Assembly (NCBI RefSeq): GCF_029760915.1
Contig: NZ_CP121685.1
Coordinates: 2,082,001 to 2,146,000, forward strand
Source: Olleya sp. YS
GTDB lineage: Bacteria; Bacteroidota; Bacteroidia; Flavobacteriales; Flavobacteriaceae
Reading direction: 5' to 3'
Length of the DNA stretch: 64,000 nucleotides
Shown here one piece after another: positions 1-64,000 of the stretch. Within the stretch, counting starts at the first letter, position 1. The number at the start of each line of letters is the position of its first letter. The notes under the pieces are model-generated. The model searched no databases. It was not told the origin of the DNA and saw only the letters and a list, made by a program, of their open reading frames with translations. Made by a program: the position numbers and the translations under genes.

Positions 1-727
1 AAATTCCGCCAATAAAATACTTCCAGAAATATATTTTACTATTAACATCCTCAAAAAAGAATAATTTACTTTTAGCTTTAAACGCGTTTTGATTAAAAAT
101 CTCTGTGACAGACCAATCTAATTTATTAACAATTAAAACAATTGCAACAATTACTGAAGTAAGCATTGCTAAAGTCTGTAACGTATCCGTCCAAACTATG
201 GTTTTAATTCCACCACGATTAGTATATAACCAAATTAATGCTATAGAAATTACTACAGTTATCCAAAACGGAACACCAAGTTTTTCAAACACAATATACT
301 GCATGGCTAAAGCCACTAAAAATAGTCTAAATGCAGCACCTGTAACACGAGATAATAAAAAGAAAAAGGCACCTGTTTTGTAACTAGTAGTTCCAAAACG
401 TTGTTCTAAATATTGGTAAATAGAGGTAACATTTAACCTGTAGTATAATGGAAGTAGAACTAGCAAAACCACCAAATATCCTACAAAAAAACCAAAAACC
501 CCTTGCATGTAGGCAAACTGCTGACCTTCTACCAAACCAGGAACAGAGATAAAGGTCACTCCAGATAAAGAGGCGCCAATCATTCCAAAAGCCACCACAT
601 ACCAAGGTGATTGTTTTTTAGCTTTAAAAAACACGTCGTTAGAATCGTCTTTACCAGTAAAATAAGAAATGAGTATTAGCACACCAAAATAGGCAGCAAT
701 CAATAAAAGGATTTGTATTGAAGTCAT
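1..727 (-). CDS. Sodium:solute symporter (SSS family), 3' part outside the window
   Basis: Partial gene on the minus strand. The ATG is at 725-727 and the frame stays open for 242 codons to base 1, so the C-terminal part is missing. The product is highly hydrophobic, beginning with a membrane segment (MTSIQILLLIAAYFGVLIL) followed by a charged cytoplasmic turn (GKDDSNDVFFKAKK). It then has glycine-rich membrane helices with the stretch GASLSGVTFISVPG and the later WTDTLQT motif typical of sodium/solute symporters. The family couples Na+ entry to uptake of a small solute; the substrate cannot be read from sequence. It is divergent from recR, with 151 bp between them that hold a 9-bp inverted repeat. 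Confidence 0.9.
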   Translation of the reverse strand, partial: MTSIQILLLIAAYFGVLILISYFTGKDDSNDVFFKAKKQSPWYVVAFGMIGASLSGVTFISVPGLVEGQQFAYMQGVFGFFVGYLVVLLVLLPLYYRLNVTSIYQYLEQRFGTTSYKTGAFFFLLSRVTGAAFRLFLVALAMQYIVFEKLGVPFWITVVISIALIWLYTNRGGIKTIVWTDTLQTLAMLTSVIVAIVLIVNKLDWSVTEIFNQNAFKAKSKLFFFEDVNSKIYFWKYFIGGI

Positions 728-780
728 AAAGTTAGTTTAACACTGCCAAAATACAAAATAAGTTAAAAGTACTTGGAGTT

Positions 781-807
781 ATAAGTATTTAAAGTTTTAA
801 TACTTAT
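781..807. promoter_or_regulatory. Inverted repeat in the divergent symporter/recR spacer
   Basis: ATAAGTATT at 781-789 and its exact complement AATACTTAT at 799-807 form a 9-bp inverted repeat with a 9-nt centre. It is not followed by a T run and lies between two divergent promoters, so an operator is at least as likely as a hairpin. No bound regulator is known. Confidence 0.4.
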
Positions 808-865
808 GGTTTTGTTTTGTAAGATGAAAACAATTTTTTTATTCGCAAATTAGTGTCGAAAGTAG

Positions 866-873
866 TAATTTCG
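866..873 (+). promoter_or_regulatory. Putative -7 box of recR
   Basis: TAATTTCG resembles the Bacteroidota -7 consensus TAnnTTTG, with one mismatch. It ends 5 nt before the recR ATG, which would place the transcript start at or next to the start codon. A weak TTCG lies about 20 nt upstream. Confidence 0.4.
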
Positions 874-878
874 CAGAT

Positions 879-1496
879 ATGGAATTTTCATCAAAACTTC
901 TTGAAAACGCAGTTAACGAAATCTCACAATTACCAGGTATTGGTAAGCGTACTGCATTGCGTTTGGCGTTACATTTGTTGCGTCAACCTAAACAGCACAC
1001 GCACAATTTAAGTCACGCCTTGCTCAATATGGTTAACGATTTAAAATTCTGTACGTCTTGCCATAATATTAGCGATAACGATTTATGTGATATTTGTGCC
1101 AATCCGTTACGTAAAGACAATGTAATATGTGTTGTAGAAGATGTTAGAGATGTTATGGCTATTGAAAATACTGCATCACATAAAGGCTTGTATCATGTGT
1201 TGGGCGGAAAAATTTCGCCTATGGATGGTATTGGTCCTCACGATTTAAACATTAACAGCTTAGTTCAAAAAGTACAAGCAGGACAAGTCAAAGAGCTGAT
1301 TTTTGCATTAAGCCCAACTATGGAAGGTGATACAACTAACTTCTATATTTACAAGCAAATTAAAGATTTTGAGGTACAGACGTCTACGATTGCTAGAGGA
1401 ATTTCTGTTGGTGACGAGCTAGAATATGCAGACGAAATCACTTTAGGACGAAGTATTATAAACAGAATTCCGTTTGAGTCTTCACTAAAACTATAG
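879..1496 (+). CDS. recR: Recombination mediator protein RecR
   Basis: A 205-residue protein of the usual RecR length. It has an N-terminal helix-hairpin-helix ([18 protein letters not shown], about residues 17-34) and a four-cysteine zinc finger (Cys58, Cys61, Cys70, Cys73). The Toprim domain begins around residue 83 with VVEDVRD. RecR acts with RecO, and often RecF, to load RecA on SSB-coated single-stranded DNA in gap repair. It is followed after 9 bp by a glycosyltransferase in the same direction, so the two may be co-transcribed, although they are functionally unrelated. The first ATG after the promoter-like box is taken as start. Confidence 0.97.
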
Positions 1497-1505
1497 CTGT
1501 TTTAC

Positions 1506-2603
1506 ATGAAGCTATCCATTATCATATTAAACTATAACGTACGCTACTTTTTAGAATTGTGTTTGCAAAGTGTAGAAGCAGCCATTACAAATCTAGAAGC
1601 AGAAATCATTGTGGTAGACAACAACTCGCAAGATGATAGTTGTCAAATGGTAAAGCAAAAATTCCCAAACGTTTTACTCGTTGAGAATAAAGAAAATTTA
1701 GGTTTTTCAAAAGGGAATAATAAAGGTGTACAATATGCGAAAGGCGAGTATTTATGTATTCTAAATCCAGATACAGTTGTCCCAGAAAACTGTTTTGAGG
1801 AGTTATTTGAATTTTCAAAAATTAAAAACGATTTAGGCCTATTTGCCTGCAGATTAATTGATGGTACAGGTGTTTTTCTGCCAGAAAGTAAGCGTCATAT
1901 TCCAACTCCAACGGTTGCTATTAAAAAAATATTAGGTTTTGACACTTCTTACTATGTGTCAGAATTAAAAGATAATTCCACAGGAATTGTTCCAGTTTTG
2001 GTTGGTGCATTTATGATGGTAAAAAAAGATGTTTACAATCAAGTTGGCGGTTTTGATGAAGACTATTTTATGTATGGAGAAGACATTGATTTGTCCTACA
2101 AGGTGCAACAAGCAGGTTTTGATAATATGTACTATGGACCAGTTCAAGTCATTCATTTTAAAGGTGAAAGCACATTAAAAGATGCTAATTACGCCAAGCG
2201 GTTTTATGGAGCTATGCAGATTTTTTACAAAAAACATTTTAAACGCAATGTGCTGTTTGATGGACTGGTTTGGTTAGGTATTAAATTGGTAAAATATTCT
2301 AAAAATATCGCTTTCGCGGAACGTAAGCCAGTATCAAACTATGTTTTGGTATCTGATAGAACTTATCCAGATTTGGAAGTCGCTGTATCCAAACCAATTA
2401 AGGTGGTTTCAGAATTATCTAATACAGAAAGTAATACACAGGTAATATTGGATGCTAACTACTTAAGTTTTAAAAGCATCATTGAAACACTATCAAATTC
2501 AGAAAAAAATAAAAACATAAGCTACAGAATTATTCCAAAAAACTCTAATTTTATCCTTGGAAGCGATTCGTCAACAAGTAGAGGCGAAGTGCTTCACTTT
2601 TAA
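1506..2603 (+). CDS. Family 2 glycosyltransferase
   Basis: A 365-residue protein whose first ~240 residues are a GT-A fold. It starts MKLSIIILNYN, followed by the nucleotide-binding VVDNNSQDDS, the metal-binding LNPDTVVPE, and the acceptor-side motif YFMYGEDIDLSYKVQQAGF. This pattern is typical of rhamnosyl or similar transferases that build surface polysaccharide at the inner face of the membrane. The last ~120 residues are poorly conserved and not recognised. A 13-bp repeat-like sequence (CGCTTTCGCGGAA, 2309-2321) is part of the coding frame and gives residues near FAERK. The donor sugar and pathway cannot be deduced. Confidence 0.9.
   Translation: MKLSIIILNYNVRYFLELCLQSVEAAITNLEAEIIVVDNNSQDDSCQMVKQKFPNVLLVENKENLGFSKGNNKGVQYAKGEYLCILNPDTVVPENCFEELFEFSKIKNDLGLFACRLIDGTGVFLPESKRHIPTPTVAIKKILGFDTSYYVSELKDNSTGIVPVLVGAFMMVKKDVYNQVGGFDEDYFMYGEDIDLSYKVQQAGFDNMYYGPVQVIHFKGESTLKDANYAKRFYGAMQIFYKKHFKRNVLFDGLVWLGIKLVKYSKNIAFAERKPVSNYVLVSDRTYPDLEVAVSKPIKVVSELSNTESNTQVILDANYLSFKSIIETLSNSEKNKNISYRIIPKNSNFILGSDSSTSRGEVLHF
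2309..2321 (+). repeat. Short GC-rich repeat copy (CGCTTTCGCGGAA) inside a glycosyltransferase gene
   Basis: The 13-mer CGCTTTCGCGGAA occurs here on the plus strand, exactly on the minus strand at 29251-29263, and with one mismatch at 36347-36359. Its core TTTCGCGGAA is close to palindromic and GC-rich against an AT-rich background, as expected for a dispersed short repeat. Confidence 0.5.
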
Positions 2604-2652
2604 TAGCTTGTAAAATGATAAATAATAATCAGTAAAATGTTCTATTTTTTAT

Positions 2653-2660
2653 TAATTTTG
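2653..2660 (+). promoter_or_regulatory. -7 box upstream of the E2 gene
   Basis: TAATTTTG matches the Bacteroidota consensus TAnnTTTG. The predicted transcript would start near 2665 and have a leader of about 33 nt before the ATG at 2698. Confidence 0.55.
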
Positions 2661-2697
2661 CAATTCAATACAACAAAAAGACTATTAGATTATTAAT

Positions 2698-4011
2698 ATG
2701 GCAAGATTTGAACTTAAATTACCAAAAATGGGAGAAAGCGTTGCGGAAGCAACCATTACCTCTTGGCTAAAAGAAGTTGGAGATACTATTGAAATGGACG
2801 AAGCAGTATTAGAAATTGCAACAGACAAAGTAGATAGTGAAGTCCCAAGCGAAGTAGATGGTGTTTTAGTTGAAAAACTATTCAACGTGGATGATGTGGT
2901 GCAAGTTGGTCAAACCATAGCTGTTATTGAGACAGAAGGTGATAGTGAAGCAGTAACCGAAGCACCAAAAGTAGAGGCTTCACCAGAACCATATCCTGTT
3001 GCAGTACAGGAGGTTGCTAAAACAGTAGAAGTTGCACAAGACACTGCTGCACCAATTGCATCTAATGGAGACCGTTTTTATTCGCCATTAGTAAAAAATA
3101 TGGCTAAAGCCGAAGGGATTTCGCAATCAGAATTAGATGCTATTCCAGGAACAGGAAAAGATAATCGTGTGACTAAAAACGACATGATTGCTTATTTAGA
3201 GAATAGAGGGAAACAACCTGCAAAAGCTGAAACTACAATAAGTACACCATCTGCTGCTTCAAAGCAAGATAAACAAACAGAAGCACCAGTACAATTTGCA
3301 GCAGGAGATGAGATTATAGAAATGACCAGAATGGGCAAATTAATTGCACATCATATGGTAGAATCTGTTCAAACTAGTGCACACGTGCAAAGTTTTATAG
3401 AAGCCGATGTGACTAATATCTGGAATTGGAGAAAGAAAGTAAAAGACGGGTTTATGAAGCGCGAAGGCGAAAACCTAACCTTTACACCCATCTTTATGGA
3501 AGCTATTGCAAAGTCATTACGTGACTATCCAATGATGAATATTTCTGTGCAAGGAGATAAAATTATTAAAAAGAAAAACATTAATCTTGGTATGGCAGCA
3601 GCTTTACCAGATGGCAATTTAATAGTACCAGTTATTAAAAATGCAGACCAACTAAATTTGGTTGGTATGACCAAACAAGTAAATGACTTAGCAGGTCGTG
3701 CTAGAGATGGTAAATTAGCTCCAGATGACATCCAAGGTGGAACTTACACAGTAACCAACGTTGGTACGTTTGGAAGTATTATGGGTACACCTATTATTAA
3801 CCAACCACAAGTTGGTATTTTAGCTTTAGGTGCCATACGTAAAGTACCAGCAGTTATCGAAACACCAGATGGTGATTTTATAGGCATCCGTTATAAAATG
3901 TTTTTGTCACACAGTTACGACCATAGAGTGGTTAATGGAGCTTTAGGAGGGCAATTTGTTAAAGCGGTTAAGGATTATTTAGAGTCTTGGGATGTGAATC
4001 GTGAGATTTAG
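2698..4011 (+). CDS. Dihydrolipoamide acyltransferase, E2 of a 2-oxoacid dehydrogenase complex
   Basis: A 437-residue E2 with the normal three-part architecture. A single lipoyl domain covers residues 1-78, with Lys44 in ATDKVDS as the lipoylation site. An Ala/Glu/Pro-rich linker leads to a peripheral subunit-binding domain (about 128-168, FYSPLVKNMAKAEGIS), and the catalytic domain runs from about 205 to the end. E2 transfers the acyl group from lipoyl-lysine to CoA in the core of the complex. The active-site signature, normally HRxxDG, reads HRVVNG here: His409 is present but the usual Asp is Asn413. The substrate class (branched-chain or pyruvate) is not settled, and no E1 or E3 gene is adjacent. 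A strong terminator follows. Confidence 0.93.
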   Translation: MARFELKLPKMGESVAEATITSWLKEVGDTIEMDEAVLEIATDKVDSEVPSEVDGVLVEKLFNVDDVVQVGQTIAVIETEGDSEAVTEAPKVEASPEPYPVAVQEVAKTVEVAQDTAAPIASNGDRFYSPLVKNMAKAEGISQSELDAIPGTGKDNRVTKNDMIAYLENRGKQPAKAETTISTPSAASKQDKQTEAPVQFAAGDEIIEMTRMGKLIAHHMVESVQTSAHVQSFIEADVTNIWNWRKKVKDGFMKREGENLTFTPIFMEAIAKSLRDYPMMNISVQGDKIIKKKNINLGMAAALPDGNLIVPVIKNADQLNLVGMTKQVNDLAGRARDGKLAPDDIQGGTYTVTNVGTFGSIMGTPIINQPQVGILALGAIRKVPAVIETPDGDFIGIRYKMFLSHSYDHRVVNGALGGQFVKAVKDYLESWDVNREI

Positions 4012-4050
4012 ACTAATTACTTTGAAAAAAGGAATCTCATTATAATAATT

Positions 4051-4082
4051 AAAAAAGCACAATTTTAGAATTGTGCTTTTTT
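4051..4082 (+). terminator. Rho-independent terminator after the E2 gene
   Basis: AAAAAAGCACAATT and AATTGTGCTTTTTT pair perfectly over 14 bp around a 4-nt loop and end in a T run. The A run on the left arm lets it work for minus-strand transcripts from cassette 1 as well. Confidence 0.9.
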
Positions 4083-4249
4083 ATATCTTAAATTTTAGTT
4101 TTTGGAGTTTCGTTTAACGGTCTCGGCTAAGAGTAGATGGGTGGCTAAGCATTTAACTTTGCAAGTACACACCAAGCTGAAAATCTGCGAGGATTTTCAG
4201 AAGTAGGCGAGAACAAGCAATTGCTTATAGCCAATGTTGTGCATAGTTT

Positions 4250-4921
4250 TTATTCATTCCACAGTCGATTCATATAATCTTTATCAGAATCATTTGTAAT
4301 AAAATATGTCCAATTTGATTCATCCGCAATTAAAAAATTAAATGTAACGAACTCTTTCTTGTTTCCGTTTTCGAATACTTTTAATTTATACTGATAAGTC
4401 GGGTGAAATATTGAGTCCAAAATTCCATCTCGATAGTCAGAAACTTTGCTTTTATTCCAGTCTTTTATAAATCGTTCAGTTTTAATTCGGTTGAGTTTTT
4501 TTGTTTTGTTTGGGTCAATTCTAGAAACTATTATAATTGAGTCAACTTTTTGTATTTCAATTTTAGTCTTTTGAGATTTAAATTCCGTTATTTTTTTATC
4601 ACATACATTAATTATCAAATATTGTCCATTTTTGGGCTCAAATCGAATGTTACAAGAGTCAAATTTATAACCGCTACTTGCAATAAATTCTCCGTTCTTT
4701 TTCAAGTCAAGAGGATAGTAATGTGGTCCAGCCCAACCAAGACATTTATTTTCAATTATTTCATATTCATTGATTGTCCAAGTGTAACTTATTTCGCAGT
4801 CAGCTCCATAAGCCTCTCCAAATAAATTAAGTGCTTTTTTCGAAATGAAAAATCCTCCAATTAGTATTATTCCAAATACAATTGATAAAATTATTAATGT
4901 TTTTTTACAACCTTGATTCAT
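4250..4921 (-). CDS. Uncharacterised membrane-anchored protein (cargo of cassette 1)
   Basis: A 223-residue protein of no recognised family. Residues 8-28 form one hydrophobic segment (TLIILSIVFGIILIGGFFIS) after a short positively charged start, so it is probably a single-pass protein with a large extracytoplasmic domain. Five cysteines in the exported part could form disulfides (in YGADCEIS, NKCLGWAG, DSCNIRF and NVCDKK, plus Cys5 before the helix). The gene stands alone in its own element, with its own promoter and 5'-UTR hairpin. Its orientation is opposite to the E2 gene. The closest true homologues and function are unknown. Confidence 0.75.
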   Translation of the reverse strand: MNQGCKKTLIILSIVFGIILIGGFFISKKALNLFGEAYGADCEISYTWTINEYEIIENKCLGWAGPHYYPLDLKKNGEFIASSGYKFDSCNIRFEPKNGQYLIINVCDKKITEFKSQKTKIEIQKVDSIIIVSRIDPNKTKKLNRIKTERFIKDWNKSKVSDYRDGILDSIFHPTYQYKLKVFENGNKKEFVTFNFLIADESNWTYFITNDSDKDYMNRLWNE

Positions 4922-4982
4922 TTAAATTATGCACAATGTCTCTGATAAAAAATCGTTTTAATGTTTTTTATCAATCGTTAAA

Positions 4983-5014
4983 CGAAGTTAGTTGATTTTT
5001 TTAACTAAGTCAAG
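4983..5014 (-). promoter_or_regulatory. Cassette promoter module, copy 1
   Basis: Read on the minus strand: CTTGACTTAGTT, an A-rich tract, then TAACTTCG. The first T of TTGAC (5013) is 23 nt from the first T of TAACTTCG (4990). This resembles the Bacteroidota layout TTTG-N17-23-TAnnTTTG. The TAACTTCG box runs into the terminal repeat TTCGTTTAACG. Confidence 0.6.
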
Positions 5015-5020
5015 GTAAGA

Positions 5021-5587
5021 TTAATTATTAGTAGCACGCTTAGCAATCAACCTGATTTGTCCCATGTGGTTGGCTTGGTGCTCCATAACGTGGTACCAAG
5101 CCCAATGGTTATTCATACTGCTACCTTTTACCATAGATTTAAACCATGTGTCGTCCTTGGTTTTTAGCAATCTATAGGTGTCTTTACGTACCTCGTCCCA
5201 CAGATCAAGATAATATTGTATTGGTTTCCCTCTTAATTGTTCGCGTCCTACATCTCCTAAGTTTAAGGCTACACTCCATTTTTCAGCTTCCTCTTTGTTA
5301 AAGCTTCTGTTTTCAAAGGTATAGACTTGATAATATTTTTCGGTAGCAGCAAGATGGTATATCATAGCTCCAATTCGGTTAGCTTTATCATCTAATAAAA
5401 AGTCGGTTTCTTCTTGGCTTAAATATTGAACACTGCTTGTTACTCGTGCTTTTAAGTCGTCAAGCATAGATACCACAATTCCAATGTTTGGTGTGTATCC
5501 TTTTTTGGTTTCAATGGTATTCTGTGCAACTGTAGTACTAAAAAACAGTAAAAGCACTAGGCTAAAATTTAATTTTATTGTTTTCAT
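5021..5587 (-). CDS. DinB-like four-helix protein with signal peptide
   Basis: A 188-residue protein starting with a Sec signal peptide (LNFSLVLLLFFSTTVAQ). The mature part has the metal-ligand pattern of DinB/YfiT four-helix bundles: a His in MIYHLAATEKYY, and two more in the C-terminal helix HVMEHQANHMGQIRL. Members bind a divalent metal, and some act as thiol transferases. An exported DinB-like protein is common in flavobacteria but has no settled role. It is monocistronic, minus strand, immediately outside the promoter of cassette 1. Confidence 0.8.
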   Translation of the reverse strand: MKTIKLNFSLVLLLFFSTTVAQNTIETKKGYTPNIGIVVSMLDDLKARVTSSVQYLSQEETDFLLDDKANRIGAMIYHLAATEKYYQVYTFENRSFNKEEAEKWSVALNLGDVGREQLRGKPIQYYLDLWDEVRKDTYRLLKTKDDTWFKSMVKGSSMNNHWAWYHVMEHQANHMGQIRLIAKRATNN

Positions 5588-5707
5588 AATATTGATTTTT
5601 AGAAAGTTATAAAATTAAAACGTCAAAATTCTAAATTTAAGTATCAAAATTTAAAATCTTAATTAAGCCTATCACTCTAAACTTGACTAAAGATTTTTAA
5701 AATAATA

Positions 5708-6130
5708 TTATAAATCCATCAGACCAAAACCCTCAGGAGCTTTCTTAGAATTAACTTTATTGTATGTCCAGATGTAAATTGTTTTGACGACATTAGAATC
5801 TAAATCAAGTAAGTTGTATTGGTCCACTGGAGTTTTCAATATTTTATTTTGAAGTGATCCAGCTCTTTCCCATGAATATTGAGATGAACCAGGTTTTATA
5901 TATACTAATCTTCCTAGATATTCTCTGGAGTCTGGAATACTAGAAAATGGAATTGGGTTGTTTGGAGACAAACCAAATTCGCCTTCTCCATTTGGTAACT
6001 CTTCTAGTTCTGTGCCTTCTTCATCTCTTAATAATTCCATTTGTTTTTTCATTTCTTCAAAAAAAGAATCCGAATCTATTTCATCTTTAGTCTTTCTAGA
6101 TTTTGATTTAAAAAAATCGAATAATCCCAT
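5708..6130 (-). CDS. Uncharacterised 140-residue protein
   Basis: No family recognised. The N-terminus is amphipathic and basic (MGLFDFFKSKSRKTKDE) and is followed by an acidic stretch rich in Glu (FFEEMKKQMELLRDEEGTELEELPNGEGEF). The rest looks like a small alpha/beta domain (GRLVYIKPGSSQYSWERAGS, VVKTIYIWTYNK). No signal peptide or membrane helix is visible, so it is probably cytoplasmic. It lies between the DinB-like and glutaredoxin-like genes on the same strand, separated by more than 50 bp on each side. Confidence 0.65.
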   Translation of the reverse strand: MGLFDFFKSKSRKTKDEIDSDSFFEEMKKQMELLRDEEGTELEELPNGEGEFGLSPNNPIPFSSIPDSREYLGRLVYIKPGSSQYSWERAGSLQNKILKTPVDQYNLLDLDSNVVKTIYIWTYNKVNSKKAPEGFGLMDL

Positions 6131-6185
6131 ACTTTTAATGGTTTAGTTTAAAATTAATTTAGTTGTTTTTCATTTAAAGCTAAGC

Positions 6186-6824
6186 CTAATTAAATCCATC
6201 CCTCAACGCTTGAATAAAATCTTCTAAGCTTTCAATATCATTATACAATTGGTCTTCAATTTTTAAAATTGGGATGTTATTAAAGTCACTTTTAGGCTTA
6301 ATAGCTTTAAATTCTTTAATTATTTTATTGTAGTTGGTGGTGTCTTGATCCAAATTATACTCGGTGTAACCTATCTTGTTTTTAGTTAAAATATGTTTGG
6401 CATCTGGACAAATACTACAATCGTCTTTAGTGTAAAGTGTGACTTTTTTATTTTTTAATTCTCGGTCTAATTTAAAGTCTATAATTTCAAAATCTTTATC
6501 AACTTCTAAGCTGTAAGATACTTCATTTACCACCAAAATATAAGTGTAATTACCAGGTTTATCATTCAGTTTTACCATGGTTAGGACTTTCTTTTTGCTA
6601 TTTCCTGGAATGGTTTGTAAGATAGGTCTCTCGCTACTACGTCTAAAATCGTTAGTATCTACTTTTAAAAACACATCGTAAGAGATAGAGTCCGTATTTT
6701 CAATAAATAACTCATAGCGTTTGCCTATAATTTCTTCATTTAACTTAACGTATTTATGGTCGTTTTGAGAAAAAGAAGTTAGAGATAGTAAAGCAAAAAA
6801 TAATAGGGTAAAGTTTCTAATCAT
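6186..6824 (-). CDS. Exported protein with C-terminal glutaredoxin-like domain
   Basis: A 212-residue protein with a signal peptide (FTLLFFALLSLTSFSQ). Residues 20-115 form a beta-rich domain with no known name. From about residue 126 it resembles a glutaredoxin fold: KVTLYTKDDCSICPDAKHIL, with a CxxC active site at Cys136 and Cys139. NIPILKIEDQLY then fits the cis-Pro loop of thioredoxin-fold proteins. The combination suggests a periplasmic thiol-disulfide or redox-sensing protein. The partner and substrate are unknown. The gene is divergent from the exonuclease gene at 6897. Confidence 0.75.
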   Translation of the reverse strand: MIRNFTLLFFALLSLTSFSQNDHKYVKLNEEIIGKRYELFIENTDSISYDVFLKVDTNDFRRSSERPILQTIPGNSKKKVLTMVKLNDKPGNYTYILVVNEVSYSLEVDKDFEIIDFKLDRELKNKKVTLYTKDDCSICPDAKHILTKNKIGYTEYNLDQDTTNYNKIIKEFKAIKPKSDFNNIPILKIEDQLYNDIESLEDFIQALRDGFN

Positions 6825-6862
6825 TTTAAAAGTATTACAAAGTAAAAGTAACAGATTACATT

Positions 6863-6870
6863 TATATTTG
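6863..6870 (+). promoter_or_regulatory. -7 box upstream of the DEDDh exonuclease gene
   Basis: TATATTTG is an exact TAnnTTTG match, 26 nt before the ATG at 6897. No clear -33 TTTG is seen at the preferred distance. Confidence 0.55.
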
Positions 6871-6896
6871 CATAAATCATTCCAATAAATTCATAT

Positions 6897-7673
6897 ATGA
6901 CGTTAAACTTAACAAAACCCATTTGCTTTTTCGATTTAGAAACTACAGGAGTTAATATTACTAACGATAGAGTAGTAGAAATTTCTATATTAAAGGTATT
7001 TCCAAACGGAAATAAAGAAAGCAAAACGTGGTTGGTTAATCCAGAAATGCCTATTCCACCTGTAGTCTCTGCAATACATGGTATTACAGACGATAGAGTA
7101 GCTAATGAGCCTACTTTTAAAGAATTAGCATCAGAAATTAATACTATGATTAAAGATGCGGATTTGGCTGGATTTAATTCTAATCGTTTTGATATTCCGC
7201 TTTTAGCGGAAGAAATGCTGCGTGCAGGAATAGATTTTGATATGAAAAGTCGTGTGGCTGTAGATGTACAAACTATTTTTCATAAAATGGAACAACGTAC
7301 ACTTAGTGCTGCCTATAAATTTTATTGCGATAAAAGTTTAGAAAATGCACATACAGCAGAAGCAGATACTTTAGCAACCTACGAAGTTTTAAAAGCTCAA
7401 GTCCAGCTTTATGACGAGTTGGAAAATGATACCAAATTTTTAGCCGAGTTTAGCTCGCGTAAAAAGTTTGCTGATTTTGCAGGATTTATAAGTTACAATA
7501 AAACAGGTCAAGAAGTATTTTCTTTTGGAAAACATAAAGGAAAACTGGTTACAGATGTGTTAGATCAAGAACCAGGATATTTTGGTTGGTTGCTAAATGC
7601 AGACTTCCCATTATATACAAAAAAAGTACTAACAGCAATCAAGTTAAGAGCATTTAATAATAAGCTGGATTAA
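6897..7673 (+). CDS. DEDDh 3'-5' exonuclease (DnaQ/ExoX-like) with C-terminal DUF3820-like domain
   Basis: A 258-residue protein. The N-terminal ~170 residues are a DnaQ-type exonuclease: Exo I is FFDLETTG (Asp13, Glu15), Exo II lies around GFNSNRFDIPLL, and Exo III includes AHTAEADTLATYEVL with its His and Asp. The family removes nucleotides from 3' ends using two metal ions. The C-terminal ~50 residues (SFGKHKGKLVTDVLDQEPGYFGWLL) look like the DUF3820 domain, also found alone at 31731-31964. It may act in DNA repair rather than as the Pol III epsilon subunit, because no dnaQ-specific tail is seen. Confidence 0.9.
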   Translation: MTLNLTKPICFFDLETTGVNITNDRVVEISILKVFPNGNKESKTWLVNPEMPIPPVVSAIHGITDDRVANEPTFKELASEINTMIKDADLAGFNSNRFDIPLLAEEMLRAGIDFDMKSRVAVDVQTIFHKMEQRTLSAAYKFYCDKSLENAHTAEADTLATYEVLKAQVQLYDELENDTKFLAEFSSRKKFADFAGFISYNKTGQEVFSFGKHKGKLVTDVLDQEPGYFGWLLNADFPLYTKKVLTAIKLRAFNNKLD

Positions 7674-7683
7674 GTAAAGAGTA

Positions 7684-8031
7684 TTGAAAAATATCGATAT
7701 TATAATTTGGACTATTTTTTTATCTGCTACATTTAGTGTAGTTTTTTATATATACTATAAAAAAAGTAAAGCAAAAGATATTGAAAATTATAATTCAGAT
7801 GTAAGAAAATTAATTAAAGCAATTAATAATAATCACAAAGAAGGGATTGTAATTTATGGTAATAACGTCCTATGGAATTATTATTTGAAATCAGACGACT
7901 TAGATTATTTGATAATATGTCTTGAGAAATATATTGAAGAATCCTCAGAATTAAAAAAACTATACGATTCTTGTATCGATAAAAAAATTCATAGAAACAC
8001 TTCACATTATAGAAAATATTGGGTATTATAA
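7684..8031 (+). CDS. Uncharacterised small membrane protein
   Basis: A 115-residue product that needs a TTG start at 7684. It has one N-terminal membrane segment (IIIWTIFLSATFSVVFYIYY) followed by a basic, mostly helical cytoplasmic region. No conserved motif is recognised. It sits 10 bp after the exonuclease gene in the same direction and is AT-richer than its neighbours. The TTG start and lack of known relatives keep confidence moderate. Confidence 0.55.
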   Translation: MKNIDIIIWTIFLSATFSVVFYIYYKKSKAKDIENYNSDVRKLIKAINNNHKEGIVIYGNNVLWNYYLKSDDLDYLIICLEKYIEESSELKKLYDSCIDKKIHRNTSHYRKYWVL

Positions 8032-8046
8032 TAAACAATCCAAACC

Positions 8047-8658
8047 ATGAAACTAATCTGCATAGGTCGTAACTACACAGACCATATAAAAGAACTAGAA
8101 AACGAAAAACCTACAGACCCAGTAGTGTTTATTAAGTCAGACAATGCCATTTTATTAAAAAAGCAACCTTTTTTTATACCAGATTTTTCTAATGATGTAC
8201 ATCATGAGGTAGAGGTTTTGGTAAAAATTAGTAAATTAGGAAAGCATATCGATAAAAAATTTGCACACAAATATTACAAGCAGATTGGTTTAGGTATCGA
8301 TTTTACTGCACGAGACTTACAAAAGCAATTAAAAGACAAAGGATTACCTTGGGAAAAAGCAAAATCTTTTGATGGCGCAGCAGTGATAGGTACATGGTTA
8401 AGTAAAGAAGAATTTTCTGACGTCAATAATATCAATTTTAGCTTAGAAAAAAATGGAAGTGTGGTTCAAACCGCAAATACAAGCTTAATGTTGTGGAAAA
8501 TTGACGAGTTAATCGAATATGTATCAAAATATTTTACTTTAAAGATAGGAGATATTATATTTACCGGAACACCTGCTGGAGTTGGCAAGGTAGTTGCTAA
8601 CGATAAACTAAACGGATTTATTGAGGATAAACAATTATTTTCAATAACAGTAAAATAA
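8047..8658 (+). CDS. Fumarylacetoacetate hydrolase (FAH) family protein
   Basis: A 203-residue single-domain FAH-fold enzyme. Visible motifs are MKLICIGRNYTDHIKE, PVVFIKSDNAIL, the metal-binding DVHHEVEVLVKI, GIDFTARDLQ and the closing IIFTGTPAGVG. Members hydrolyse or decarboxylate acylpyruvates and related 2-oxo acids with a bound Mg2+ (glutamates and aspartate in HHEVE and GIDFTARD). Small proteins of this type include acylpyruvases and oxaloacetate decarboxylases. The exact substrate cannot be chosen. It starts a tight cluster with the HPt and cinA genes. Confidence 0.9.
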   Translation: MKLICIGRNYTDHIKELENEKPTDPVVFIKSDNAILLKKQPFFIPDFSNDVHHEVEVLVKISKLGKHIDKKFAHKYYKQIGLGIDFTARDLQKQLKDKGLPWEKAKSFDGAAVIGTWLSKEEFSDVNNINFSLEKNGSVVQTANTSLMLWKIDELIEYVSKYFTLKIGDIIFTGTPAGVGKVVANDKLNGFIEDKQLFSITVK

Positions 8659-8661
8659 TAC

Positions 8662-9003
8662 ATGGAACAACATTACAAATTACACAGATTAAAAGAATTA
8701 GCAGATAACGATCAAGAATTTATCTTAGCATTAGCAGCCACTTTTATTGAAGAAGTGCCAGGAGATGCTAAAGTGCTTAAAATAGCTGTAGAAAATAAAA
8801 ACTATTTGTTAACCTATCAAACGGCTCATAAAATGAAACCTACAGTAGATATGTTTGAACTAGGAATCTTAGACGATTTAATTGAGGTGCAAGATTGGGG
8901 GAAATATGAGCAAACAGATAAAGACATCACAGATAAATTAAATAAAGTTTTAGATGCTGTAGAAAAAGCAACTACAGAAATTACTCAAGATTTTAATTTG
9001 TAA
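8662..9003 (+). CDS. Histidine phosphotransfer (HPt) domain protein
   Basis: A 113-residue helical protein in which His56, in the motif [12 protein letters not shown], fits the phospho-accepting histidine of HPt proteins. Such proteins relay phosphate between a hybrid histidine kinase and a response regulator. It is a stand-alone HPt with no kinase or regulator nearby. Its gene begins 3 bp after the FAH gene, and its stop overlaps the cinA start (TAATG), which suggests translational coupling in an operon with metabolic or repair functions. The partner kinase is unknown. Confidence 0.85.
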
Positions 9004-10247
9004 TGCTAGCCGAAATAATTACTATTGGTGACGAAATCTTAATCGGACAGATAGTAGATACTAATTCCGCCTTTATAGGTAAAATGTTAAACACCATTGG
9101 TGTTTCTGTTTATCAAATCACATCCATTCAAGACGACAAAGACCATTTACTAAAAGCTTTTGCTGAAGCAGAACACAATGCAGACATCATTATTGTTACT
9201 GGTGGTTTAGGTCCTACCAAAGACGATATCACTAAGCATACTTTATCTCAGTACTTTAATGATACGTTAGTACAAAATGATGCTGTTTTACATCACGTTG
9301 AGTATTTGTTTAAAAAGTATATCAATCAACCTATTTCAGATATTAATCGTAAACAAGCACTAGTACCTTCAAAAGCTAAAGTGCTTATGAATCGTTTTGG
9401 AACTGCTCCAGGTATGTGGTTAGAAAAAGGTAATAAAACCTTTATCTCGCTTCCAGGTGTACCTTACGAGATGAAAGCACTCATGGAAAATGAAGTCCTT
9501 CCTAAATTATCTCAAAAATATAAGCGTCCTTTTATTCTGCATAAAACCATTTTAACCTATGGTTTAGGTGAAAGTGCAATTGCAGATCGTTTAGAAGCTA
9601 TAGAAGATAATTTGCCTAAACATATCAAACTAGCCTATTTACCTAGTTTAGGACGTGTTAGATTACGATTGTCAGGCAAATCAGATAACGAAGATAGTTT
9701 AGCACAAGACATTCAGCAACAAGTTGATAATATCTTACCACTTATTAAAGATATCTTTGTTGGTTTTCAAGACTCTAATGAAGGTCTAGAACAAATCATA
9801 GCCAAACAACTAACCAAATCAGGTCAAACGTTAGCATTAGCAGAAAGTTGTACTGGCGGAAAGTTAGCCGAACAATTTACAGCACATTCTGGTGCGTCTG
9901 CATTTTTTAAAGGAGCTATTGTTAGTTATGCTACCCAAACTAAAATAGATGTTTTAGGTGTGTCAGAAGATTTAATTAAACAACATTCTGTAGTTAGTGC
10001 TCCAGTAGCTAAAGCTATGGCAATTAATGTAAGAGAAAAATTAAAATCAGATATTGCTATTGCAACAACAGGTAATGCTGGACCAACTAAAGGCGATTCT
10101 GATGCTGAGGTTGGTACAGTTTTTATAGCAATAGCTACAAAAAACGGAGTAGTAGCGCACGAATTTACCATGGGAAATCATCGCGAACGCGTTATAAATA
10201 AAACCGTAAATAAAGCGTTAGAGTTACTCCAAAAAGAAATTTTTTAA
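9003..10247 (+). CDS. cinA: CinA, competence/damage-inducible protein with nicotinamide-nucleotide amidase domain
   Basis: A 414-residue protein of full CinA length. The N-terminal MoCF/MogA-like domain (about 1-170) has [22 protein letters not shown] and [13 protein letters not shown]. The C-terminal CinA domain (about 255-414) has [17 protein letters not shown] and the GNAGPTKGD loop of NMN deamidases. The enzyme turns NMN to NaMN in NAD salvage, and the N-terminal half hydrolyses ADP-ribose-type pyrophosphates in some homologues. The start codon overlaps the stop of the HPt gene by one base. Confidence 0.95.
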
Positions 10248-10264
10248 AATTAATTATTTAGCTA

Positions 10265-10294
10265 TTGTCAAATAGTAAATTATTAGTATATTTG
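10265..10294 (+). promoter_or_regulatory. Promoter of the rpmB-rpmG-DUF4295 operon
   Basis: TTG at 10265-10267 and TATATTTG at 10287-10294 are separated by 19 nt, a good fit to the Bacteroidota promoter pattern. The predicted start near 10299 leaves a leader of about 35 nt before rpmB. Confidence 0.7.
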
Positions 10295-10334
10295 CACCTC
10301 GATTTTTAGTAACATAATTTAAAGTTATAAAGTA

Positions 10335-10571
10335 ATGTCAAGAGTTTGTGAACTTACAGGAAAAAAGGCAATGGTTGGTAACAACGTATCTCACGCAATG
10401 AATAAGACAAAGCGTAGATTTGATGCTAATTTAATAAAAAAACGTTTTTATATTCCTGAAGAAGATAAGTGGGTAACTTTAAAAATATCTACATCAGCAT
10501 TAAAAACTATCAATAAAATCGGTATCTCTGCTGCATTAAAAAAAGCAAGAGCTAACGGATTTGTAAAATAA
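10335..10571 (+). CDS. rpmB: 50S ribosomal protein L28
   Basis: A 78-residue basic protein. It begins MSRVCELTGKKAMVGNNVSHA and continues NKTKRRFDANLIKKRFYIPEE, the standard Bacteroidota L28 sequence and length. It is a structural part of the large ribosomal subunit. It is the first gene of an rpmB-rpmG-DUF4295 unit that is usually followed by ftsY in this phylum, as here. No zinc-binding CxxC pair is present, so it is the zinc-independent form. Confidence 0.98.
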   Translation: MSRVCELTGKKAMVGNNVSHAMNKTKRRFDANLIKKRFYIPEEDKWVTLKISTSALKTINKIGISAALKKARANGFVK

Positions 10572-10598
10572 TTGCCCAACAGGTAAAGAATTATAATT

Positions 10599-10781
10599 AT
10601 GGCAAAGAAAGGTAATAGAGTACAAGTAATATTAGAATGCACAGAGCATAAAGAGTCTGGTAAACCAGGAACTTCTCGTTATATTACAACTAAAAACAAA
10701 AAGAACACTCCGGACAGAATGGAAATTAAAAAATTTAATCCAATCTTAAAGAAAATGACTGTTCATAAAGAAATTAAATAA
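10599..10781 (+). CDS. rpmG: 50S ribosomal protein L33
   Basis: A 60-residue basic protein ([18 protein letters not shown], then [21 protein letters not shown]). It is L33 of the large ribosomal subunit. Only one cysteine remains, so it is the zinc-free form. It lies 27 bp after rpmB and 34 bp before the DUF4295 gene. Confidence 0.98.
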
Positions 10782-10815
10782 TATTCTTTAAGTAAAGAAT
10801 AAAAAAGTATTAGAC

Positions 10816-10968
10816 ATGGCAAAGAAATCAGTAGCATCATTACAAACAGGATCTAAAAGATTAACAAAAGCAATTAAAATGGTAAAGTCTCCAAAAACAG
10901 GAGCTTACATGTTTGTTGAATCAATCATGTCACCAGAATTAGTAAAAGATTTTATGAAAGACAACTAG
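10816..10968 (+). CDS. DUF4295 family small protein
   Basis: A short gene of 50 codons plus stop. The product begins MAKKSVASLQTGSKRLTKA, then has a segment reading KSPKTGAYMFVE and ends near SPELVKDFMKDN. This matches the small basic DUF4295 protein found after rpmG in Bacteroidota, which is thought to be ribosome-associated because of its size, charge and invariant neighbourhood. It is the last gene before a strong terminator. Confidence 0.93.
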   Translation: MAKKSVASLQTGSKRLTKAIKMVKSPKTGAYMFVESIMSPELVKDFMKDN

Positions 10969-10991
10969 TCTTACATCAAAACACAACATAC

Positions 10992-11026
10992 AAAAGCTAC
11001 TTTCTATTAGAAAGTGGCTTTTTTGT
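10992..11026 (+). terminator. Terminator of the rpmB operon
   Basis: AAAAGCTACTTTC pairs with GAAAGTGGCTTTT (one G-T pair) around a 5-nt loop and ends in a T-rich tract. It separates the ribosomal genes from ftsY. Confidence 0.9.
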
Positions 11027-11136
11027 TTTTAAAATATTGCGTTTCTTTACCAAGTAAAACTATGACAATGTAGCAGTCTATTAAATTAGGCGCTAAAATT
11101 GTAATAGGCTAATCAAACATATCAATTAAAAAACAC

Positions 11137-12111
11137 ATGAGTTTTTTTAAAAAAATATTCTCCTCAGATAAAAAAGAAACCTTAGATAAAGGTTTAGAAA
11201 AATCAAGTACCAGTTTTTTAGGCAAGCTTAGTAAAGCAGTTGCAGGAAAATCTAAAGTAGATGATGATGTTTTAGATAACTTAGAAGAGGTTTTAGTCTC
11301 TAGTGACGTTGGTGTTAATACGACTTTAAAAATCATCGAACGTATCGAAGCACGAGTTGCTAAAGACAAATATTTAGGGACAGACGAGCTGAATAAAATT
11401 CTTCGTGAAGAAATTGCTGGCTTACTGTCAGAAACTAATTCTGGAGAAGACACGGAGTATACCATTCCTGACTTACCAAAACAAGACAATGGAAACAAAA
11501 CACCTTACGTCCTAATGGTCGTTGGTGTAAATGGAGTTGGTAAAACAACCACTATAGGTAAGTTGGCCTACCAATTTAAAAAGAAAGGCTTAAACGTGGT
11601 TTTAGGTGCAGCAGATACCTTTAGAGCTGCAGCAATAGACCAATTACAAGTGTGGGCAGATCGTGTAGATGTGCCAATGGTACGACAAGATATGGGTAGT
11701 GATCCAGCATCTGTTGCATTTGATGCCTTACAATCTGGTGTATCACAAGATGCTGATGTTATTATTATCGATACAGCTGGTCGTTTACATAACAAAGTTA
11801 ATTTAATGAACGAGTTAACAAAAGTAAAACGTGTCATGCAAAAAGTAATTGGTGATGCACCACATGATGTATTATTAGTTTTAGATGGTAGTACAGGTCA
11901 AAATGCTTTTGAGCAAGCTAAGCAGTTTACAGCTGCTACAGAAGTGACTAGTTTAGCAGTAACTAAATTAGATGGTACTGCAAAAGGTGGTGTGGTGATT
12001 GGTATTAGTGACCAGTTTCAAATTCCAGTTAAATATATTGGAGTAGGAGAAGGTATTGAAGACTTACAAGTCTTTAATAAATTTGAGTTTGTAGATTCTT
12101 TCTTTAAGTAG
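11137..12111 (+). CDS. ftsY: Signal recognition particle receptor FtsY
   Basis: A 324-residue SRP-family GTPase. A short basic and charged N-terminal region precedes the NG domain. G1 is GVNGVGKTTT (about 130-139), followed by ADTFRAAAIDQL, the G3 region DTAGR and the specificity motif TKLDGTAKGG. FtsY docks ribosome-SRP complexes at the membrane and resets SRP by mutual GTP hydrolysis. The acidic A domain of E. coli FtsY is missing, as is normal in this phylum. The next gene begins directly at the base after the stop codon. Confidence 0.97.
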   Translation: MSFFKKIFSSDKKETLDKGLEKSSTSFLGKLSKAVAGKSKVDDDVLDNLEEVLVSSDVGVNTTLKIIERIEARVAKDKYLGTDELNKILREEIAGLLSETNSGEDTEYTIPDLPKQDNGNKTPYVLMVVGVNGVGKTTTIGKLAYQFKKKGLNVVLGAADTFRAAAIDQLQVWADRVDVPMVRQDMGSDPASVAFDALQSGVSQDADVIIIDTAGRLHNKVNLMNELTKVKRVMQKVIGDAPHDVLLVLDGSTGQNAFEQAKQFTAATEVTSLAVTKLDGTAKGGVVIGISDQFQIPVKYIGVGEGIEDLQVFNKFEFVDSFFK

Positions 12112-12450
12112 ATGAACTCAACTTCAGATAGATTATTCAGAATCATAGCAATTTTTATAATTCTATATTCTACCTTAGTTCTAATTACTACTGTATATAC
12201 TACAATTCAAACATACTTTAATCTAGACAATCCTTTAATACCTGAATATTTAGTTTATTATTCATTATTTCCTTTAGTATTTATAATTCCTATTTTTGGT
12301 TTTAGTATTTGGTTTAGTTGGAAAAGCCTTTATAGTACTAATGCTAATAAAGTTATCATATTGATACTTTTAGGTATTTGCATTTTTCATTTTACTTTTC
12401 CAGACTTAGTTTATGATTTTATTCATAAATTTAATCCTTATGGCACATAA
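12112..12450 (+). CDS. Small integral membrane protein, uncharacterised
   Basis: A 112-residue hydrophobic protein with about three membrane segments: IIAIFIILYSTLVLITTVY, YYSLFPLVFIIPIFGFSIWF and KVIILILLGICIFHF. No family is recognised. Its ATG immediately follows the ftsY stop with no gap, and its end overlaps the next gene by 11 bp, so it is probably translationally coupled to both. Confidence 0.7.
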   Translation: MNSTSDRLFRIIAIFIILYSTLVLITTVYTTIQTYFNLDNPLIPEYLVYYSLFPLVFIIPIFGFSIWFSWKSLYSTNANKVIILILLGICIFHFTFPDLVYDFIHKFNPYGT

Positions 12451-12868
12451 TATATTACATGATTTAGTTATCAAAGTAGCTCCAAAACAAGTGTTTGATG
12501 CAGTGACACAACCTGAACACTTAAATAATTGGTGGACATTAAAATCATCAGGTCAACCAGAATTAGGAGCAGAGTATAATCTTAATTTTACTGATAAATA
12601 CGATTGGTATTGTAAGGTTTCAGAAGTGGTTCCAAACCAATCTTTCTATCTAAAAATGACACAATCCGATCCAGATTGGATGCCAACTACTTTTGGTTTT
12701 AATCTTAAAAATCACGACAATGGTACGTTAGTCGAGTTTTCGCATAACGACTGGCAATCCAACAGTCATCACTTTAGACATAGTACTTATTGTTGGGCTT
12801 TACTACTTAAAGGCTTAAAACAATATTTAGAAAACCATATCATCCTTCCATTTGAAGCTAGAGGTTAA
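12440..12868 (+). CDS. SRPBCC/AHSA1-like domain protein
   Basis: A 142-residue protein if started at ATG 12440 (MAHNILHDLVIKV). An upstream ATG at 12413 in the same frame would add nine hydrophobic residues and is less likely. It has the START-like START/AHSA1 pattern: KVAPKQVFDAVTQPEHLNNWW at the start, GTLVEFSHNDW in the middle, and a long C-terminal helix. These helix-grip proteins bind hydrophobic ligands or act as cofactors, and the ligand here is unknown. The gene overlaps the preceding membrane-protein gene. Confidence 0.85.
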   Translation: MAHNILHDLVIKVAPKQVFDAVTQPEHLNNWWTLKSSGQPELGAEYNLNFTDKYDWYCKVSEVVPNQSFYLKMTQSDPDWMPTTFGFNLKNHDNGTLVEFSHNDWQSNSHHFRHSTYCWALLLKGLKQYLENHIILPFEARG

Positions 12869-12901
12869 TTTCCTTTTTGTATTTTTATTAAAAAATACAA
12901 C

Positions 12902-14551
12902 ATGAGAGTTTTAACATTTCTATGTCTACTACTAATTACCTTTGGGTGTAAAGAGGCAACAACCACTACAGAAAAAAAAGACAACACAGATATTTCTGAT
13001 ATTTCTACCAAAGACTTTAGAGAATTTAAAGTTTTGGACTCTAAATACTTATCTAATGCTCAGATTTGGCGCGATTTAAACGTTCAAATCGAAGACTTTA
13101 CAGAAGAACGATACAACGCTTTAAAACCACTTGTTTTAGAACAAGATATTCCCACATTACAACAATATATTTCAGAAGGAAAACTGTCTTATGAAAATTT
13201 AACCAAGTTTTATTTATACAGAATTAGAGCATTTGACAGAGAAAATGATTTGTCTCTAAATTCAGTCATTGCCATCAACCCAAATATAATTTCTGAAGCT
13301 AAAGCAAAAGATGAAGCTTTACGTAATATGGATATTGCAATAGAAGATTTAAAGTATTCTGTTTATGGAATGCCAATCTTACTAAAAGATAATATCAACG
13401 CCTTAGGAATGCCAACAACTGCAGGAGCAGTTGCTCTTCAAAACAACAATACAAACGATGCTTTTATTGTCACAAAGCTCAAAGAACAAGGTGCATTAAT
13501 TTTAGGTAAAGCTAACTTAAGTGAATGGGCTTACTTCTTTTGTGGTGATTGCCCAAGTGGTTATAGTGCAATTGGTGGTCAGACCTTAAATCCTTATGGT
13601 CGTAAAACCATTGATACTGGTGGCTCTAGCTCTGGAAGCGGAGTAGCAGTTGCAGCCAATTTTTGTGTCGCAGCAGTAGGTAGTGAAACTTCAGGATCTA
13701 TATTATCTCCTGCGAGTCAAAACTCGGTTGTAGGATTAAAACCAGAAGTAGGTTTAGTAAGTCGTAGTGGTATTATTCCAATATCTTCTACTTTAGATAC
13801 TGCAGGTCCTATTGCTAAAAACGTAACCGATACAGCTATCTTATTGGGTGCTATGTATGGTTATGATCCAGAGGATTCAAAATCTTTTGAATCTGTCAAT
13901 ACAAAATGGACACCAAGAGATTTTTCTAGATTTGAAGGTAAATCTTTAAAAAATAAAACATTCGGAGCATTTAAACCCTTGTTAAAAGACTCGTTGTATT
14001 TGGAAGCTATTTCGGTTTTAAAAGCGCAAGGTGCAGAAATAGTAGAGTTTGAACCAGAAGACTATCAACTTCCTGATTTTTTAAGACTGCTAAATTTAGA
14101 TATGAAAAAGGATTTGCCTGACTATTTTTCTAAATATGCAGACCCAACTTTAAATTTAAAATCGGTAGACGACGTCATTACTTTTAATACAAAAGATTCT
14201 GCAAACGTTATGCCTTATGGGCAGAAATTATTTAGAGGAGTTGTAGCTGATACTGCAACTGAAGAAGAATTCAAAAACATTAAAAAAATATTAAAAAATA
14301 ACGGAAGTATGTATTTTGACATCGTTATGAAACGACATAATCTTGATGCTTTTCTATCTATAAATAATTATCATGCAGGTTTTGCTGCTGTAGCAGAAAA
14401 CCCAGCAATTACAGTACCAATGGGTTACACAGAAAATGGAGTACCTAAAGGGTTAACCTTTATTGGTAAAGAGGAAAAAATGTTATTAGACTTTGCGTAT
14501 TTATACGAGCAAGTGTCTAAAAAAAGACAAGCACCAAAAGATTATAACTAA
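12902..14551 (+). CDS. Amidase-signature family lipoprotein
   Basis: A 549-residue protein with a lipoprotein signal (LCLLLITFGC, Cys16 as lipidation site). It has a complete amidase-signature domain: catalytic Lys162 in LLKDNIN, the cis-serine in GGSSSGSG (about Ser242), and the nucleophile Ser266 in SETSGSI. This Ser-cisSer-Lys triad hydrolyses amide bonds. Unlike GatA it is exported and stands alone, so it is probably an envelope or periplasmic amidase for peptides or other amides rather than the tRNA amidotransferase. It converges on the serine hydrolase gene with a 4-bp overlap. Confidence 0.92.
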   Translation: MRVLTFLCLLLITFGCKEATTTTEKKDNTDISDISTKDFREFKVLDSKYLSNAQIWRDLNVQIEDFTEERYNALKPLVLEQDIPTLQQYISEGKLSYENLTKFYLYRIRAFDRENDLSLNSVIAINPNIISEAKAKDEALRNMDIAIEDLKYSVYGMPILLKDNINALGMPTTAGAVALQNNNTNDAFIVTKLKEQGALILGKANLSEWAYFFCGDCPSGYSAIGGQTLNPYGRKTIDTGGSSSGSGVAVAANFCVAAVGSETSGSILSPASQNSVVGLKPEVGLVSRSGIIPISSTLDTAGPIAKNVTDTAILLGAMYGYDPEDSKSFESVNTKWTPRDFSRFEGKSLKNKTFGAFKPLLKDSLYLEAISVLKAQGAEIVEFEPEDYQLPDFLRLLNLDMKKDLPDYFSKYADPTLNLKSVDDVITFNTKDSANVMPYGQKLFRGVVADTATEEEFKNIKKILKNNGSMYFDIVMKRHNLDAFLSINNYHAGFAAVAENPAITVPMGYTENGVPKGLTFIGKEEKMLLDFAYLYEQVSKKRQAPKDYN

Positions 14552-15624
14552 TTAATAACTGCATTAATTTTTCCCCATAGGTCATCATCAAAAGTGGATA
14601 ATGCAAAATTAACATCATCTGCTGCGTCTCCCATTCTAATAATTACTAAATCTTTGCTTGGGACTATGTAAATTTTCTGGTCGTTTTTACCCAATGCGCA
14701 ATATATATCATCAGGTGCGTTTGGGATTAGTTCTCCAGAAAACTCAATTTGTGTTTGTGGTAAGTGATAGCTTGATTTACCATTTAACCACCACATATAT
14801 CCATACGCTTCATTAATAGTTTGAGAGGTATTTGTTGCTTCGGTAACAAAATCTTGAGATATAATTGTGGTGTTGTCCCATTGTCCACTTTCAGAAATCA
14901 ATAAACCAAATCGTGCCATACTCCTAGAATTACTCCAATACACGCTTAAATCTCCAGAGCCAAACCAAGCTCCAGTCATACCTATTCTATCTCTTAACTG
15001 TTCATTAAAATAATTATCCCATGTGTCATTACTAACACTTGCTACAACATCTTGCAATTTTACATACACATTGTGATATGCCCAACGTGTACCAGCATCT
15101 GCAATATACTGTAAGTCTTCTGGTGCTACCGAATCGCCTAGCGTATCATCCAACCCAGAATCCATAGATAGTAAGTTTTTGCAAGTAATTAAGTGTTCTT
15201 GCTCTAAAGTCGCGCTAGTCCAACCAGTACCTAAATAATCAGAGACTTTAGTATTAATATTAACCAATCCTTGGTCTTGCGCAATTCCTGTGACTGCTGT
15301 AGTTAGTGTTTTTCCTGCACTTGCCCAATACCATGGAGCTGTGTCTGAGTGTCCATTAAAATATTGCTCAAAAGCTATTTTTCCTTTGTGCAACATAATA
15401 AATGACTTGGAGTTTGTTTGTTCTAAAAATAGTGCCAATTCATCTATAGCTGTTGTATTCCAATTTAAATCTGTAGGCGAAACCGTTTCCCAAGTATCAG
15501 AATTTATAGGCGGAAAATAAGTCGCTTCAGGCGTTGGGTTATTAGTATCTGAGTCGTCATTGTCAGACGAACAATTAAATAGTATCACAATTAAAAGACA
15601 AAGTACAAAGTGAATCGGTTTCAT
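14548..15624 (-). CDS. Beta-lactamase-family serine hydrolase, surface lipoprotein
   Basis: A 358-residue protein with signal and lipobox (LIVILFNCSS, Cys18) followed by the acidic run SSDNDDSD, the kind of lipoprotein export signal that directs Bacteroidota lipoproteins to the cell surface. The hydrolase domain has the SxxK motif SAGK (Ser102, Lys105) and a YxN-type motif in AYHNVY. The family includes class C beta-lactamases, DD-peptidases and esterases; no specific substrate can be assigned. Its stop overlaps that of the convergent amidase gene. Confidence 0.9.
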   Translation of the reverse strand: MKPIHFVLCLLIVILFNCSSDNDDSDTNNPTPEATYFPPINSDTWETVSPTDLNWNTTAIDELALFLEQTNSKSFIMLHKGKIAFEQYFNGHSDTAPWYWASAGKTLTTAVTGIAQDQGLVNINTKVSDYLGTGWTSATLEQEHLITCKNLLSMDSGLDDTLGDSVAPEDLQYIADAGTRWAYHNVYVKLQDVVASVSNDTWDNYFNEQLRDRIGMTGAWFGSGDLSVYWSNSRSMARFGLLISESGQWDNTTIISQDFVTEATNTSQTINEAYGYMWWLNGKSSYHLPQTQIEFSGELIPNAPDDIYCALGKNDQKIYIVPSKDLVIIRMGDAADDVNFALSTFDDDLWGKINAVIN

Positions 15625-15694
15625 AATACTGGTTTTTCTTTTGGACTAATATAAAACGGAATGGTTTAATATCTGTTATATTAAAATTAGATAG

Positions 15695-15702
15695 TATCTT
15701 TG
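15695..15702 (+). promoter_or_regulatory. -7 box upstream of rimO
   Basis: TATCTTTG matches TAnnTTTG and lies 17 nt before the rimO ATG. No clear -33 element is seen. Confidence 0.55.
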
Positions 15703-15719
15703 CAGTCCAAAATTGAGGT

Positions 15720-17024
15720 ATGAGAACAAAGTCACTTAAACAAAACAAAATCAACGTTATAACTTTAGGTTGTAGTAAAAATGTTTACGATAGCGAAGTC
15801 CTAATGGGACAATTAAAAGCTAACGGAAAAGAAGTGGTGCATGAAGAAGAAGGTAATGTCGTGGTTATTAACACTTGCGGTTTTATCAATAATGCCAAAG
15901 AAGAAAGTGTGAACACGATTTTAGAGTACATGCAAAAAAAGGAAGATGGAGAAGTGGATAAAGTGTTTGTAACGGGTTGTTTATCCGAAAGATACAAGCC
16001 AGATTTACAAAAAGAAATCCCTAATGTCGACCAATATTTTGGAACCACAGAATTACCAGGTTTATTAAAAGCTTTAGGTGCAGATTACAAACATGAACTT
16101 ATTGGTGAGCGTTTGACAACCACACCAAAAAATTATGCGTATTTAAAAATTGCTGAAGGTTGTGACAGACCGTGTAGTTTTTGTGCAATTCCTATTATGC
16201 GTGGAAAACACAAGTCTACACCAATAGAAAATTTAGTAACTGAAGCTGAAAAACTAGCTGCAAATGGTGTAAAAGAACTCATACTAATTGCACAAGACCT
16301 AACCTATTACGGATTAGATTTATATAAAAAACGAAACCTTGCCGAATTACTTGAAAACTTAGTCAAGGTAGAAGGTATCGAGTGGATTAGGTTACATTAT
16401 GCTTTCCCAACAGGATTCCCTATGGATGTGTTGGATATCATGAAGCGAGAACCTAAAATTTGTAATTATTTAGATATACCGTTACAACATATTAGTGACG
16501 ATTTATTAAAAAGTATGCGTCGTGGTACCACTAAAGAAAAAACCACTAAACTAATCCATCAGTTTAGAGCGATAGTTCCAGAAATGACTATTAGAACCAC
16601 CTTAATTGTTGGTTATCCAGGCGAAACTGAAGCACATTTTGAAGAGTTAAAACAATGGGTTAAAGACATGCGTTTTGAGCGTTTAGGGTGTTTTACGTAT
16701 TCTCACGAAGAAAACACTCACGCTTATAACTTAGAAGACGATGTGCCACAAGACGTGAAACAAGAACGTGCCAACCAAATTATGGAAATCCAATCTCAGA
16801 TTTCTTGGGAGTTAAATCAAGAGAAAATAGGTCAAATTTTTAATGTTGTTATTGACCGTAAAGAGGGTAACTATTTTGTAGGTAGAACCGAGTTTGATAG
16901 TCCAGATGTCGATAACGAAGTATTGATTGATGCAACAGAAACGTATTTAAAAACAGGAGAGTATTACAACATTAAAATCACAGAAGCTGAAGATTTTGAT
17001 TTGTATGGTGAGGTGGTGAAGTAG
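15720..17024 (+). CDS. rimO: Ribosomal protein S12 methylthiotransferase RimO
   Basis: A 434-residue protein of typical length. The N-terminal MTTase domain starts INVITLGCSKNVYDSEVLMG and contains further cluster cysteines (NTCGF, TGCLSER). The radical SAM domain has the CxxxCxxC motif in GCDRPCSFCAIP. A C-terminal TRAM domain covers roughly the last 70 residues. RimO adds a methylthio group to the conserved aspartate of ribosomal protein S12, using two iron-sulfur clusters. It is monocistronic; the sequence after its stop begins cassette 2. Confidence 0.96.
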   Translation: MRTKSLKQNKINVITLGCSKNVYDSEVLMGQLKANGKEVVHEEEGNVVVINTCGFINNAKEESVNTILEYMQKKEDGEVDKVFVTGCLSERYKPDLQKEIPNVDQYFGTTELPGLLKALGADYKHELIGERLTTTPKNYAYLKIAEGCDRPCSFCAIPIMRGKHKSTPIENLVTEAEKLAANGVKELILIAQDLTYYGLDLYKKRNLAELLENLVKVEGIEWIRLHYAFPTGFPMDVLDIMKREPKICNYLDIPLQHISDDLLKSMRRGTTKEKTTKLIHQFRAIVPEMTIRTTLIVGYPGETEAHFEELKQWVKDMRFERLGCFTYSHEENTHAYNLEDDVPQDVKQERANQIMEIQSQISWELNQEKIGQIFNVVIDRKEGNYFVGRTEFDSPDVDNEVLIDATETYLKTGEYYNIKITEAEDFDLYGEVVK

Positions 17025-17170
17025 GGTTTTGTGTGAAGGTCTAGTATATGATTTCGTTGCGTGTTTAAGTAAGTATTAATTAAGCAAATAACACATAAAT
17101 ATTAAGCCCAAGTGGACTTTCGTAAGTAGGCTCTAAGTAGCAATGAATTATTCAAATCTTAACCTAGCAT

Positions 17171-17842
17171 TTATTGAAAATCCGATGAGCTAATTATAAT
17201 TTCATATTCATAAGGTTCAGTTGTGTCATTTATCGGAATTTCAATATAATGATTTAAAAATGGACTTGAATTTCCAATTCGAAAATTAATTTCATTAACC
17301 ACGTTTTTGTCAATCCAAATTCGTCTTATTGAATTTTGAGTTGAAGGTGGTATTGGGTCGATTAGTCTTTCAGGAAATTGTTTGTATACATTTATTTCTT
17401 GAGTTATTTCATCGGTAGCTATAACTTTTAAATCTACAGGATATAGTCTCAAACCCTCAAAATTCAGTTCTTCTTGGTTTCCAATACTTTCGTCTTGAAT
17501 AAATTCGACCAAATTCGGTATGTGCACTTGTTCATTAAAGTCAAGTTGAATTTGATATTTATTTCCATTTCCAGTCGTGTTAAATGGTAAATTGTAATCT
17601 CCATTTATGTCAGTTGTAGTCGAATCTATAAAACCTTTAAATATGTAATTCGTTCCAGCAAATGTTGCTTGCGTGCTATATTCCGCTAATTTTATTTTCT
17701 CATTTACTATTGGAATATCATTAGTTGAATCATAAACTTTCCCAAACACTAAAGTTTCAATGTCAGCTGGAATTGGATCTTCTTCACAACTTACAATTAG
17801 AAGCGAAAAACAAGTTAAAATATAAATCAAATTTTTCTTCAT
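17171..17842 (-). CDS. Uncharacterised lipoprotein with carboxypeptidase-regulatory-like domain (cargo of cassette 2)
   Basis: A 223-residue protein with a lipobox (CFSLLIVSC, Cys19) followed by EEDP. Residues about 30-100 look like a beta-sandwich of the carboxypeptidase-regulatory type: VFGKVYDSTNDIPIVNEKI, then DINGDYNLPF. The remainder is beta-rich and unknown. It is likely an envelope lipoprotein. It shares no similarity with the cargo of element 1, although the flanks are alike. Confidence 0.75.
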   Translation of the reverse strand: MKKNLIYILTCFSLLIVSCEEDPIPADIETLVFGKVYDSTNDIPIVNEKIKLAEYSTQATFAGTNYIFKGFIDSTTTDINGDYNLPFNTTGNGNKYQIQLDFNEQVHIPNLVEFIQDESIGNQEELNFEGLRLYPVDLKVIATDEITQEINVYKQFPERLIDPIPPSTQNSIRRIWIDKNVVNEINFRIGNSSPFLNHYIEIPINDTTEPYEYEIIISSSDFQ

Positions 17843-17912
17843 AGATTAGGTTTATATTATGCACAACGTATATATATTGCGAGTTTTCAATATAACTATA
17901 TCGAGTATGTAA

Positions 17913-17944
17913 CGAAGATAGCCGAAAAAAACAACAAAGTCAAG
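17913..17944 (-). promoter_or_regulatory. Cassette promoter module, copy 2
   Basis: On the minus strand: CTTGACTTTGTTG, a T run, then TATCTTCG. The distance between the first T of TTGAC (17943) and the first T of TATCTTCG (17920) is 23 nt, identical to copy 1. Confidence 0.6.
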
Positions 17945-18050
17945 TACCTAAAATTAATACAACCTATCAATTTTCAGGTTTACAACCACAAAAACAATTT
18001 GAGTATTAAGCCTAAAAAAGTATATTTACAAAAACTTAACAAATCATAAA

Positions 18051-18542
18051 ATGAAAAAATCAATTTTAAAAACATTTCTAGTCTCTTGTTTCCTTGTGTT
18101 AACTGCTTGTGGTGGTGGTGGACCAGAAAGTGCAACCATTAACTTTTTAGAGAGCATGTATTCTGGCGACTTTGAAACTGCTAAACAATATGCGACGACT
18201 GACACTAAATCTATGTTAACTATGCTAGAATCTTTTGGTGCTAAAGACCAATTTGCAGACAAAATGAAAGAGTCAGAAATGGAATTTGAAGTGGTAGAGA
18301 CCAAAATTGATGGTGATACTGCGGTTTGTACTGTAAAAATGTCAAGTAGCGAAGATGAAAAAGATCAAGACATGCCTATTAACTTAGTTAAAAAAGATGG
18401 CGAATGGCTAGTTGATATGAACAAAGAGTCTATGAACAAAGAAGGTATGAATGATCTTGATAAAGAAACAGGTAATCCTGATTTAGACTTTGACGAAGAT
18501 GAGGATGAAGACCAGTACGAGGAAGGCGAAGCAGCAGAGTAG
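18051..18542 (+). CDS. DUF4878-like lipoprotein
   Basis: A 163-residue protein with a lipobox (LVSCFLVLTACGGGG, Cys20). The mature part fits a small NTF2-like/DUF4878 domain (ATINFLESMYSGDFETAKQYAT, then WLVDMNKE). The C-terminal 25 residues are almost entirely acidic (DLDFDEDEDEDQYEEGE). Homologues are periplasmic lipoproteins of unknown role. The next gene starts immediately after the stop codon, so the two are probably one operon. Confidence 0.8.
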   Translation: MKKSILKTFLVSCFLVLTACGGGGPESATINFLESMYSGDFETAKQYATTDTKSMLTMLESFGAKDQFADKMKESEMEFEVVETKIDGDTAVCTVKMSSSEDEKDQDMPINLVKKDGEWLVDMNKESMNKEGMNDLDKETGNPDLDFDEDEDEDQYEEGEAAE

Positions 18543-19196
18543 ATGATAAAAACAGCTATTAAAATAATACTGCTTATTGGTGTCATTTTTTTAGGATATA
18601 AATTTTTAAAAGACGATTCAAACAGACCATATGAATCGTCTTTTTTGTATAAACTATCGTCTAAAGAAAAAGCTAAACTCCAAAATGGAGATATTATTTT
18701 ACGTCGTGGTTATGGTTTAGTAAGCACCATGATCTTAAAAATGATGGATGAGGATTATGATGTGACACATCTAGGTGTTATTGTAAATCAAAACGACACG
18801 TTAAAAGTCGCACATGCCTTATCTAGTAGTGTGTCTAATCAAGATGGATTACGTTTACAAGCTATAGACTCGTTTGTACATAACTCTCACGACCAAACTA
18901 TTTTAGTCACAAGACTAAAAAATATAGATAGTATTAATCAACAAAAAATAGTGCGTCAAATAGCGTATTACAAACAAAAAAACTTACCCTTTGATCATAG
19001 CTTTAATTACAAAGATAGCACAGAGCATTACTGCTCTGAGCTTATTTGGCGTATTTATGAGCATAATCTCAATATATTAAAGGTTTCAGATACGCTTAGT
19101 GATGAGTATAAGTATAACTCGCTTAAAACCTTTTACGACACCAATTATTTTGATGTTATTATAAATCATCAAGATAAATCCTTAACACCACTTTAG
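18543..19196 (+). CDS. YiiX/NlpC-P60-like permuted papain-fold hydrolase
   Basis: A 217-residue protein with an N-terminal membrane segment (IKIILLIGVIFLGYKFL). The core has the features of the YiiX/YebB group: GDIILRRGYGLVSTMIL, the His motif DVTHLGVIV and the catalytic-cysteine motif HYCSELIWRIYE. These circularly permuted cysteine hydrolases act on amide or ester bonds, possibly in peptidoglycan or lipids. Its ATG abuts the stop of the DUF4878-like gene (TAGATG). Confidence 0.83.
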   Translation: MIKTAIKIILLIGVIFLGYKFLKDDSNRPYESSFLYKLSSKEKAKLQNGDIILRRGYGLVSTMILKMMDEDYDVTHLGVIVNQNDTLKVAHALSSSVSNQDGLRLQAIDSFVHNSHDQTILVTRLKNIDSINQQKIVRQIAYYKQKNLPFDHSFNYKDSTEHYCSELIWRIYEHNLNILKVSDTLSDEYKYNSLKTFYDTNYFDVIINHQDKSLTPL

Positions 19197-19203
19197 GATA
19201 GTA

Positions 19204-20460
19204 TTATACCTTCTTGAGGTTTTTACTAATCTTTTTAATAGCACTTTCTATGGACTTTTCTGGTTCTATAATATTGTATTCGCCCCAAAAATTTGGATCG
19301 GAAAATCCAGACGCTTGATCTTGTAAAATACTGGTTGGTCTTAAGCGTTTAGTATCTTCATTGGACAATAAATTTTCGTCTATGTTCCAATCGGTTATAG
19401 CCATTTCACTTTGTAAGGTGTATCTACTATTAAATAATCGGTTTTTCCAATTAACTTTAAATGTTAGTAAAATATTACTATACCCAAAATACCATTTGCC
19501 ATTTTTAGTCTTATAATTAACACGATAGGAGGCTTCTGTTGGGTAAACTTTAGCACGTCTTGGTTTTTTTCTTACAAATAGTTTAGAGGCTTCTTCACGA
19601 TTTTCGACATTTAAACTATACACAGCACTAGTTAATGCATAGGTAGTTGCATCAATGTACAATTTACCAGAGTACATTGGGCTTAACACATTTTGATTTT
19701 GCTGAAAATTAACCACATAAACAAGTCTATTATCTATCTGTGTGGAGCGATCAAAACTAAAATTATAATCGTCCATATTGTCATCAGTAAAAATGAATTT
19801 AGGATACTTAATCACATCAGTATACAAGCTACTAAAAGGACCGCCTTGTAATTTTAAAGCTATAGTATCTAATCTTGAGTAATCGGTATTTTTTCTGGCT
19901 TTTATTAGTGTAATACCATCGTTTCGGTTAGAGGTATAAGATTGCTTGTTAATAGTGACTACTGCTTCAGACAACGACGCGTTTTTATTTCTTTTTTTAA
20001 TGGTTTCTCTGTAAAAACCTGTCATAAATATATTTTCAGAAAAATAGTTTTCACCTTTTAAAGACAAGGTTTTATTAACTAAAGTTCTGGCATCTTTAGG
20101 TACTACTAAATCAATCTCAGCAAGTACAGTTGCAGCTTGCTCAAGATAAATTTTGGTATTAGTAGTTTTAAATTCAGATAAAGCAACATCTAACTTTTTA
20201 TAACCTAAGTAGGAAATAGAAACAGAGTTATTTAATAAATCTTCTGGAACTTTAAGTATAAACTCTCCTTCGTTATTAGTAACTGTACTAATATTTGAGT
20301 TATTAACTGTAAGGTCTGCTAATGATAAAGGTTTAGACGTATCCTTGTCTAAAATTTTTCCTTTAAATTCCTGAGTATTTTGTGCAAAACTAAATACACT
20401 AGAAATTAGAATTAAAAGAGTTAAAAATGTGTTTTTCTGTGTAAAAAATAAATGTTTCAT
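19204..20460 (-). CDS. Exported protein with carboxypeptidase-regulatory-like domain
   Basis: A 418-residue protein with a signal peptide (TFLTLLILISSVFSFAQ). Residues about 30-110 form a CarboxypepD_reg-like beta-sandwich (EFKGKILDKDTSKPLSLADL, then NNEGEFILKVP). The remaining ~300 residues are beta-rich, with a YxATTYAL-type segment common in flavobacterial envelope proteins, and contain no recognised catalytic motif. It may be an outer-membrane or periplasmic protein. It converges on the YiiX-like gene with a 7-bp gap. Confidence 0.8.
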   Translation of the reverse strand: MKHLFFTQKNTFLTLLILISSVFSFAQNTQEFKGKILDKDTSKPLSLADLTVNNSNISTVTNNEGEFILKVPEDLLNNSVSISYLGYKKLDVALSEFKTTNTKIYLEQAATVLAEIDLVVPKDARTLVNKTLSLKGENYFSENIFMTGFYRETIKKRNKNASLSEAVVTINKQSYTSNRNDGITLIKARKNTDYSRLDTIALKLQGGPFSSLYTDVIKYPKFIFTDDNMDDYNFSFDRSTQIDNRLVYVVNFQQNQNVLSPMYSGKLYIDATTYALTSAVYSLNVENREEASKLFVRKKPRRAKVYPTEASYRVNYKTKNGKWYFGYSNILLTFKVNWKNRLFNSRYTLQSEMAITDWNIDENLLSNEDTKRLRPTSILQDQASGFSDPNFWGEYNIIEPEKSIESAIKKISKNLKKV

Positions 20461-20592
20461 AGCAATATTTTATTGAGGGATTAACACATAAATTTAAGCA
20501 AAATTTGGCAGATTAGTGTAAGGATTTATGTTAATTTTAAGACAAACAATAGGCTAAACTACCTTATATTTACATCAGATTTAATTGTAACT

Positions 20593-22194
20593 ATGCCAAC
20601 AGACTGTATACCTTTTAAAGATACTGGATACTTTTCTAAAATAATACTAGACTATCTGAGCCAAAAGACAGAATTGCAGTCGTTTTATGGTAAGTTTCCT
20701 GTATTAGAAAATTTTAGGGCTCAGATACAAGATAAGCAAAAGATTTTCTCTTTAAAACACAGATCTGTTTTGGTTGAAGTGTTACAGCAACAATACAAGA
20801 CCTTAGAAGCTTCTCAAACAACATTATCTAATATAGAGTTGTTAAGTAAAGACACAACGTTTACTGTGACAACTGGACATCAACTTAATTTGTTTACTGG
20901 TCCACTTTACTTTTTGCATAAAATAGTATCTACCATTAACCTGACCAAACAATTACAAGACACTTATCCAAATTATAAGTTTGTACCTGTGTATTGGATG
21001 GCTTCAGAAGATCATGATTTTGAAGAAATTAATTATTTTAATTTCAGAGGTAAAAAAATACAGTGGAACAAACAAGTTAGCGGGATTGTAGGTGATATTG
21101 AAACACAAGGCTTAAAAGACGTTTTTGAAATAGTTTCAAAAGAACTTGGTGTTGGTAAACATGCAAACCAATTAAAGGAGTTGTTTGAAAACGCCTACTT
21201 AAAACATCATACTCTAGCAGAAGCGACACAATATTTAGCCAATGAGTTGTTTAAAGACTATGGTTTAGTAGTCTTAGATCCTAACCATAAAGCGTTAAAG
21301 GAATTGTTTATTCCGTATTTAGAAAAAGAAGTCTTAGATCAAGTGTCTTTTAAGGCTGTTCAAGATACCAATCAACAAATTAGTCATTTGTCTACCGATT
21401 ATAAAATACAGGTTAATCCAAGAAAAATTAACTTATTTTATATCTCTAAAAACCTTCGTGAACGTATTGTTTTTGAAGATGAAACGTATAAAGTACTTAA
21501 TACCAAAATTAGTTGGAACAAAGCTGAAATACTACAAGAAATCAATCAGTTTCCAGAACGATTTAGTCCTAATGTAATTTTACGTCCACTTTACCAAGAG
21601 GTTATTTTACCAAATCTATGTTATATTGGTGGAGGAGGCGAGCTAGCGTATTGGTTTCAATTAAAATCTAATTTTGAAGCTAATCAAGTTCCTTTTCCAA
21701 TTTTACTGTTACGTAATTCTGTGTTGATTCAAACAGAACAACAAGCTAAAAAACTTAAAAAACTAAACATCACAAACAAAGACATCTTTTTAAAACGTGA
21801 TGCGTTTATTAATAAAAAGGTGCGTCAAATTTCTAATATAGATATTGATTTTTCAGAGCAAATCAATCACTTAACAAAACAATTTAAAGATTTGTATGCT
21901 TTAGCAGAGCAGACCGATAAATCGTTTATTGGTGCAGTAGCAGCACAAGAAAAAAAACAAATAAACGGATTACAACATTTAGAAAAACGCTTATTAACTG
22001 CTCAAAAGCGTAAGCTTAAAGATCAGGTAGAACGTATGACAGAGTTGCAAAACCAATTATTTCCCTATGGAAGTTTACAAGAAAGAAATACTAATTTCTC
22101 TGAAATATATTTAGAGTTTGGTGAGCAGTTAATTCCTAAATTAATTCAAGAATTAGAGCCTTTAAAAGGAGAGTTTACCATTATTACTATTTAA
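20593..22194 (+). CDS. bshC: Bacillithiol biosynthesis cysteine-adding enzyme BshC
   Basis: A 533-residue protein of the size and pattern of BshC: DCIPFKDTGYFSKIILDYL at the start, TTGHQLNLFTGPLYFLHKI (nucleotide-binding part), YWMASEDHDFEEINYF, and the C-terminal coiled coil. BshC joins cysteine to glucosaminyl-malate in the last step of bacillithiol synthesis, the low-molecular-weight thiol used by many Bacteroidota in place of glutathione. The other bsh genes are not in this window. It is monocistronic. Confidence 0.95.
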   Translation: MPTDCIPFKDTGYFSKIILDYLSQKTELQSFYGKFPVLENFRAQIQDKQKIFSLKHRSVLVEVLQQQYKTLEASQTTLSNIELLSKDTTFTVTTGHQLNLFTGPLYFLHKIVSTINLTKQLQDTYPNYKFVPVYWMASEDHDFEEINYFNFRGKKIQWNKQVSGIVGDIETQGLKDVFEIVSKELGVGKHANQLKELFENAYLKHHTLAEATQYLANELFKDYGLVVLDPNHKALKELFIPYLEKEVLDQVSFKAVQDTNQQISHLSTDYKIQVNPRKINLFYISKNLRERIVFEDETYKVLNTKISWNKAEILQEINQFPERFSPNVILRPLYQEVILPNLCYIGGGGELAYWFQLKSNFEANQVPFPILLLRNSVLIQTEQQAKKLKKLNITNKDIFLKRDAFINKKVRQISNIDIDFSEQINHLTKQFKDLYALAEQTDKSFIGAVAAQEKKQINGLQHLEKRLLTAQKRKLKDQVERMTELQNQLFPYGSLQERNTNFSEIYLEFGEQLIPKLIQELEPLKGEFTIITI

Positions 22195-22222
22195 AAAAAC
22201 CTCCTGATAATAATCAAGAGGT
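22193..22222 (-). terminator. Terminator downstream of the T9SS cargo gene
   Basis: On the minus strand, ACCTC and GAGGT plus an inner TGAT/ATCA form a hairpin that ends in seven T. It lies between the convergent ends of bshC and the gene at 22243 and suits the latter. Confidence 0.7.
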
Positions 22223-22242
22223 CCTAGCTTTTATTTGATTGT

Positions 22243-23472
22243 TTATTGCTTAATAAATTTAAGGGACTGATGGTTGTCTATAGTTAAAAAATAAAGTCCA
22301 TTTTGTAGTTTCTTAACAGTAATTTTAGAGTCTTTATTCAATTGACCAGAAGAAACTTTTTTACCAGTGATATCATAGATGCTATAGTTTTTATTGTCTA
22401 ACACATTAGAAACACAAATAAAATCTGAAGTTGGGTTAGGATATAGTTTAATGTTTGACAGTGAATTATAGGTGTTTACAGACAGAGATTCATCTGTTAT
22501 AGAAACTTTAAAACCAAAGTCATGATTGGGTTTTATTACTCCATCCCAAAAAGCATTTCCCTCAGGGAAAGGGCTAGGTGCAGTACCTTGCGGAATTAAA
22601 TTTCCAATATCAAAAACAAAAGTATATTGATTATTTTCTATTAAGGGTACATTACCAGAAATATCTATTCTAGCTTTTCGTTCTTGACTTGCTACGGTAA
22701 TATCTGGAAAGTTTTGAGTATATATTGGTGTTCCTGAAGTCGTATTGCCATCATAAATATATAAGGTACTAGCAGATAAAACACCAGCAGCTGGATGAAC
22801 ATTAAATTGTACATAATTAAGTGATCCAGTACAATTAGCGGTAAAACTTTGTCCACATATTTGAGGGTTGGAGTAGTACGTATTGTAATTGTCACCAATT
22901 GTACATGACTCTATAGGAGTAATGGATTTAACCATTAAATTATCCATTGCCCAATAGTCCATACCATTAATAATTTCTAATTCCAAACTTATTAATTCCA
23001 TGCCATCCCATATAAAATAATCATACGAAAAGGTTTCAAAATTTGTGTTTGAAGTAGAGGTTATAGTAAATTCTTCAGAGATAGTATAATTGTATATCGT
23101 TTTGCCTGTAAATCGGATTGTTCCTGTTGAATAATTATCTCCATCATTTGTTCCAGTCCATCCACATTGGGTATCTGCTACAGAAGCAAGTTGAAAAGTG
23201 TAGCCATCTGGTGCAACTATACTGCCTATTACTCCAGATGATGCACCATCTAAGTATCCTGAATCTAAATACCTATTGAGTCCTGAGGCACCATCACAAG
23301 AAAAACCATTGAATTCGCTAATGATTAAATCTCCTGTAGTAGTAAAGTTTAAATTATTAATTGAAAATGAAGTGCCTCCAAGAAGTTCGTTTTCAAAATC
23401 TTCAGTCATAATTTGTGCGTTTAAAGTAGCACTAATCATAAAGAAAAATAAAGTGTAAGTAATTATTTTCAT
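22243..23472 (-). CDS. Secreted protein with T9SS sorting domain
   Basis: A 409-residue protein with an N-terminal signal peptide (FFFMISATLNAQ). The last ~75 residues are a type A T9SS sorting domain (LYPNPTSDFICV, YDITGKKVSSG, LQNGLYFLTI). It is therefore exported across the outer membrane and probably anchored or released. The middle is beta-sandwich-like, with no catalytic motif seen, and is rich in Asn, Ser, Thr and Gly. No enzyme family is recognised. It is downstream of the lipoprotein gene at 23543, separated by a strong terminator. Confidence 0.9.
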   Translation of the reverse strand: MKIITYTLFFFMISATLNAQIMTEDFENELLGGTSFSINNLNFTTTGDLIISEFNGFSCDGASGLNRYLDSGYLDGASSGVIGSIVAPDGYTFQLASVADTQCGWTGTNDGDNYSTGTIRFTGKTIYNYTISEEFTITSTSNTNFETFSYDYFIWDGMELISLELEIINGMDYWAMDNLMVKSITPIESCTIGDNYNTYYSNPQICGQSFTANCTGSLNYVQFNVHPAAGVLSASTLYIYDGNTTSGTPIYTQNFPDITVASQERKARIDISGNVPLIENNQYTFVFDIGNLIPQGTAPSPFPEGNAFWDGVIKPNHDFGFKVSITDESLSVNTYNSLSNIKLYPNPTSDFICVSNVLDNKNYSIYDITGKKVSSGQLNKDSKITVKKLQNGLYFLTIDNHQSLKFIKQ

Positions 23473-23495
23473 CGTATTTAGATTTATAAGTTGAT

Positions 23496-23533
23496 AAAAA
23501 CGAAAGAGTAACTTTTAATTGTTACTCTTTCGT
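23496..23533 (-). terminator. Terminator of the aerolysin-like lipoprotein gene
   Basis: ACGAAAGAGTAAC and GTTACTCTTTCGT form a perfect 13-bp stem with an 8-nt loop, followed on the minus strand by a T run. It ends the transcript of the 23543-25249 gene. Confidence 0.9.
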
Positions 23534-23542
23534 AAAATTTGG

Positions 23543-25249
23543 TTAGTTACAGTTAGCAGGAACGTCTTGGACGTTGCTTTCAGAATCTATAATTTTATCT
23601 AAAGTTAAAACCCCTTTAAGAGTAATAACTATTGAGGTAGGTTCAACAGTTGTGACTACACCATTAAAATTATTAACGTAAAATAATGTTCTAATTTCTT
23701 CGCCAGATAATACTCTTCCAGAACTAGAATCTACACCCTCAACTCGAAAACGTTGTGCAAAATTGATCCTTGTTTCTGGATAAAATTGAATAACATCATA
23801 AACTAACGAAGCGCTTCCCGAAGGGACTATAACTGTTCGTGTTGACGTAATTACTTGCGTTTCTCCACTTTGCGTACTTTCCCATTCACTAGTTGTTTCT
23901 GTAGAAGACCAAGAATGGCCATAACTTGTATTTACACCTGCATTTACAGTGGTTCCTGTCCCTAATATTTGAGCAGAAAACTCCACGTCTAAACTTACAC
24001 CTACATCAAATGAATTAGAAGTGGTTGTAGAGAGTGTTTCTTCAAATCCAATAGTGCTTTGTTGGGTTTCACTTTGCGCTACACCTACGGTTTGACTTAA
24101 TGTTCCACTTCCGCAATTATTAAGAACACTATTAAATGTTAAGGACGTTACAGCAGGTGGAAGTATAGGTTCTAAAAATGAAGTGCCAATACTAGTTACG
24201 TTCCATTGCACACTAGTTGAAACTAAACGCCAGCTTCGTGGTTCTGCATAGACGGTCTGGGGATTAAAAACAACAGCATTATTAACTACCCAATTGCTGA
24301 AGGATAATCCAAAACCAGGAATTTGTTTTAATGGAAAATTATCTCCCCATTCTATACTTACAATAGAATAACTACCATCGTTTAATTGATCGAATCGATA
24401 TTTAAAATTATCATAATCTGAGGCAGATTGAATCTGAGAAAAATTTGTACGTGTACTCAAATTTGGTGCAACAAAAGTTCCAAAATAATTTTGTGTATTT
24501 ACGGTTATTTCTGTGGCTTGTATAAATCGTCCTGTTTCTTTATGAAGTATAGCAAAGGTATTATACTCATTAGGAATAGGAATAAAAGCAAAACCTCTAT
24601 CTGTCTCATTTGCATTAAAATCTGTAGGATTAGCAGTAATAACATGACTATAACTTGGGTTATCTAAAAATCTCCAGGCACCATTATCTGGGCTTCCATC
24701 AACATTCATACGTTGTATGTAATACGTTGTGCTATCGGATAATGTTAGTGTTTGGTTTTCAATAGTTTCTTGTATGTTATTAGTATTTGCAGAACGTGTA
24801 GGAGGATTGGATTGAAAAGAAGAAGTAAAGGTACTTTCTGTAAAAATAATATTACCATTGACATCTTTATATTCGGGAGTCACTGGTACACCATTTGTTA
24901 ATTCGTTTTTAGCAGCTTCACTTAACCCTTCTAAAGGTATTTTAAGTTGTCCTAAATAAGAATACTCATCCAAAGGTATAGTTTCAGAAAAATTACCATT
25001 ATTGGCGTTAACATTGATAGTAACTTGAGTAGGTTTGTATCCTTTTCTAGCTAATGGTCGACCATCTAGTACAATTCCAATTTCTCCCTCAAATGATTCA
25101 AAATCATCTTCTGTTACGGTTCCAGGTGTGATGATAAGTTCTCCTTCACCTTGATTACCAGGGTCTGTTGTAGGGTCATCCTTAGAACAGGAAACAACAA
25201 TTAATGACATAAGTGTCAATACTGTGAAAGTTTTAAATAGCGTTTTCAT
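23543..25249 (-). CDS. Surface lipoprotein with aerolysin/ETX-MTX2-like C-terminal region
   Basis: A 568-residue protein. The lipobox is VVSCSKDD (Cys21), and the K-D-D after it fits the Bacteroidota surface export signal. Residues about 170-345 contain ricin/beta-trefoil-like pieces (TTYYIQRMNVDG, FAILHKETGRFIQ, RSWRLVS). From about 370 on, long alternating Ser/Thr strands read STTTSNSFDVGVSLDVEF, YGHSWSSTETTSEW and TQVITSTRTVIVPSGSASLV. This layout, ending in a proline-containing strand after the S/T-rich hairpin, resembles aerolysin/ETX-MTX2 beta-pore-forming proteins. It is a pattern match by eye, not a search hit. It could instead be a non-lytic surface adhesin. It is flanked by a TPR-LuxR regulator gene. 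Confidence 0.6.
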   Translation of the reverse strand: MKTLFKTFTVLTLMSLIVVSCSKDDPTTDPGNQGEGELIITPGTVTEDDFESFEGEIGIVLDGRPLARKGYKPTQVTINVNANNGNFSETIPLDEYSYLGQLKIPLEGLSEAAKNELTNGVPVTPEYKDVNGNIIFTESTFTSSFQSNPPTRSANTNNIQETIENQTLTLSDSTTYYIQRMNVDGSPDNGAWRFLDNPSYSHVITANPTDFNANETDRGFAFIPIPNEYNTFAILHKETGRFIQATEITVNTQNYFGTFVAPNLSTRTNFSQIQSASDYDNFKYRFDQLNDGSYSIVSIEWGDNFPLKQIPGFGLSFSNWVVNNAVVFNPQTVYAEPRSWRLVSTSVQWNVTSIGTSFLEPILPPAVTSLTFNSVLNNCGSGTLSQTVGVAQSETQQSTIGFEETLSTTTSNSFDVGVSLDVEFSAQILGTGTTVNAGVNTSYGHSWSSTETTSEWESTQSGETQVITSTRTVIVPSGSASLVYDVIQFYPETRINFAQRFRVEGVDSSSGRVLSGEEIRTLFYVNNFNGVVTTVEPTSIVITLKGVLTLDKIIDSESNVQDVPANCN

Positions 25250-25407
25250 AATACTTTGTTTTTTGTGGTTAATTATTCTTTACGTTTGTGTGAAACTTGC
25301 TCAAATAGTCTGCAGCTTTTTTGAACAAGATCACCACAAAAACGGTTTTGTCAACTTAATGACAAGGCAAACATAGTGGTGTATTTTAGATTGCCAAAAA
25401 AACGCTT

Positions 25408-25425
25408 GGGTACAAAAAGGGTACA
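25408..25425. promoter_or_regulatory. Tandem GGGTACA motif upstream of the aerolysin-like gene
   Basis: GGGTACA occurs at 25408-25414 and 25419-25425, starts 11 bp apart, about one helical turn. A third copy lies in the promoter region of the TPR-LuxR regulator at 27433-27439. The tandem arrangement would suit a dimeric DNA-binding protein. Whether the regulator binds it is inference. Confidence 0.45.
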
Positions 25426-25426
25426 T

Positions 25427-25454
25427 AAAAAAACACCTGTATTTACAGGTGTTT
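25427..25454 (-). terminator. Terminator of the TPR-LuxR gene
   Basis: AAAACACCTGT and ACAGGTGTTTT pair over 11 bp around ATTT. On the minus strand a T run follows, as expected after the stop of the gene at 25483. The A/T tails on both sides allow action in both directions. Confidence 0.9.
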
Positions 25455-25482
25455 TAAAAGATTTGTCAATACAGATTTATGT

Positions 25483-27360
25483 CTAAATAGCTATCACAAT
25501 GGCTTCTAAAGATTGATTAGAATCTATTCCCATTTTCTTGCGAAGACGCTGTCTAGCTTTTTTAATACCATCGCTAGAAATATTTAAAATATTAGCAATT
25601 TCTTTAGAGGATAAATTCATTTTTAATAAAGCCATTAAACGTAAATCGTTAGTCGTTATGTTTGGAAATTGTTGTTGTGCTTTACTATTAAAATCTTTGT
25701 GTACTTCTTCAAAATAACGTGAGAAGTTTTCCCAATTATTATCGTCTTGTAAATCAAAATTTATGGTTTGAATCAACATTTGGTAACCAGGATCGGCATC
25801 TGCATCTTGCTTTAATACTTTAGCTTTTTGTTTTAAATCGTTTAAGACTTCATTCTTTTTGGCTAAGTGTAAAGCATGAGTGGTTAATTCTTTGGTTTTA
25901 AATTCTAGCTCAGCTTGAGCAGCTTCTTTTGCTAATTTGTTTCGTTTGTTTCTTAGATAAAAAGCATACACAGCAATTAAGGCAAGTAATAAACCTAAAG
26001 CTAAAAGAAGGCGTTGTAAATTATTAGTTTTTCCTTTTAAATTTAATAAGTCTATTTCGTTTTTTTGAATTTGGATTTGTTGTTCTTTTTTTTCAGTTTC
26101 ATAAATGGTTCTCAGCTCCTCTATTTGCTGAGTTTTTTCTTTACTATTTATAGAATCATTTATAACTTGATATTTTTTTAAATCCTCTAAAGCAGATTGT
26201 GTATTATTTAATTGTTCATAGAGTATTGATCTTTGAAAGTAATTATCTTTTAAATTGGAGGTAGCACCAATGTTTTCATTAATTGTTATAGATTTATTAA
26301 TGTATTGTAATGAAGAATTCCAATTATTATTTGAAACAGCAACTTGAGATAATAGGCTAAGTGTTTTTGCCACATCATTATTAAAATTTATAGATTGATA
26401 TTTTTCTAGTGCAGTTTGAAAATAATCTTCAGCATCTTTAAATTGTTTTTCATATAATGCGACTTTACCTAAACCTCGCATACTATCCGCTTGATCCTTT
26501 GTACTCTCTGTTTTTTTAGCAATAGCTAAAGCTTCTTTAAACGATGTTTCTGCTTTTTTGTAGTCCTTTAATTGAATATAAGCAAGACCTATTTGATTGG
26601 CTGTAGAGGATTGATAGAATAGATCGTTATTTTTTTTATAAATATCTAATGCTTCATTAAAATAGGTCAAACTTGAATTATAATTACCAAGAGCGTATTC
26701 AATATTGCCTAATTGTTTTAATGCATCAGCTTGTCTAATCTCATCGTTTATTTTTTTAAAAAAATCTAAAGCTTTTAAACATTCTTTTAAAGCAATTAGA
26801 TTATTGCCTTTTGATAAATGGATTAGGCTTAAAAGCTCGTATTCTGCTCCTATTAAATTAAATGGTATTTTATTATGAAGCGTTTTTAAATTTTCTTCCT
26901 TATTATATAAGTCAATGTTTCGCATAACAATGTCAATAGCTAAATCGTAATTGCCTGCATCTTTTTCAATAGAAGCTAAAGAATGGTTTGCAAATATCTG
27001 ACTAATAACTATCGCATTGTCTTTAGCTATTTTAAGTCCCTTATTATAGTAGTATTTTGCCGAGTCGACTTCACTTTTATTATAATAAAAATTACCAATT
27101 TGTAAATTACTGGAAGAAATACCTTTATTATAATTAAGTGTTTTAGATAATACTAGAGCCTCATTAGCATAGTCTAAAGCAAGTTCTGGGTCACTAAACA
27201 TGAGTAATTCATGCAAGGTTCCATATGCACCAACTTTAAGAGTATCATTAGGCCTAATTTTTAATGATAATGTAAGACTATCTATGATTTTTTGATTTTG
27301 AGAATAAGATTGATAATTTAAAATTAATAATAAAACCAGAAAAAAATTAAAGCATTTCAT
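25483..27360 (-). CDS. TPR-repeat membrane regulator with LuxR/GerE-type HTH
   Basis: A 625-residue protein. A signal sequence (FFLVLLLILNYQSYSQ) precedes about nine tetratricopeptide repeats (for example LGNIEYALGNYNSSLTYFNEAL). These are followed by a membrane helix (LLLALGLLLALIAVYAFYL), a coiled-coil linker, and a C-terminal HTH (LSSKEIANILNISSDGIKKARQRLRKK). This is the common flavobacterial layout in which an external TPR sensor controls an internal DNA-binding domain. Tandem GGGTACA motifs lie at 25408-25425, beside the neighbouring lipoprotein gene, and one lies in its own promoter region, so those genes are candidate targets. The signal is unknown. Confidence 0.88.
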   Translation of the reverse strand: MKCFNFFLVLLLILNYQSYSQNQKIIDSLTLSLKIRPNDTLKVGAYGTLHELLMFSDPELALDYANEALVLSKTLNYNKGISSSNLQIGNFYYNKSEVDSAKYYYNKGLKIAKDNAIVISQIFANHSLASIEKDAGNYDLAIDIVMRNIDLYNKEENLKTLHNKIPFNLIGAEYELLSLIHLSKGNNLIALKECLKALDFFKKINDEIRQADALKQLGNIEYALGNYNSSLTYFNEALDIYKKNNDLFYQSSTANQIGLAYIQLKDYKKAETSFKEALAIAKKTESTKDQADSMRGLGKVALYEKQFKDAEDYFQTALEKYQSINFNNDVAKTLSLLSQVAVSNNNWNSSLQYINKSITINENIGATSNLKDNYFQRSILYEQLNNTQSALEDLKKYQVINDSINSKEKTQQIEELRTIYETEKKEQQIQIQKNEIDLLNLKGKTNNLQRLLLALGLLLALIAVYAFYLRNKRNKLAKEAAQAELEFKTKELTTHALHLAKKNEVLNDLKQKAKVLKQDADADPGYQMLIQTINFDLQDDNNWENFSRYFEEVHKDFNSKAQQQFPNITTNDLRLMALLKMNLSSKEIANILNISSDGIKKARQRLRKKMGIDSNQSLEAIVIAI

Positions 27361-27432
27361 AAGTTGTTAGTTTTTAGTAAAATAAAGATACAAATTCTAA
27401 AAACTCATATTAAAATTAAAGTAAGACAAAAG

Positions 27433-27439
27433 GGGTACA
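27433..27439. promoter_or_regulatory. GGGTACA motif upstream of the TPR-LuxR gene
   Basis: A single GGGTACA (within AGGGGTACAT) 73 bp upstream of the minus-strand start at 27360. It is the same 7-mer as the tandem pair at 25408-25425 and lies between this regulator and guaA. Confidence 0.4.
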
Positions 27440-27533
27440 TCTTAAAAAACACATATATTTTGTAGGTTGGCACTATGTTGAAAAATTTTTGAAAAAAACG
27501 TAAAACGTAAAAGTAAATCTAAAATCTATATAC

Positions 27534-27541
27534 TATTTTTG
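27534..27541 (+). promoter_or_regulatory. Putative -7 box of guaA
   Basis: TATTTTTG matches TAnnTTTG and ends 3 nt before the ATG at 27545, which would make the transcript start at about the start codon. No -33 TTTG is seen at the usual distance. Confidence 0.4.
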
Positions 27542-27544
27542 CGC

Positions 27545-29080
27545 ATGCAACACGACAAAGTACTTATCTTAGATTTCGGATCGCAATACACTCAACTTAT
27601 TGCGCGTAGAGTTAGAGAGCTTAACATCTATTCTGAAATCCACCCCTTTAACAAACCACCACAAGATTTAGACCAATACAAAGCGGTTATATTATCTGGT
27701 AGCCCAATGTCGGTTAGGTCAAAAGATGCTTTTCATCCAGATTTATCAGAAATTAGAGGTAAAAAGCCCATGCTTGCAGTATGTTATGGTGCACAGTATT
27801 TAGCCCATTTTTCAGGTGGTGAAGTTGCAGAATCAAATACTCGTGAATACGGTCGTGCAAAATTGAGTTTTGTAGAAAACAACGACACTTTTTTAGAAGG
27901 CATCCATGAAGGAAGTCAGGTTTGGATGAGTCATAGTGACACCATTAAAATATTACCAAAAAATGGAGTCCTATTGGCAAGCACACACGATGTACAAAAT
28001 GCAGCCTATAAAATAGAAGGCGAAACCACTTATGCCATCCAGTTTCATCCAGAAGTGTATCACAGTACAGATGGTAAACAATTGCTAGAAAATTTCTTAG
28101 TCAAAATTGCAAATGTTAATCCAGATTGGACACCAAATGCATTTGTACAAGAAACGGTAGACGATTTAAAAACTAAATTAGGCAACGATAAAGTAGTCCT
28201 TGGATTGTCAGGAGGTGTAGACAGTTCTGTAGCAGCCATGCTATTACATAAAGCCATCGGAAAAAACTTATATTGCATATTCGTAAATAACGGATTATTA
28301 CGTAAAAACGAATTTACAGACGTCCTTGAGCAATACAAAGGTATGGGCTTAAACGTTAAAGGTGTAGACGCTTCGGCACGCTTTTTGGATGCACTAGCAG
28401 GAAAGAGCGATCCGGAAGACAAACGTAAAGCAATAGGTCGCGTATTTATTGAGGTGTTTGATGATGAAGCGCATAGAATAGAAGATGTAAAATGGTTAGC
28501 ACAAGGCACGATTTATCCAGATGTTATAGAAAGCGTAAGCGCTACTGGAGGACCAAGTGCAACTATAAAAAGTCATCATAATGTAGGTGGTTTACCAGAC
28601 TTTATGAAACTTAAAATAGTAGAGCCATTAAAAGCGCTATTTAAAGATGAAGTCAGACGTGTTGGTGCTTCTATGGACATGGATAAAACCCTTTTAGGTC
28701 GTCATCCGTTTCCAGGTCCTGGTTTAGCCATCAGGATATTAGGAGATATCACAGCCGAAAAAGTACGGATCCTACAAGAAGTAGATGCTGTATTTATAAA
28801 CGGATTACGTGATGCAGGATTGTACGACAAGGTCTGGCAAGCAGGAGCTATTTTACTACCAGTAAATAGCGTAGGTGTTATGGGAGATGAGCGTACTTAC
28901 GAAAAATGCGTCGCATTAAGAGCAGTAGAAAGTACCGATGGTATGACAGCAGATTGGGTAAATTTACCTTACGAGTTTTTACAAAAAACAAGTAACGATA
29001 TAATAAACAAAGTAAAAGGCGTTAATAGAGTAGTATACGACATTAGTAGTAAACCACCAGCAACCATAGAGTGGGAATAA
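27545..29080 (+). CDS. guaA: GMP synthase (glutamine-hydrolysing)
   Basis: A 511-residue GuaA when begun at ATG 27545 ([20 protein letters not shown]); a TTG two codons upstream is unlikely. The class I glutamine amidotransferase domain (residues 1-190) has the nucleophile Cys in AVCYGAQ and a later QFHPEVYHS. The ATP pyrophosphatase domain has [13 protein letters not shown], and a dimerisation domain with the ending [10 protein letters not shown] closes the protein. It converts XMP to GMP with glutamine and ATP. IMP dehydrogenase (guaB), the preceding step, begins at 63966 in this window. Confidence 0.97.
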
Positions 29081-29088
29081 TATAATTT

Positions 29089-29178
29089 GGGCGTTACCAC
29101 AAGGGTCGCGTCTTACGTTATATCTTTTTTTGCCATATATGGCAGCAAAAAAAGGATGCCACTACAACCGCTAACGCA
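29089..29178. repeat. Dispersed ~90-bp repeat with central hairpin
   Basis: A GC-richer block between guaA and the LysM gene begins GGGCGTTACCACAAGGGTCG and ends in CTAACGCA. GCGTTA near the left end (29091-29096) is inverted as TAACGC at the right (29172-29177). In the middle, CTTTTTTTGC and GCAAAAAAAG flank an inner stem around CATATATG. The block is not part of a credible gene. From general knowledge it resembles the GGGCGTT...AACGC elements scattered through flavobacterial genomes; this was not searched. Confidence 0.6.
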
Positions 29179-29200
29179 TTTTGAAACGTATAAACAACAT

Positions 29201-31150
29201 ATGAGAAAATTAATATACATTTTATCACTAGTCGTCGTATTCGGCTGTGCTTCCGCGAAAGCGCAAAACTACAAAACCCATAAAGTAAAAGCAGGTGAAA
29301 CCATAGAGCAAATTGCTACTAGATATAACGTTTCAAAATCTCAGATTTATGCACTAAATCCAGATGCCAGAAAAGAAATTAAACCAAATTCGGTGTTAAT
29401 TATTCCAAAGGAAAATACAGTTGCAACTACCTCACCTAGTACCAAAATTACCCGAATACTAGATGGTTTTAAAACGCATAAAGTAAGACGTAAAGAAACT
29501 CTTTACAGTTTATCAAAAAAATATGATGTTAAGCAAGAGGATATCAAAAAGCACAACCCACAATTATACGCTAATAATTTACGTAAAGGCGATAAAATAA
29601 AAATCCCTATTTACAAAACGATAACAGAACAGGTTGTGGTAAAACCAACTACTAAAACCTACACAGTCAAGCCAAAAGAAGGTAAATGGCGTATTGCGTA
29701 TCAATACGGAATTACAGTTCAAGAGTTAGAAGATTTGAACCCAAATATGGCTGAGGTCTTACAACCAGGTGACGTTGTTAATGTGCCTAATTTAGATAAG
29801 GAAGACGTAAAGCAAATAGATGAGCAATACAGTTATTACACTGTTTTACCAGCAGAAGGATTTTACAGATTAAAACTTAAAACTGGATTAACCCAAGAAC
29901 AATTAGAGCAATTAAATCCTGGATTAGAAACAACTGGTTTAAAAGAAGGTATGGTATTAAAAATCCCGTTTAATGCTACATTAACTGGTCAAAACTCTGA
30001 GATTGAAGGAGGTTTGGTCTCAGGTGACACAATCACTACTTCAGATTTATCAACCAGAATTTCAGATAGAAGTACTAAGCATATTGCTATTATGTTGCCT
30101 TTCAAGCTAAATAAAATTGATTCAGATTCTATATACGATGCAAAACAATTAATTAGAACTGACCCTTACATAAGTACGTCTTTAGATTTTTACTCAGGTG
30201 TTAAAATTGCATTAGATAGCTTAGCGTCTTTAGGAATTAATTTAAAAGTAGATGTATACGATACAGAAAACAGAGAGAGTAGAGTTGCATCTTTAGTGCG
30301 TTCTAATACTTTTGATGATGTCGATGTTGTTATTGGGCCTGTTATGCCAAAATTATTCAATACAGCAGCAGCAGCTTTAAAAAGTAAAAATATTCCGTTA
30401 GTATCACCAATTACTAAAACAGTAAATTTAGGCGATAATGTATTTCAATCTAGACCAGCAGAAAAACTGCTTAAAGATAAAATTGTAAACTATTTTAAAA
30501 CAGATAGCACCTCGCACTTTATTATTGTCTCAGACATGAAAAATAAAGCAACTTCAGATTTACTCAAAAGAACATTTCCTAAAGCCTCTGTGGTGATGTC
30601 AAGAAAAGTAGCTAAAACAGGTGCTGATGCCTATTACATTTTAGATCAAGATATAGTTAATGTTCTGAAACCAGGTAAAAACGTCGTGTTTTTAGAGACT
30701 GCCAACGCTGGATTTGTGTCCAATGTGTCTAGTATATTAAATTCTAAAATTGATGCTACAACATCAGTAATTTTAGCAACAACAGATAAAACTAAAGCTT
30801 TTGAGGATGATGAGGTTAGAAACACCCATTTATCTAATTTAAGTTTTACCTATGCATCCATCAACAAATCGTTTAGCGAGGACGAAAGTAACAGCTTTAA
30901 TAAACGTTATATGGCTTTATACAAAGAGTCGCCTAACCCATACGCTGTAAGAGGATTTGATTTAACAATGGATGTGGTATTACGTTTAGTGACCTCAGAA
31001 GACTTATACCTTTCTGTTAACGAGTCGCCACTAACCAGTTATGTAGAAAATAAATTTGCATACAAAAAGAAATTGTTTGGTGGTTATTATAACGATACGG
31101 TATATTTAGTCAAGTACCAAGATTTAAAAATTGTTGAGATAAAACAATAA
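29201..31150 (+). CDS. LysM-repeat protein with periplasmic-binding-protein-like C-terminal domain
   Basis: A 649-residue protein with a signal peptide (LIYILSLVVVFGCASAKAQ) when started at ATG 29201. A longer reading from TTG 29087 runs through the dispersed repeat and is rejected. Four LysM repeats follow (HKVKAGETIEQIATRYNVS; HKVRRKETLYSLSKKYDVK; YTVKPKEGKWRIAYQYGI; YYTVLPAEGFYRLKLKTGL), then a PBP1-like ligand-binding domain (HIAIMLPFKLNKIDSD, DVVIGPVMPKLF). LysM binds peptidoglycan. A PBP1-fold domain recalls the LpoA class of peptidoglycan synthase activators, but this link is inference. The signal-peptide end (ASAKA) is encoded by a short repeat sequence at 29251-29263. Confidence 0.88.
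   Translation: MRKLIYILSLVVVFGCASAKAQNYKTHKVKAGETIEQIATRYNVSKSQIYALNPDARKEIKPNSVLIIPKENTVATTSPSTKITRILDGFKTHKVRRKETLYSLSKKYDVKQEDIKKHNPQLYANNLRKGDKIKIPIYKTITEQVVVKPTTKTYTVKPKEGKWRIAYQYGITVQELEDLNPNMAEVLQPGDVVNVPNLDKEDVKQIDEQYSYYTVLPAEGFYRLKLKTGLTQEQLEQLNPGLETTGLKEGMVLKIPFNATLTGQNSEIEGGLVSGDTITTSDLSTRISDRSTKHIAIMLPFKLNKIDSDSIYDAKQLIRTDPYISTSLDFYSGVKIALDSLASLGINLKVDVYDTENRESRVASLVRSNTFDDVDVVIGPVMPKLFNTAAAALKSKNIPLVSPITKTVNLGDNVFQSRPAEKLLKDKIVNYFKTDSTSHFIIVSDMKNKATSDLLKRTFPKASVVMSRKVAKTGADAYYILDQDIVNVLKPGKNVVFLETANAGFVSNVSSILNSKIDATTSVILATTDKTKAFEDDEVRNTHLSNLSFTYASINKSFSEDESNSFNKRYMALYKESPNPYAVRGFDLTMDVVLRLVTSEDLYLSVNESPLTSYVENKFAYKKKLFGGYYNDTVYLVKYQDLKIVEIKQ
29251..29263 (-). repeat. Short GC-rich repeat copy inside the LysM gene
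   Basis: The complement of CGCTTTCGCGGAA is read here in frame and encodes the ASAKA end of the signal peptide. It is identical to the 13-mer at 2309-2321. Confidence 0.5.
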
Positions 31151-31188
31151 AAATCAGTATATTAACGTTGTTTTAGAGAGTCTTAATC

Positions 31189-31731
31189 ATGCTAAAATAT
31201 ATTGTCATATTCGCTGGATGTATGCTGTTGCAAAGTGATGCAATGGAAGAATTGTCATGGAGCGAACACTATAAATTAACTTGGAACGATTTTAAAGGAC
31301 AACCTAACCCAGATACAGATGCTGTAGCTGTCACAGCTTCTGGTATTACATTTAGCTACTCGATTAAACAAAGCAACAAAAAAGTAGTAGGTTTTAAAAC
31401 ATTAGTTAAAGCCTTCTTTTATCCAGAACACTCTTGGTGTAAAGCAGAACAAGTGGATGCACATGTGTTGGGACACGAGCAATTGCATTTTGATATTACC
31501 GAATTACATGCTAGACTATTTAGACAACGTATTGCAAAAATAAAACCGCATGATGACTTAGCACAAACTCTTCAAGAATTGCACAAAACTATTGAAGATG
31601 ATTTAGCCAATATGCAACATACTTATGATGCAGAAAGTAATTTTTCAATAGATGTAGTTGGTCAACAAAAATGGAAAGATAGTATTGCCATTAGATTAAA
31701 AGCGACAGAAAAATTTAAATCTAAAGGATAG
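31189..31731 (+). CDS. DUF922-type putative zinc protease
   Basis: A 180-residue protein with a short hydrophobic start (YIVIFAGCMLLQ). The central motif VDAHVLGHEQLHFDITELHA contains HExxH plus a downstream HFDI pattern, as in the DUF922 family of presumed zincins. The conserved beginning LSWSEHYKLTWNDFKGQPN also fits. The role is unknown; an extracytoplasmic metallopeptidase is expected. It is 38 bp downstream of the LysM gene and overlaps the DUF3820 gene by one base. Confidence 0.87.
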   Translation: MLKYIVIFAGCMLLQSDAMEELSWSEHYKLTWNDFKGQPNPDTDAVAVTASGITFSYSIKQSNKKVVGFKTLVKAFFYPEHSWCKAEQVDAHVLGHEQLHFDITELHARLFRQRIAKIKPHDDLAQTLQELHKTIEDDLANMQHTYDAESNFSIDVVGQQKWKDSIAIRLKATEKFKSKG

Positions 31732-31964
31732 TGCAACTACAACCAGATAGGGACTTCCTAATTACATTGGCACATACTAAAATGCCTTATGGAAAATATA
31801 AAGACCGATTCTTAATAGATTTGCCAGAATATTATGTGGTGTGGTACCACAACAAAGGTTTCCCTAAAGGAAAACTAGGTGACATGCTAGAAACTGTTTA
31901 CACGTTAAAAGTCAATGGTTTGGAGCAATTAGTTAGAACCATTAAAAAGCAGTATCCTAAGTAA
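31731..31964 (+). CDS. DUF3820 family small protein
   Basis: A 77-residue protein with a GTG start that overlaps the previous stop by one base (TAGTG). The pattern MPYGKYKDRFLIDLPEYYVVWY is diagnostic for DUF3820. The same domain type is fused to the exonuclease at 6897. The function is unknown. Confidence 0.85.
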   Translation: MQLQPDRDFLITLAHTKMPYGKYKDRFLIDLPEYYVVWYHNKGFPKGKLGDMLETVYTLKVNGLEQLVRTIKKQYPK

Positions 31965-31968
31965 ATTG

Positions 31969-32403
31969 TTATGTTCTACAAGCACATTCATGGTGTTCAT
32001 TAAGATATGCAATTGTTTGCATGCAAAGTTTTTCTACAATTGGAATATTAATGTCAGATAGCTTTTTAAAATAAATACAAGCTTTACCCATTTTAAATTT
32101 TCCTAAATCCTCAAGTAGAGCATCACTTTTTTCAGTTTTAGAATAGACATAAAGTGAAAACTGAGTTTTTCTAGGAGAGAAACCTAATAAGGAAGCATCA
32201 CCTTCATGACCACTAGCATACTTATAATGATAGCTTCCAAAGCCTATTATTGTCGCTCCCCACATTTTTGGTTTAAAACCTGACCAATCTGTCATCAATT
32301 CAATTAATTTATAACTGTCAGCTTTTTTTTGATCATTGTCTACATATGATTCAATAAAATCTAAGACATCTACTTCAGTTTCAGTGGTTTTATTTTTAGC
32401 CAT
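31969..32403 (-). CDS. DUF1801 domain protein
   Basis: A 144-residue cytoplasmic protein with the YdhG-like pattern: FIESYVDNDQKKADSYKL, then MWGATIIGFGSYHYKY, FSPRKTQFSLYVY and KACIYFKKLSDINI. This fold family (also called DUF5655/YdeI-like) has no established biochemical activity. It is convergent with the DUF3820 gene and monocistronic. Confidence 0.85.
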   Translation of the reverse strand: MAKNKTTETEVDVLDFIESYVDNDQKKADSYKLIELMTDWSGFKPKMWGATIIGFGSYHYKYASGHEGDASLLGFSPRKTQFSLYVYSKTEKSDALLEDLGKFKMGKACIYFKKLSDINIPIVEKLCMQTIAYLNEHHECACRT

Positions 32404-32605
32404 TTAGTTTTTTTAGTTGTTTTCTTGCCTCTAAAAGTATTTAAGATGGGTTTGCGTTAAAAACAGTATTATTAATTAGATGTATTGAATATATAATAAA
32501 AAGTCGAGAAAGTCAAGTGTACAACCTCATGACTTGATATAAAAAACAGTCTACAAATTCTTCAAAAATAAAACCCGAAACCCTAATAGTTTCAACTAAA
32601 AATCA

Positions 32606-32629
32606 TAAATTTGCAAGCGTTAACAACGC
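32606..32629 (+). promoter_or_regulatory. -7 box and leader hairpin of pyrG
   Basis: TAAATTTG at 32606-32613 fits TAnnTTTG. Between it and the ATG at 32633, GCGTT (32617-32621) and AACGC (32625-32629) form a 5-bp stem with a 3-nt loop, so the short leader would be largely folded. Confidence 0.5.
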
Positions 32630-32632
32630 AAC

Positions 32633-34249
32633 ATGACACCAGAAACTAAGTATATATTTGTAACAGGAGGCGTAACTTCTTCTTTAGGAAAAGGCATTAT
32701 CGCAGCCTCTTTGGCTAAACTACTTCAAGCACAAGGTTACAGAACTACCATCCAAAAATTAGACCCTTACATTAACGTAGATCCAGGAACTTTAAATCCG
32801 TATGAGCATGGCGAATGTTATGTCACTGACGATGGTGCAGAAACCGACTTAGATTTAGGACATTACGAACGTTTTTTAAACGTACCGACCAGTCAAGCCA
32901 ACAATGTTACTACTGGACGTATCTACCAAAGTGTGATTAATCGTGAGCGTAAAGGTGAATTTTTAGGTAAAACAGTACAAGTTATACCACATATCACAGA
33001 CGAAATAAAACACAGAATCCAAATTCTTGGTAATTCTGGAGAGTATGACATAGTCATCACAGAGATTGGTGGAACTGTAGGTGATATCGAGTCTTTGCCA
33101 TATATTGAAGCAGTAAGACAATTAAAATGGGACTTAGGTGATAATAATGCTTTAGTAATTCATTTAACTTTAATTCCGTACCTAACTGCTGCAGGAGAAT
33201 TAAAAACAAAACCAACTCAGCATAGCGTTAAAACCTTAATGGAAAGTGGTGTGCAGGCAGATATTTTAGTCTGTCGTACAGAGCACGAATTACCAAGCGA
33301 TTTAAAGCGTAAGCTAGCACTATTCTGCAATGTGCGTGAGGAGGCCATTATTCAATCTATTGATGCGTCAACTATTTATGATGTGCCCAATTTAATGTTA
33401 GAAGAACAGTTGGATAAAGTGGTGTTAAAAAAACTAGCATTACACAGTGATGTACCAGATTTAACACGATGGAATCAGTTTTTAAAACGTCATAAAAACC
33501 CAAAATCTGAAATTACTATTGGATTAATTGGTAAGTATGTCGAGTTGCAAGATTCTTATAAATCGATATTAGAATCATTTATTCACGCAGGAGCAGAAAA
33601 CGAAGTCAAAGTAAATGTTGAGTCTGTCCATTCAGAATATTTAAATGAAGACAATATCAAAATGAAATTGTCCCATTTGGACGGAGTGCTAGTGGCACCA
33701 GGTTTTGGAGAACGAGGTATTGAAGGAAAAATTGATGCTATTAGATTTGTACGCGAAAATAATATTCCATTTTTAGGGATTTGTTTAGGTATGCAAATGG
33801 CAGTTATCGAGTTTTGTCGTAACGTTTTAGGTCTTAAAGATGCCAACTCTACAGAGATGAATCCAAAAACGACACATCCAGTAATTGACATAATGGAAGA
33901 TCAAAAATCTATTACAGAAAAGGGTGGAACCATGCGTTTAGGGGCTTGGGATTGTCATATTGAAAAAGAATCTATTGCTCATAAAGTCTACCAGTCGCAG
34001 GATATAGAAGAGCGTCATAGACACAGATATGAGTTTAACAGTAGCTATAAAGACCAGATTGAAGCTGCAGGCTTAAAAGCTACAGGATACAATCCAGAAA
34101 CCAAACTAGTAGAAATTATAGAAAATCCAGCTCACCCTTGGTTTGTTGGTGTACAATATCATCCTGAATATAAAAGTACAGTTGCCAATCCACATCCTTT
34201 GTTTGTGGCTTTTGTAAGGGCAAGTTTAAAATACAGTAACAAAAAATAA
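32633..34249 (+). CDS. pyrG: CTP synthase
   Basis: A 538-residue CTP synthase. The N-terminal amidoligase domain begins [17 protein letters not shown], with the ATP site and the substrate motif SLGKGI and [20 protein letters not shown]. The C-terminal glutamine amidotransferase has the nucleophile Cys in [12 protein letters not shown] and the ending [10 protein letters not shown]. It forms CTP from UTP, ATP and glutamine, the last pyrimidine step. It is followed by yidC, an arrangement common in flavobacteria. Confidence 0.98.
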
Positions 34250-34256
34250 GTGTCAA

Positions 34257-34289
34257 TTTGACACCAATTTAAAAGTGGTCGTATATTTG
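34257..34289 (+). promoter_or_regulatory. Promoter of yidC
   Basis: TTTG at 34257-34260 and TATATTTG at 34282-34289 are separated by 21 nt, an excellent match to the Bacteroidota promoter consensus. The start would be near 34294, with a leader of about 40 nt. Confidence 0.75.
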
Positions 34290-34333
34290 ACTAATTAATT
34301 ATTCCTTGTAAAAAGTAAGAGGAACCAAATAGT

Positions 34334-36241
34334 ATGGAAGAAAAAAAACTAGACATAAACTCGATAATAGGATTTGTTTTAATCTTTGGTATTTTATTAT
34401 TCATGATGTGGCAAAATAAGCCAACACCAGAAGAATTAGAAGCACAGGAAGCCGAAAAACAAGCACAAATTGAGGCTCAGAAAAAAGCAGAAACTAAAAC
34501 CGAAACCGATACCAAAGTCACTACTGCTATAGATTATTCTAAACCAAAAGACTCTAACGCAGTAGCAGAACTACAATCAAAGATTGGAGGTTTTGCTTAC
34601 TCTGCATCATCATCAAACTTTACAGAGGATGAAGTAACTGTAGAAAACGATGTATTAAAATTAAAATTTCATACCAAAGGTGGTCATTTATCAGAGGTTA
34701 AATTAAAACAATTTGTAGATTTTGATTCTATTCCTATTTACTTAGTAAAAGATGGAAATGCGGTATTTAACATCAACTTCCAAACCAACGATAATCGTAC
34801 ATTAAACACTAAAGATTTATACTTTCAGCCAACAGTAACTAAAAGTGGAGACAATACCATTGTATCCATGAAACTTAAGACAGCCGAAGATAAATACTTA
34901 GAGTATAACTACGTCATTAAACCCAATGAGTACATGATAGATTTTACTATCCAATCTCAAGGTTTAGAAAGTGCTATCAATACCTCAAATCCTATTAGTT
35001 TAGATTGGACTCAAAAAGCTTACAGACACGACCAAAGTATAAGTTATGAGAATAGATATACTCGACTAACTTACCAAATGGATGGAGGTGATGTCGATAA
35101 ATTATCTCAAATGGGTGACGATGACGAGATTGAGGAAGATGTAGATTGGTTGTCTTACAGACAACACTTTTTTAGTTCGATATTAGTCACTGACAAACCC
35201 TTTAAGGAGGTTGCAATAACGTCTAAAAACTTAGTAGAGGATGAAGAAAAAGATTCAATATTCACAAAACAGTTTTCAACAAAAACTGCGTTAGCATTAA
35301 ATGGTGCAAATATCAACAATAGTTTAAAGTTGTATTATGGACCAACCGATAGTGAAATATTAAAGCAATACGATAATAATTTAGTAGAAAGTATTCCTTT
35401 TGGATGGGGAATTTTTGGTTGGATAAACAAGTTTTTATTCATTCCATTATTTAATGGCTTAAGCTCGTTTTTACCTTACGGAATTGCTATTATTGTAATG
35501 ACCATTTTAATAAAATTGGCGATGAGTTTTGTGCAATACAAGCAATATTTGTCACAAATGAAGCTAAAGGTATTAAAGCCAGAATTAGATGCTATTAGAG
35601 AAAAACATAAAGACAATAAATTAAAGGCGCAACAAGAAACTATGGCGTTGCAAAATAAAGCAGGAGCTAGTCCTCTAGCTGGATGTTTACCAGCTTTAAT
35701 CCAGATGCCAGTGTTTTATGCGTTATTTATGTTTTTCCCAACTGCATTTGCATTAAGACAGAAAAAGTTTTTATGGGCAGATGATTTGTCATCTTATGAT
35801 GTTGTTGCAGAATTACCGTTTAATATTCCATTATATGGTGATCATGTCAGCTTATTTCCAATATTAGCTGCTATTGCTATTTTCTTTTACATGAAGTTAA
35901 CTACTGGTCAAAACCAAATGTCAGCTCCAAAGCAAGAGGGAATGCCAGATATGGCTAAGATGATGAAGTATATGATTTATTTTGCACCAATTATGATGCT
36001 TATTTTCTTTAATCAATACGCTTCAGGATTAAGTTTGTATTACTTTATTTCTAACTTAATTAGTATAGGAATCTTATTAGTTATCAAAAATTTCATTTTA
36101 GATGAAGAGAAGATTCACGCTAATATTCAAGTACAAAAAGCGAAACCAAAAAAGGAAAGTAAGTTCCAAAGACGAATGAAAGAAATGATGGAACAAGCAG
36201 AAAAGCAAAAACAAATGCAACAAAAAAACAAAAAAAAATAA
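34334..36241 (+). CDS. yidC: Membrane protein insertase YidC
   Basis: A 635-residue YidC of the long Gram-negative type. An N-terminal signal anchor (IIGFVLIFGILLFMMW) is followed by a charged linker and the large periplasmic P1 domain. The conserved C-terminal part has about five helices (FGWINKFLFIPLFNGLSSFL, GCLPALIQMPVFYALFMFFP) and a basic tail (FQRRMKEMMEQ and Lys/Gln-rich). It inserts proteins into the inner membrane, alone or with Sec. It has its own promoter and a terminator. Confidence 0.97.
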   Translation: MEEKKLDINSIIGFVLIFGILLFMMWQNKPTPEELEAQEAEKQAQIEAQKKAETKTETDTKVTTAIDYSKPKDSNAVAELQSKIGGFAYSASSSNFTEDEVTVENDVLKLKFHTKGGHLSEVKLKQFVDFDSIPIYLVKDGNAVFNINFQTNDNRTLNTKDLYFQPTVTKSGDNTIVSMKLKTAEDKYLEYNYVIKPNEYMIDFTIQSQGLESAINTSNPISLDWTQKAYRHDQSISYENRYTRLTYQMDGGDVDKLSQMGDDDEIEEDVDWLSYRQHFFSSILVTDKPFKEVAITSKNLVEDEEKDSIFTKQFSTKTALALNGANINNSLKLYYGPTDSEILKQYDNNLVESIPFGWGIFGWINKFLFIPLFNGLSSFLPYGIAIIVMTILIKLAMSFVQYKQYLSQMKLKVLKPELDAIREKHKDNKLKAQQETMALQNKAGASPLAGCLPALIQMPVFYALFMFFPTAFALRQKKFLWADDLSSYDVVAELPFNIPLYGDHVSLFPILAAIAIFFYMKLTTGQNQMSAPKQEGMPDMAKMMKYMIYFAPIMMLIFFNQYASGLSLYYFISNLISIGILLVIKNFILDEEKIHANIQVQKAKPKKESKFQRRMKEMMEQAEKQKQMQQKNKKK

Positions 36242-36263
36242 TTTCTTTTAATCATATCATTAT

Positions 36264-36301
36264 AAAGCTGTCTACTATAATTTTAGTTTGGCAGCTTTTT
36301 T
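36264..36301 (+). terminator. Terminator of yidC
   Basis: AAAGCTGTC pairs with GGCAGCTTT (one G-T pair) around an AT-rich loop, followed by a T run. Confidence 0.8.
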
Positions 36302-36346
36302 GTTATAACAAAAACAATTAAACAACGTTAAGCCATTAGGCAGGAT

Positions 36347-36359
36347 TTCCGCGACAGCG
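36347..36359 (-). repeat. Degenerate copy of the 13-bp GC-rich repeat
   Basis: The complement reads CGCTGTCGCGGAA, one mismatch from the copies at 2309 and 29251. It is 15 bp before the MORN gene start. Confidence 0.4.
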
Positions 36360-36374
36360 ATAATATATTTAAAA

Positions 36375-37061
36375 ATGAAAAGAATACATTTAGTACTACT
36401 ATTTATACTTGTAACCAGTGGGTTAGTGGGTCAAGAAGTTAATCAATTTGATACTAATGGACTACGTCATGGCAAGTGGAAAAAGAATTTTGAAAACACA
36501 AATGTGGTAAGATATGAAGGCGAATTTAATCATGGTAAAGAAATTGGCACCTTCAAGTTCTATAAAAACATTGATGGTAAAGCTGTTCTAACTGCAACAA
36601 AGGTTTTTGATAAAGACACTAATGAAGCTTATGTTACTTTTTTAGCTAGTACAGGAAAAAAAATTAGCGAAGGTAAAATGCGAGGAAGAAATTACATTGG
36701 TAAGTGGGTAATCTATCATAAAAACGCTGACCAAGTCATGACAGAAGAATTTTACAATAATCAAGGAAAATTGGAAGGTGTACGAAACGTGTACTACCTA
36801 AGCGGACAGGTAGCCGAAAAAGCACATTATAAAAATGGACTATTGGATGGAGAATCTAAATGGTTTGCCGAAAATGGTAATTTAATTAAGAGTATTAATT
36901 ACAAAGCAGATAAGTTTCATGGTGCGTATAAAACGTATAATAAAGACGGTATTATAGCAACAGAAGGACATTATAGAGATGATGTAAAATGTTGTGTTTG
37001 GAAAAGATACAAAAAGGGTGAGTTAGTAGAAGAAAAAGACTTAGATAAGAAAAGAGAGTAA
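36375..37061 (+). CDS. MORN-repeat exported protein (YwqK-like)
   Basis: A 228-residue protein with a signal peptide (LVLLFILVTSGLVGQ). It has several MORN-type repeats (GLRHGKWKKNF, GEFNHGKEIGTFKFY, YKNGLLDGESKWF, KFHGAYKTY). Automatic annotation often names it antitoxin YwqK, but nothing here supports a toxin partner. It is probably periplasmic or outer-membrane associated. A perfect 14-bp terminator follows. Confidence 0.83.
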   Translation: MKRIHLVLLFILVTSGLVGQEVNQFDTNGLRHGKWKKNFENTNVVRYEGEFNHGKEIGTFKFYKNIDGKAVLTATKVFDKDTNEAYVTFLASTGKKISEGKMRGRNYIGKWVIYHKNADQVMTEEFYNNQGKLEGVRNVYYLSGQVAEKAHYKNGLLDGESKWFAENGNLIKSINYKADKFHGAYKTYNKDGIIATEGHYRDDVKCCVWKRYKKGELVEEKDLDKKRE

Positions 37062-37082
37062 ATAACTAAAATAGCACATATT

Positions 37083-37114
37083 AAAAAACGCCTTGATTTC
37101 TCAAGGCGTTTTTT
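37083..37114 (+). terminator. Terminator of the MORN gene
   Basis: AAAAAACGCCTTGA and TCAAGGCGTTTTTT pair perfectly over 14 bp around TTTC and end in T. It is also usable from the opposite strand by the fasciclin gene. Confidence 0.92.
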
Positions 37115-37118
37115 GTTA

Positions 37119-37177
37119 ATTTAGATTAATGTGTCTATTAATCTAAGGGAAAGCAATTGTTTCACATTAATCTAAAT
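37119..37177. repeat. 15-bp inverted repeat next to the MORN/fasciclin terminator
   Basis: ATTTAGATTAATGTG at 37119-37133 and CACATTAATCTAAAT at 37163-37177 are exact inverted copies, with a third related stretch TATTAATCTAA in the loop. There is no T run, so this is separate from the terminator at 37083. It could be a cruciform, a binding site or the residue of a small element. Confidence 0.5.
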
Positions 37178-37210
37178 CATGATTAAAAAACTAACTAATA
37201 TAAATTCTTC

Positions 37211-38185
37211 TTATGGTCTAATAACTCTATCTACAACATGTGCTACTCCATTTACAGCTTGAATATCAACTAATGATGTTACGATATTAATAACTCTGTT
37301 CATTGGATCTGTTATTGTAAAGTCACTTGTATCTACATCAATAGTACCACCTAAAGTTGTTACAGATCCAGTAGATAAACCACTTGACTGTACGTTACCA
37401 GCAACCAAGTGTATATTTAAAACTGCTTCAACAGTTGCAGGATCAATATCTCCTAATCCTGTCATTCCGCTTGGGTCTAACTCTAATAGTAATGCGTCAA
37501 ATGCATCGTTTGTTGGAGTAAATACTGTTAATGGTCCTGATTCTGCATCAGCTAAAGTTGATACTAACATTGGTGAAGGCATTTGAGAGTCAGCAGACCC
37601 TAGTGCAGTTACTAAATCTTCTAAAGCAGGATTTGTAGTTGCAAATGTAGCTAAAGTCGGTAAATCTATTACAGCATCAACGACATGTACAATACCATTA
37701 CTAGCAGAAATGTCTGCGATCGCTACGTTTGAAGAACCGTTAAATGTTACACCTGTATTACCATCCCAATAAATACTTAAATTAGTATTATTAGGACCTG
37801 ATGCTAAAGTATTTGTATAACCAGCAGAACCAGTTAAGTCAGTAGACAAAATATTTGCTCCATCAATAACATGGTTTAATAAAATCTGGGTTAATACGTC
37901 GTTTGGTACTTCAGATAAAGATGAAAATCCTTTAGCTGCTAAAAATGCAGTAAAAGCATCATTTGTTGGAGCTAATACTGTTCTACTTCCATTAGCAGAT
38001 AATGCGTCTACAAGTCCAGCTTGTACTACAGCTTCTACTAAAATGCTTAAACTTGGTGTAGCTTGAGCTGTTTCTACAATGTTTAATGGTAATGGAGTTG
38101 GTGTTGGAGCGTCATCATCGTCACTACAAGACCATAATACAAATGTTGCTAAAAATAACAGAGATAATTTTTTGATTGTTTTCAT
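37211..38185 (-). CDS. Fasciclin (FAS1) domain surface lipoprotein
   Basis: A 324-residue protein when begun at ATG 38185 (MKTIKKLSLLFLATFVLWSC). An ATG 51 bp upstream would add a charged non-signal segment and is unlikely. The lipobox Cys is followed by SDDDD, which fits a surface export signal. Two FAS1 domains follow (LVEAVVQAGLVDALSANG, VLAPTNDAFTAFL; then VTALGSADSQ, VFTPTNDAFDALL). FAS1 domains mediate adhesion and are frequent in biofilm-forming marine bacteria. Confidence 0.9.
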   Translation of the reverse strand: MKTIKKLSLLFLATFVLWSCSDDDDAPTPTPLPLNIVETAQATPSLSILVEAVVQAGLVDALSANGSRTVLAPTNDAFTAFLAAKGFSSLSEVPNDVLTQILLNHVIDGANILSTDLTGSAGYTNTLASGPNNTNLSIYWDGNTGVTFNGSSNVAIADISASNGIVHVVDAVIDLPTLATFATTNPALEDLVTALGSADSQMPSPMLVSTLADAESGPLTVFTPTNDAFDALLLELDPSGMTGLGDIDPATVEAVLNIHLVAGNVQSSGLSTGSVTTLGGTIDVDTSDFTITDPMNRVINIVTSLVDIQAVNGVAHVVDRVIRP

Positions 38186-38339
38186 AATTTTGCTTTTTTT
38201 AAGTTTGTTCAACAAATCTATAAAAAGATTAAACAAGAATATTTTAAAGATTTGTTAATTTTTTTTAATTAACTGTTTATTAACAATATACGTTCGGGTT
38301 ACAAATAGAGATTATTATCATAAATTTTTTAGAAACACT

Positions 38340-38347
38340 TATCTTTG
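38340..38347 (+). promoter_or_regulatory. -7 box upstream of mnmA
   Basis: TATCTTTG matches TAnnTTTG and lies 19 nt before the ATG of mnmA at 38367. Confidence 0.5.
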
Positions 38348-38366
38348 TCATTAATTTTTAAAACAC

Positions 38367-39557
38367 ATGAAAAAAAGAGTCATTGTTGGATTGTCTGGTG
38401 GAGTTGATTCTAGCGTTGCTGCTTATCTGTTAAAAGAGCAAGGCTATGAGGTTATTGGCTTATTTATGAAAAACTGGCATGATGATTCTGTGACCATATC
38501 AGACGAATGTCCTTGGTTAGATGATAGTAATGATGCTATGTTAGTTGCTAACAAACTAGCTATTCCATTTCAAACTGTAGATTTAAGTGAGCAGTACAAA
38601 GAACGTATTGTGGACTACATGTTTGACGAGTACGAAAAAGGACGAACACCAAATCCTGATGTACTCTGTAATAGAGAAATCAAGTTTGATGTATTTATGA
38701 AAATTGCTCTAGATCTTGGTGCAGATTACGTTGCAACAGGTCATTATTGCAGAAAGAATACAATTGTTAAAGATGGACAAGAGATTCATCAATTACTAGC
38801 TGGAAAAGACCCAAATAAAGATCAATCTTATTTTTTATGTCAATTATCTCAACAACAACTAGCTAAAGCATTATTTCCTATTGGAGAATTATTAAAACCA
38901 GAGGTTAGAGCAATTGCCAAACAACAAGACTTAACTACTGCAGAAAAAAAAGACTCTCAAGGGTTATGTTTTATAGGAAAAGTAAGATTACCCGAATTTT
39001 TACAACAACAACTTAAACCCAAAGAAGGTGTTATTGTAGAAATACCTAAAGACCTTCCGTTTTACGATGAAACACCTCCTGGTTTTGATTCTAAATTAGA
39101 AGAGTTGCAATACAATTCCAGAAAACCTAGCTATTCTGTAGAACAAGGAAAAATAATGGGTAGGCATCAAGGCGCGCACTATTTCACCAAAGGACAACGT
39201 AAAGGATTAGGAGTTGGAGGAACAGTAGAACCTTTATTTGTTATAGATACAGATGTTAAAGAAAACGTGATTTACACAGGACAAGGGTCAAAGCATCCTG
39301 GATTGTATAAAAACTCACTATTTGTATCTAATGACGAGTTACATTGGGTTAGAGAAGACTTAGCTTTACAATCAGGAGAAAATTTAACTGTTTTAGCGCG
39401 TATTAGATATCGTCAAGCACTTCAAGATGCAACCTTACACAAAGTAGATAATGGGTTATATGTGGAATTTGAACAACCACAATCCGCTATTACTGAAGGT
39501 CAATTTGTAGCTTGGTATTTGGATGAAGAATTAGTAGGTTCTGGTGTAATTTCTTAA
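38367..39557 (+). CDS. mnmA: tRNA-specific 2-thiouridylase MnmA
   Basis: A 396-residue protein with the PP-loop [18 protein letters not shown], the catalytic cysteine motifs [12 protein letters not shown] and [11 protein letters not shown], and the tRNA-binding [20 protein letters not shown]. It adds the 2-thio group at uridine 34 of Lys, Glu and Gln tRNAs. The length is normal. Confidence 0.97.
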
Positions 39558-39582
39558 CTTGCAGTAACAAAAGGTTACTGTT

Positions 39583-41214
39583 ATGAGAAAGCTGCTCCTT
39601 ATTTTCGTATTAATCTATTCTTCAATAGCTGTATCGCAAGAACATGCTTGGGTATATTTAGCAGACAAGCCTAACAGTAGTTCGGCTTTAGCAAATCCTA
39701 TTTCTATTTTAACTCAAGAGGCTTTAGATCGTAAAGCAGCACACAATGTAGCAATAGATTTTAGAGATGTTCCTGTGGACAACAGTTACATTGCTGCCAT
39801 AAAATCGCAACCAGGTATTTCTGTTATGGCTAAATCCAAATGGTTTAATGCACTACATGTAATTGGTAGTACAGCAGATATCAATGCATTAAGTACTGTA
39901 ACTGTTAGTGGTAATCCAATTGTTAGCAGTATAGATTTTGCAGATGATAACCTAAATACAAGAACCAGTCAAAATCAAGATAAACACGAGGTAGAGTCCA
40001 GTTTAACGACCTTTAATTATGGTAATGCTGCCAATCAAATAGAAATGATTAATGGTGACGATTTACACCAACATCCAGATAGTTATACAGGAACAGGAAT
40101 GACAGTTGCTATTTTAGATTCTGGATTTCCAAATGTAGATACTATGAATGGCTTTCAACGTTTAAGAGATGCTGGCGGAATTTTAGGTGGTTATGATTTT
40201 GTTGATAGAACTTCAGACGTTTATATTTATCAAGGAAATTCTCATGGTACTTGGGTACTTAGTGATATGGCTGGATTTATTCAGGATCAATTTGTTGGGA
40301 CTGCTCCAGATGCACAATATTATTTATTCAGAACAGAAAACGCTGCGTCAGAAACTCCTTTAGAAGAAAGTTTATGGGTAGAAGCTGCGGAACGTGCAGA
40401 TAGTTTAGGTGTTGATGTTATCAACTCATCTTTAGGTTATACGACGTATGATAACCCTAATTATAGTCATACACCAGCAGATATGGACGGTAATACTACA
40501 TACATCACAAAAGGGGCAAACATCGCGTTTGAAAAAGGCATTTTGGTTGTGAATTCTGCAGGAAATTCTGGTGGAGGAAGCTGGCAAATTGTTGGTGCAC
40601 CAGCAGATGCAGCAGGTGTGTTTAGTGTTGGTGCTGTAAAAGCAGATGGGACTTACGCCTCTTTTAGCTCTCAAGGAAATAGTACACAACCCACTCAAAA
40701 ACCAGATGTGGTGGCTCAAGGTCAATCTAGTTATGTCATACTAAATAATGATGTTATTTCAACCTTAAATGGTACCTCGTTTAGCGCACCAATATTGGCT
40801 GGTGGCATCGTGTGTTTATGGCAAGCTTTGCCTTCTTTTACTAATGCTGAAATCATGCAATTAGTTAGAGAATCTGCATCACAATACAATGCTCCAGATA
40901 ATGTATTAGGTTACGGAATACCAGATTTATCCATTGCTTTAGCACAAGGATTATCGGTTGTCGAGTTTCAGAATCAAAATACAACTTTAAAACTATATCC
41001 TAATCCAGTTAAAAACGAATTAACTGTTGAAATCCCTAATCAGTACGAGGAAGCATGGGTAAAAATATACGATATCTTAGGAAAAAAAGTCATAGAAACC
41101 ACAGTCACGACTATTCAACAAAACATAAATACTACTGCTTTAGCAAAAGGTGTGTATTTAGTTAAAATTGAAGCTAATGACTTGTCAATAACTAAAAAAA
41201 TAATTAAAAATTAA
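39583..41214 (+). CDS. Subtilisin-family (S8) serine protease with T9SS sorting domain
   Basis: A 543-residue protein. A signal peptide (LLLIFVLIYSSIAVSQ) and a propeptide-like region precede the S8 domain, which has all three catalytic motifs: VAILDSGFPNVD (Asp), NSHGTWVLSD (His) and GTSFSAPILAGG (Ser). The C-terminal ~75 residues are a T9SS sorting domain (LYPNPVKNELTVEI, YDILGKKVIE, AKGVYLVKI). It is therefore predicted to be secreted through the type IX system as an extracellular protease. A 7-bp hairpin lies just before its ATG. Confidence 0.92.
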   Translation: MRKLLLIFVLIYSSIAVSQEHAWVYLADKPNSSSALANPISILTQEALDRKAAHNVAIDFRDVPVDNSYIAAIKSQPGISVMAKSKWFNALHVIGSTADINALSTVTVSGNPIVSSIDFADDNLNTRTSQNQDKHEVESSLTTFNYGNAANQIEMINGDDLHQHPDSYTGTGMTVAILDSGFPNVDTMNGFQRLRDAGGILGGYDFVDRTSDVYIYQGNSHGTWVLSDMAGFIQDQFVGTAPDAQYYLFRTENAASETPLEESLWVEAAERADSLGVDVINSSLGYTTYDNPNYSHTPADMDGNTTYITKGANIAFEKGILVVNSAGNSGGGSWQIVGAPADAAGVFSVGAVKADGTYASFSSQGNSTQPTQKPDVVAQGQSSYVILNNDVISTLNGTSFSAPILAGGIVCLWQALPSFTNAEIMQLVRESASQYNAPDNVLGYGIPDLSIALAQGLSVVEFQNQNTTLKLYPNPVKNELTVEIPNQYEEAWVKIYDILGKKVIETTVTTIQQNINTTALAKGVYLVKIEANDLSITKKIIKN

Positions 41215-41216
41215 AT

Positions 41217-41289
41217 CTTCGACAAGCTCAGACTGACAAAGAATTATATGAGTAATTCATTCATCAATCTCACACTGAGTTTGTCGAAG
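41217..41289. repeat. Paired REP-like palindromes (CTTCGACAAGCTCAG type)
   Basis: CTTCGACAAGCTCAG at 41217-41231 and its near complement CTGAGTTTGTCGAAG at 41275-41289 face each other across 43 bp. Flanking TGACA and TCACA also mirror each other. This is the short palindromic repeat type found in many Bacteroidota genomes, here as an inverted pair in a 92-bp intergenic space. A single half copy lies at 53801-53821. Confidence 0.75.
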
Positions 41290-41306
41290 TGTTTATAAAA
41301 TAAAAT

Positions 41307-42248
41307 ATGCCAAATAAAATCACCCAACTCTTCAACATTAAATATCCAATCATTCAAGCTGGAATGATTTGGAATAGTGGATGGCGACTAGCATCTGCTG
41401 CAAGTAATTCTGGGATTTTAGGATTAATAGGTGCAGGTAGCATGTATCCAGATGTGTTACGTGAGCATATCCAAAAATGTAAACAGGCAACGAACAACTC
41501 CTTTGGTGTTAATGTCCCAATGTTGTATCCAAACATTGAAGAGATTATGAATATTATTGTAGAAGAAGGTGTCAAAATTGTGTTTACGTCAGCAGGAAAC
41601 CCAAAAACATGGACCAAATGGTTACAAGATAGGGGAATTACAGTGGTGCATGTGGTTAGTAGTGTCAAGTTTGCTTTAAAAGCACAAGATGCAGGTGTGG
41701 ATGCTGTGGTGGCTGAAGGTTTTGAAGCTGGTGGACACAATGGTCGTGACGAAACCACAACACTAACTTTAATACCTATGGTACGTGAGCAGTTAAACAT
41801 ACCATTAATTGCAGCAGGTGGTATTGCAACTGGAAAAGCTATGTTAGCCTGTATGGTGTTAGGTGCAGATGGCGTACAAGTGGGTAGCCGATTTGTAGCC
41901 AGTACAGAAAGTAGCGCACATCAAGCTTTTAAGCAAGTAGTTGTTGATGCTAAAGAAGGCGACACGCAATTAACCCTAAAAGAATTAGCACCAGTTAGAT
42001 TGATTAAAAATAAGTTTTACCAACAAGTTGAAGACTTATATAAAACTGGTCCAACACCAGAACAACTTAAAGAGTTGTTAGGTCGCGCACGTGCTAAAAA
42101 AGGCATGTTTGAAGGTGATTTGGAAGAAGGCGAATTAGAAATTGGTCAAATTGCAGGATTAATCCATGACATTAAACCTGTTGCTGAGATTATTAAAGAA
42201 ATGGTTGAGGAGTTTGAGGAGGCGAAAAAAGAAGTGATCAGCCTTTAA
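41307..42248 (+). CDS. Nitronate monooxygenase/FabK-like flavoprotein
   Basis: A 313-residue TIM-barrel FMN enzyme. It begins with YPIIQAGMIWNSGWRLASA, then GFGVN-like NSFGVNVPMLYP, EGFEAGGHNGRD and the phosphate-binding LIAAGGIATGKAML, GADGVQVGSRFVASTESSAH. These match the nitronate monooxygenase (2-nitropropane dioxygenase) family, which overlaps with FabK enoyl-ACP reductases. The HNGRD region favours NMO-like over FabK, but the reaction is not decided. Confidence 0.87.
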   Translation: MPNKITQLFNIKYPIIQAGMIWNSGWRLASAASNSGILGLIGAGSMYPDVLREHIQKCKQATNNSFGVNVPMLYPNIEEIMNIIVEEGVKIVFTSAGNPKTWTKWLQDRGITVVHVVSSVKFALKAQDAGVDAVVAEGFEAGGHNGRDETTTLTLIPMVREQLNIPLIAAGGIATGKAMLACMVLGADGVQVGSRFVASTESSAHQAFKQVVVDAKEGDTQLTLKELAPVRLIKNKFYQQVEDLYKTGPTPEQLKELLGRARAKKGMFEGDLEEGELEIGQIAGLIHDIKPVAEIIKEMVEEFEEAKKEVISL

Positions 42249-42293
42249 TGTATTTAATGATAATTTTCCATTAAAAATTCTTCTCAAAACCAC

Positions 42294-42301
42294 TACTTTT
42301 G
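42294..42301 (+). promoter_or_regulatory. Putative -7 box of the MATE gene
   Basis: TACTTTTG matches TAnnTTTG; its last base is 5 nt before the A of the ATG at 42306, so the transcript could be leaderless. No -33 element is obvious. Confidence 0.4.
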
Positions 42302-42305
42302 CCAA

Positions 42306-43688
42306 ATGGTTTTATCCCAATACACTAAAGAGTTTAAATACAATTGGCAACTTGCAGCTCCAGTTATGTTGGGTATGTTGGGACATACCTTTGTGAGCTT
42401 TGTAGACAATATTATGGTTGGTCAATTGGGTACTGCAGAGTTAGCTGCTGTGTCTTTAGGGAATAGCTTTATGTTTATTGCTATGTCCATTGGTATTGGT
42501 TTTAGTACTGCAATTACACCTTTAGTTGCAGAAGCAGATGGCGCAGACGATTTTGCTAAAGGCAAATCGGCTTTTAAACACGGACTATTTTTATGTACTG
42601 TTTTAGGTGTGTTGTTATTCCTACTCGTCTTTTTTGCTAAACCATTAATGTACTTGATGAAGCAACCTGTTGAGGTGGTTCAATTAGCTATTCCGTATTT
42701 AGATTTAGTGGCGTTTTCGTTAATACCATTGATTGTCTTTCAAGGATTTAAGCAATTTAGTGATGGTTTGTCATTAACCAAATACCCAATGTACGCTACA
42801 ATTGTCGCTAACCTAGTTAATGTTGGTTTAAACTACTTGTTAATCTTTGGTAAGTTTGGTTTTCCAGAACTAGGTATAGTTGGTGCAGCTTACGGGACTT
42901 TAGCCTCTCGTTTTATAATGGTCGCTTATTTGTGGTGGTTATTGAAAGGTCGCGAAAAATCTAAAGCTTATGTCACCAATATTAAGTTTTTTGTATTAGA
43001 TAAATTAATGCTAAACAAAATTATAGGTCTTGGAATGCCAAGTGCCATGCAAATGTTTTTTGAGGTTGCCATATTTACTGCTGCAATTTGGCTGAGTGGA
43101 TTATTAGGTAAAAATCCTCAAGCTGCTAATCAAATTGCATTAAATTTAAGCTCTATGACTTTTATGGTCGCCATGGGATTAAGTGTAGCTTCTATGATTA
43201 GAGTGGGAAATCAAAAAGGGTTACAGCAGTATTTTGAGTTACGTCGTATAGCAGTATCGTTATTTTTAATGGGCTTTGTCTTTGCAGTTATTTTTGCGTC
43301 GTTATTCTTAATATTTAATCAGTTTTTACCACGAATTTATGTCGATTTTGACGATGTTATCAACTTTACAGATAATATGGAAGTGGTTACCATTGCGTCT
43401 CAATTATTAATTGCAGCAGCTATTTTTCAGATTAGTGATAGCTTACAAGTTATTGTTTTGGGTGCTTTACGTGGATTGCAAGATGTTAAAATACCTACGG
43501 TTATAACCTTTATTTCTTATTGGTTAATTGGGTTTCCAGTCAGTTGGTATTTAGGTAAAGAAGATGCTTATGGCAGCTTTGGTATTTGGCTAGGATTATT
43601 AGCAGGATTGTCATCTGCAGCAATTTTATTATTTATAAGGTTTAATTATCTCACAAAAAAGCTAATTTTGAATTCAGCTAACAACTAA
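42306..43688 (+). CDS. MATE family multidrug efflux transporter
   Basis: A 460-residue membrane protein with twelve predicted helices. MATE features include LAAPVMLGMLGHTFVSFVDN, VGQLGTAELAAVSLGNS and MGIG-like IAMSIGIGFSTAITPLV. It exchanges cations for toxic organic molecules at the inner membrane. It is monocistronic or leads the short gene at 43707, which begins 18 bp after its stop. Confidence 0.93.
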   Translation: MVLSQYTKEFKYNWQLAAPVMLGMLGHTFVSFVDNIMVGQLGTAELAAVSLGNSFMFIAMSIGIGFSTAITPLVAEADGADDFAKGKSAFKHGLFLCTVLGVLLFLLVFFAKPLMYLMKQPVEVVQLAIPYLDLVAFSLIPLIVFQGFKQFSDGLSLTKYPMYATIVANLVNVGLNYLLIFGKFGFPELGIVGAAYGTLASRFIMVAYLWWLLKGREKSKAYVTNIKFFVLDKLMLNKIIGLGMPSAMQMFFEVAIFTAAIWLSGLLGKNPQAANQIALNLSSMTFMVAMGLSVASMIRVGNQKGLQQYFELRRIAVSLFLMGFVFAVIFASLFLIFNQFLPRIYVDFDDVINFTDNMEVVTIASQLLIAAAIFQISDSLQVIVLGALRGLQDVKIPTVITFISYWLIGFPVSWYLGKEDAYGSFGIWLGLLAGLSSAAILLFIRFNYLTKKLILNSANN

Positions 43689-43706
43689 AAGCTAAAAGTT
43701 AAAAAA

Positions 43707-43934
43707 ATGGAACTACCAAAATACATACTAGGTGATAATACAGATTTTCCAAACGCAATTTTTGTTATTCATACAGAGTTTCCTAGATTTATAATAAATT
43801 TAGAAGATGATGACGTAGAATGGTTTGAAGATTTTAACCAACATGACGAAAAAGAGCTAGAAATGGAAATGGAAAATTTAATAAAAGAAGCTACTGCGTT
43901 TTATGATAGGGAAGTAGCACGATACGAAGAATAA
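43707..43934 (+). CDS. Uncharacterised small acidic protein
   Basis: A 75-residue protein with no membrane segment and a very acidic character (DDDVEWFEDFNQHDEKELEME). It is of the kind often found as a conserved hypothetical beside PAP2-type genes in flavobacteria. The starting motif LPKYILGDNTDFPNAIFVIH is distinctive, but no function is known. It is 4 bp before the PAP2 gene. Confidence 0.75.
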   Translation: MELPKYILGDNTDFPNAIFVIHTEFPRFIINLEDDDVEWFEDFNQHDEKELEMEMENLIKEATAFYDREVARYEE

Positions 43935-43938
43935 TTAC

Positions 43939-44514
43939 ATGTTAGATCAATTAGTAGAATACGATAAAGAACTCTTTTTATTTTTAAACAATTTAGGATC
44001 TACCACTTGGGATGGTTTCTGGTTGTTTTATACCGATAAACTACACTGGATTCCTTTATATGCTGTCCTAGCAGTGTTAATGTATAAACGCTTAAACACT
44101 AAAATGTTTGTATTAACCTTAGTGGTTATTGCTTTAATGATTTTGTTTACAGATCAAATTACTAACTTATTTAAAAACGTTATTGTAAAACGTCATAGAC
44201 CGTGTCATGAAGACGAATTAGTACAAGCCATGCGATTGCTTAAATCATGGTGTGGTGGTCAATATGGATATTTTTCTGGACACTCTAGTAATAGTATGGC
44301 TGTCGCAATTTTTTCAGGGTTAATTTTAAGATATAAATACAAATACCTGATTTATATATTAATTATTTGGGCTATGGCAATGGCTTACAGTCGTGTGTAT
44401 ATTGGTGTACATTATCCACTAGATATTTTAACAGGTATGATTTTTGGTGGGTTATCTGGATGGATGTTCTACAAGTTAGATAAGTATCTGCAATCTAGAT
44501 TTCAGTTAAAATAA
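43939..44514 (+). CDS. PAP2 family phosphatase
   Basis: A 191-residue integral membrane protein with five or six helices. The PAP2 signature is complete: KNVIVKRHRPC (motif 1), YFSGHSSNSMAVA (motif 2) and SRVYIGVHYPLDI (motif 3). It dephosphorylates lipid phosphates such as undecaprenyl-PP, phosphatidic acid or PGP. The exact lipid substrate cannot be chosen. Its end is 1 bp from the convergent GT39 gene. Confidence 0.92.
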   Translation: MLDQLVEYDKELFLFLNNLGSTTWDGFWLFYTDKLHWIPLYAVLAVLMYKRLNTKMFVLTLVVIALMILFTDQITNLFKNVIVKRHRPCHEDELVQAMRLLKSWCGGQYGYFSGHSSNSMAVAIFSGLILRYKYKYLIYILIIWAMAMAYSRVYIGVHYPLDILTGMIFGGLSGWMFYKLDKYLQSRFQLK

Positions 44515-44515
44515 C

Positions 44516-46150
44516 TTATTTCTTTTTAAACAAATAATAGTTGCTAATCAGCCTCTCTTTATACTGTTTACTTCCTGGTTCACTTTCGTTTAAGTCGTAA
44601 GTATCTAGTTTTTCAATGCTGTACTTTTCAATCAATACCGCTTGATCTTCTGGACTAATTCCGTTTGCTAAAACACCAAATTTAGTCTCTAACGGGAATT
44701 TGAATGTATTCTCTCCAATTTTTATTTGCGGAATCTTTTCACCATACTGCCAAATGGTTTCTGGTGGCACATAATTAAACGCATACACTTTTAGGTCACG
44801 TTGTTTGTTATCTTTTAATAAAGTTGAAACTGGGTTAAAGTTTTCACTAGTAAATCCTTTAAAAACAGGTAATCCAAACAAAAATAAAGCTCCAAAAAAA
44901 GTAACGGTTAACAAAAACACGTGTTTTATTTCTTTTTTAATTAATTGAAGAAGAATTGCAAGTCCTAAAGCAAATACGACTACAGAAAATAAAATGAAAG
45001 GAACTAACACCTCATGCAATTCTGCTTTAAATTGAAAGTACAACACTAAAGGTGCAACCAAACCGATTAAAGCAATTAATCCAAAATTAATATACACAGG
45101 AAGCGTCTCGCGTTTATCCTTTAGTGTTTTAAATTTTCGGATTAAATACTCGATATAAAATCCAATATTTAACGCTAATGGAATTAAAACTGGCATCAAA
45201 TAACGTGACTTTTTCTCTGGAATAATAGATAACAAAATCACAGCAAAAATAGTCCATAAAAACGTGAATTTATAAGCTTTATAATGTATGGCTCTGCGCT
45301 TTAAATAAGGGTATAATAAACTAATAAATGCAGGAATAGTCCACAAACCACTTTGTGTAAAAAAACTCCAATAGTAATAAAATGGTCTCACGTTATAACT
45401 AGTCCAATTTCCTGTTTCTCTACTTGTAATGGCTGTAAACGTTTCTGGATCTTCTAATCTTACATACAAATACCACCAACCACCAACAACAATACCTAGT
45501 ATTAAAATGGCTACAATTGGTGCTACTTTTGCTTTGATATTTTGGTATTTAAAGCTAAAACCATAGGCTAATAAAAACGGTAGAAGTAACGCGTAAAAAC
45601 TTACAGGTCCTTTGCTTAAAATAGAGCAGCCAATAGCAACACCAGCAATAATAACGTGTTTCCAATGGATGTTTTTGGACTTAAAAGACTTGTATAAATG
45701 GTAAATGGCAACCATCATAAAACCATGAGTAAAAATATCCCAAGGTGCTTCAATAGTAATCCCAATTACGTAAAACGAGGTGATTAAAATCAAGGTATTA
45801 ATTATACTATGCGCTCTGCTTTTTAATAACGATTTTGATAATTTAAAGCAATATGCTGCCAAAACCATAATCATAAGTATAGCTGGTAAACGCATGCCAA
45901 ATACACTATTTAAGCCAAATACTAAACCAGAAATTGCAGTTAACCAAGTTGGTAAAGGAGGTTTTTCGTAACGTGCTTCACCATTCATGGTAGTTAATAA
46001 CCAGTTGTTATCCTGAATCATTTCTCTTGCAGTAATAAAATTACGCGCTTCCATTATGGTGACTTGGATTGTTTCCAGGTTTGGTAATAGCATAATGGCT
46101 ATAATCAAACAAATAATAAGTAGCGGATATTTTTTAAACGATTTAGGCAT
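44516..46150 (-). CDS. GT39-type lipid-linked sugar transferase (ArnT-like)
   Basis: A 544-residue protein with about twelve membrane segments. The periplasmic first loop has the ArnT/PMT-like pattern EARNFITAREMIQDNNWLL, then GEARYEKPPLPTW. It moves a sugar from a polyprenyl-phosphate donor to a lipid or protein acceptor on the periplasmic side, and ArnT itself modifies lipid A. Together with the LAB_N and GT2 genes it forms a three-gene operon whose overlaps (8 bp and 1 bp) suggest coupled translation. Confidence 0.87.
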   Translation of the reverse strand: MPKSFKKYPLLIICLIIAIMLLPNLETIQVTIMEARNFITAREMIQDNNWLLTTMNGEARYEKPPLPTWLTAISGLVFGLNSVFGMRLPAILMIMVLAAYCFKLSKSLLKSRAHSIINTLILITSFYVIGITIEAPWDIFTHGFMMVAIYHLYKSFKSKNIHWKHVIIAGVAIGCSILSKGPVSFYALLLPFLLAYGFSFKYQNIKAKVAPIVAILILGIVVGGWWYLYVRLEDPETFTAITSRETGNWTSYNVRPFYYYWSFFTQSGLWTIPAFISLLYPYLKRRAIHYKAYKFTFLWTIFAVILLSIIPEKKSRYLMPVLIPLALNIGFYIEYLIRKFKTLKDKRETLPVYINFGLIALIGLVAPLVLYFQFKAELHEVLVPFILFSVVVFALGLAILLQLIKKEIKHVFLLTVTFFGALFLFGLPVFKGFTSENFNPVSTLLKDNKQRDLKVYAFNYVPPETIWQYGEKIPQIKIGENTFKFPLETKFGVLANGISPEDQAVLIEKYSIEKLDTYDLNESEPGSKQYKERLISNYYLFKKK

Positions 46151-46766
46151 TCTGCTGTTTTAAGATTAACAAATTGCGGATATAAATAATGGCACCTAAC
46201 GAGTGTCCAACAAGCAACACATAATCCACTCTAAAAATAGCGTAGGTCAATATTAATAACGACCCAACTAAGCTTAATGCCCAAAACCCAAAAGGTAGCG
46301 AGGATTCTTTATGTTTTTCAGAATACATCCATTGGTACACAAAGCGTAAGGTAAATACAATTTGAGAGATGATTCCTAGTACTAATAACCATAACGGAAT
46401 GGCTTCGTTTTTAAACAACCTAACCGTATCAATTTCATTATTATTAAAGTAAAAAACCGTAATAAAAACAGGCATAAATAACAATATCCATCGCATAACT
46501 ACAGGACATGTTTTCCATTGGTTTTGTAGCTGTAAATTTCTAATATAAATATAATAGGTTAAACCTTGACCTAACATAATTGCAAAATCATCACGTAAAT
46601 ACCCATAAATAAACAACAAAAAAGAAGCCACTAGACTAAGTGTCCAAAATAAGGTTGGCGTAATGACGCGCTTCTGTTTTTCGCTAGTTAACCACTGGAT
46701 AATTAAGCGAGAAGAAAATAAAATTTGCGCTAAAAATCCAATACTAAGTACAATCCAATTACTCAT
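46143..46766 (-). CDS. Tandem LAB_N (lipid A biosynthesis N-terminal domain) membrane protein
   Basis: A 207-residue protein made of two similar membrane units, each with the LAB_N pattern. The first reads GFLAQILFSSRLIIQWLTSE (with LFWTLSLVASFLLF after it) and the second GIISQIVFTLRFVYQWMYSE (with FGFWALSLVGSLLIL). LAB_N domains are three-helix, SMR-like units often next to lipid A glycosylation genes. The duplication is visible by eye. It probably supports a flippase-like or export role in the same pathway as its neighbours. Confidence 0.87.
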   Translation of the reverse strand: MSNWIVLSIGFLAQILFSSRLIIQWLTSEKQKRVITPTLFWTLSLVASFLLFIYGYLRDDFAIMLGQGLTYYIYIRNLQLQNQWKTCPVVMRWILLFMPVFITVFYFNNNEIDTVRLFKNEAIPLWLLVLGIISQIVFTLRFVYQWMYSEKHKESSLPFGFWALSLVGSLLILTYAIFRVDYVLLVGHSLGAIIYIRNLLILKQQNA

Positions 46767-47479
46767 TATTTTGTTTTGGCTACGTCGTAGTTAATATACT
46801 TTTTCTTCATCCACAGATAGGCAAAACAATCTAATAAAGGTCCTAATAACCTGTTCCACAATCCAAATTTAGCTTCGCCAGCAACACGCGGAAAATGTTG
46901 TACAGGTATCTGCTTTATTTTACCGTTTTGTAATAAAATCATAGCAGGTAAAAATCGGTGAAGCCCTTTAAACATTGGGATGCGTTTAGCATAGTCTGTT
47001 TTAATCACTTTTAACGGACAGCCTGTATCGTCCATTCCGTCTTTGGTAAACGCACGTCTAATTCCGTTTGCAATTTTAGACGACATATTTTTAACAAAAC
47101 TATCTTTACGGTTAGCGCGTACACCTGTTACTAAATCAAATTCGCCAATATGCTCTAACAGTAAATTAAAATCTTCTGGTGCAGTTTGTAAGTCAGAGTC
47201 TATATAACCTACCAATTCTGTTTTTGTATAATCAAAACCTGCTTTAATAGCAGCACTCAAGCCTCTATTGTCCTTAAATAAAATGTAATCAAATGCCTCA
47301 TTTCTGTCACAAATGGTTTCAATTAATGCTTGACTATTGTCTTTGGACCCATCGTTTACAAATAACACTTTAGTCGTTTTAGTCGCTATTTTGGTATAAG
47401 CCAAAAGCTCTTTTTCCACTCTAAGTAAATTATCCTCTTCATTATAAACAGGAACAACAATGGTAAATTGGTAGTTCAT
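46766..47479 (-). CDS. GT2 glycosyltransferase, dolichol/polyprenyl-phosphate sugar synthase-like
   Basis: A 237-residue protein with a GT-A domain: FTIVVPVYNEEDNLLRVEKEL, VLFVNDGSKDNS, and the DxD-type GYIDSDLQTAPED. It resembles polyprenyl-phosphate-sugar synthases (DPM1/ArnC-like) that make the lipid-linked donor used by GT39 enzymes. No C-terminal membrane pair is seen. It is the first gene of the GT2-LAB_N-GT39 operon, which reads away from the divergent epimerase gene. Confidence 0.9.
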   Translation of the reverse strand: MNYQFTIVVPVYNEEDNLLRVEKELLAYTKIATKTTKVLFVNDGSKDNSQALIETICDRNEAFDYILFKDNRGLSAAIKAGFDYTKTELVGYIDSDLQTAPEDFNLLLEHIGEFDLVTGVRANRKDSFVKNMSSKIANGIRRAFTKDGMDDTGCPLKVIKTDYAKRIPMFKGLHRFLPAMILLQNGKIKQIPVQHFPRVAGEAKFGLWNRLLGPLLDCFAYLWMKKKYINYDVAKTK

Positions 47480-47573
47480 AAACCTCTTTTAATGCTACAA
47501 ATGTATTGTTTTTTATAGAATTGAAATTACTATCGAAAAAAAATCTGTTTCTTTGTATTACAGAATAGCACTT

Positions 47574-48515
47574 ATGAAAATATTAGTTACTGGAGCAGTA
47601 GGTTTTATAGGCTCTCACACTTGCGAGCGATTACACAAATTAGGTCACGAGGTTGTTGGTTTAGACAATTTTAACGACTATTACAGCTTGACGCTGAAAA
47701 CCTTAAACGAAAAAGCATTATTAGAAAAAGGAATAACAGTGATAAAATCTGATTTAAGAGATCCAGATTTTGCTGAAACTTTGCCAAAAGACATCAACTA
47801 TATATTTCATTTTGCTGCACAACCAGGTATTTCTGCGACCTCTACGTTTGAAGACTATTTTACCAATAATATTATTGCCACCAAAAACCTGATTGACTAT
47901 GCTTTGCAATGCATAGACTTACAATTATTTGTTAATATTGGAACCTCGTCTATTTACGGTCTGGAAGCAACGTTTCCAGAAAGTGTGGCTCCAAAACCAG
48001 CATCGCATTATGGTGTGACTAAATTAACAGCAGAGCAGTTAGTATTACAAAAAAGTAGAGAGCAAGTCTTTAAAAGCTGCTCGTTACGTTTGTATTCTGT
48101 AATTGGACCAAGAGAGCGTCCAGAGAAAATGTACACCAAGTTAATAGCGTGTGCCTTTAATGGAGAGGCTTTCCCATTGTATGAAGGTAGTGCCTCACAT
48201 TTACGTAGTTTTACCTATGTTGGAGACATCGTCGATGGAATAGTTAGCGTGATTGGTAACGACACCAAAGTAGATGGCGAAATCATTAACCTAGGTACAG
48301 AAGTAGAGCACACCACACAAGAAGGGATTGAAGCAGTTGAGCAAGTGATTGGGCAATCCATAACAATAAACCATGTTAAAGCTAGAGTAGGTGACCAATT
48401 ACGTACAAAAGCTAATATTGATAAAGCCAGAAAGCTATTAGACTATAATCCACAAACCACCTTATTAGAAGGTGTTAAAGCACAAGTAGATTGGTATAAG
48501 GCTAATTTTTTGTAG
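47574..48515 (+). CDS. NAD-dependent nucleotide-sugar epimerase (UDP-glucuronate epimerase-like)
   Basis: A 313-residue extended SDR enzyme if begun at ATG 47574 (MKILVTGAVGFIGSH); a TTG 21 bp upstream is less likely. It has the dinucleotide motif GAVGFIG, then the family-typical LDNFNDYY, and the catalytic YxxxK in SHYGVTK. The LDNFNDYY pattern is shared with UDP-glucuronate epimerases. It likely supplies a nucleotide sugar for surface glycans and is divergent from the glycosyltransferase operon. Confidence 0.9.
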   Translation: MKILVTGAVGFIGSHTCERLHKLGHEVVGLDNFNDYYSLTLKTLNEKALLEKGITVIKSDLRDPDFAETLPKDINYIFHFAAQPGISATSTFEDYFTNNIIATKNLIDYALQCIDLQLFVNIGTSSIYGLEATFPESVAPKPASHYGVTKLTAEQLVLQKSREQVFKSCSLRLYSVIGPRERPEKMYTKLIACAFNGEAFPLYEGSASHLRSFTYVGDIVDGIVSVIGNDTKVDGEIINLGTEVEHTTQEGIEAVEQVIGQSITINHVKARVGDQLRTKANIDKARKLLDYNPQTTLLEGVKAQVDWYKANFL

Positions 48516-48660
48516 TGAGATTTTAAAGTTTTGTTTAATGGTTTTGTGTATAGTTAGTTGTGTTGGCTAGAACTAAATAAGTAAAAGAAAACCCGTCCAT
48601 TTTTCTGAGTACAAACAGATACAGCAATTAATTGTGACACGTTGTTGGACATAGTGTTTT

Positions 48661-49431
48661 TTATCTTTTAAATATTCCGTTTTGGTCAATGAAGCCAACT
48701 AATTGTTTAATCTCTAATGGTTTGCTCCAGTTTCTGTGAATCATTCTATGGCAGTTTGAGCAAACTGGAACTAAATTTTGTAAAGCTTTATCCAGAGTTT
48801 TCTCCAAATCCTCATCTTGAAATTGAAAAATAGGTTTTTCGTGATGAATTTCTATGAAACCTTTTCCGTGTTCTCCGTAAAAATTTTCAAAGTCAAATGT
48901 ACAACAATTACAAGCTATGTGACCATCTTTAGTGAAATGTTCGATAGCATAATTTCTTAATTTAGTTGAACGTTCATAAACTTTTACTTTTGCTACTTTT
49001 TTAACTCCTTCTTGAATTATAATATTTTCATCAAATGTTAATCGTTTTCTTTCTCCTTTTTCTATTTCTTTTAAATTATCTTTAATGTCAGAATAGTCAA
49101 AATCATTTGTGAGTAAGTATCTTAATTCAGCTTTATGGTCTTTTAAATACTGTTTTCCTTTGTTTGTTATATATAGCGGACTTCCAGCTTTTGATTCACG
49201 TTCAATAAACCCATTTTTAACGAAAGGTCTTTTACTTGCTGTTAGATTTCTGACAATTTGAGAAAAATAATCGTCATTTCTATTTGCTAAAATAACTAAA
49301 TCGTCTCCTGATGGTTTTAAAATATCTCTTAATAAACTTGATAATTCAGAGGTATTTATCTTTCCGTTTTTTAAGCTTATTAAATATAATGCAGGAAGCC
49401 TTAAATCTCCTTCGTAAATTCTTTCGCTCAT
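48661..49431 (-). CDS. HNH restriction endonuclease (putative)
   Basis: A 256-residue protein. Residues 160-250 contain an HNH nuclease: [20 protein letters not shown], then [11 protein letters not shown] and a second CxxC in [13 protein letters not shown], which together give the Cys4 zinc site and the H-N-H active centre. The N-terminal ~150 residues look like a winged-helix-rich DNA-recognition part ([19 protein letters not shown]). Its start codon directly follows the stop of the methyltransferase gene on the same strand, as expected for a type II restriction partner. The recognition site is unknown. Confidence 0.83.
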
Positions 49432-50631
49432 TTAGTAGTTTGTTATTAATAAATGTTCAGTTTCTTTATTATTTCTATTCATAAAACTTACTAAATAAGT
49501 TTTGTCAAATGTTGAAATTTTAATCTCAGGATGTGTATATAAATCTAAAATAAAATCTGTGTTTTTTATTATCATCATCCATTTTGCTCTGCACTTTTTA
49601 ATTAAAAAGTCAGCAAGTCTTTTTTGGTCAGATTTAACAAAATCGTTTTGAGCATATGTGCTAAATTCTGTGTCATATGGTGGATCTAAAAAGATAAAAT
49701 CATCTTCTGTTGGCTGAAAAAGATTAAAAAATTCTTGAAAATCCGCATTTACAATATTTGTTTTTGATAACAATTCTTGTAATGGCTCTGATTTTAAATA
49801 ATCAATTTTCTTTCTGAAATTTTTATTGTTATATGCAATTCCACCATAAGGAACATTAAATTCGCCTCTTGAATTGTAGCGAAACATACCTGAATAAGCG
49901 TAATTACGAATAAATAAAAATATTGCTGTGTAAAACGCTTGGTTTAGTTCATACTTTTTGTGAAAGTTATAAATATGTCTGAAATGCATATAAAATGCAC
50001 TTTTTAAAGCAGTTTCTATATTATCTAAAATATCTTTGTCTGGAAGTTTACCTTTTTCTTTTTCAAGAACTTTCATTCTTGAAGTTTTTCGAACTAAATT
50101 TTTCTTTATTTCTTTTAAGAAATTTTCAATATTGAAGTTGAAATAAGAAGAAAAAAGCCCGTTGAACTCTTTAGAGTTTTTTAAGATAAACTCATAAATT
50201 TTATTTGACAAAATATCTTTGGATATTATGTCGCATGCAAAATCTTTATAGATTTTTATAAAAAAACTTTGATTTTTTTCTGAAATGTTTCCTAAAACTT
50301 CCCAATTGTGAATTATTTCATCAATTGCTTTGAAAAACATCTCCCTTTCGTCCGAAACTATGATTTTATATAAATCAATTAATTCGTGTGCTTTATCATT
50401 TATGAAATATTCTTTTGCTTGAATTGCGGTATAAACTGAACCTCCACCAACAAAAGGCTCGAAATAATTTTCAAAATAGTCAGGAAGATTTGGAATGATA
50501 TATTTTAATTCCTGTTCCTTTCCACCAGCCCATTTTACAAGTGGTTCAAGTCTTCGCTCTTTTGTGTAATTAGCAAAACTTAAATTGATTTGATTATACG
50601 TTACTACTGGTTCTTCAACAATTGTATTCAT
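49432..50631 (-). CDS. D12-class N6-adenine DNA methyltransferase
   Basis: A 399-residue protein with the Dam/DpnM class pattern: PLVKWAGGKEQELKYI (motif X), FEPFVGGGSVYTAI (SAM-binding motif I), YFINDKAHELI, FRYNSRGEFNVPYGG, and the catalytic DPPY in FIFLDPPYDTEF (motif IV). It is about 100 residues longer than classical Dam enzymes. With the HNH gene directly downstream it makes a type II restriction-modification pair in which the modifying enzyme is transcribed first. No controller protein is seen. Confidence 0.9.
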   Translation of the reverse strand: MNTIVEEPVVTYNQINLSFANYTKERRLEPLVKWAGGKEQELKYIIPNLPDYFENYFEPFVGGGSVYTAIQAKEYFINDKAHELIDLYKIIVSDEREMFFKAIDEIIHNWEVLGNISEKNQSFFIKIYKDFACDIISKDILSNKIYEFILKNSKEFNGLFSSYFNFNIENFLKEIKKNLVRKTSRMKVLEKEKGKLPDKDILDNIETALKSAFYMHFRHIYNFHKKYELNQAFYTAIFLFIRNYAYSGMFRYNSRGEFNVPYGGIAYNNKNFRKKIDYLKSEPLQELLSKTNIVNADFQEFFNLFQPTEDDFIFLDPPYDTEFSTYAQNDFVKSDQKRLADFLIKKCRAKWMMIIKNTDFILDLYTHPEIKISTFDKTYLVSFMNRNNKETEHLLITNY

Positions 50632-50717
50632 AACGTAAATTTAAAATTTTTATATTTCGGTTTAAACAAATTTCAATGAATTTTACAGTTTTTGTTCACA
50701 TTTGTGTACAACTTATA

Positions 50718-50788
50718 TGATATAAACCATATATTAATATTTTATATCAGTCGTTAAACGAAGTTAGACGTTTTTTTTACAAAGTCAA
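50718..50788 (-). promoter_or_regulatory. Cassette promoter module and 5'-UTR inverted repeat, copy 3
   Basis: Minus strand: TTGACTTTGT, an A run and TAACTTCG (50759-50766); the distance between first T of each box is 22 nt. Downstream, TGATATAAA and TTTATATCA form a perfect 9-bp inverted repeat (50741-50749 with 50718-50726) in the region that would be transcribed. Confidence 0.6.
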
Positions 50789-50792
50789 GTTA

Positions 50793-51878
50793 TTATTCCA
50801 ATCCCAACAAATACTCAGCAGCAGCAAATGGTGTGGTTTGGTTAGTTTCGATAAGCTCTAGCTGTTTTTTAAGCTCTAGCTTAATGCTTTCATTATTAAA
50901 AAAATCTGCTTTTAAACGATTTTCTATAGTTTGAATAAGCCAAAACTTGTTTTGCTCTTGACGTTTATTATAAAAATAATTATTAGCAACGGTAATTTCT
51001 AAATAGTCCTTTATAATATGGTAAATGTCATCAATACCTTTGTTGTTAATAGCACTGCACATAGTGACTTTGGGTTGCCAACCCGTTGCTTTTTCTGGGT
51101 ATAAATGTAAGGCTCTGTTAAATTCTACTTTAGCGAGTTTGGCTGCTTTAAGGTTGTCACCATCTGCTTTATTTATAGCTATAGCATCTGCCATTTCTAT
51201 AATACCACGTTTAATACCTTGTAACTCGTCTCCAGCTCCAGCTAATTTTAATAGTAAAAAGAAATCGACCATACTATGTACAGCAGTTTCGCTTTGTCCT
51301 ACACCAACGGTTTCAATAATTATGGAGTCAAAACCAGCAGCTTCACAAAGGATAATGGTTTCGCGCGTTTTTCTTGCCACTCCACCTAAAGAGTCTCCTG
51401 AAGCAGATGGACGTATAAACGCTTTGTTGTTTTTGACCAAGTCTTCCATTCTGGTTTTATCACCTAAAATACTTCCTTTGGTCAAACTACTACTTGGATC
51501 TACAGCTAAGACTGCTACTTTTTTACCAATGCTAGTTAGATAGGTTCCAAACGCTTCAATAAAGGTGCTTTTACCTACACCAGGCACACCAGTAATACCA
51601 ATTCTAACCGATTGATTAGCATGTGGCAAACAGGCTTTAATAATGGCATGGGCTTGCTCTGTATGTTTTGGGTGTTTGCTTTCTACTATGGTGATGGCTT
51701 GACTTAAAGCCGTAATATTGCCTTCTAAAATAGCATCTACAAGGTCTTTTGTAGTACGTTGTAATTTACGTTTGGCTTTAATTTTTGAAATAGCAGCATC
51801 GCTAGTCGTTTCTGATAGAGAAACACCTTCATTTTCTGATAATGCTGATTTCTTGTTTTTTGCCACAAATACATACAT
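50793..51878 (-). CDS. meaB: Methylmalonyl-CoA mutase-associated GTPase MeaB
   Basis: A 361-residue ArgK/MeaB-type G3E GTPase. The P-loop is GITGVPGVGKSTF, followed by VAVLAVDPSSSLTKGSILGDK, GVGQSETAVHSMVDFF and the NKAD specificity motif. It protects and loads adenosylcobalamin for methylmalonyl-CoA mutase. The mutase genes are not within the window. The annotated ATG has unusual hydrophobic residues (MYVFV) ahead of the first conserved region; a GTG at codon 5 is an alternative. Confidence 0.93.
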   Translation of the reverse strand: MYVFVAKNKKSALSENEGVSLSETTSDAAISKIKAKRKLQRTTKDLVDAILEGNITALSQAITIVESKHPKHTEQAHAIIKACLPHANQSVRIGITGVPGVGKSTFIEAFGTYLTSIGKKVAVLAVDPSSSLTKGSILGDKTRMEDLVKNNKAFIRPSASGDSLGGVARKTRETIILCEAAGFDSIIIETVGVGQSETAVHSMVDFFLLLKLAGAGDELQGIKRGIIEMADAIAINKADGDNLKAAKLAKVEFNRALHLYPEKATGWQPKVTMCSAINNKGIDDIYHIIKDYLEITVANNYFYNKRQEQNKFWLIQTIENRLKADFFNNESIKLELKKQLELIETNQTTPFAAAEYLLGLE

Positions 51879-51932
51879 TTAGTTCGTGTAAGAAGGACTA
51901 CTTACTGCCTACTAAACACTACTTACTAACTA

Positions 51933-52493
51933 TTAGTTTTTCAATGGGATTTCAATCTTTACATCATCCCAAGCCATAGTCATTTTTAAATCGTCTGTCG
52001 AGTTGTCAAACGCAATGGTAAATTGCTCCACAGATTTATCCAATTTTTGAGCTGGTACTTCTACTTCTACCACATCAAAATTAGGATCCCAATTGGGTTC
52101 CATTTTTTCGTTAACTCCCCAATCATACTGCTTAGAGTTAAACATGACTTTCCATTGGTCTTCCATTGGAACGGTCCACAACGTATATTTTCCTTTAGGC
52201 AATAACATGCCTTTAATAGATAAATCCTCATTGGTTTCAAAGGTGGTCGCTTCATTTGCTCCTGTACGCCAAACTTTATTAAAAGGGACTAAGGCGCCAA
52301 AAACATCTCGATCTCGTTTGGATGGTCTGTTATAAAACACTTCCAGCTCTAAGTGTCCAACTTCAAACACAACCGTTTTTTTAGGACTTAATGGTTTATT
52401 AAATAATCCACCTTCTGTAGTAAAATTATATATGAATAAGCCAGTAACTATAAGCAATAGTACTACCATGACCCATTTTAAGAATGTATTCAT
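51933..52493 (-). CDS. DUF2911 family exported protein
   Basis: A 186-residue protein with one N-terminal membrane segment (WVMVVLLLIVTGLFIYNF), followed by the DUF2911 domain: VGHLELEVFYNRPSKRDRDV, FGALVPFNKVWRTGANEAT and LLPKGKYTLWTVP. DUF2911 proteins are beta-rich and extracytoplasmic, of unknown function, and common in Bacteroidota. Confidence 0.9.
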   Translation of the reverse strand: MNTFLKWVMVVLLLIVTGLFIYNFTTEGGLFNKPLSPKKTVVFEVGHLELEVFYNRPSKRDRDVFGALVPFNKVWRTGANEATTFETNEDLSIKGMLLPKGKYTLWTVPMEDQWKVMFNSKQYDWGVNEKMEPNWDPNFDVVEVEVPAQKLDKSVEQFTIAFDNSTDDLKMTMAWDDVKIEIPLKN

Positions 52494-52671
52494 TTAAAAA
52501 ATATAATGATTAATAGTTCAACAAAATTAACTGAAAATTTAGTACTTACAGAAACATAACGCTTAAATTATTTATAAATATTGTACTAACTTGAAAAAAA
52601 AAATTCAACTTTTTTGCAACACTACTTTTTTTGTGTCGTCTTTAGATTGAACACTAACCAAAAACCAACAA

Positions 52672-53229
52672 GTGAAAGTCGTTACGTTAGATAACATAGA
52701 GTTGTGTAAACAAAACAACCGAAAAGCACAATTGCAGTTGTATAACCAATATTGTGATGCCATGTACCATGTGGCTTTACGGTTTGTCCATCACACTGCA
52801 GAAGCAGAAGATGTAGTACAGGACGCATTTATTAAAGCGTTTACAAAACTACATCAATTTAAAGGCGACGTTACTTTTGGCGCTTGGTTAAAACGTATTG
52901 TTATTAATAAAAGTATTGATTATTTAAAGTCTAAAAAACAACGTTTAGTTGAATTAGATGAGGTGCACCTAAAAGTAATTGATACAGATACTAGTGACAA
53001 ATGGTTAGTAGAAGACACAACAACTTTAGACCAAATTAAGCAAGCCATTAACAAGCTTCCGGATAAATACAGGTACGTCGTCATGCTCTTTTTAATAGAA
53101 GGTTATGATCATCAAGAGATTTCTGAAATATTAAATATTACCGAAGTCGCATCACGTACACAACTATCCAGAGGAAAAGTAAAATTGCAAGACCTTTTAA
53201 AACACAATCATTATGGCGAAAGATATTAG
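52672..53229 (+). CDS. ECF-type RNA polymerase sigma factor
   Basis: A 185-residue sigma-70 family protein with a GTG start. Region 2 includes YHVALRFVHHTAEAEDVVQDAFIKAF and region 4 includes LPDKYRYVVMLFLIEGYDHQEISEILN. Sigma factors of this class redirect RNA polymerase to a specific regulon, usually under control of an anti-sigma factor. The next gene overlaps by 17 bp and encodes a single-pass membrane protein, a likely anti-sigma. Confidence 0.93.
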   Translation: MKVVTLDNIELCKQNNRKAQLQLYNQYCDAMYHVALRFVHHTAEAEDVVQDAFIKAFTKLHQFKGDVTFGAWLKRIVINKSIDYLKSKKQRLVELDEVHLKVIDTDTSDKWLVEDTTTLDQIKQAINKLPDKYRYVVMLFLIEGYDHQEISEILNITEVASRTQLSRGKVKLQDLLKHNHYGERY

Positions 53230-53779
53230 AGACCTATTCAAAAACGATAACAAAGTATCTCATCAGCAGATGTCCCAAGGACACGAAGCACGATTTTTAG
53301 AGAAGCTAGACCAAGCATTGCCACAAAAAAAGCAATCCAGATGGACGTTTTTAAATATTGCAGCAAGCGTACTACTAGTCATTGGTTTAGGTTTCGGAAG
53401 TTACACACTATTTAAAAAGGATATAGAGCCTATAAAAGTGGTGGACAACGACCAACCTAATACTGAAAAAACGATGACGCTTGGCGATATCTCTCCAGAT
53501 TTAAAAAAGGTGGAAGATTATTATGTGGCTAATATCAATTTAGAGTTATCTAAATTAAAATTAACACCAGACAATAAAGAACTGTTTGATGGTTATGTGT
53601 TACGGTTAGAAGAATTAAATGCAGAATACAAAAGCCTATCTAAAGAGCTGACCGATAATGGTCCAGATGAGCATACAGTTAATGCCTTAATCCAAAACCT
53701 GAAATTTCGTTTAAACTTGATGTATCGTCTTAAAGAACAACTCAATCAATTAAACAACATAGAAGCTTCCCAAGGGTAG
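53213..53779 (+). CDS. Single-pass membrane protein, probable anti-sigma factor
   Basis: A 188-residue protein with a cytoplasmic N-terminus of about 46 residues, one membrane segment (FLNIAASVLLVIGLGFGSYTLF) and a periplasmic helical region rich in Glu and Leu. It has no zinc-anti-sigma HxxxCxxC motif, so the anti-sigma role rests on position: the gene overlaps the ECF sigma gene by 17 bp and precedes a DUF4097-like gene. Confidence in function is moderate. Confidence 0.6.
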   Translation: MAKDIRDLFKNDNKVSHQQMSQGHEARFLEKLDQALPQKKQSRWTFLNIAASVLLVIGLGFGSYTLFKKDIEPIKVVDNDQPNTEKTMTLGDISPDLKKVEDYYVANINLELSKLKLTPDNKELFDGYVLRLEELNAEYKSLSKELTDNGPDEHTVNALIQNLKFRLNLMYRLKEQLNQLNNIEASQG

Positions 53780-53800
53780 GCTACTAATTAACAAGAAAAT

Positions 53801-53821
53801 GTCACACTAAGCTTGTCGAAG
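53801..53821. repeat. Half copy of REP-like palindrome
   Basis: The sequence ending in AAGCTTGTCGAAG, with GTCACACT before it, is the right-hand arm of the repeat type seen at 41270-41289. It is in the short gap between the putative anti-sigma and DUF4097-like genes. Confidence 0.6.
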
Positions 53822-53843
53822 TGTCTAAAAAAAACTAAAAAAG

Positions 53844-55352
53844 ATGAAAACTATATATCTAAATTTAATTTTATTACTAGTAACCGTAAGTGTTACTGCA
53901 CAACAAAAGTTAAGCAAAATAGACCAATCTGTAAGAGCTAACAAAGATGTTACTGTAGATTTAAATACCAGTCACACTAATATTATTGTAGAAACTTGGA
54001 ATAAAGATTACATAGAAGTTGAAGCTTATATCGAAAGCAAAAAACTAACTAAAGAACAACTACAAAAAGCAATAGACAATTGGGATGTCACCCTTACAGG
54101 AGATTCTGATTACGTAACAATTACTTCAAAAGGAGCAAGAGGTATCTGGTCTGATGATTTGAGCGTCACTATTTTAGATGAAGCATCTATTGAGGCTTTG
54201 GCAAATCTACCTGAAACATTAGAACTCAACCTAGAGCCTGTATTAAAAAGTTTAGAAAACTTGGAAGTATTGGGCGAGTTGCCAGAAAAATTAAAGTTGT
54301 TAAACCTTCCAAAGTCACCAGACGGTAATTATAATATCGATTTTGATTACGATAGATATAAAAAAGAAGGCGAATCCTATTTAAACTCCTGGAGTAAAAA
54401 ATACAGAACAGAGTATGGTGAAGCCTATGAAAAAGAAATGCGCGAATGGGCAAAAAGCATCAATCAGGAAGACCTTGACCAGTTTGAAAAAGATATGGAA
54501 GAATGGGGAAAGCAGTTAGGTAAAAAAATGGAGGAAGCTTTTGGTGAAGACTTTGAAAAAAGTATGGAAGAATGGGGAGAAAACTTTGGTAAAAAAATGG
54601 AGGAAGCTTTTGGCGAAGACTTTGAAAAACGAATGGAAGCTTTTGGAGAACGTCTAGAAAAAGAGTTAGTACCTAAATTAGAAGAACTAGAAAAACGTTT
54701 TGAAGCTGAATTTAATGAAGATGGAAAAAAAACAACCAAAAAAAGCGGTAAGTTGTTTGAAGATATAGATTATAACACCACAAAAACCATCATTATAAAA
54801 ATGCCAAAAAAGGCGAAGCTAAAACTTAACGTTAGACATGGCGAGTTAAAACTAGCCAACGTGTTAGAAAACACCAAAGGAGATATCTCTCATGGATCAT
54901 TAATAGCTAATCACATTACTGGAGGTAACACCTCCATTAATGTGTCTTATGCTAAAGTGGCTGTAAAAGATTGGATGTCTGGTGAGTTGAAGTTAAAATA
55001 TGTGGATGATGCCATTATCGCTAATGCCAATAACTTAATACTTAATGCAGTGTCTTCAGATATTGAAATTAATACGCTTTCTGGAAACTCAGTTATTAAC
55101 GGAAGCTTTGGCGATTTATTAATCAATACCATAGCTTCAGATTTTAGTAATTTAAATATTATTTTAGAAAACAGTGATGCCAAATTAAACTTGCCAAATA
55201 CAGATTACAATCTGTTTTATAGTGGTAACAAATCTAAATTCAACAATGTAAGTACCTCAAATAAAACCATAAAACACTACCCAAACAATAATAGTAATAC
55301 TAGCAAAACTATTGTGATTAATGCCAAATTTAGTACTGTAGTTGCTAAATAA
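53844..55352 (+). CDS. Exported DUF4097-like protein with internal charged repeats
   Basis: A 502-residue protein with a signal peptide (LILLLVTVSVTAQ). Its N-terminal and C-terminal parts are beta-rich, and the C-terminus (LKLNVRHGELKLANVLENTK, DISHGSLIANHITGGNTSIN) matches the beta-helical DUF4097 adhesin pattern. Between them, residues about 190-290 are an Glu/Lys/Trp/Phe-rich alpha-helical region that contains a 23-residue repeat (EEWGKQLGKKMEEAFGEDFE, then its near copy). The repeat DNA is at 54495-54632. It is the third gene of the ECF sigma operon and a plausible target of that sigma factor's signalling. Confidence 0.72.
   Translation: MKTIYLNLILLLVTVSVTAQQKLSKIDQSVRANKDVTVDLNTSHTNIIVETWNKDYIEVEAYIESKKLTKEQLQKAIDNWDVTLTGDSDYVTITSKGARGIWSDDLSVTILDEASIEALANLPETLELNLEPVLKSLENLEVLGELPEKLKLLNLPKSPDGNYNIDFDYDRYKKEGESYLNSWSKKYRTEYGEAYEKEMREWAKSINQEDLDQFEKDMEEWGKQLGKKMEEAFGEDFEKSMEEWGENFGKKMEEAFGEDFEKRMEAFGERLEKELVPKLEELEKRFEAEFNEDGKKTTKKSGKLFEDIDYNTTKTIIIKMPKKAKLKLNVRHGELKLANVLENTKGDISHGSLIANHITGGNTSINVSYAKVAVKDWMSGELKLKYVDDAIIANANNLILNAVSSDIEINTLSGNSVINGSFGDLLINTIASDFSNLNIILENSDAKLNLPNTDYNLFYSGNKSKFNNVSTSNKTIKHYPNNNSNTSKTIVINAKFSTVVAK
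54495..54632 (+). repeat. Tandem 69-bp coding repeat
   Basis: Two 69-bp units (54495-54563 and 54564-54632) encode near-identical 23-residue blocks starting MEEWG. A shortened third block (MEAFGERLEKEL) starts at 54633. Both nucleotide and protein levels are conserved, suggesting recent duplication. Confidence 0.8.
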
Positions 55353-55385
55353 ATTCTTTAAATTTGGGTTCAATTTTAATATAAA

Positions 55386-56078
55386 ATGAATTCAAAGACA
55401 CTGTCCCTAATCTTAAGTCAATACACTTCAAAAAACTTATACGTCATTGACGCTTCCATTCCAAAATCAGATTATATTTCTATAGATTTATCGCAATCCA
55501 ATCCAGCGTTAGATACCTTTGATAATTCTTCATCCAAAGCTTGGGATACCTATATTACCAATTACTTAAACACACACAACAAACAAGTAGCTTTTGGTGG
55601 TTATTTAGAGCGTCGAAATTTATATAATAGAAGCGCCTATTTTGCATCACAAAGTCAAGCAGAACAGCGCAATATCCATTTAGGTTTAGATTTATGGTGT
55701 CCAGCAGACACACCAGTTTTAGCTTGTTTTGATGGTACCATCCACAGTTTTAAAAACAACACCAATTTTGGAGATTATGGTCCAACCCTAGTTTTGCAAC
55801 ACAAAATCAATGAGGTTGCATTTTACACTTTGTATGGTCATTTAAGTGTAGCGTCCATACTAAATTTAAAAGTAGGCAAAATGGTACAACAAGGTGATAC
55901 CATAGCTTATTTGGGAGACGCATCTGTAAATGGTGACTATGCGCCACATTTACACTTTCAAATTATAATTGATATACAAGACTATGTTGGAGATTATCCA
56001 GGTGTTTGTAGTTTAAATGATTTAGAATTTTTTAAGCAGAACACTATTAATCCTGAAGTGGTTTTGGGGTTGGAGTGA
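55386..56078 (+). CDS. M23-family metallopeptidase-like protein
   Basis: A 230-residue protein with the LytM/M23 zinc site: HLGLDLWCPADTPVLACFDG (His and Asp), YTLYGHLSVASIL, and the final HLHFQ motif in YAPHLHFQIIID. M23 enzymes cut peptide bridges in peptidoglycan. No signal peptide is obvious, so the location is not certain. It is 33 bp downstream of the DUF4097-like gene. Confidence 0.87.
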   Translation: MNSKTLSLILSQYTSKNLYVIDASIPKSDYISIDLSQSNPALDTFDNSSSKAWDTYITNYLNTHNKQVAFGGYLERRNLYNRSAYFASQSQAEQRNIHLGLDLWCPADTPVLACFDGTIHSFKNNTNFGDYGPTLVLQHKINEVAFYTLYGHLSVASILNLKVGKMVQQGDTIAYLGDASVNGDYAPHLHFQIIIDIQDYVGDYPGVCSLNDLEFFKQNTINPEVVLGLE

Positions 56079-56109
56079 GATATTTTGGATTATATATTTA
56101 GAAATATCA

Positions 56110-57270
56110 TTAATTATACATGTTATTGGGTTTTAAGTTTTTGAAAAAAATTAATGCTTTATTTAGCTTATTTTTTATTTCAGAGTTTGGTTTATTTAAA
56201 ATCCAGTTTTCGATTCCATGAAAACTTTCCACAGGAAAAACTATTCCGTAATCATTTTTCCAATTATCCAATGCTAACTCTAGATTTAAATCTTTGTCAA
56301 TTAATATTTTGTTATAAATTCCATACATTTCAAAAACACTCATAGCATCTTTATTTTCTGAAAATTTATTTTTAAAAATTTTGACTAGTTTTTTGTCAAA
56401 ACTTTCATCATTTACGATGTTTTCCTCAAAGAGGTTTGTATAAATAAAACAATTTTCTGGATTAGCTTTAATACCTTTTTTATAATACTCTACAGCTTTC
56501 TGATGATGATTTAATTGACCACTAGAAATGCCAGCATTATTATATGCTTGGTCATTTAAAGGATTAATATAAATAATTCTATCAAAAGCTTCAATAGCTT
56601 TCAAATGTTGTTTGTTTATATCGTAAATAGTTCCTAAATGCTTTAAAGCTACTTCAAAATTTTTATCTAATTCAGTTGCTTTTTCTAATGCAATAATAGA
56701 AGATTCAACATCTCCAGATTTAAATTTGTACAAACCAATATATGCCCAATCATTCGGAGTTCTTTTTGAAGGTTTAGTTGTCAATGCATTATTAGAATAT
56801 TGTTCTATCATATCCCAATCCCTTTTGGTGTACTGAAATAATGCTTTTTTTCCAATCATGAAAATAGATTCTTGATGGCGATACTGAAACTCAAGACGTT
56901 TAAGAATAGATTTAGCCTCATCTCTTGTTTTCTTGTATTTTTTCCAAATGTGATGAGGTTTATTATAAAGAAATGCAAAAGCAGCAAAAGCTGCTAGCAT
57001 CAGAGCAAAAGCAGCACTTATAATTTGTATAATTGTTGTCTGACTGTCTTTGTAAAATTCTCTTTGAGACTCATTATTCTTTTCAAGATTAGAAATACTT
57101 TCTTCGAGAACAGCAATTCGAGTATTTAATTTATTTGTATTGTCTTTATATGTTTTTAGTTCGTTTTTTAGGCTTTTTAAATTATTTGATTTTATACTAT
57201 CCGTTTCATTTTGTGTGAAACCTATACCTATATTTATAATTAAAAAAAACTTAATAATTTGATGTTTCAT
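56110..57270 (-). CDS. TPR-repeat membrane protein with cassette promoter
   Basis: A 386-residue protein. A signal peptide (FFLIINIGIGFTQ) is followed by a coiled coil (about residues 28-70, NLKSLKNELKTYKDNTNKL) and a membrane segment (IIQIISAAFALMLAAFAAFAFLYN). The C-terminal part has TPR units (DWAYIGLYKFKSGDVESSIIALEKA, NNAGISSGQLNHHQKAVEYY) and an unknown region at the end. TPRs hold protein partners together. Its promoter (57366-57396) has the same module as cassettes 1-3, but no 3' cassette module is visible in the 31 bp before the M23 gene. Confidence 0.75.
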   Translation of the reverse strand: MKHQIIKFFLIINIGIGFTQNETDSIKSNNLKSLKNELKTYKDNTNKLNTRIAVLEESISNLEKNNESQREFYKDSQTTIIQIISAAFALMLAAFAAFAFLYNKPHHIWKKYKKTRDEAKSILKRLEFQYRHQESIFMIGKKALFQYTKRDWDMIEQYSNNALTTKPSKRTPNDWAYIGLYKFKSGDVESSIIALEKATELDKNFEVALKHLGTIYDINKQHLKAIEAFDRIIYINPLNDQAYNNAGISSGQLNHHQKAVEYYKKGIKANPENCFIYTNLFEENIVNDESFDKKLVKIFKNKFSENKDAMSVFEMYGIYNKILIDKDLNLELALDNWKNDYGIVFPVESFHGIENWILNKPNSEIKNKLNKALIFFKNLKPNNMYN

Positions 57271-57365
57271 GATTATAATTAAATTACTTGAAATATTGTA
57301 TAAATTTGTACTACGATGTTCTCGAAATAAAATTTATAACACTCTCATACATTATGGTAACCAAA

Positions 57366-57396
57366 CGAAGTTAGCCTAAAAATTTCACAAATTCAA
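57366..57396 (-). promoter_or_regulatory. Cassette-type promoter module, copy 4
   Basis: Minus strand: TTGAATTTGTG, an AT-rich spacer and TAACTTCG (57366-57373), followed by GTTTGG. The distance from first T of TTGA to first T of TAACTTCG is 23 nt, as in copies 1 and 2. The inner repeat TATGCACAA seen in cassettes 1 and 2 is absent. Confidence 0.5.
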
Positions 57397-57401
57397 ATAA
57401 C

Positions 57402-57433
57402 AAAAAAAGCCAAAACAATTGTTTTGGCTTTTT
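57402..57433 (-). terminator. Terminator downstream of pepT
   Basis: AAAAAGCCAAAACAA and TTGTTTTGGCTTTTT pair around the centre of a fully palindromic stretch and end in a T run on the minus strand. It follows the pepT stop at 57456. Confidence 0.9.
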
Positions 57434-57455
57434 AATATCTGCATTGTAAAACTAG

Positions 57456-58700
57456 TTATTTACTATTTTTTAAAGCTGTCAACTCAGCAATTTTACAAAT
57501 CACTTCGGTAGCTTTTATCATGCTTTCCACTGGAACATACTCGTAACGTCCATGAAAATTATGTCCTCCAGCAAAAATATTTGGACAGGGTAAACCCATA
57601 TAACTTAGTTGCGAGCCATCTGTACCACCACGTATGGCTTTAATTAGAGGTTTGATGTCCAATTGTTTCATGGCTTCTTCAGCGATATCTACAATATGCA
57701 TTACAGGTTCTACCTTTTCTTTCATGTTATAATATTGGTCTTTAATCTCAATGGTAATAACCTCTCTTTCGTACTGAGAATTTAACTCGTCAGTCAACTT
57801 TTGCATCACTTCTTTTCTAGCTTCAAAATGTCCCTTATCGTGGTCTCTGATAATATATTCTAAAACCGTTTCGTCCACTTCACCTTTTATAGAATACAAA
57901 TGAAAAAACCCTTGATACCCTTCGGTATGTTCTGGAGTTTCTAATCTTGGTAACGAGTTAATAAACTCGGTTGCAATGTACATGCTATTAACCATTTTTC
58001 CTTTGGCATAACCAGGATGTACAATTTCTCCTTTTACTTTTACAACTGCTCCAGCAGCATTAAAATTCTCATATTCCAGCTCGCCAATTTGGCTACCATC
58101 CATCGTGTAAGCCCAATCTGCTCCAAATTTAGCAACGTCAAATTTGTGTGCACCACGACCAATTTCTTCGTCAGGCGTAAATCCTACACGTATTTTTCCG
58201 TGTTTAATTTGCGGATTAGCAATTAGGTATTCCATTGCTGACACTATTTCGGTAATTCCTGCTTTGTCATCTGCACCTAACAGTGTGGTTCCGTCTGTGG
58301 TAATTAAGGTTTGACCTTTGTATAATAGTAAATCTTCAAAATAATCTGGTGATAATACAATGTTTTGTTCAGCATTTAACACGATATCTTTACCATCATA
58401 GGCTTCAATAATTTGAGGTTTGACGTTGGCTCCTGTAAAATCTGGAGTGGTATCAAAATGCGAAATAAATCCTATAACAGGCACGTCATGGTCAACATTA
58501 CTAGGTAAGGTTGCCATAATATAGGCATGCTTGTCTATAGTTACATCTTCCATACCTATAGCTTTTAGCTCGTCTACCAACGCGTTGGCTAAATCCCATT
58601 GTTTGGCTGTACTAGGTGTGGTGTCGCTTGTTGGATCAGACTCGGTATCTACTGTAACGTAACTAACAAATCGTTTAATTATATCTTCTTTTGAAATCAT
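57456..58700 (-). CDS. pepT: Peptidase T (tripeptide aminopeptidase)
   Basis: A 414-residue M20-family enzyme. The zinc-binding motifs are [12 protein letters not shown] (His, Asp), LLGADDKAG (bridging Asp), TPDEEIGRG (catalytic Glu pair), DGSQIGEL and the C-terminal [12 protein letters not shown]. It removes the N-terminal residue from tripeptides in the cytoplasm. It is monocistronic; a REP-like hairpin lies 5 bp upstream of its start. Confidence 0.95.
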
Positions 58701-58705
58701 AATAT

Positions 58706-58723
58706 TTCCTGCGAAAGCAGGAA
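58706..58723. repeat. REP-like hairpin (TTCCTGC/GCAGGAA)
   Basis: TTCCTGC and GCAGGAA form a perfect 7-bp stem with a GAAA tetraloop directly upstream of pepT. This short palindrome is of a type often found scattered between genes in flavobacteria. Confidence 0.7.
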
Positions 58724-58796
58724 TCTTTTTAATGGTTAATATTTTTTTAATCGAATTTCTAAAGTATAAAAGTACAATATCTATCGCTTATTTAAA

Positions 58797-58827
58797 TTGT
58801 AAATCACATTTTTTCGAAGTACTTTTG
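58797..58827 (+). promoter_or_regulatory. Promoter of the pyrD operon
   Basis: TTG at 58797-58799 and TACTTTTG at 58820-58827 are separated by 20 nt, a good match to the Bacteroidota consensus. The transcript would start near 58832, leaving a leader of about 11 nt. Confidence 0.65.
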
Positions 58828-58842
58828 TGCAAACATTGATAG

Positions 58843-59886
58843 ATGTACAAATTACTACTAAGACCTCTTTTTTTTCTTTTCGATCCTGAAAAAATTCATC
58901 ATTTTACATTTTCATTAATAAAATTTACGTCTAAAATTCCAGGAATGACTTCTGTGTTTAGACGTTTATACACTATAGAAGATTCTAAGTTAGAACGTCA
59001 ACTCTTCGGTTTAACGTTTAAAAACCCAGTAGGACTTGCAGCAGGTTTCGATAAAAATGCAGTGTTGTATAACGAACTAGCTAACTTTGGATTTGGTTTT
59101 ATTGAAATTGGAACCGTAACACCAAAAGGACAAGCTGGAAACCCAAAGAAACGTTTATTTAGATTAAAAGACGACCAAGGAATTATAAACCGAATGGGTT
59201 TTAATAACGAAGGTCTTGAAGCTGCCATCCAGCAACTTAAAAAAAATAAAGGGAAAGTAATAATAGGTGGAAACATAGGTAAAAACACCCAAACCAAGCC
59301 TGAAGATTACACCAATGATTATTTAGACTGTTTTAGAGAGCTTCATCCTTATGTGGACTATTTTGTGTTAAACGTAAGTTGTCCTAATGTTGGGAGTCAC
59401 GCCAAATTAAACGATAAAGATTACTTATTGGAATTAATTGCAACTGTCCAAAAAGCAAATAAAGAGTTGTCTGGTCGAGCGCAGTCGAGACCTATTTTAC
59501 TAAAAATAGCACCAGATTTAAATCAAGGTCAATTAGATGAAATAATAGAACTTGTTGCCGAAACCAACTTAGATGGTGTCATTGCCAGCAATACGTCTGT
59601 AGACAGAACAGGATTAAAAACTTCGGACAAACGATTAGCCCAAATAGGTAATGGAGGATTAAGTGGACAGCCTATTAAAGCTAAATCCACACAAGTGATT
59701 AAATACTTAGCAGATAAAAGCCATAAAGCCTTCCCAATTATTGGAGTAGGTGGTATCCACTCTGCAGCAGACGCTTTAGAAAAATTGGAAGCAGGAGCTG
59801 ATTTGGTACAGATTTACACAGGATTTATTTACGAAGGACCAAGTCTTATTAAACAAATAAACAAAGCCATTTTAAACCATTCTTAA
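58843..59886 (+). CDS. pyrD: Dihydroorotate dehydrogenase (quinone), class 2
   Basis: A 347-residue class 2 enzyme. An N-terminal helical extension ([21 protein letters not shown]) for membrane/quinone binding is followed by the FMN barrel: [47 protein letters not shown], the catalytic-serine region [11 protein letters not shown], and [13 protein letters not shown]. It oxidises dihydroorotate to orotate in pyrimidine synthesis. Residues GRAQSRP are encoded by a REP-like sequence (59473-59492) in frame before LLKIAPDL. The lysE-like gene starts at the base after its stop. Confidence 0.96.
59473..59492. repeat. REP-like sequence translated inside pyrD
   Basis: GGTCGAGCGCAGTCGAGACC is a GC-rich, near-palindromic repeat type known from Bacteroidota intergenic regions. 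Here it is in frame and encodes GRAQSRP. Its codons CGA, GCG and TCG are unusual in this AT-rich gene. Confidence 0.7.
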
Positions 59887-60513
59887 ATGCAATACGACAC
59901 GCTATTATTGTTTGTAGTTGCGACGTCTGCTTTAGCAATTTCGCCAGGACCAGATAATATTTATGTGTTAATGCAAAGCATTACCAATGGTCGTAAATAT
60001 GGTATTGCAACCGTATGTGGATTAATTACAGGGTGTTTAGTGCATACTACTCTAGTGGCTTTTGGAGTCTCTGCTATTATTAAAGAAAACGATACTTTAT
60101 TTTTTATCATCAAACTGTTTGGTGCTTTGTATTTGCTTTATCTAGCTTACAAAGTCTACAGAAGTGATGCAAAAGTTACATTAAGTAATGACTCGGTACC
60201 ACAAAAAAGTATGTGGCAATTGTTTAAGCAAGGCTTTATAATGAATGTACTAAATCCTAAAGTGTCTATCTTTTTCTTGGCGTTTTTCCCTGCGTATTTA
60301 TTTAGTCAAACATTAAATACAGTCACCCAATTTTATGTTTTAGGTTTGTTATTTATGGCAACCTCATTTGTTATTTTTTCTGCAATCGCCATTTTAGCTG
60401 GTTTTATTTCAGACTATTTAAAGCGTAGTAAAAACATTGGATTGGTTTTAAAATGGTTGCAAATAGTCGTATTTATTGGTATTGCCATTTTCATTTTCTT
60501 TTCTGAAAATTAA
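59887..60513 (+). CDS. LysE family exporter
   Basis: A 208-residue membrane protein with about six helices and the LysE/RhtB pattern: LAISPGPDNIYVLMQSITNG, AYKVYRS and NPKVSIFFLAFFPAYL. These proteins export amino acids or related metabolites. The substrate is unknown. It begins directly after the pyrD stop, so they are probably co-transcribed. Confidence 0.92.
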   Translation: MQYDTLLLFVVATSALAISPGPDNIYVLMQSITNGRKYGIATVCGLITGCLVHTTLVAFGVSAIIKENDTLFFIIKLFGALYLLYLAYKVYRSDAKVTLSNDSVPQKSMWQLFKQGFIMNVLNPKVSIFFLAFFPAYLFSQTLNTVTQFYVLGLLFMATSFVIFSAIAILAGFISDYLKRSKNIGLVLKWLQIVVFIGIAIFIFFSEN

Positions 60514-60542
60514 CTACTTTTATACAAGATTTAAAACCGACA

Positions 60543-61406
60543 ATGTCAAACTACGTAAAAGTTATAGAATGTCCTCGAGATGCCATGCAAGGCATTAAGC
60601 AGTTTATTCCTACCGAAAAAAAAGTGCAATACATACAGTCATTGTTAAGAGTGGGTTTTGATACTATAGACTTTGGGAGTTTTGTGTCACCAAAAGCTAT
60701 TCCGCAAATGGTAGATACAGCAGAAGTTTTGGCACAATTAGATTTGTCTAAAACTACTAGTAAACTGTTGGCAATTGTAGCTAATTCGCGTGGTGCAGAT
60801 GATGCGTGTCAACATCCAGAAATTGATTATTTAGGATATCCTTTTTCTATTTCAGAGAATTTTCAGATGCGTAATACTCACAAAACTATTGCGCAATCTG
60901 TAGTGACTTTACAAGACATTTTAAATAAAGCTGATGCAGTCAATAAAGAAGTCGTGGTTTATATTTCTATGGGTTTTGGAAATCCGTATGGTGATCCTTG
61001 GAATGTAGATATTGTTGGCGAGTGGACCGAACGTTTAAGTAAAATGGGAGTAAAAATCTTGTCTTTAAGTGATACAGTTGGTACGTCCAACCCAGAAAAT
61101 ATCGAGTATTTATTCTCTAATTTAATTCCGCAATATGCTAACATCGAGTTTGGCGCACATTTACACACCACACCATCAACATGGTTTGAAAAAGTAGATG
61201 CAGCCTACAAAGCAGGATGTAGACGTTTTGATGGAGCTATACAAGGATTTGGTGGATGCCCTATGGCTAAAGATGAATTAACTGGCAATATGCCTACAGA
61301 AAAAGTTTTCTCTTATCTAACCGCAAAAAAAGCACATAATTTAAATGCCATGTCATTTGAAAGTGCTTACAATGAAGCCTCTAAGATTTTCAATGCATAT
61401 CATTAA
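60543..61406 (+). CDS. Hydroxymethylglutaryl-CoA lyase
   Basis: A 287-residue TIM-barrel lyase of the HMG-CoA lyase family. The substrate-binding start is CPRDAMQGIKQFIPTEKKVQYI, followed by VDTAEVLA, VVVYISMGFGNPYGDPWN, SLSDTVGTSNP, FGAHLHTTP and the catalytic-cysteine motif GAIQGFGGCPMAKDELTGNMPTE (read in two parts). It cleaves HMG-CoA to acetoacetate and acetyl-CoA in leucine degradation. It is the third gene of the pyrD operon, followed by a bidirectional terminator. Confidence 0.93.
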   Translation: MSNYVKVIECPRDAMQGIKQFIPTEKKVQYIQSLLRVGFDTIDFGSFVSPKAIPQMVDTAEVLAQLDLSKTTSKLLAIVANSRGADDACQHPEIDYLGYPFSISENFQMRNTHKTIAQSVVTLQDILNKADAVNKEVVVYISMGFGNPYGDPWNVDIVGEWTERLSKMGVKILSLSDTVGTSNPENIEYLFSNLIPQYANIEFGAHLHTTPSTWFEKVDAAYKAGCRRFDGAIQGFGGCPMAKDELTGNMPTEKVFSYLTAKKAHNLNAMSFESAYNEASKIFNAYH

Positions 61407-61427
61407 AAATTTGATATAGCATAAATT

Positions 61428-61464
61428 AAAAAAAGCTCATAACTAATTAGATATGAGCTTTTTT
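61428..61464. terminator. Bidirectional terminator between HMG-CoA lyase and TonB receptor genes
   Basis: AAAAAAAGCTCATA and TATGAGCTTTTTT pair over 13 bp around a 10-nt loop, with T runs on both strands. Both convergent genes end close to it. Confidence 0.9.
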
Positions 61465-61483
61465 GTGTTGTAACTATACTTAA

Positions 61484-63715
61484 TTAAAACTGAAACTCTA
61501 AACCTGCATAAGCACCAAAAGGATGTCCTGGTCTTAATCCTGCAGGTACACGTGACACTGCATACTCATTATTCAATAAGTTAATGATATTAGCAGTAGC
61601 ACTTAATTTAGGTGTGATTTTATAACGACCAGATAAGTCTAATACAATTGCGGATTCCACTTTTTGGTTAGCTGGTATATCACCACTTCCAGAGACTGTT
61701 CTAAAGGCACCATTGTATCTTGTATTTAAATTAACGCTGTATTTTGCATGTTCTAAACCTATGCTAGCATTAAATTGATGTTTAGCTATGTAAGGGATTT
61801 CATCACCTTCTGTAACAGTTCCCCAAATACCATCATCACTTCCAAAACTATTTAAAAACTCGGAGTCTGTCAAGGTATATCCAAGTGTAATTGGTAATGC
61901 AAATGTTGTGCTACTTTCTAAAACATCATAATTTAATAGTAGCTCAATTCCTCTTACTGACACTTCTCCAGCATTAAATAAGTCTAAGCTTCCTGTTCCT
62001 CCAGAAGCTGATAAATCACTTCCTAAAAGATTACTATAGTCATTATAAAAACCAACTACTTCCCCTTGGATACCATTAACATTGAATCTAGTTCCTAATT
62101 CGTAATTTATACTCTCTTCAGCCTTTTGACCGTCTTCATTACCTGGAGGAGAAAATCCTTTGTGTACACCTCCAAATAAGGATAAATCGTTGTTAAATCT
62201 ATAATTAAAACCTATTCCAGGAATAACTATATCCACTTTGTTTTCTCTACTAGATAAATTATCTCCACTTCTTGAAAGATCACTAGTTCCAAAATTATCT
62301 CGGGCTAAAACAATGTTTTCATAACGTAAACCAGGTGTTAGTGTTAAGTTTTTGTATTTAAATTTATACATAGCATAACCTGCAAAAGCTTTGGCGCTAC
62401 TAATTCTGTTTGCATCACTACCTTCTGGTGCAGCAGTTGTTAGCTGCATGATTCCATTGTTAATGCTATAACCATCTTTCCATTGGAATCGATCTTCCTC
62501 ATCATAATGATAACGAAATCCAACTTCTACATCGTGAAATGTATTGTCTCCATAAAAGTGATAATCAAATTTAGTTTGTACACCTTTAGAAATATAAGCT
62601 CTGTTATTTGCTTTCACTAGTAAAGCATCTGCACCAGAATTTAAATTTCCGTTTGTAAAACCAAAATGAGTAGGATAGTCCTCAGGATTTTCGACAATGG
62701 TAGCAATACCAACTTTCTCTCCATTAGCAACAACATCATTCAATTTGTACCAATTACGTTCAAATTTATTGTAGTATGCATTGGTGCGAATACTAAAGTT
62801 TTTGCTAAATTCTAGATTGTGTGTTATCAAAAATTGTAAATGCTCATTAGTCATTTTATCAACTTGAGAGCTAGCATAACGATCAAATGGATTGGCTTCA
62901 AAATCTGCTTCAGTTAATCCTAAATACGTTTCATTTGACACTTCATCTGCATATTGAAATTTAAACTCTATATTTTGTTGAATTGCTGCATCTTTACTAT
63001 TATTAAATCTCAATTTTGCTACTATATCGTTTTTATCAAAACCTGTGTTGGCATCATTTAATAGATTTTTAAACCCAGCAGAATTAAAGTTTAAATACTC
63101 AATATTATAACCAATATGCTCTTTGCTATCTCCAACAGAAGCATATAATTGTCCACTATTAAAGCTACCGTAAGAGGCTTTTATTCTACCAGAAAAAGTA
63201 TCAGGAATTTGAGTCGATACCAAGTTAATAGCACCTCCAGTAGTAAAAGGTCCATATTGTACTTGACTACTTCCTTTTAAAATTTCAACTGCTTGCATAC
63301 GTCCTACCGATGGAAAATAATAAGCAGCAGACGCGCTGTAAGGTGCAGGAGCTATTAGCACTCCATCTTCCATTAAACTAATTTTTGCACTTCGCTCTGG
63401 TGAGGTTCCTCTTAAACTAATATTTGGACGTAAACCAAAACCATCTTCTTCTACAATTGTTACTCCAGGAACAGTTCTTAACACACGATTAATATCTGTA
63501 TATCCTAATTTTTTCAATTCCGCAGGAGAAATATAGTAGGCTGAACCTGTTCTGTTTTTAGCAACATACTTGTTACCAAAAATAACATTTGACTTAATTA
63601 ATACTTCATCTAACTTTTGTACAGAATCTAAAGTGGATTTTTGTTGATTTTCATTATTTTGGGCAATAATTATACTTGTAAAGCATAATAAAATAAGGGG
63701 TAATAGCTTATTCAT
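61484..63715 (-). CDS. TonB-dependent outer-membrane receptor
   Basis: A 743-residue protein with a signal peptide (LLPLILLCFTSIIIAQ). A TonB-box-like stretch and plug domain follow (VLIKSNVIFGNKYVAKN, LRTVPGVTIVEEDGFGLRPN, ISLRGTSPERSAKISLMEDG), then a 22-strand barrel that ends with an aromatic residue (GLEFQF). This closely resembles receptors for ferric citrate or similar siderophores (FecA-like). No carboxypeptidase-like N-terminal domain or SusD partner is present, so it is a classic iron-type receptor and not a SusC. The ligand is not proven. Confidence 0.92.
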   Translation of the reverse strand: MNKLLPLILLCFTSIIIAQNNENQQKSTLDSVQKLDEVLIKSNVIFGNKYVAKNRTGSAYYISPAELKKLGYTDINRVLRTVPGVTIVEEDGFGLRPNISLRGTSPERSAKISLMEDGVLIAPAPYSASAAYYFPSVGRMQAVEILKGSSQVQYGPFTTGGAINLVSTQIPDTFSGRIKASYGSFNSGQLYASVGDSKEHIGYNIEYLNFNSAGFKNLLNDANTGFDKNDIVAKLRFNNSKDAAIQQNIEFKFQYADEVSNETYLGLTEADFEANPFDRYASSQVDKMTNEHLQFLITHNLEFSKNFSIRTNAYYNKFERNWYKLNDVVANGEKVGIATIVENPEDYPTHFGFTNGNLNSGADALLVKANNRAYISKGVQTKFDYHFYGDNTFHDVEVGFRYHYDEEDRFQWKDGYSINNGIMQLTTAAPEGSDANRISSAKAFAGYAMYKFKYKNLTLTPGLRYENIVLARDNFGTSDLSRSGDNLSSRENKVDIVIPGIGFNYRFNNDLSLFGGVHKGFSPPGNEDGQKAEESINYELGTRFNVNGIQGEVVGFYNDYSNLLGSDLSASGGTGSLDLFNAGEVSVRGIELLLNYDVLESSTTFALPITLGYTLTDSEFLNSFGSDDGIWGTVTEGDEIPYIAKHQFNASIGLEHAKYSVNLNTRYNGAFRTVSGSGDIPANQKVESAIVLDLSGRYKITPKLSATANIINLLNNEYAVSRVPAGLRPGHPFGAYAGLEFQF

Positions 63716-63933
63716 TTATTTAGACTGATTAAAAATAGTGTTATTTTGAGAGTGCAAATATAAGCCTCACAATTACTTTTTCAAAGCTTATTTAGAATAA
63801 ATAAAAACAATATTTTTAAGCTATTGATAGTTAGCACATTGCAAATGTTAAAATTTTTTAAAAAAAACTTAAGGTCTTAGATGTGATATCTGTTTTGAAC
63901 ATAAAAAATGAATAATAGTTCATATTATTAACG

Positions 63934-63962
63934 TATATTTGCTTGCAATTAATTCTAATTGC
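63934..63962 (+). promoter_or_regulatory. -7 box and leader hairpin of guaB
   Basis: TATATTTG at 63934-63941 matches TAnnTTTG. Three nt later, GCAATTA (63945-63951) and TAATTGC (63956-63962) form a perfect 7-bp stem with a 4-nt loop. It ends 3 nt before the ATG at 63966, and most of the predicted leader is in this stem. Confidence 0.55.
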
Positions 63963-63965
63963 ATC

Positions 63966-64000
63966 ATGACAGCACACGAAAATAAAATTGTTGGAGAAGG
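63966..64000 (+). CDS. guaB: IMP dehydrogenase, first codons only
   Basis: Only 35 bases are in the window. They translate as MTAHENKIVGEG, which fits the start of Bacteroidota GuaB, where GEGLTYDDVLL follows. It turns IMP to XMP, the step before guaA. The call rests on this short start and its promoter. Confidence 0.65.
   Translation, partial: MTAHENKIVGE

Follow-up and report, generated by a model that had tools for sequence, protein, structure and literature searches.

The 64-kb stretch of Olleya sp. YS DNA analysed here (the window) contains three units, E1, E2 and E3, all read from the minus strand, in which cargo genes lie between a 5′ and a 3′ flanking module. Both flanks are common to E1 and E3, and E2 carries the same flanks in decayed form; the initial annotation had listed two further units with the modules of E1, and both are borne out. 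A direct check of the sequence likewise finds the repeats described for E1 exact and in place: an outer inverted repeat (TTCGTTTAACG, 4109-4119, and CGTTAAACGAA, 4976-4986), an inner one (TTGTGCATA, 4237-4245, and TATGCACAA, 4928-4936) and, between outer and inner repeats, a hairpin (TGATAAAAAA..TTTTTTATCA). In E1 and E3 the 5′ module runs from a promoter-like stretch (TTGAC..TAACTTCG), which we take to be of the Bacteroidota promoter type, through TTCGTTTAACG and the hairpin to GTT; the 3′ module is ∼130 nt long. Two models were used in the searches described below: R1, a covariance model for the 3′ flank to which E1, E2 and E3 themselves contributed, and R2, a model of the 5′ flank.

The 5′ module of E1, here called its promoter slot, occupies 4927-5015 (R2, 100.9 bits) and was aligned with 12 other Olleya sp. 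YS copies. It holds the TTGAC..TAACTTCG stretch, the outer core TTCGTTTAACG (4976-4986) and the hairpin, with the junction at the inner core. The gene cassette of E1 would span 4118-4936, from the TT of the inner core to the G of the 3′ core; these putative junctions match an empty slot in the congener G009, and the complementarity score of the cassette's own ends is 22. A 223-aa ORF (4250-4921) without a Pfam match forms the cargo, and an attC-like site (R1, 117.1 bits) lies at 4107-4236. In E2, the core ends of the decayed slot (17857-17945; R2, 60.2 bits) are no longer complementary. The E2 cargo, also a 223-aa ORF (17171-17842), has a lipoprotein-like start by eye and no Pfam match, and the attC-like site (17026-17159; R1, 111.3 bits) has a decayed core. 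The E3 slot (50702-50790; R2, 86.0 bits) lies immediately 3′ of meaB. The E3 cassette (48539-50711, putative junctions) encodes a D12-class adenine methylase of 399 aa (49432-50631; PF02086, 113 bits) and an HNH nuclease-like protein of 256 aa (48661-49431; PF01844, 20.9 bits, just below the cut-off of 21.4), and the attC-like site is at 48528-48643 (R1, 81.8 bits).

Rfam has no match to E1, E2 or E3 at the gathering threshold, and a known structured RNA was rejected as their identity on this ground. The only Rfam match in the window is a Flavo-1 RNA (RF01705; 29100-29180, minus strand, 46.5 bits), which lies antisense over the start of the ORF at 29087-31150. A weak slot match at 57307-57398 on the minus strand (28.4 bits, E 0.018), 3′ of a terminator and 5′ of the ORF at 56110-57270, is perhaps a decayed slot. 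Elsewhere in the window, the ORF at 53844-55352 contains two tandem 69-base repeats, 86% alike (54476-54613).

The three units of the initial annotation are a small fraction of the family. Across the 3.0-Mb Olleya sp. YS genome, R1 matches 33 places at E≤0.1, 30 of them at E≤0.001, and R2 matches 20, of which 18 are at E≤0.001. A 16-base piece of the 5′ module occurs with up to two mismatches at 15 genomic places, compared with five for a reversed control, and the rest of the module follows at 12 of these 15, each time before a different gene. All but one of 30 sites in this genome sit 3′ of an ORF of at least 104 aa, at a distance of 7-37 nt or in slight overlap. Pfam matches were obtained for 11 of 26 scanned cargo proteins (PIN, PLD, DUF1877, TonB_C, RHS, HNH, SUKH, FRG, ASCH, Rieske and HD). 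By eye, hairpin-plus-T-run terminators of neighbouring genes adjoin many units, among them the slots at L007, L008, L010, L016, L018, L020, L022 and L023 and at window 4040-4085.

Some 3′ modules of the genome stand in tandem without a 5′ module. R1 delineates arrays of five modules at 2041.0-2045.3 kb (the outermost weak, E 0.013), three at 2259.5-2261.3 kb (the outermost weak, E 0.047) and two at 513.5-514.4 kb. Their anatomy is GTTnnnnnnATT, an ORF, AACnnnnnnAAC, a hairpin and then the GTT of the next cassette. Nine array fragments from congeners contain 62 such sites (61 distinct, as two fragments overlap), on one strand throughout and with no 5′ module. These are tandem cassettes, mostly of one ORF and on one strand, as in integrons. 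The Olleya sp. YS arrays also have the two or more attC sites and the lack of a nearby integrase that define a CALIN, with sites that are attC-like by our own tests rather than IntegronFinder's. The 62 promoterless sites further indicate that what had been described as one cassette bringing its own promoter consists of two separate parts, a cassette and a promoter slot.

Cassette ends and the attC-like hairpin

The inner repeat pair is the cassette's own R′/R″ core (GTT.../...AAC). Pairing of these ends was scored in 58 array cassettes bounded on both sides, drawn from 78 sites: 56 of the 62 in the congener fragments, 13 of 17 in a second set and nine further array sites. Weak sites skipped in this set can mis-pair neighbours, which lowers the own score. 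Own ends nonetheless scored 18.6, compared with 11.6 (sd 3.1) for other ends, and none of 5000 permutations reached the own score (maximum 13.2). A cassette's own start was a better partner than the start of the next cassette in 46 cases, tied in five and was worse in seven; it was the single best partner in 20 of the 58. Similarly, the own ends of 12 solitary elements scored 17.3, compared with 11.1 for other ends (0 of 5000 permutations, highest 17.2), and were the best partner in eight of the 12. Weak own-end scores were seen in E2 (8), L020 (8) and E3 (12). L018, which lacks a 3′ module, was omitted from this comparison and from the end-folding below, and L016 was too divergent for one comparison of copies.

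The hairpin was examined in 65 sites from a wider collection of loci (see below). A main stem of GTGTATAATTAATTGC with GCAACTAACCATACAC (three mismatches), together with an inner hairpin, leaves 94.2% of cells paired, and this fraction drops to 32-52% when the stem is shifted along the alignment. Both sides have changed in 14 of 21 pairs (148 cells), a covariation score reached by none of 500 shuffles. The R1 search model did not include the main stem, and the 65-site alignment was fitted to R1. In most of 12 copies examined, the joined ends fold into a closed multibranch RNA. The cores are thus cassette-specific and complementary, with the GTT and AAC of integron cassettes, and covariation supports the imperfect, foldable palindrome that characterizes attC. 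By this comparative evidence the 3′ flank is an attC-like hairpin.

Promoter slots and their occupants across the genus

In solitary elements, the outer repeats are likewise complementary even where they vary, for example TTCGAATCTAGTAGAAC and GTTCTACTAGGTTCGAA in L079, and likewise in L080, L062, L022 and L024. We read the 5′ module as a putative att site with a promoter, split by the cassette at G|TT (or A|TT). If so, empty slots should run from the hairpin straight into TTAAACGAA. A slot of this form (L118; ...TATCAGAGAAATTAAACGAA...) occurs in G009. Its flanks are orthologous to those of the filled L025 of Olleya sp. YS: the left flanks are 79% identical over 1041 bp and the right flanks 83% identical over 2304 columns. 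On the left, L025 itself is ∼0.8 kb longer; this extra sequence includes a decayed core (GTTAAGCGAAACT) and repeats ∼31 bp of the right flank in direct orientation, which hints at a former unit at this place. L075 of Olleya sp. YS is a weaker candidate for an empty slot.

The E3 locus provides a second comparison. E3 is flanked by meaB and an epimerase gene, which in G002 and G005 are separated by a gap of only ∼100 bp; a search of this gap found neither site nor slot. The sister genome G001, whose MeaB is 97% identical, has the same slot after meaB followed by other cassettes (two R1 sites), and the HNH and methylase genes of E3 have no match at that locus. At the meaB locus of G004, a cassette is present together with a different start motif (GTTGTTATATAACCA|GTTG). 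The slot of G007 is weak there (34 bits), and in G009 a remnant can be recognized only by eye. E1 offers no clean empty-site comparison: the sister genome has a different gene order, and none of the relatives' loci compared includes dinB. The empty-site check proposed in the initial annotation thus yields an empty slot in one congener and the absence of E3 in two. These empty and swapped loci sustain its view of a non-autonomous cassette family with exchangeable cargo and contradict the alternative it had set against that view, namely that the flanks are merely a promoter type of core genes. Judged from these alignments, the outer repeats and promoter are a separate slot, which persists while the cassette differs or is absent.

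Slots also occur in rows. In L147 of G005, copies of a slot block (up to 292 bp, 95-96% identical) alternate with three cargo ORFs of 157, 527 and 237 aa that share no similarity with one another. The block holds a terminator and an apparent copy of the end of the neighbouring gene. It starts with GTTAAACGAA and stops at the slot junction and therefore has the form of a cassette. This alternation of slot blocks and cassettes in tandem, with cassette-like ends, suggests that slots are promoter cassettes in their own right. Slot rows are also found in G006 and G003.

Two further features concern slots and array starts. The slot hairpin loops of L020, L022, L024 and L025 contain a ∼23-base insert resembling CACTTGTACTGAGCTTGTCGAAGT, and a similar palindrome recurs at window 41266-41300 and 53798-53832. 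By eye, a different type of start site (AAAAGTTGTCATAAC..GTTGTTATATAACnA|GTTG) opens the arrays L056, L058 and L155; it is perhaps attI-like.

The array-linked tyrosine recombinase and its distribution

Olleya sp. YS encodes five PF00589 proteins, two XerC/XerD-like and three others (424-441 aa, 56-74 bits). The recombinase type linked to arrays in other genomes was not found among the PF00589 genes of the whole genome, nor was a classical IntI above cut-off, in keeping with the earlier suggestion that movement, if any, comes from elsewhere. All nine congeners have a further PF00589 recombinase (123-145 bits), with a frame of 380-418 aa in seven and a short one in G004 and G006. Sites lie downstream of it on the same strand in seven of the nine; the contig ends there in L113 and L115. 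The nearest site follows the recombinase stop by 0.3 to 6 kb (∼340 bp in L111, ∼530 bp in L112 and ∼6 kb in L114). G005 has an additional, broken recombinase copy preceding its second array.

A wider collection contributed 80 recombinase loci. R1 sites number 65, spread over 24 of these loci; every one lies downstream of the integrase gene on its strand, and the upstream sequence, up to 6 kb, contains none. The remaining 56 loci have no R1 site; 17 of these have at least 2 kb downstream. Site-bearing loci include those of Algibacter, Hanstruepera, Aurantibacter, Winogradskyella, Psychroserpens, Lutibacter and Polaribacter. One (L231) is from a MAG titled Rhodobacteraceae, which is perhaps misbinned.

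The array-linked enzyme differs from classical IntI in sequence. Two catalytic motifs are separated by 65 residues in all seven genus enzymes and all 24 site-linked enzymes, compared with 107 in 13 of 13 IntI and 73 in the XerC-like protein of Olleya sp. YS. The ∼42-residue insertion of all 13 classical IntI is thus missing, an insertion that PMC8138268 calls essential for integron function. In a tree of 13 of 15 IntI loci (two were missed), the 24 site-linked enzymes and 16 chosen others of the 80 loci, all IntI fall into a single clade (100/100), which has a long branch and excludes the flavobacterial enzymes; deep forks are weak. The enzymes score 202-231 bits with NCBIfam NF040815, which NCBI titles 'site-specific tyrosine recombinase/integron integrase' (above the cut-off of 220 in three of five), and 196-203 bits with the IntI model TIGR02249 (cut-off 265, match in two stretches). 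A predicted structure (pLDDT 83.4, pTM 0.57) best matches XerA and the IntI 2a3v, and XerA is the top PDB match by sequence and by fold.

R1 sites are present in all ten genus genomes (14-66 each) and in 156 of 199 Flavobacteriaceae genomes (155 of 198 genera), where apparently no more than 17 sites were scored per genome, which makes the per-genome counts lower bounds. Candidate relatives also come from viral contigs. Of 296 genomes of the phylum, 84 have a classical IntI above cut-off, and one of these is marked as the same class; most genomes without a match are unlisted, so no same-class denominator is given. For Bacteroidetes, the IntegronFinder 2 paper reports a single complete integron, that of Salinibacter ruber, after integrase-only elements had been reported before (PMC9024848), and Bacteroidota appear among phyla with integrons in a review (PMC8618304). 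Our search found no literature on integrons of Flavobacteriaceae, most subscription journals being outside its coverage, and matches of the motif letters in published papers look like chance. The novelty of the system is accordingly provisional.

Interpretation and relation to known systems

The units are very probably gene cassettes of the integron type that occupy promoter slots dispersed round the chromosome, to judge from their ends, hairpins and orthologous loci. By sequence comparison, each cassette starts at the TT of a GTTnnnnnn core, usually contains one ORF and ends in nnnnnnAAC with the attC-like hairpin. The array-linked recombinase would act on folded attC-like sites at G|TT and move cassettes between arrays and slots; the slot promoter would then express the captured gene, many array cassettes serving as a store. 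Loss of the recombinase from Olleya sp. YS would leave its cassettes fixed unless the enzyme is supplied in trans. The evidence for movement consists of the empty and swapped sites. Several observations count against this reading: the missing IntI insertion, the lack of the recombinase in this genome, the 56 of 80 loci without sites, the 6 kb before the first site of L114, the weak own ends of E2, L020 and E3, the seven of 58 array cassettes that pair better with the next start, and the lack of a clean empty-site test for E1.

Other explanations fit parts of these data. A regulon, in which a promoter and mRNA-end type is shared by ordinary core genes without mobility, would account for a promoter-like 5′ module that precedes many unrelated genes. 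Against it stand the meaB locus, where the whole element is missing before the epimerase gene in two congeners and other genes take its place in a third, the existence of an empty slot, and core ends that are specific to each cassette. The empty and swapped loci contradict the regulon, and we give it next to no credence. We regard as equally implausible a non-autonomous transposon of the usual type, with terminal inverted repeats and dependent on a transposase. It would explain dispersed copies with nested inverted repeats at both ends, but here the end letters vary between copies yet stay complementary, and one-strand tandem arrays lie downstream of a tyrosine recombinase; L025 does carry a ∼31-bp direct repeat of its flank, a possible target duplication. 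Slightly less improbable, though still very unlikely, is that the nested stems are maintained because of their role in the mRNA, as a structured 5′/3′ end closing over the gene, with mobility secondary. The multibranch folding of joined ends is as expected from this, but array cassettes without a slot keep the R′/R″ pairing, and Rfam offers no counterpart at the gathering threshold.

The strongest of the alternatives, itself unlikely, holds that the cassettes are integron-like but that a different enzyme, for instance host XerC/XerD, moves them, the array-linked gene being a mere neighbour. Olleya sp. YS indeed has cassettes and XerC/XerD-like genes without an array-type recombinase. This recombinase is, however, the upstream neighbour of sites in 24 wider loci, in a single orientation, and in seven of nine congeners. 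We lean towards a broader proposal, that most Flavobacteriaceae genera carry a second, overlooked integron lineage in which an insertion-free integrase may recombine folded attC sites and feed both slots and arrays. If true, captured genes would be expressed at many chromosomal addresses at once, another answer to the problem of expressing them. Such a lineage would make it possible to ask, in a natural setting, which features an integrase requires for recombining folded DNA, and it would hold a large store of cassette genes without assigned function. Slots may also account for some of the turnover of genes that adjoin core genes in Flavobacteriaceae.

The initial annotation knew of no described name for the element, whose anatomy is that of integron gene cassettes. 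Sedentary chromosomal integrons (IntI, attI and attC cassettes) likewise have tandem single-ORF cassettes on one strand, cassette-specific R′/R″ cores with GTT and AAC, an imperfect hairpin after the stop codon and a tyrosine recombinase at the array start. In contrast to IntI, the enzyme described here lacks the insertion (65 rather than 107 residues), falls below the IntI cut-off, has an extra ∼100 N-terminal residues and points the same way as its array; dispersed promoter slots are a further difference. Because the cassette features are those of integrons and the enzyme lacks the IntI-specific insertion, we read the system as a putative variant of the integron in which the integrase is divergent, promoter slots are dispersed and recombination is deduced from sequence. 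The Olleya sp. YS arrays of two to five sites without a fitting integrase resemble CALINs, from which the system differs in its single cassettes in promoter slots and in sites judged attC-like without IntegronFinder's model. IntI integrons also place cassettes at genomic attG sites outside the array. The single cassettes here are similar, but they follow a promoter module of common type that has complementary cores of its own. Finally, XerA-type proteins (NF040815) are the best family match of the array-linked recombinase, which departs from them in its extra N-terminal domain, its array linkage and its SPLD-like end, which resembles IntI ends.
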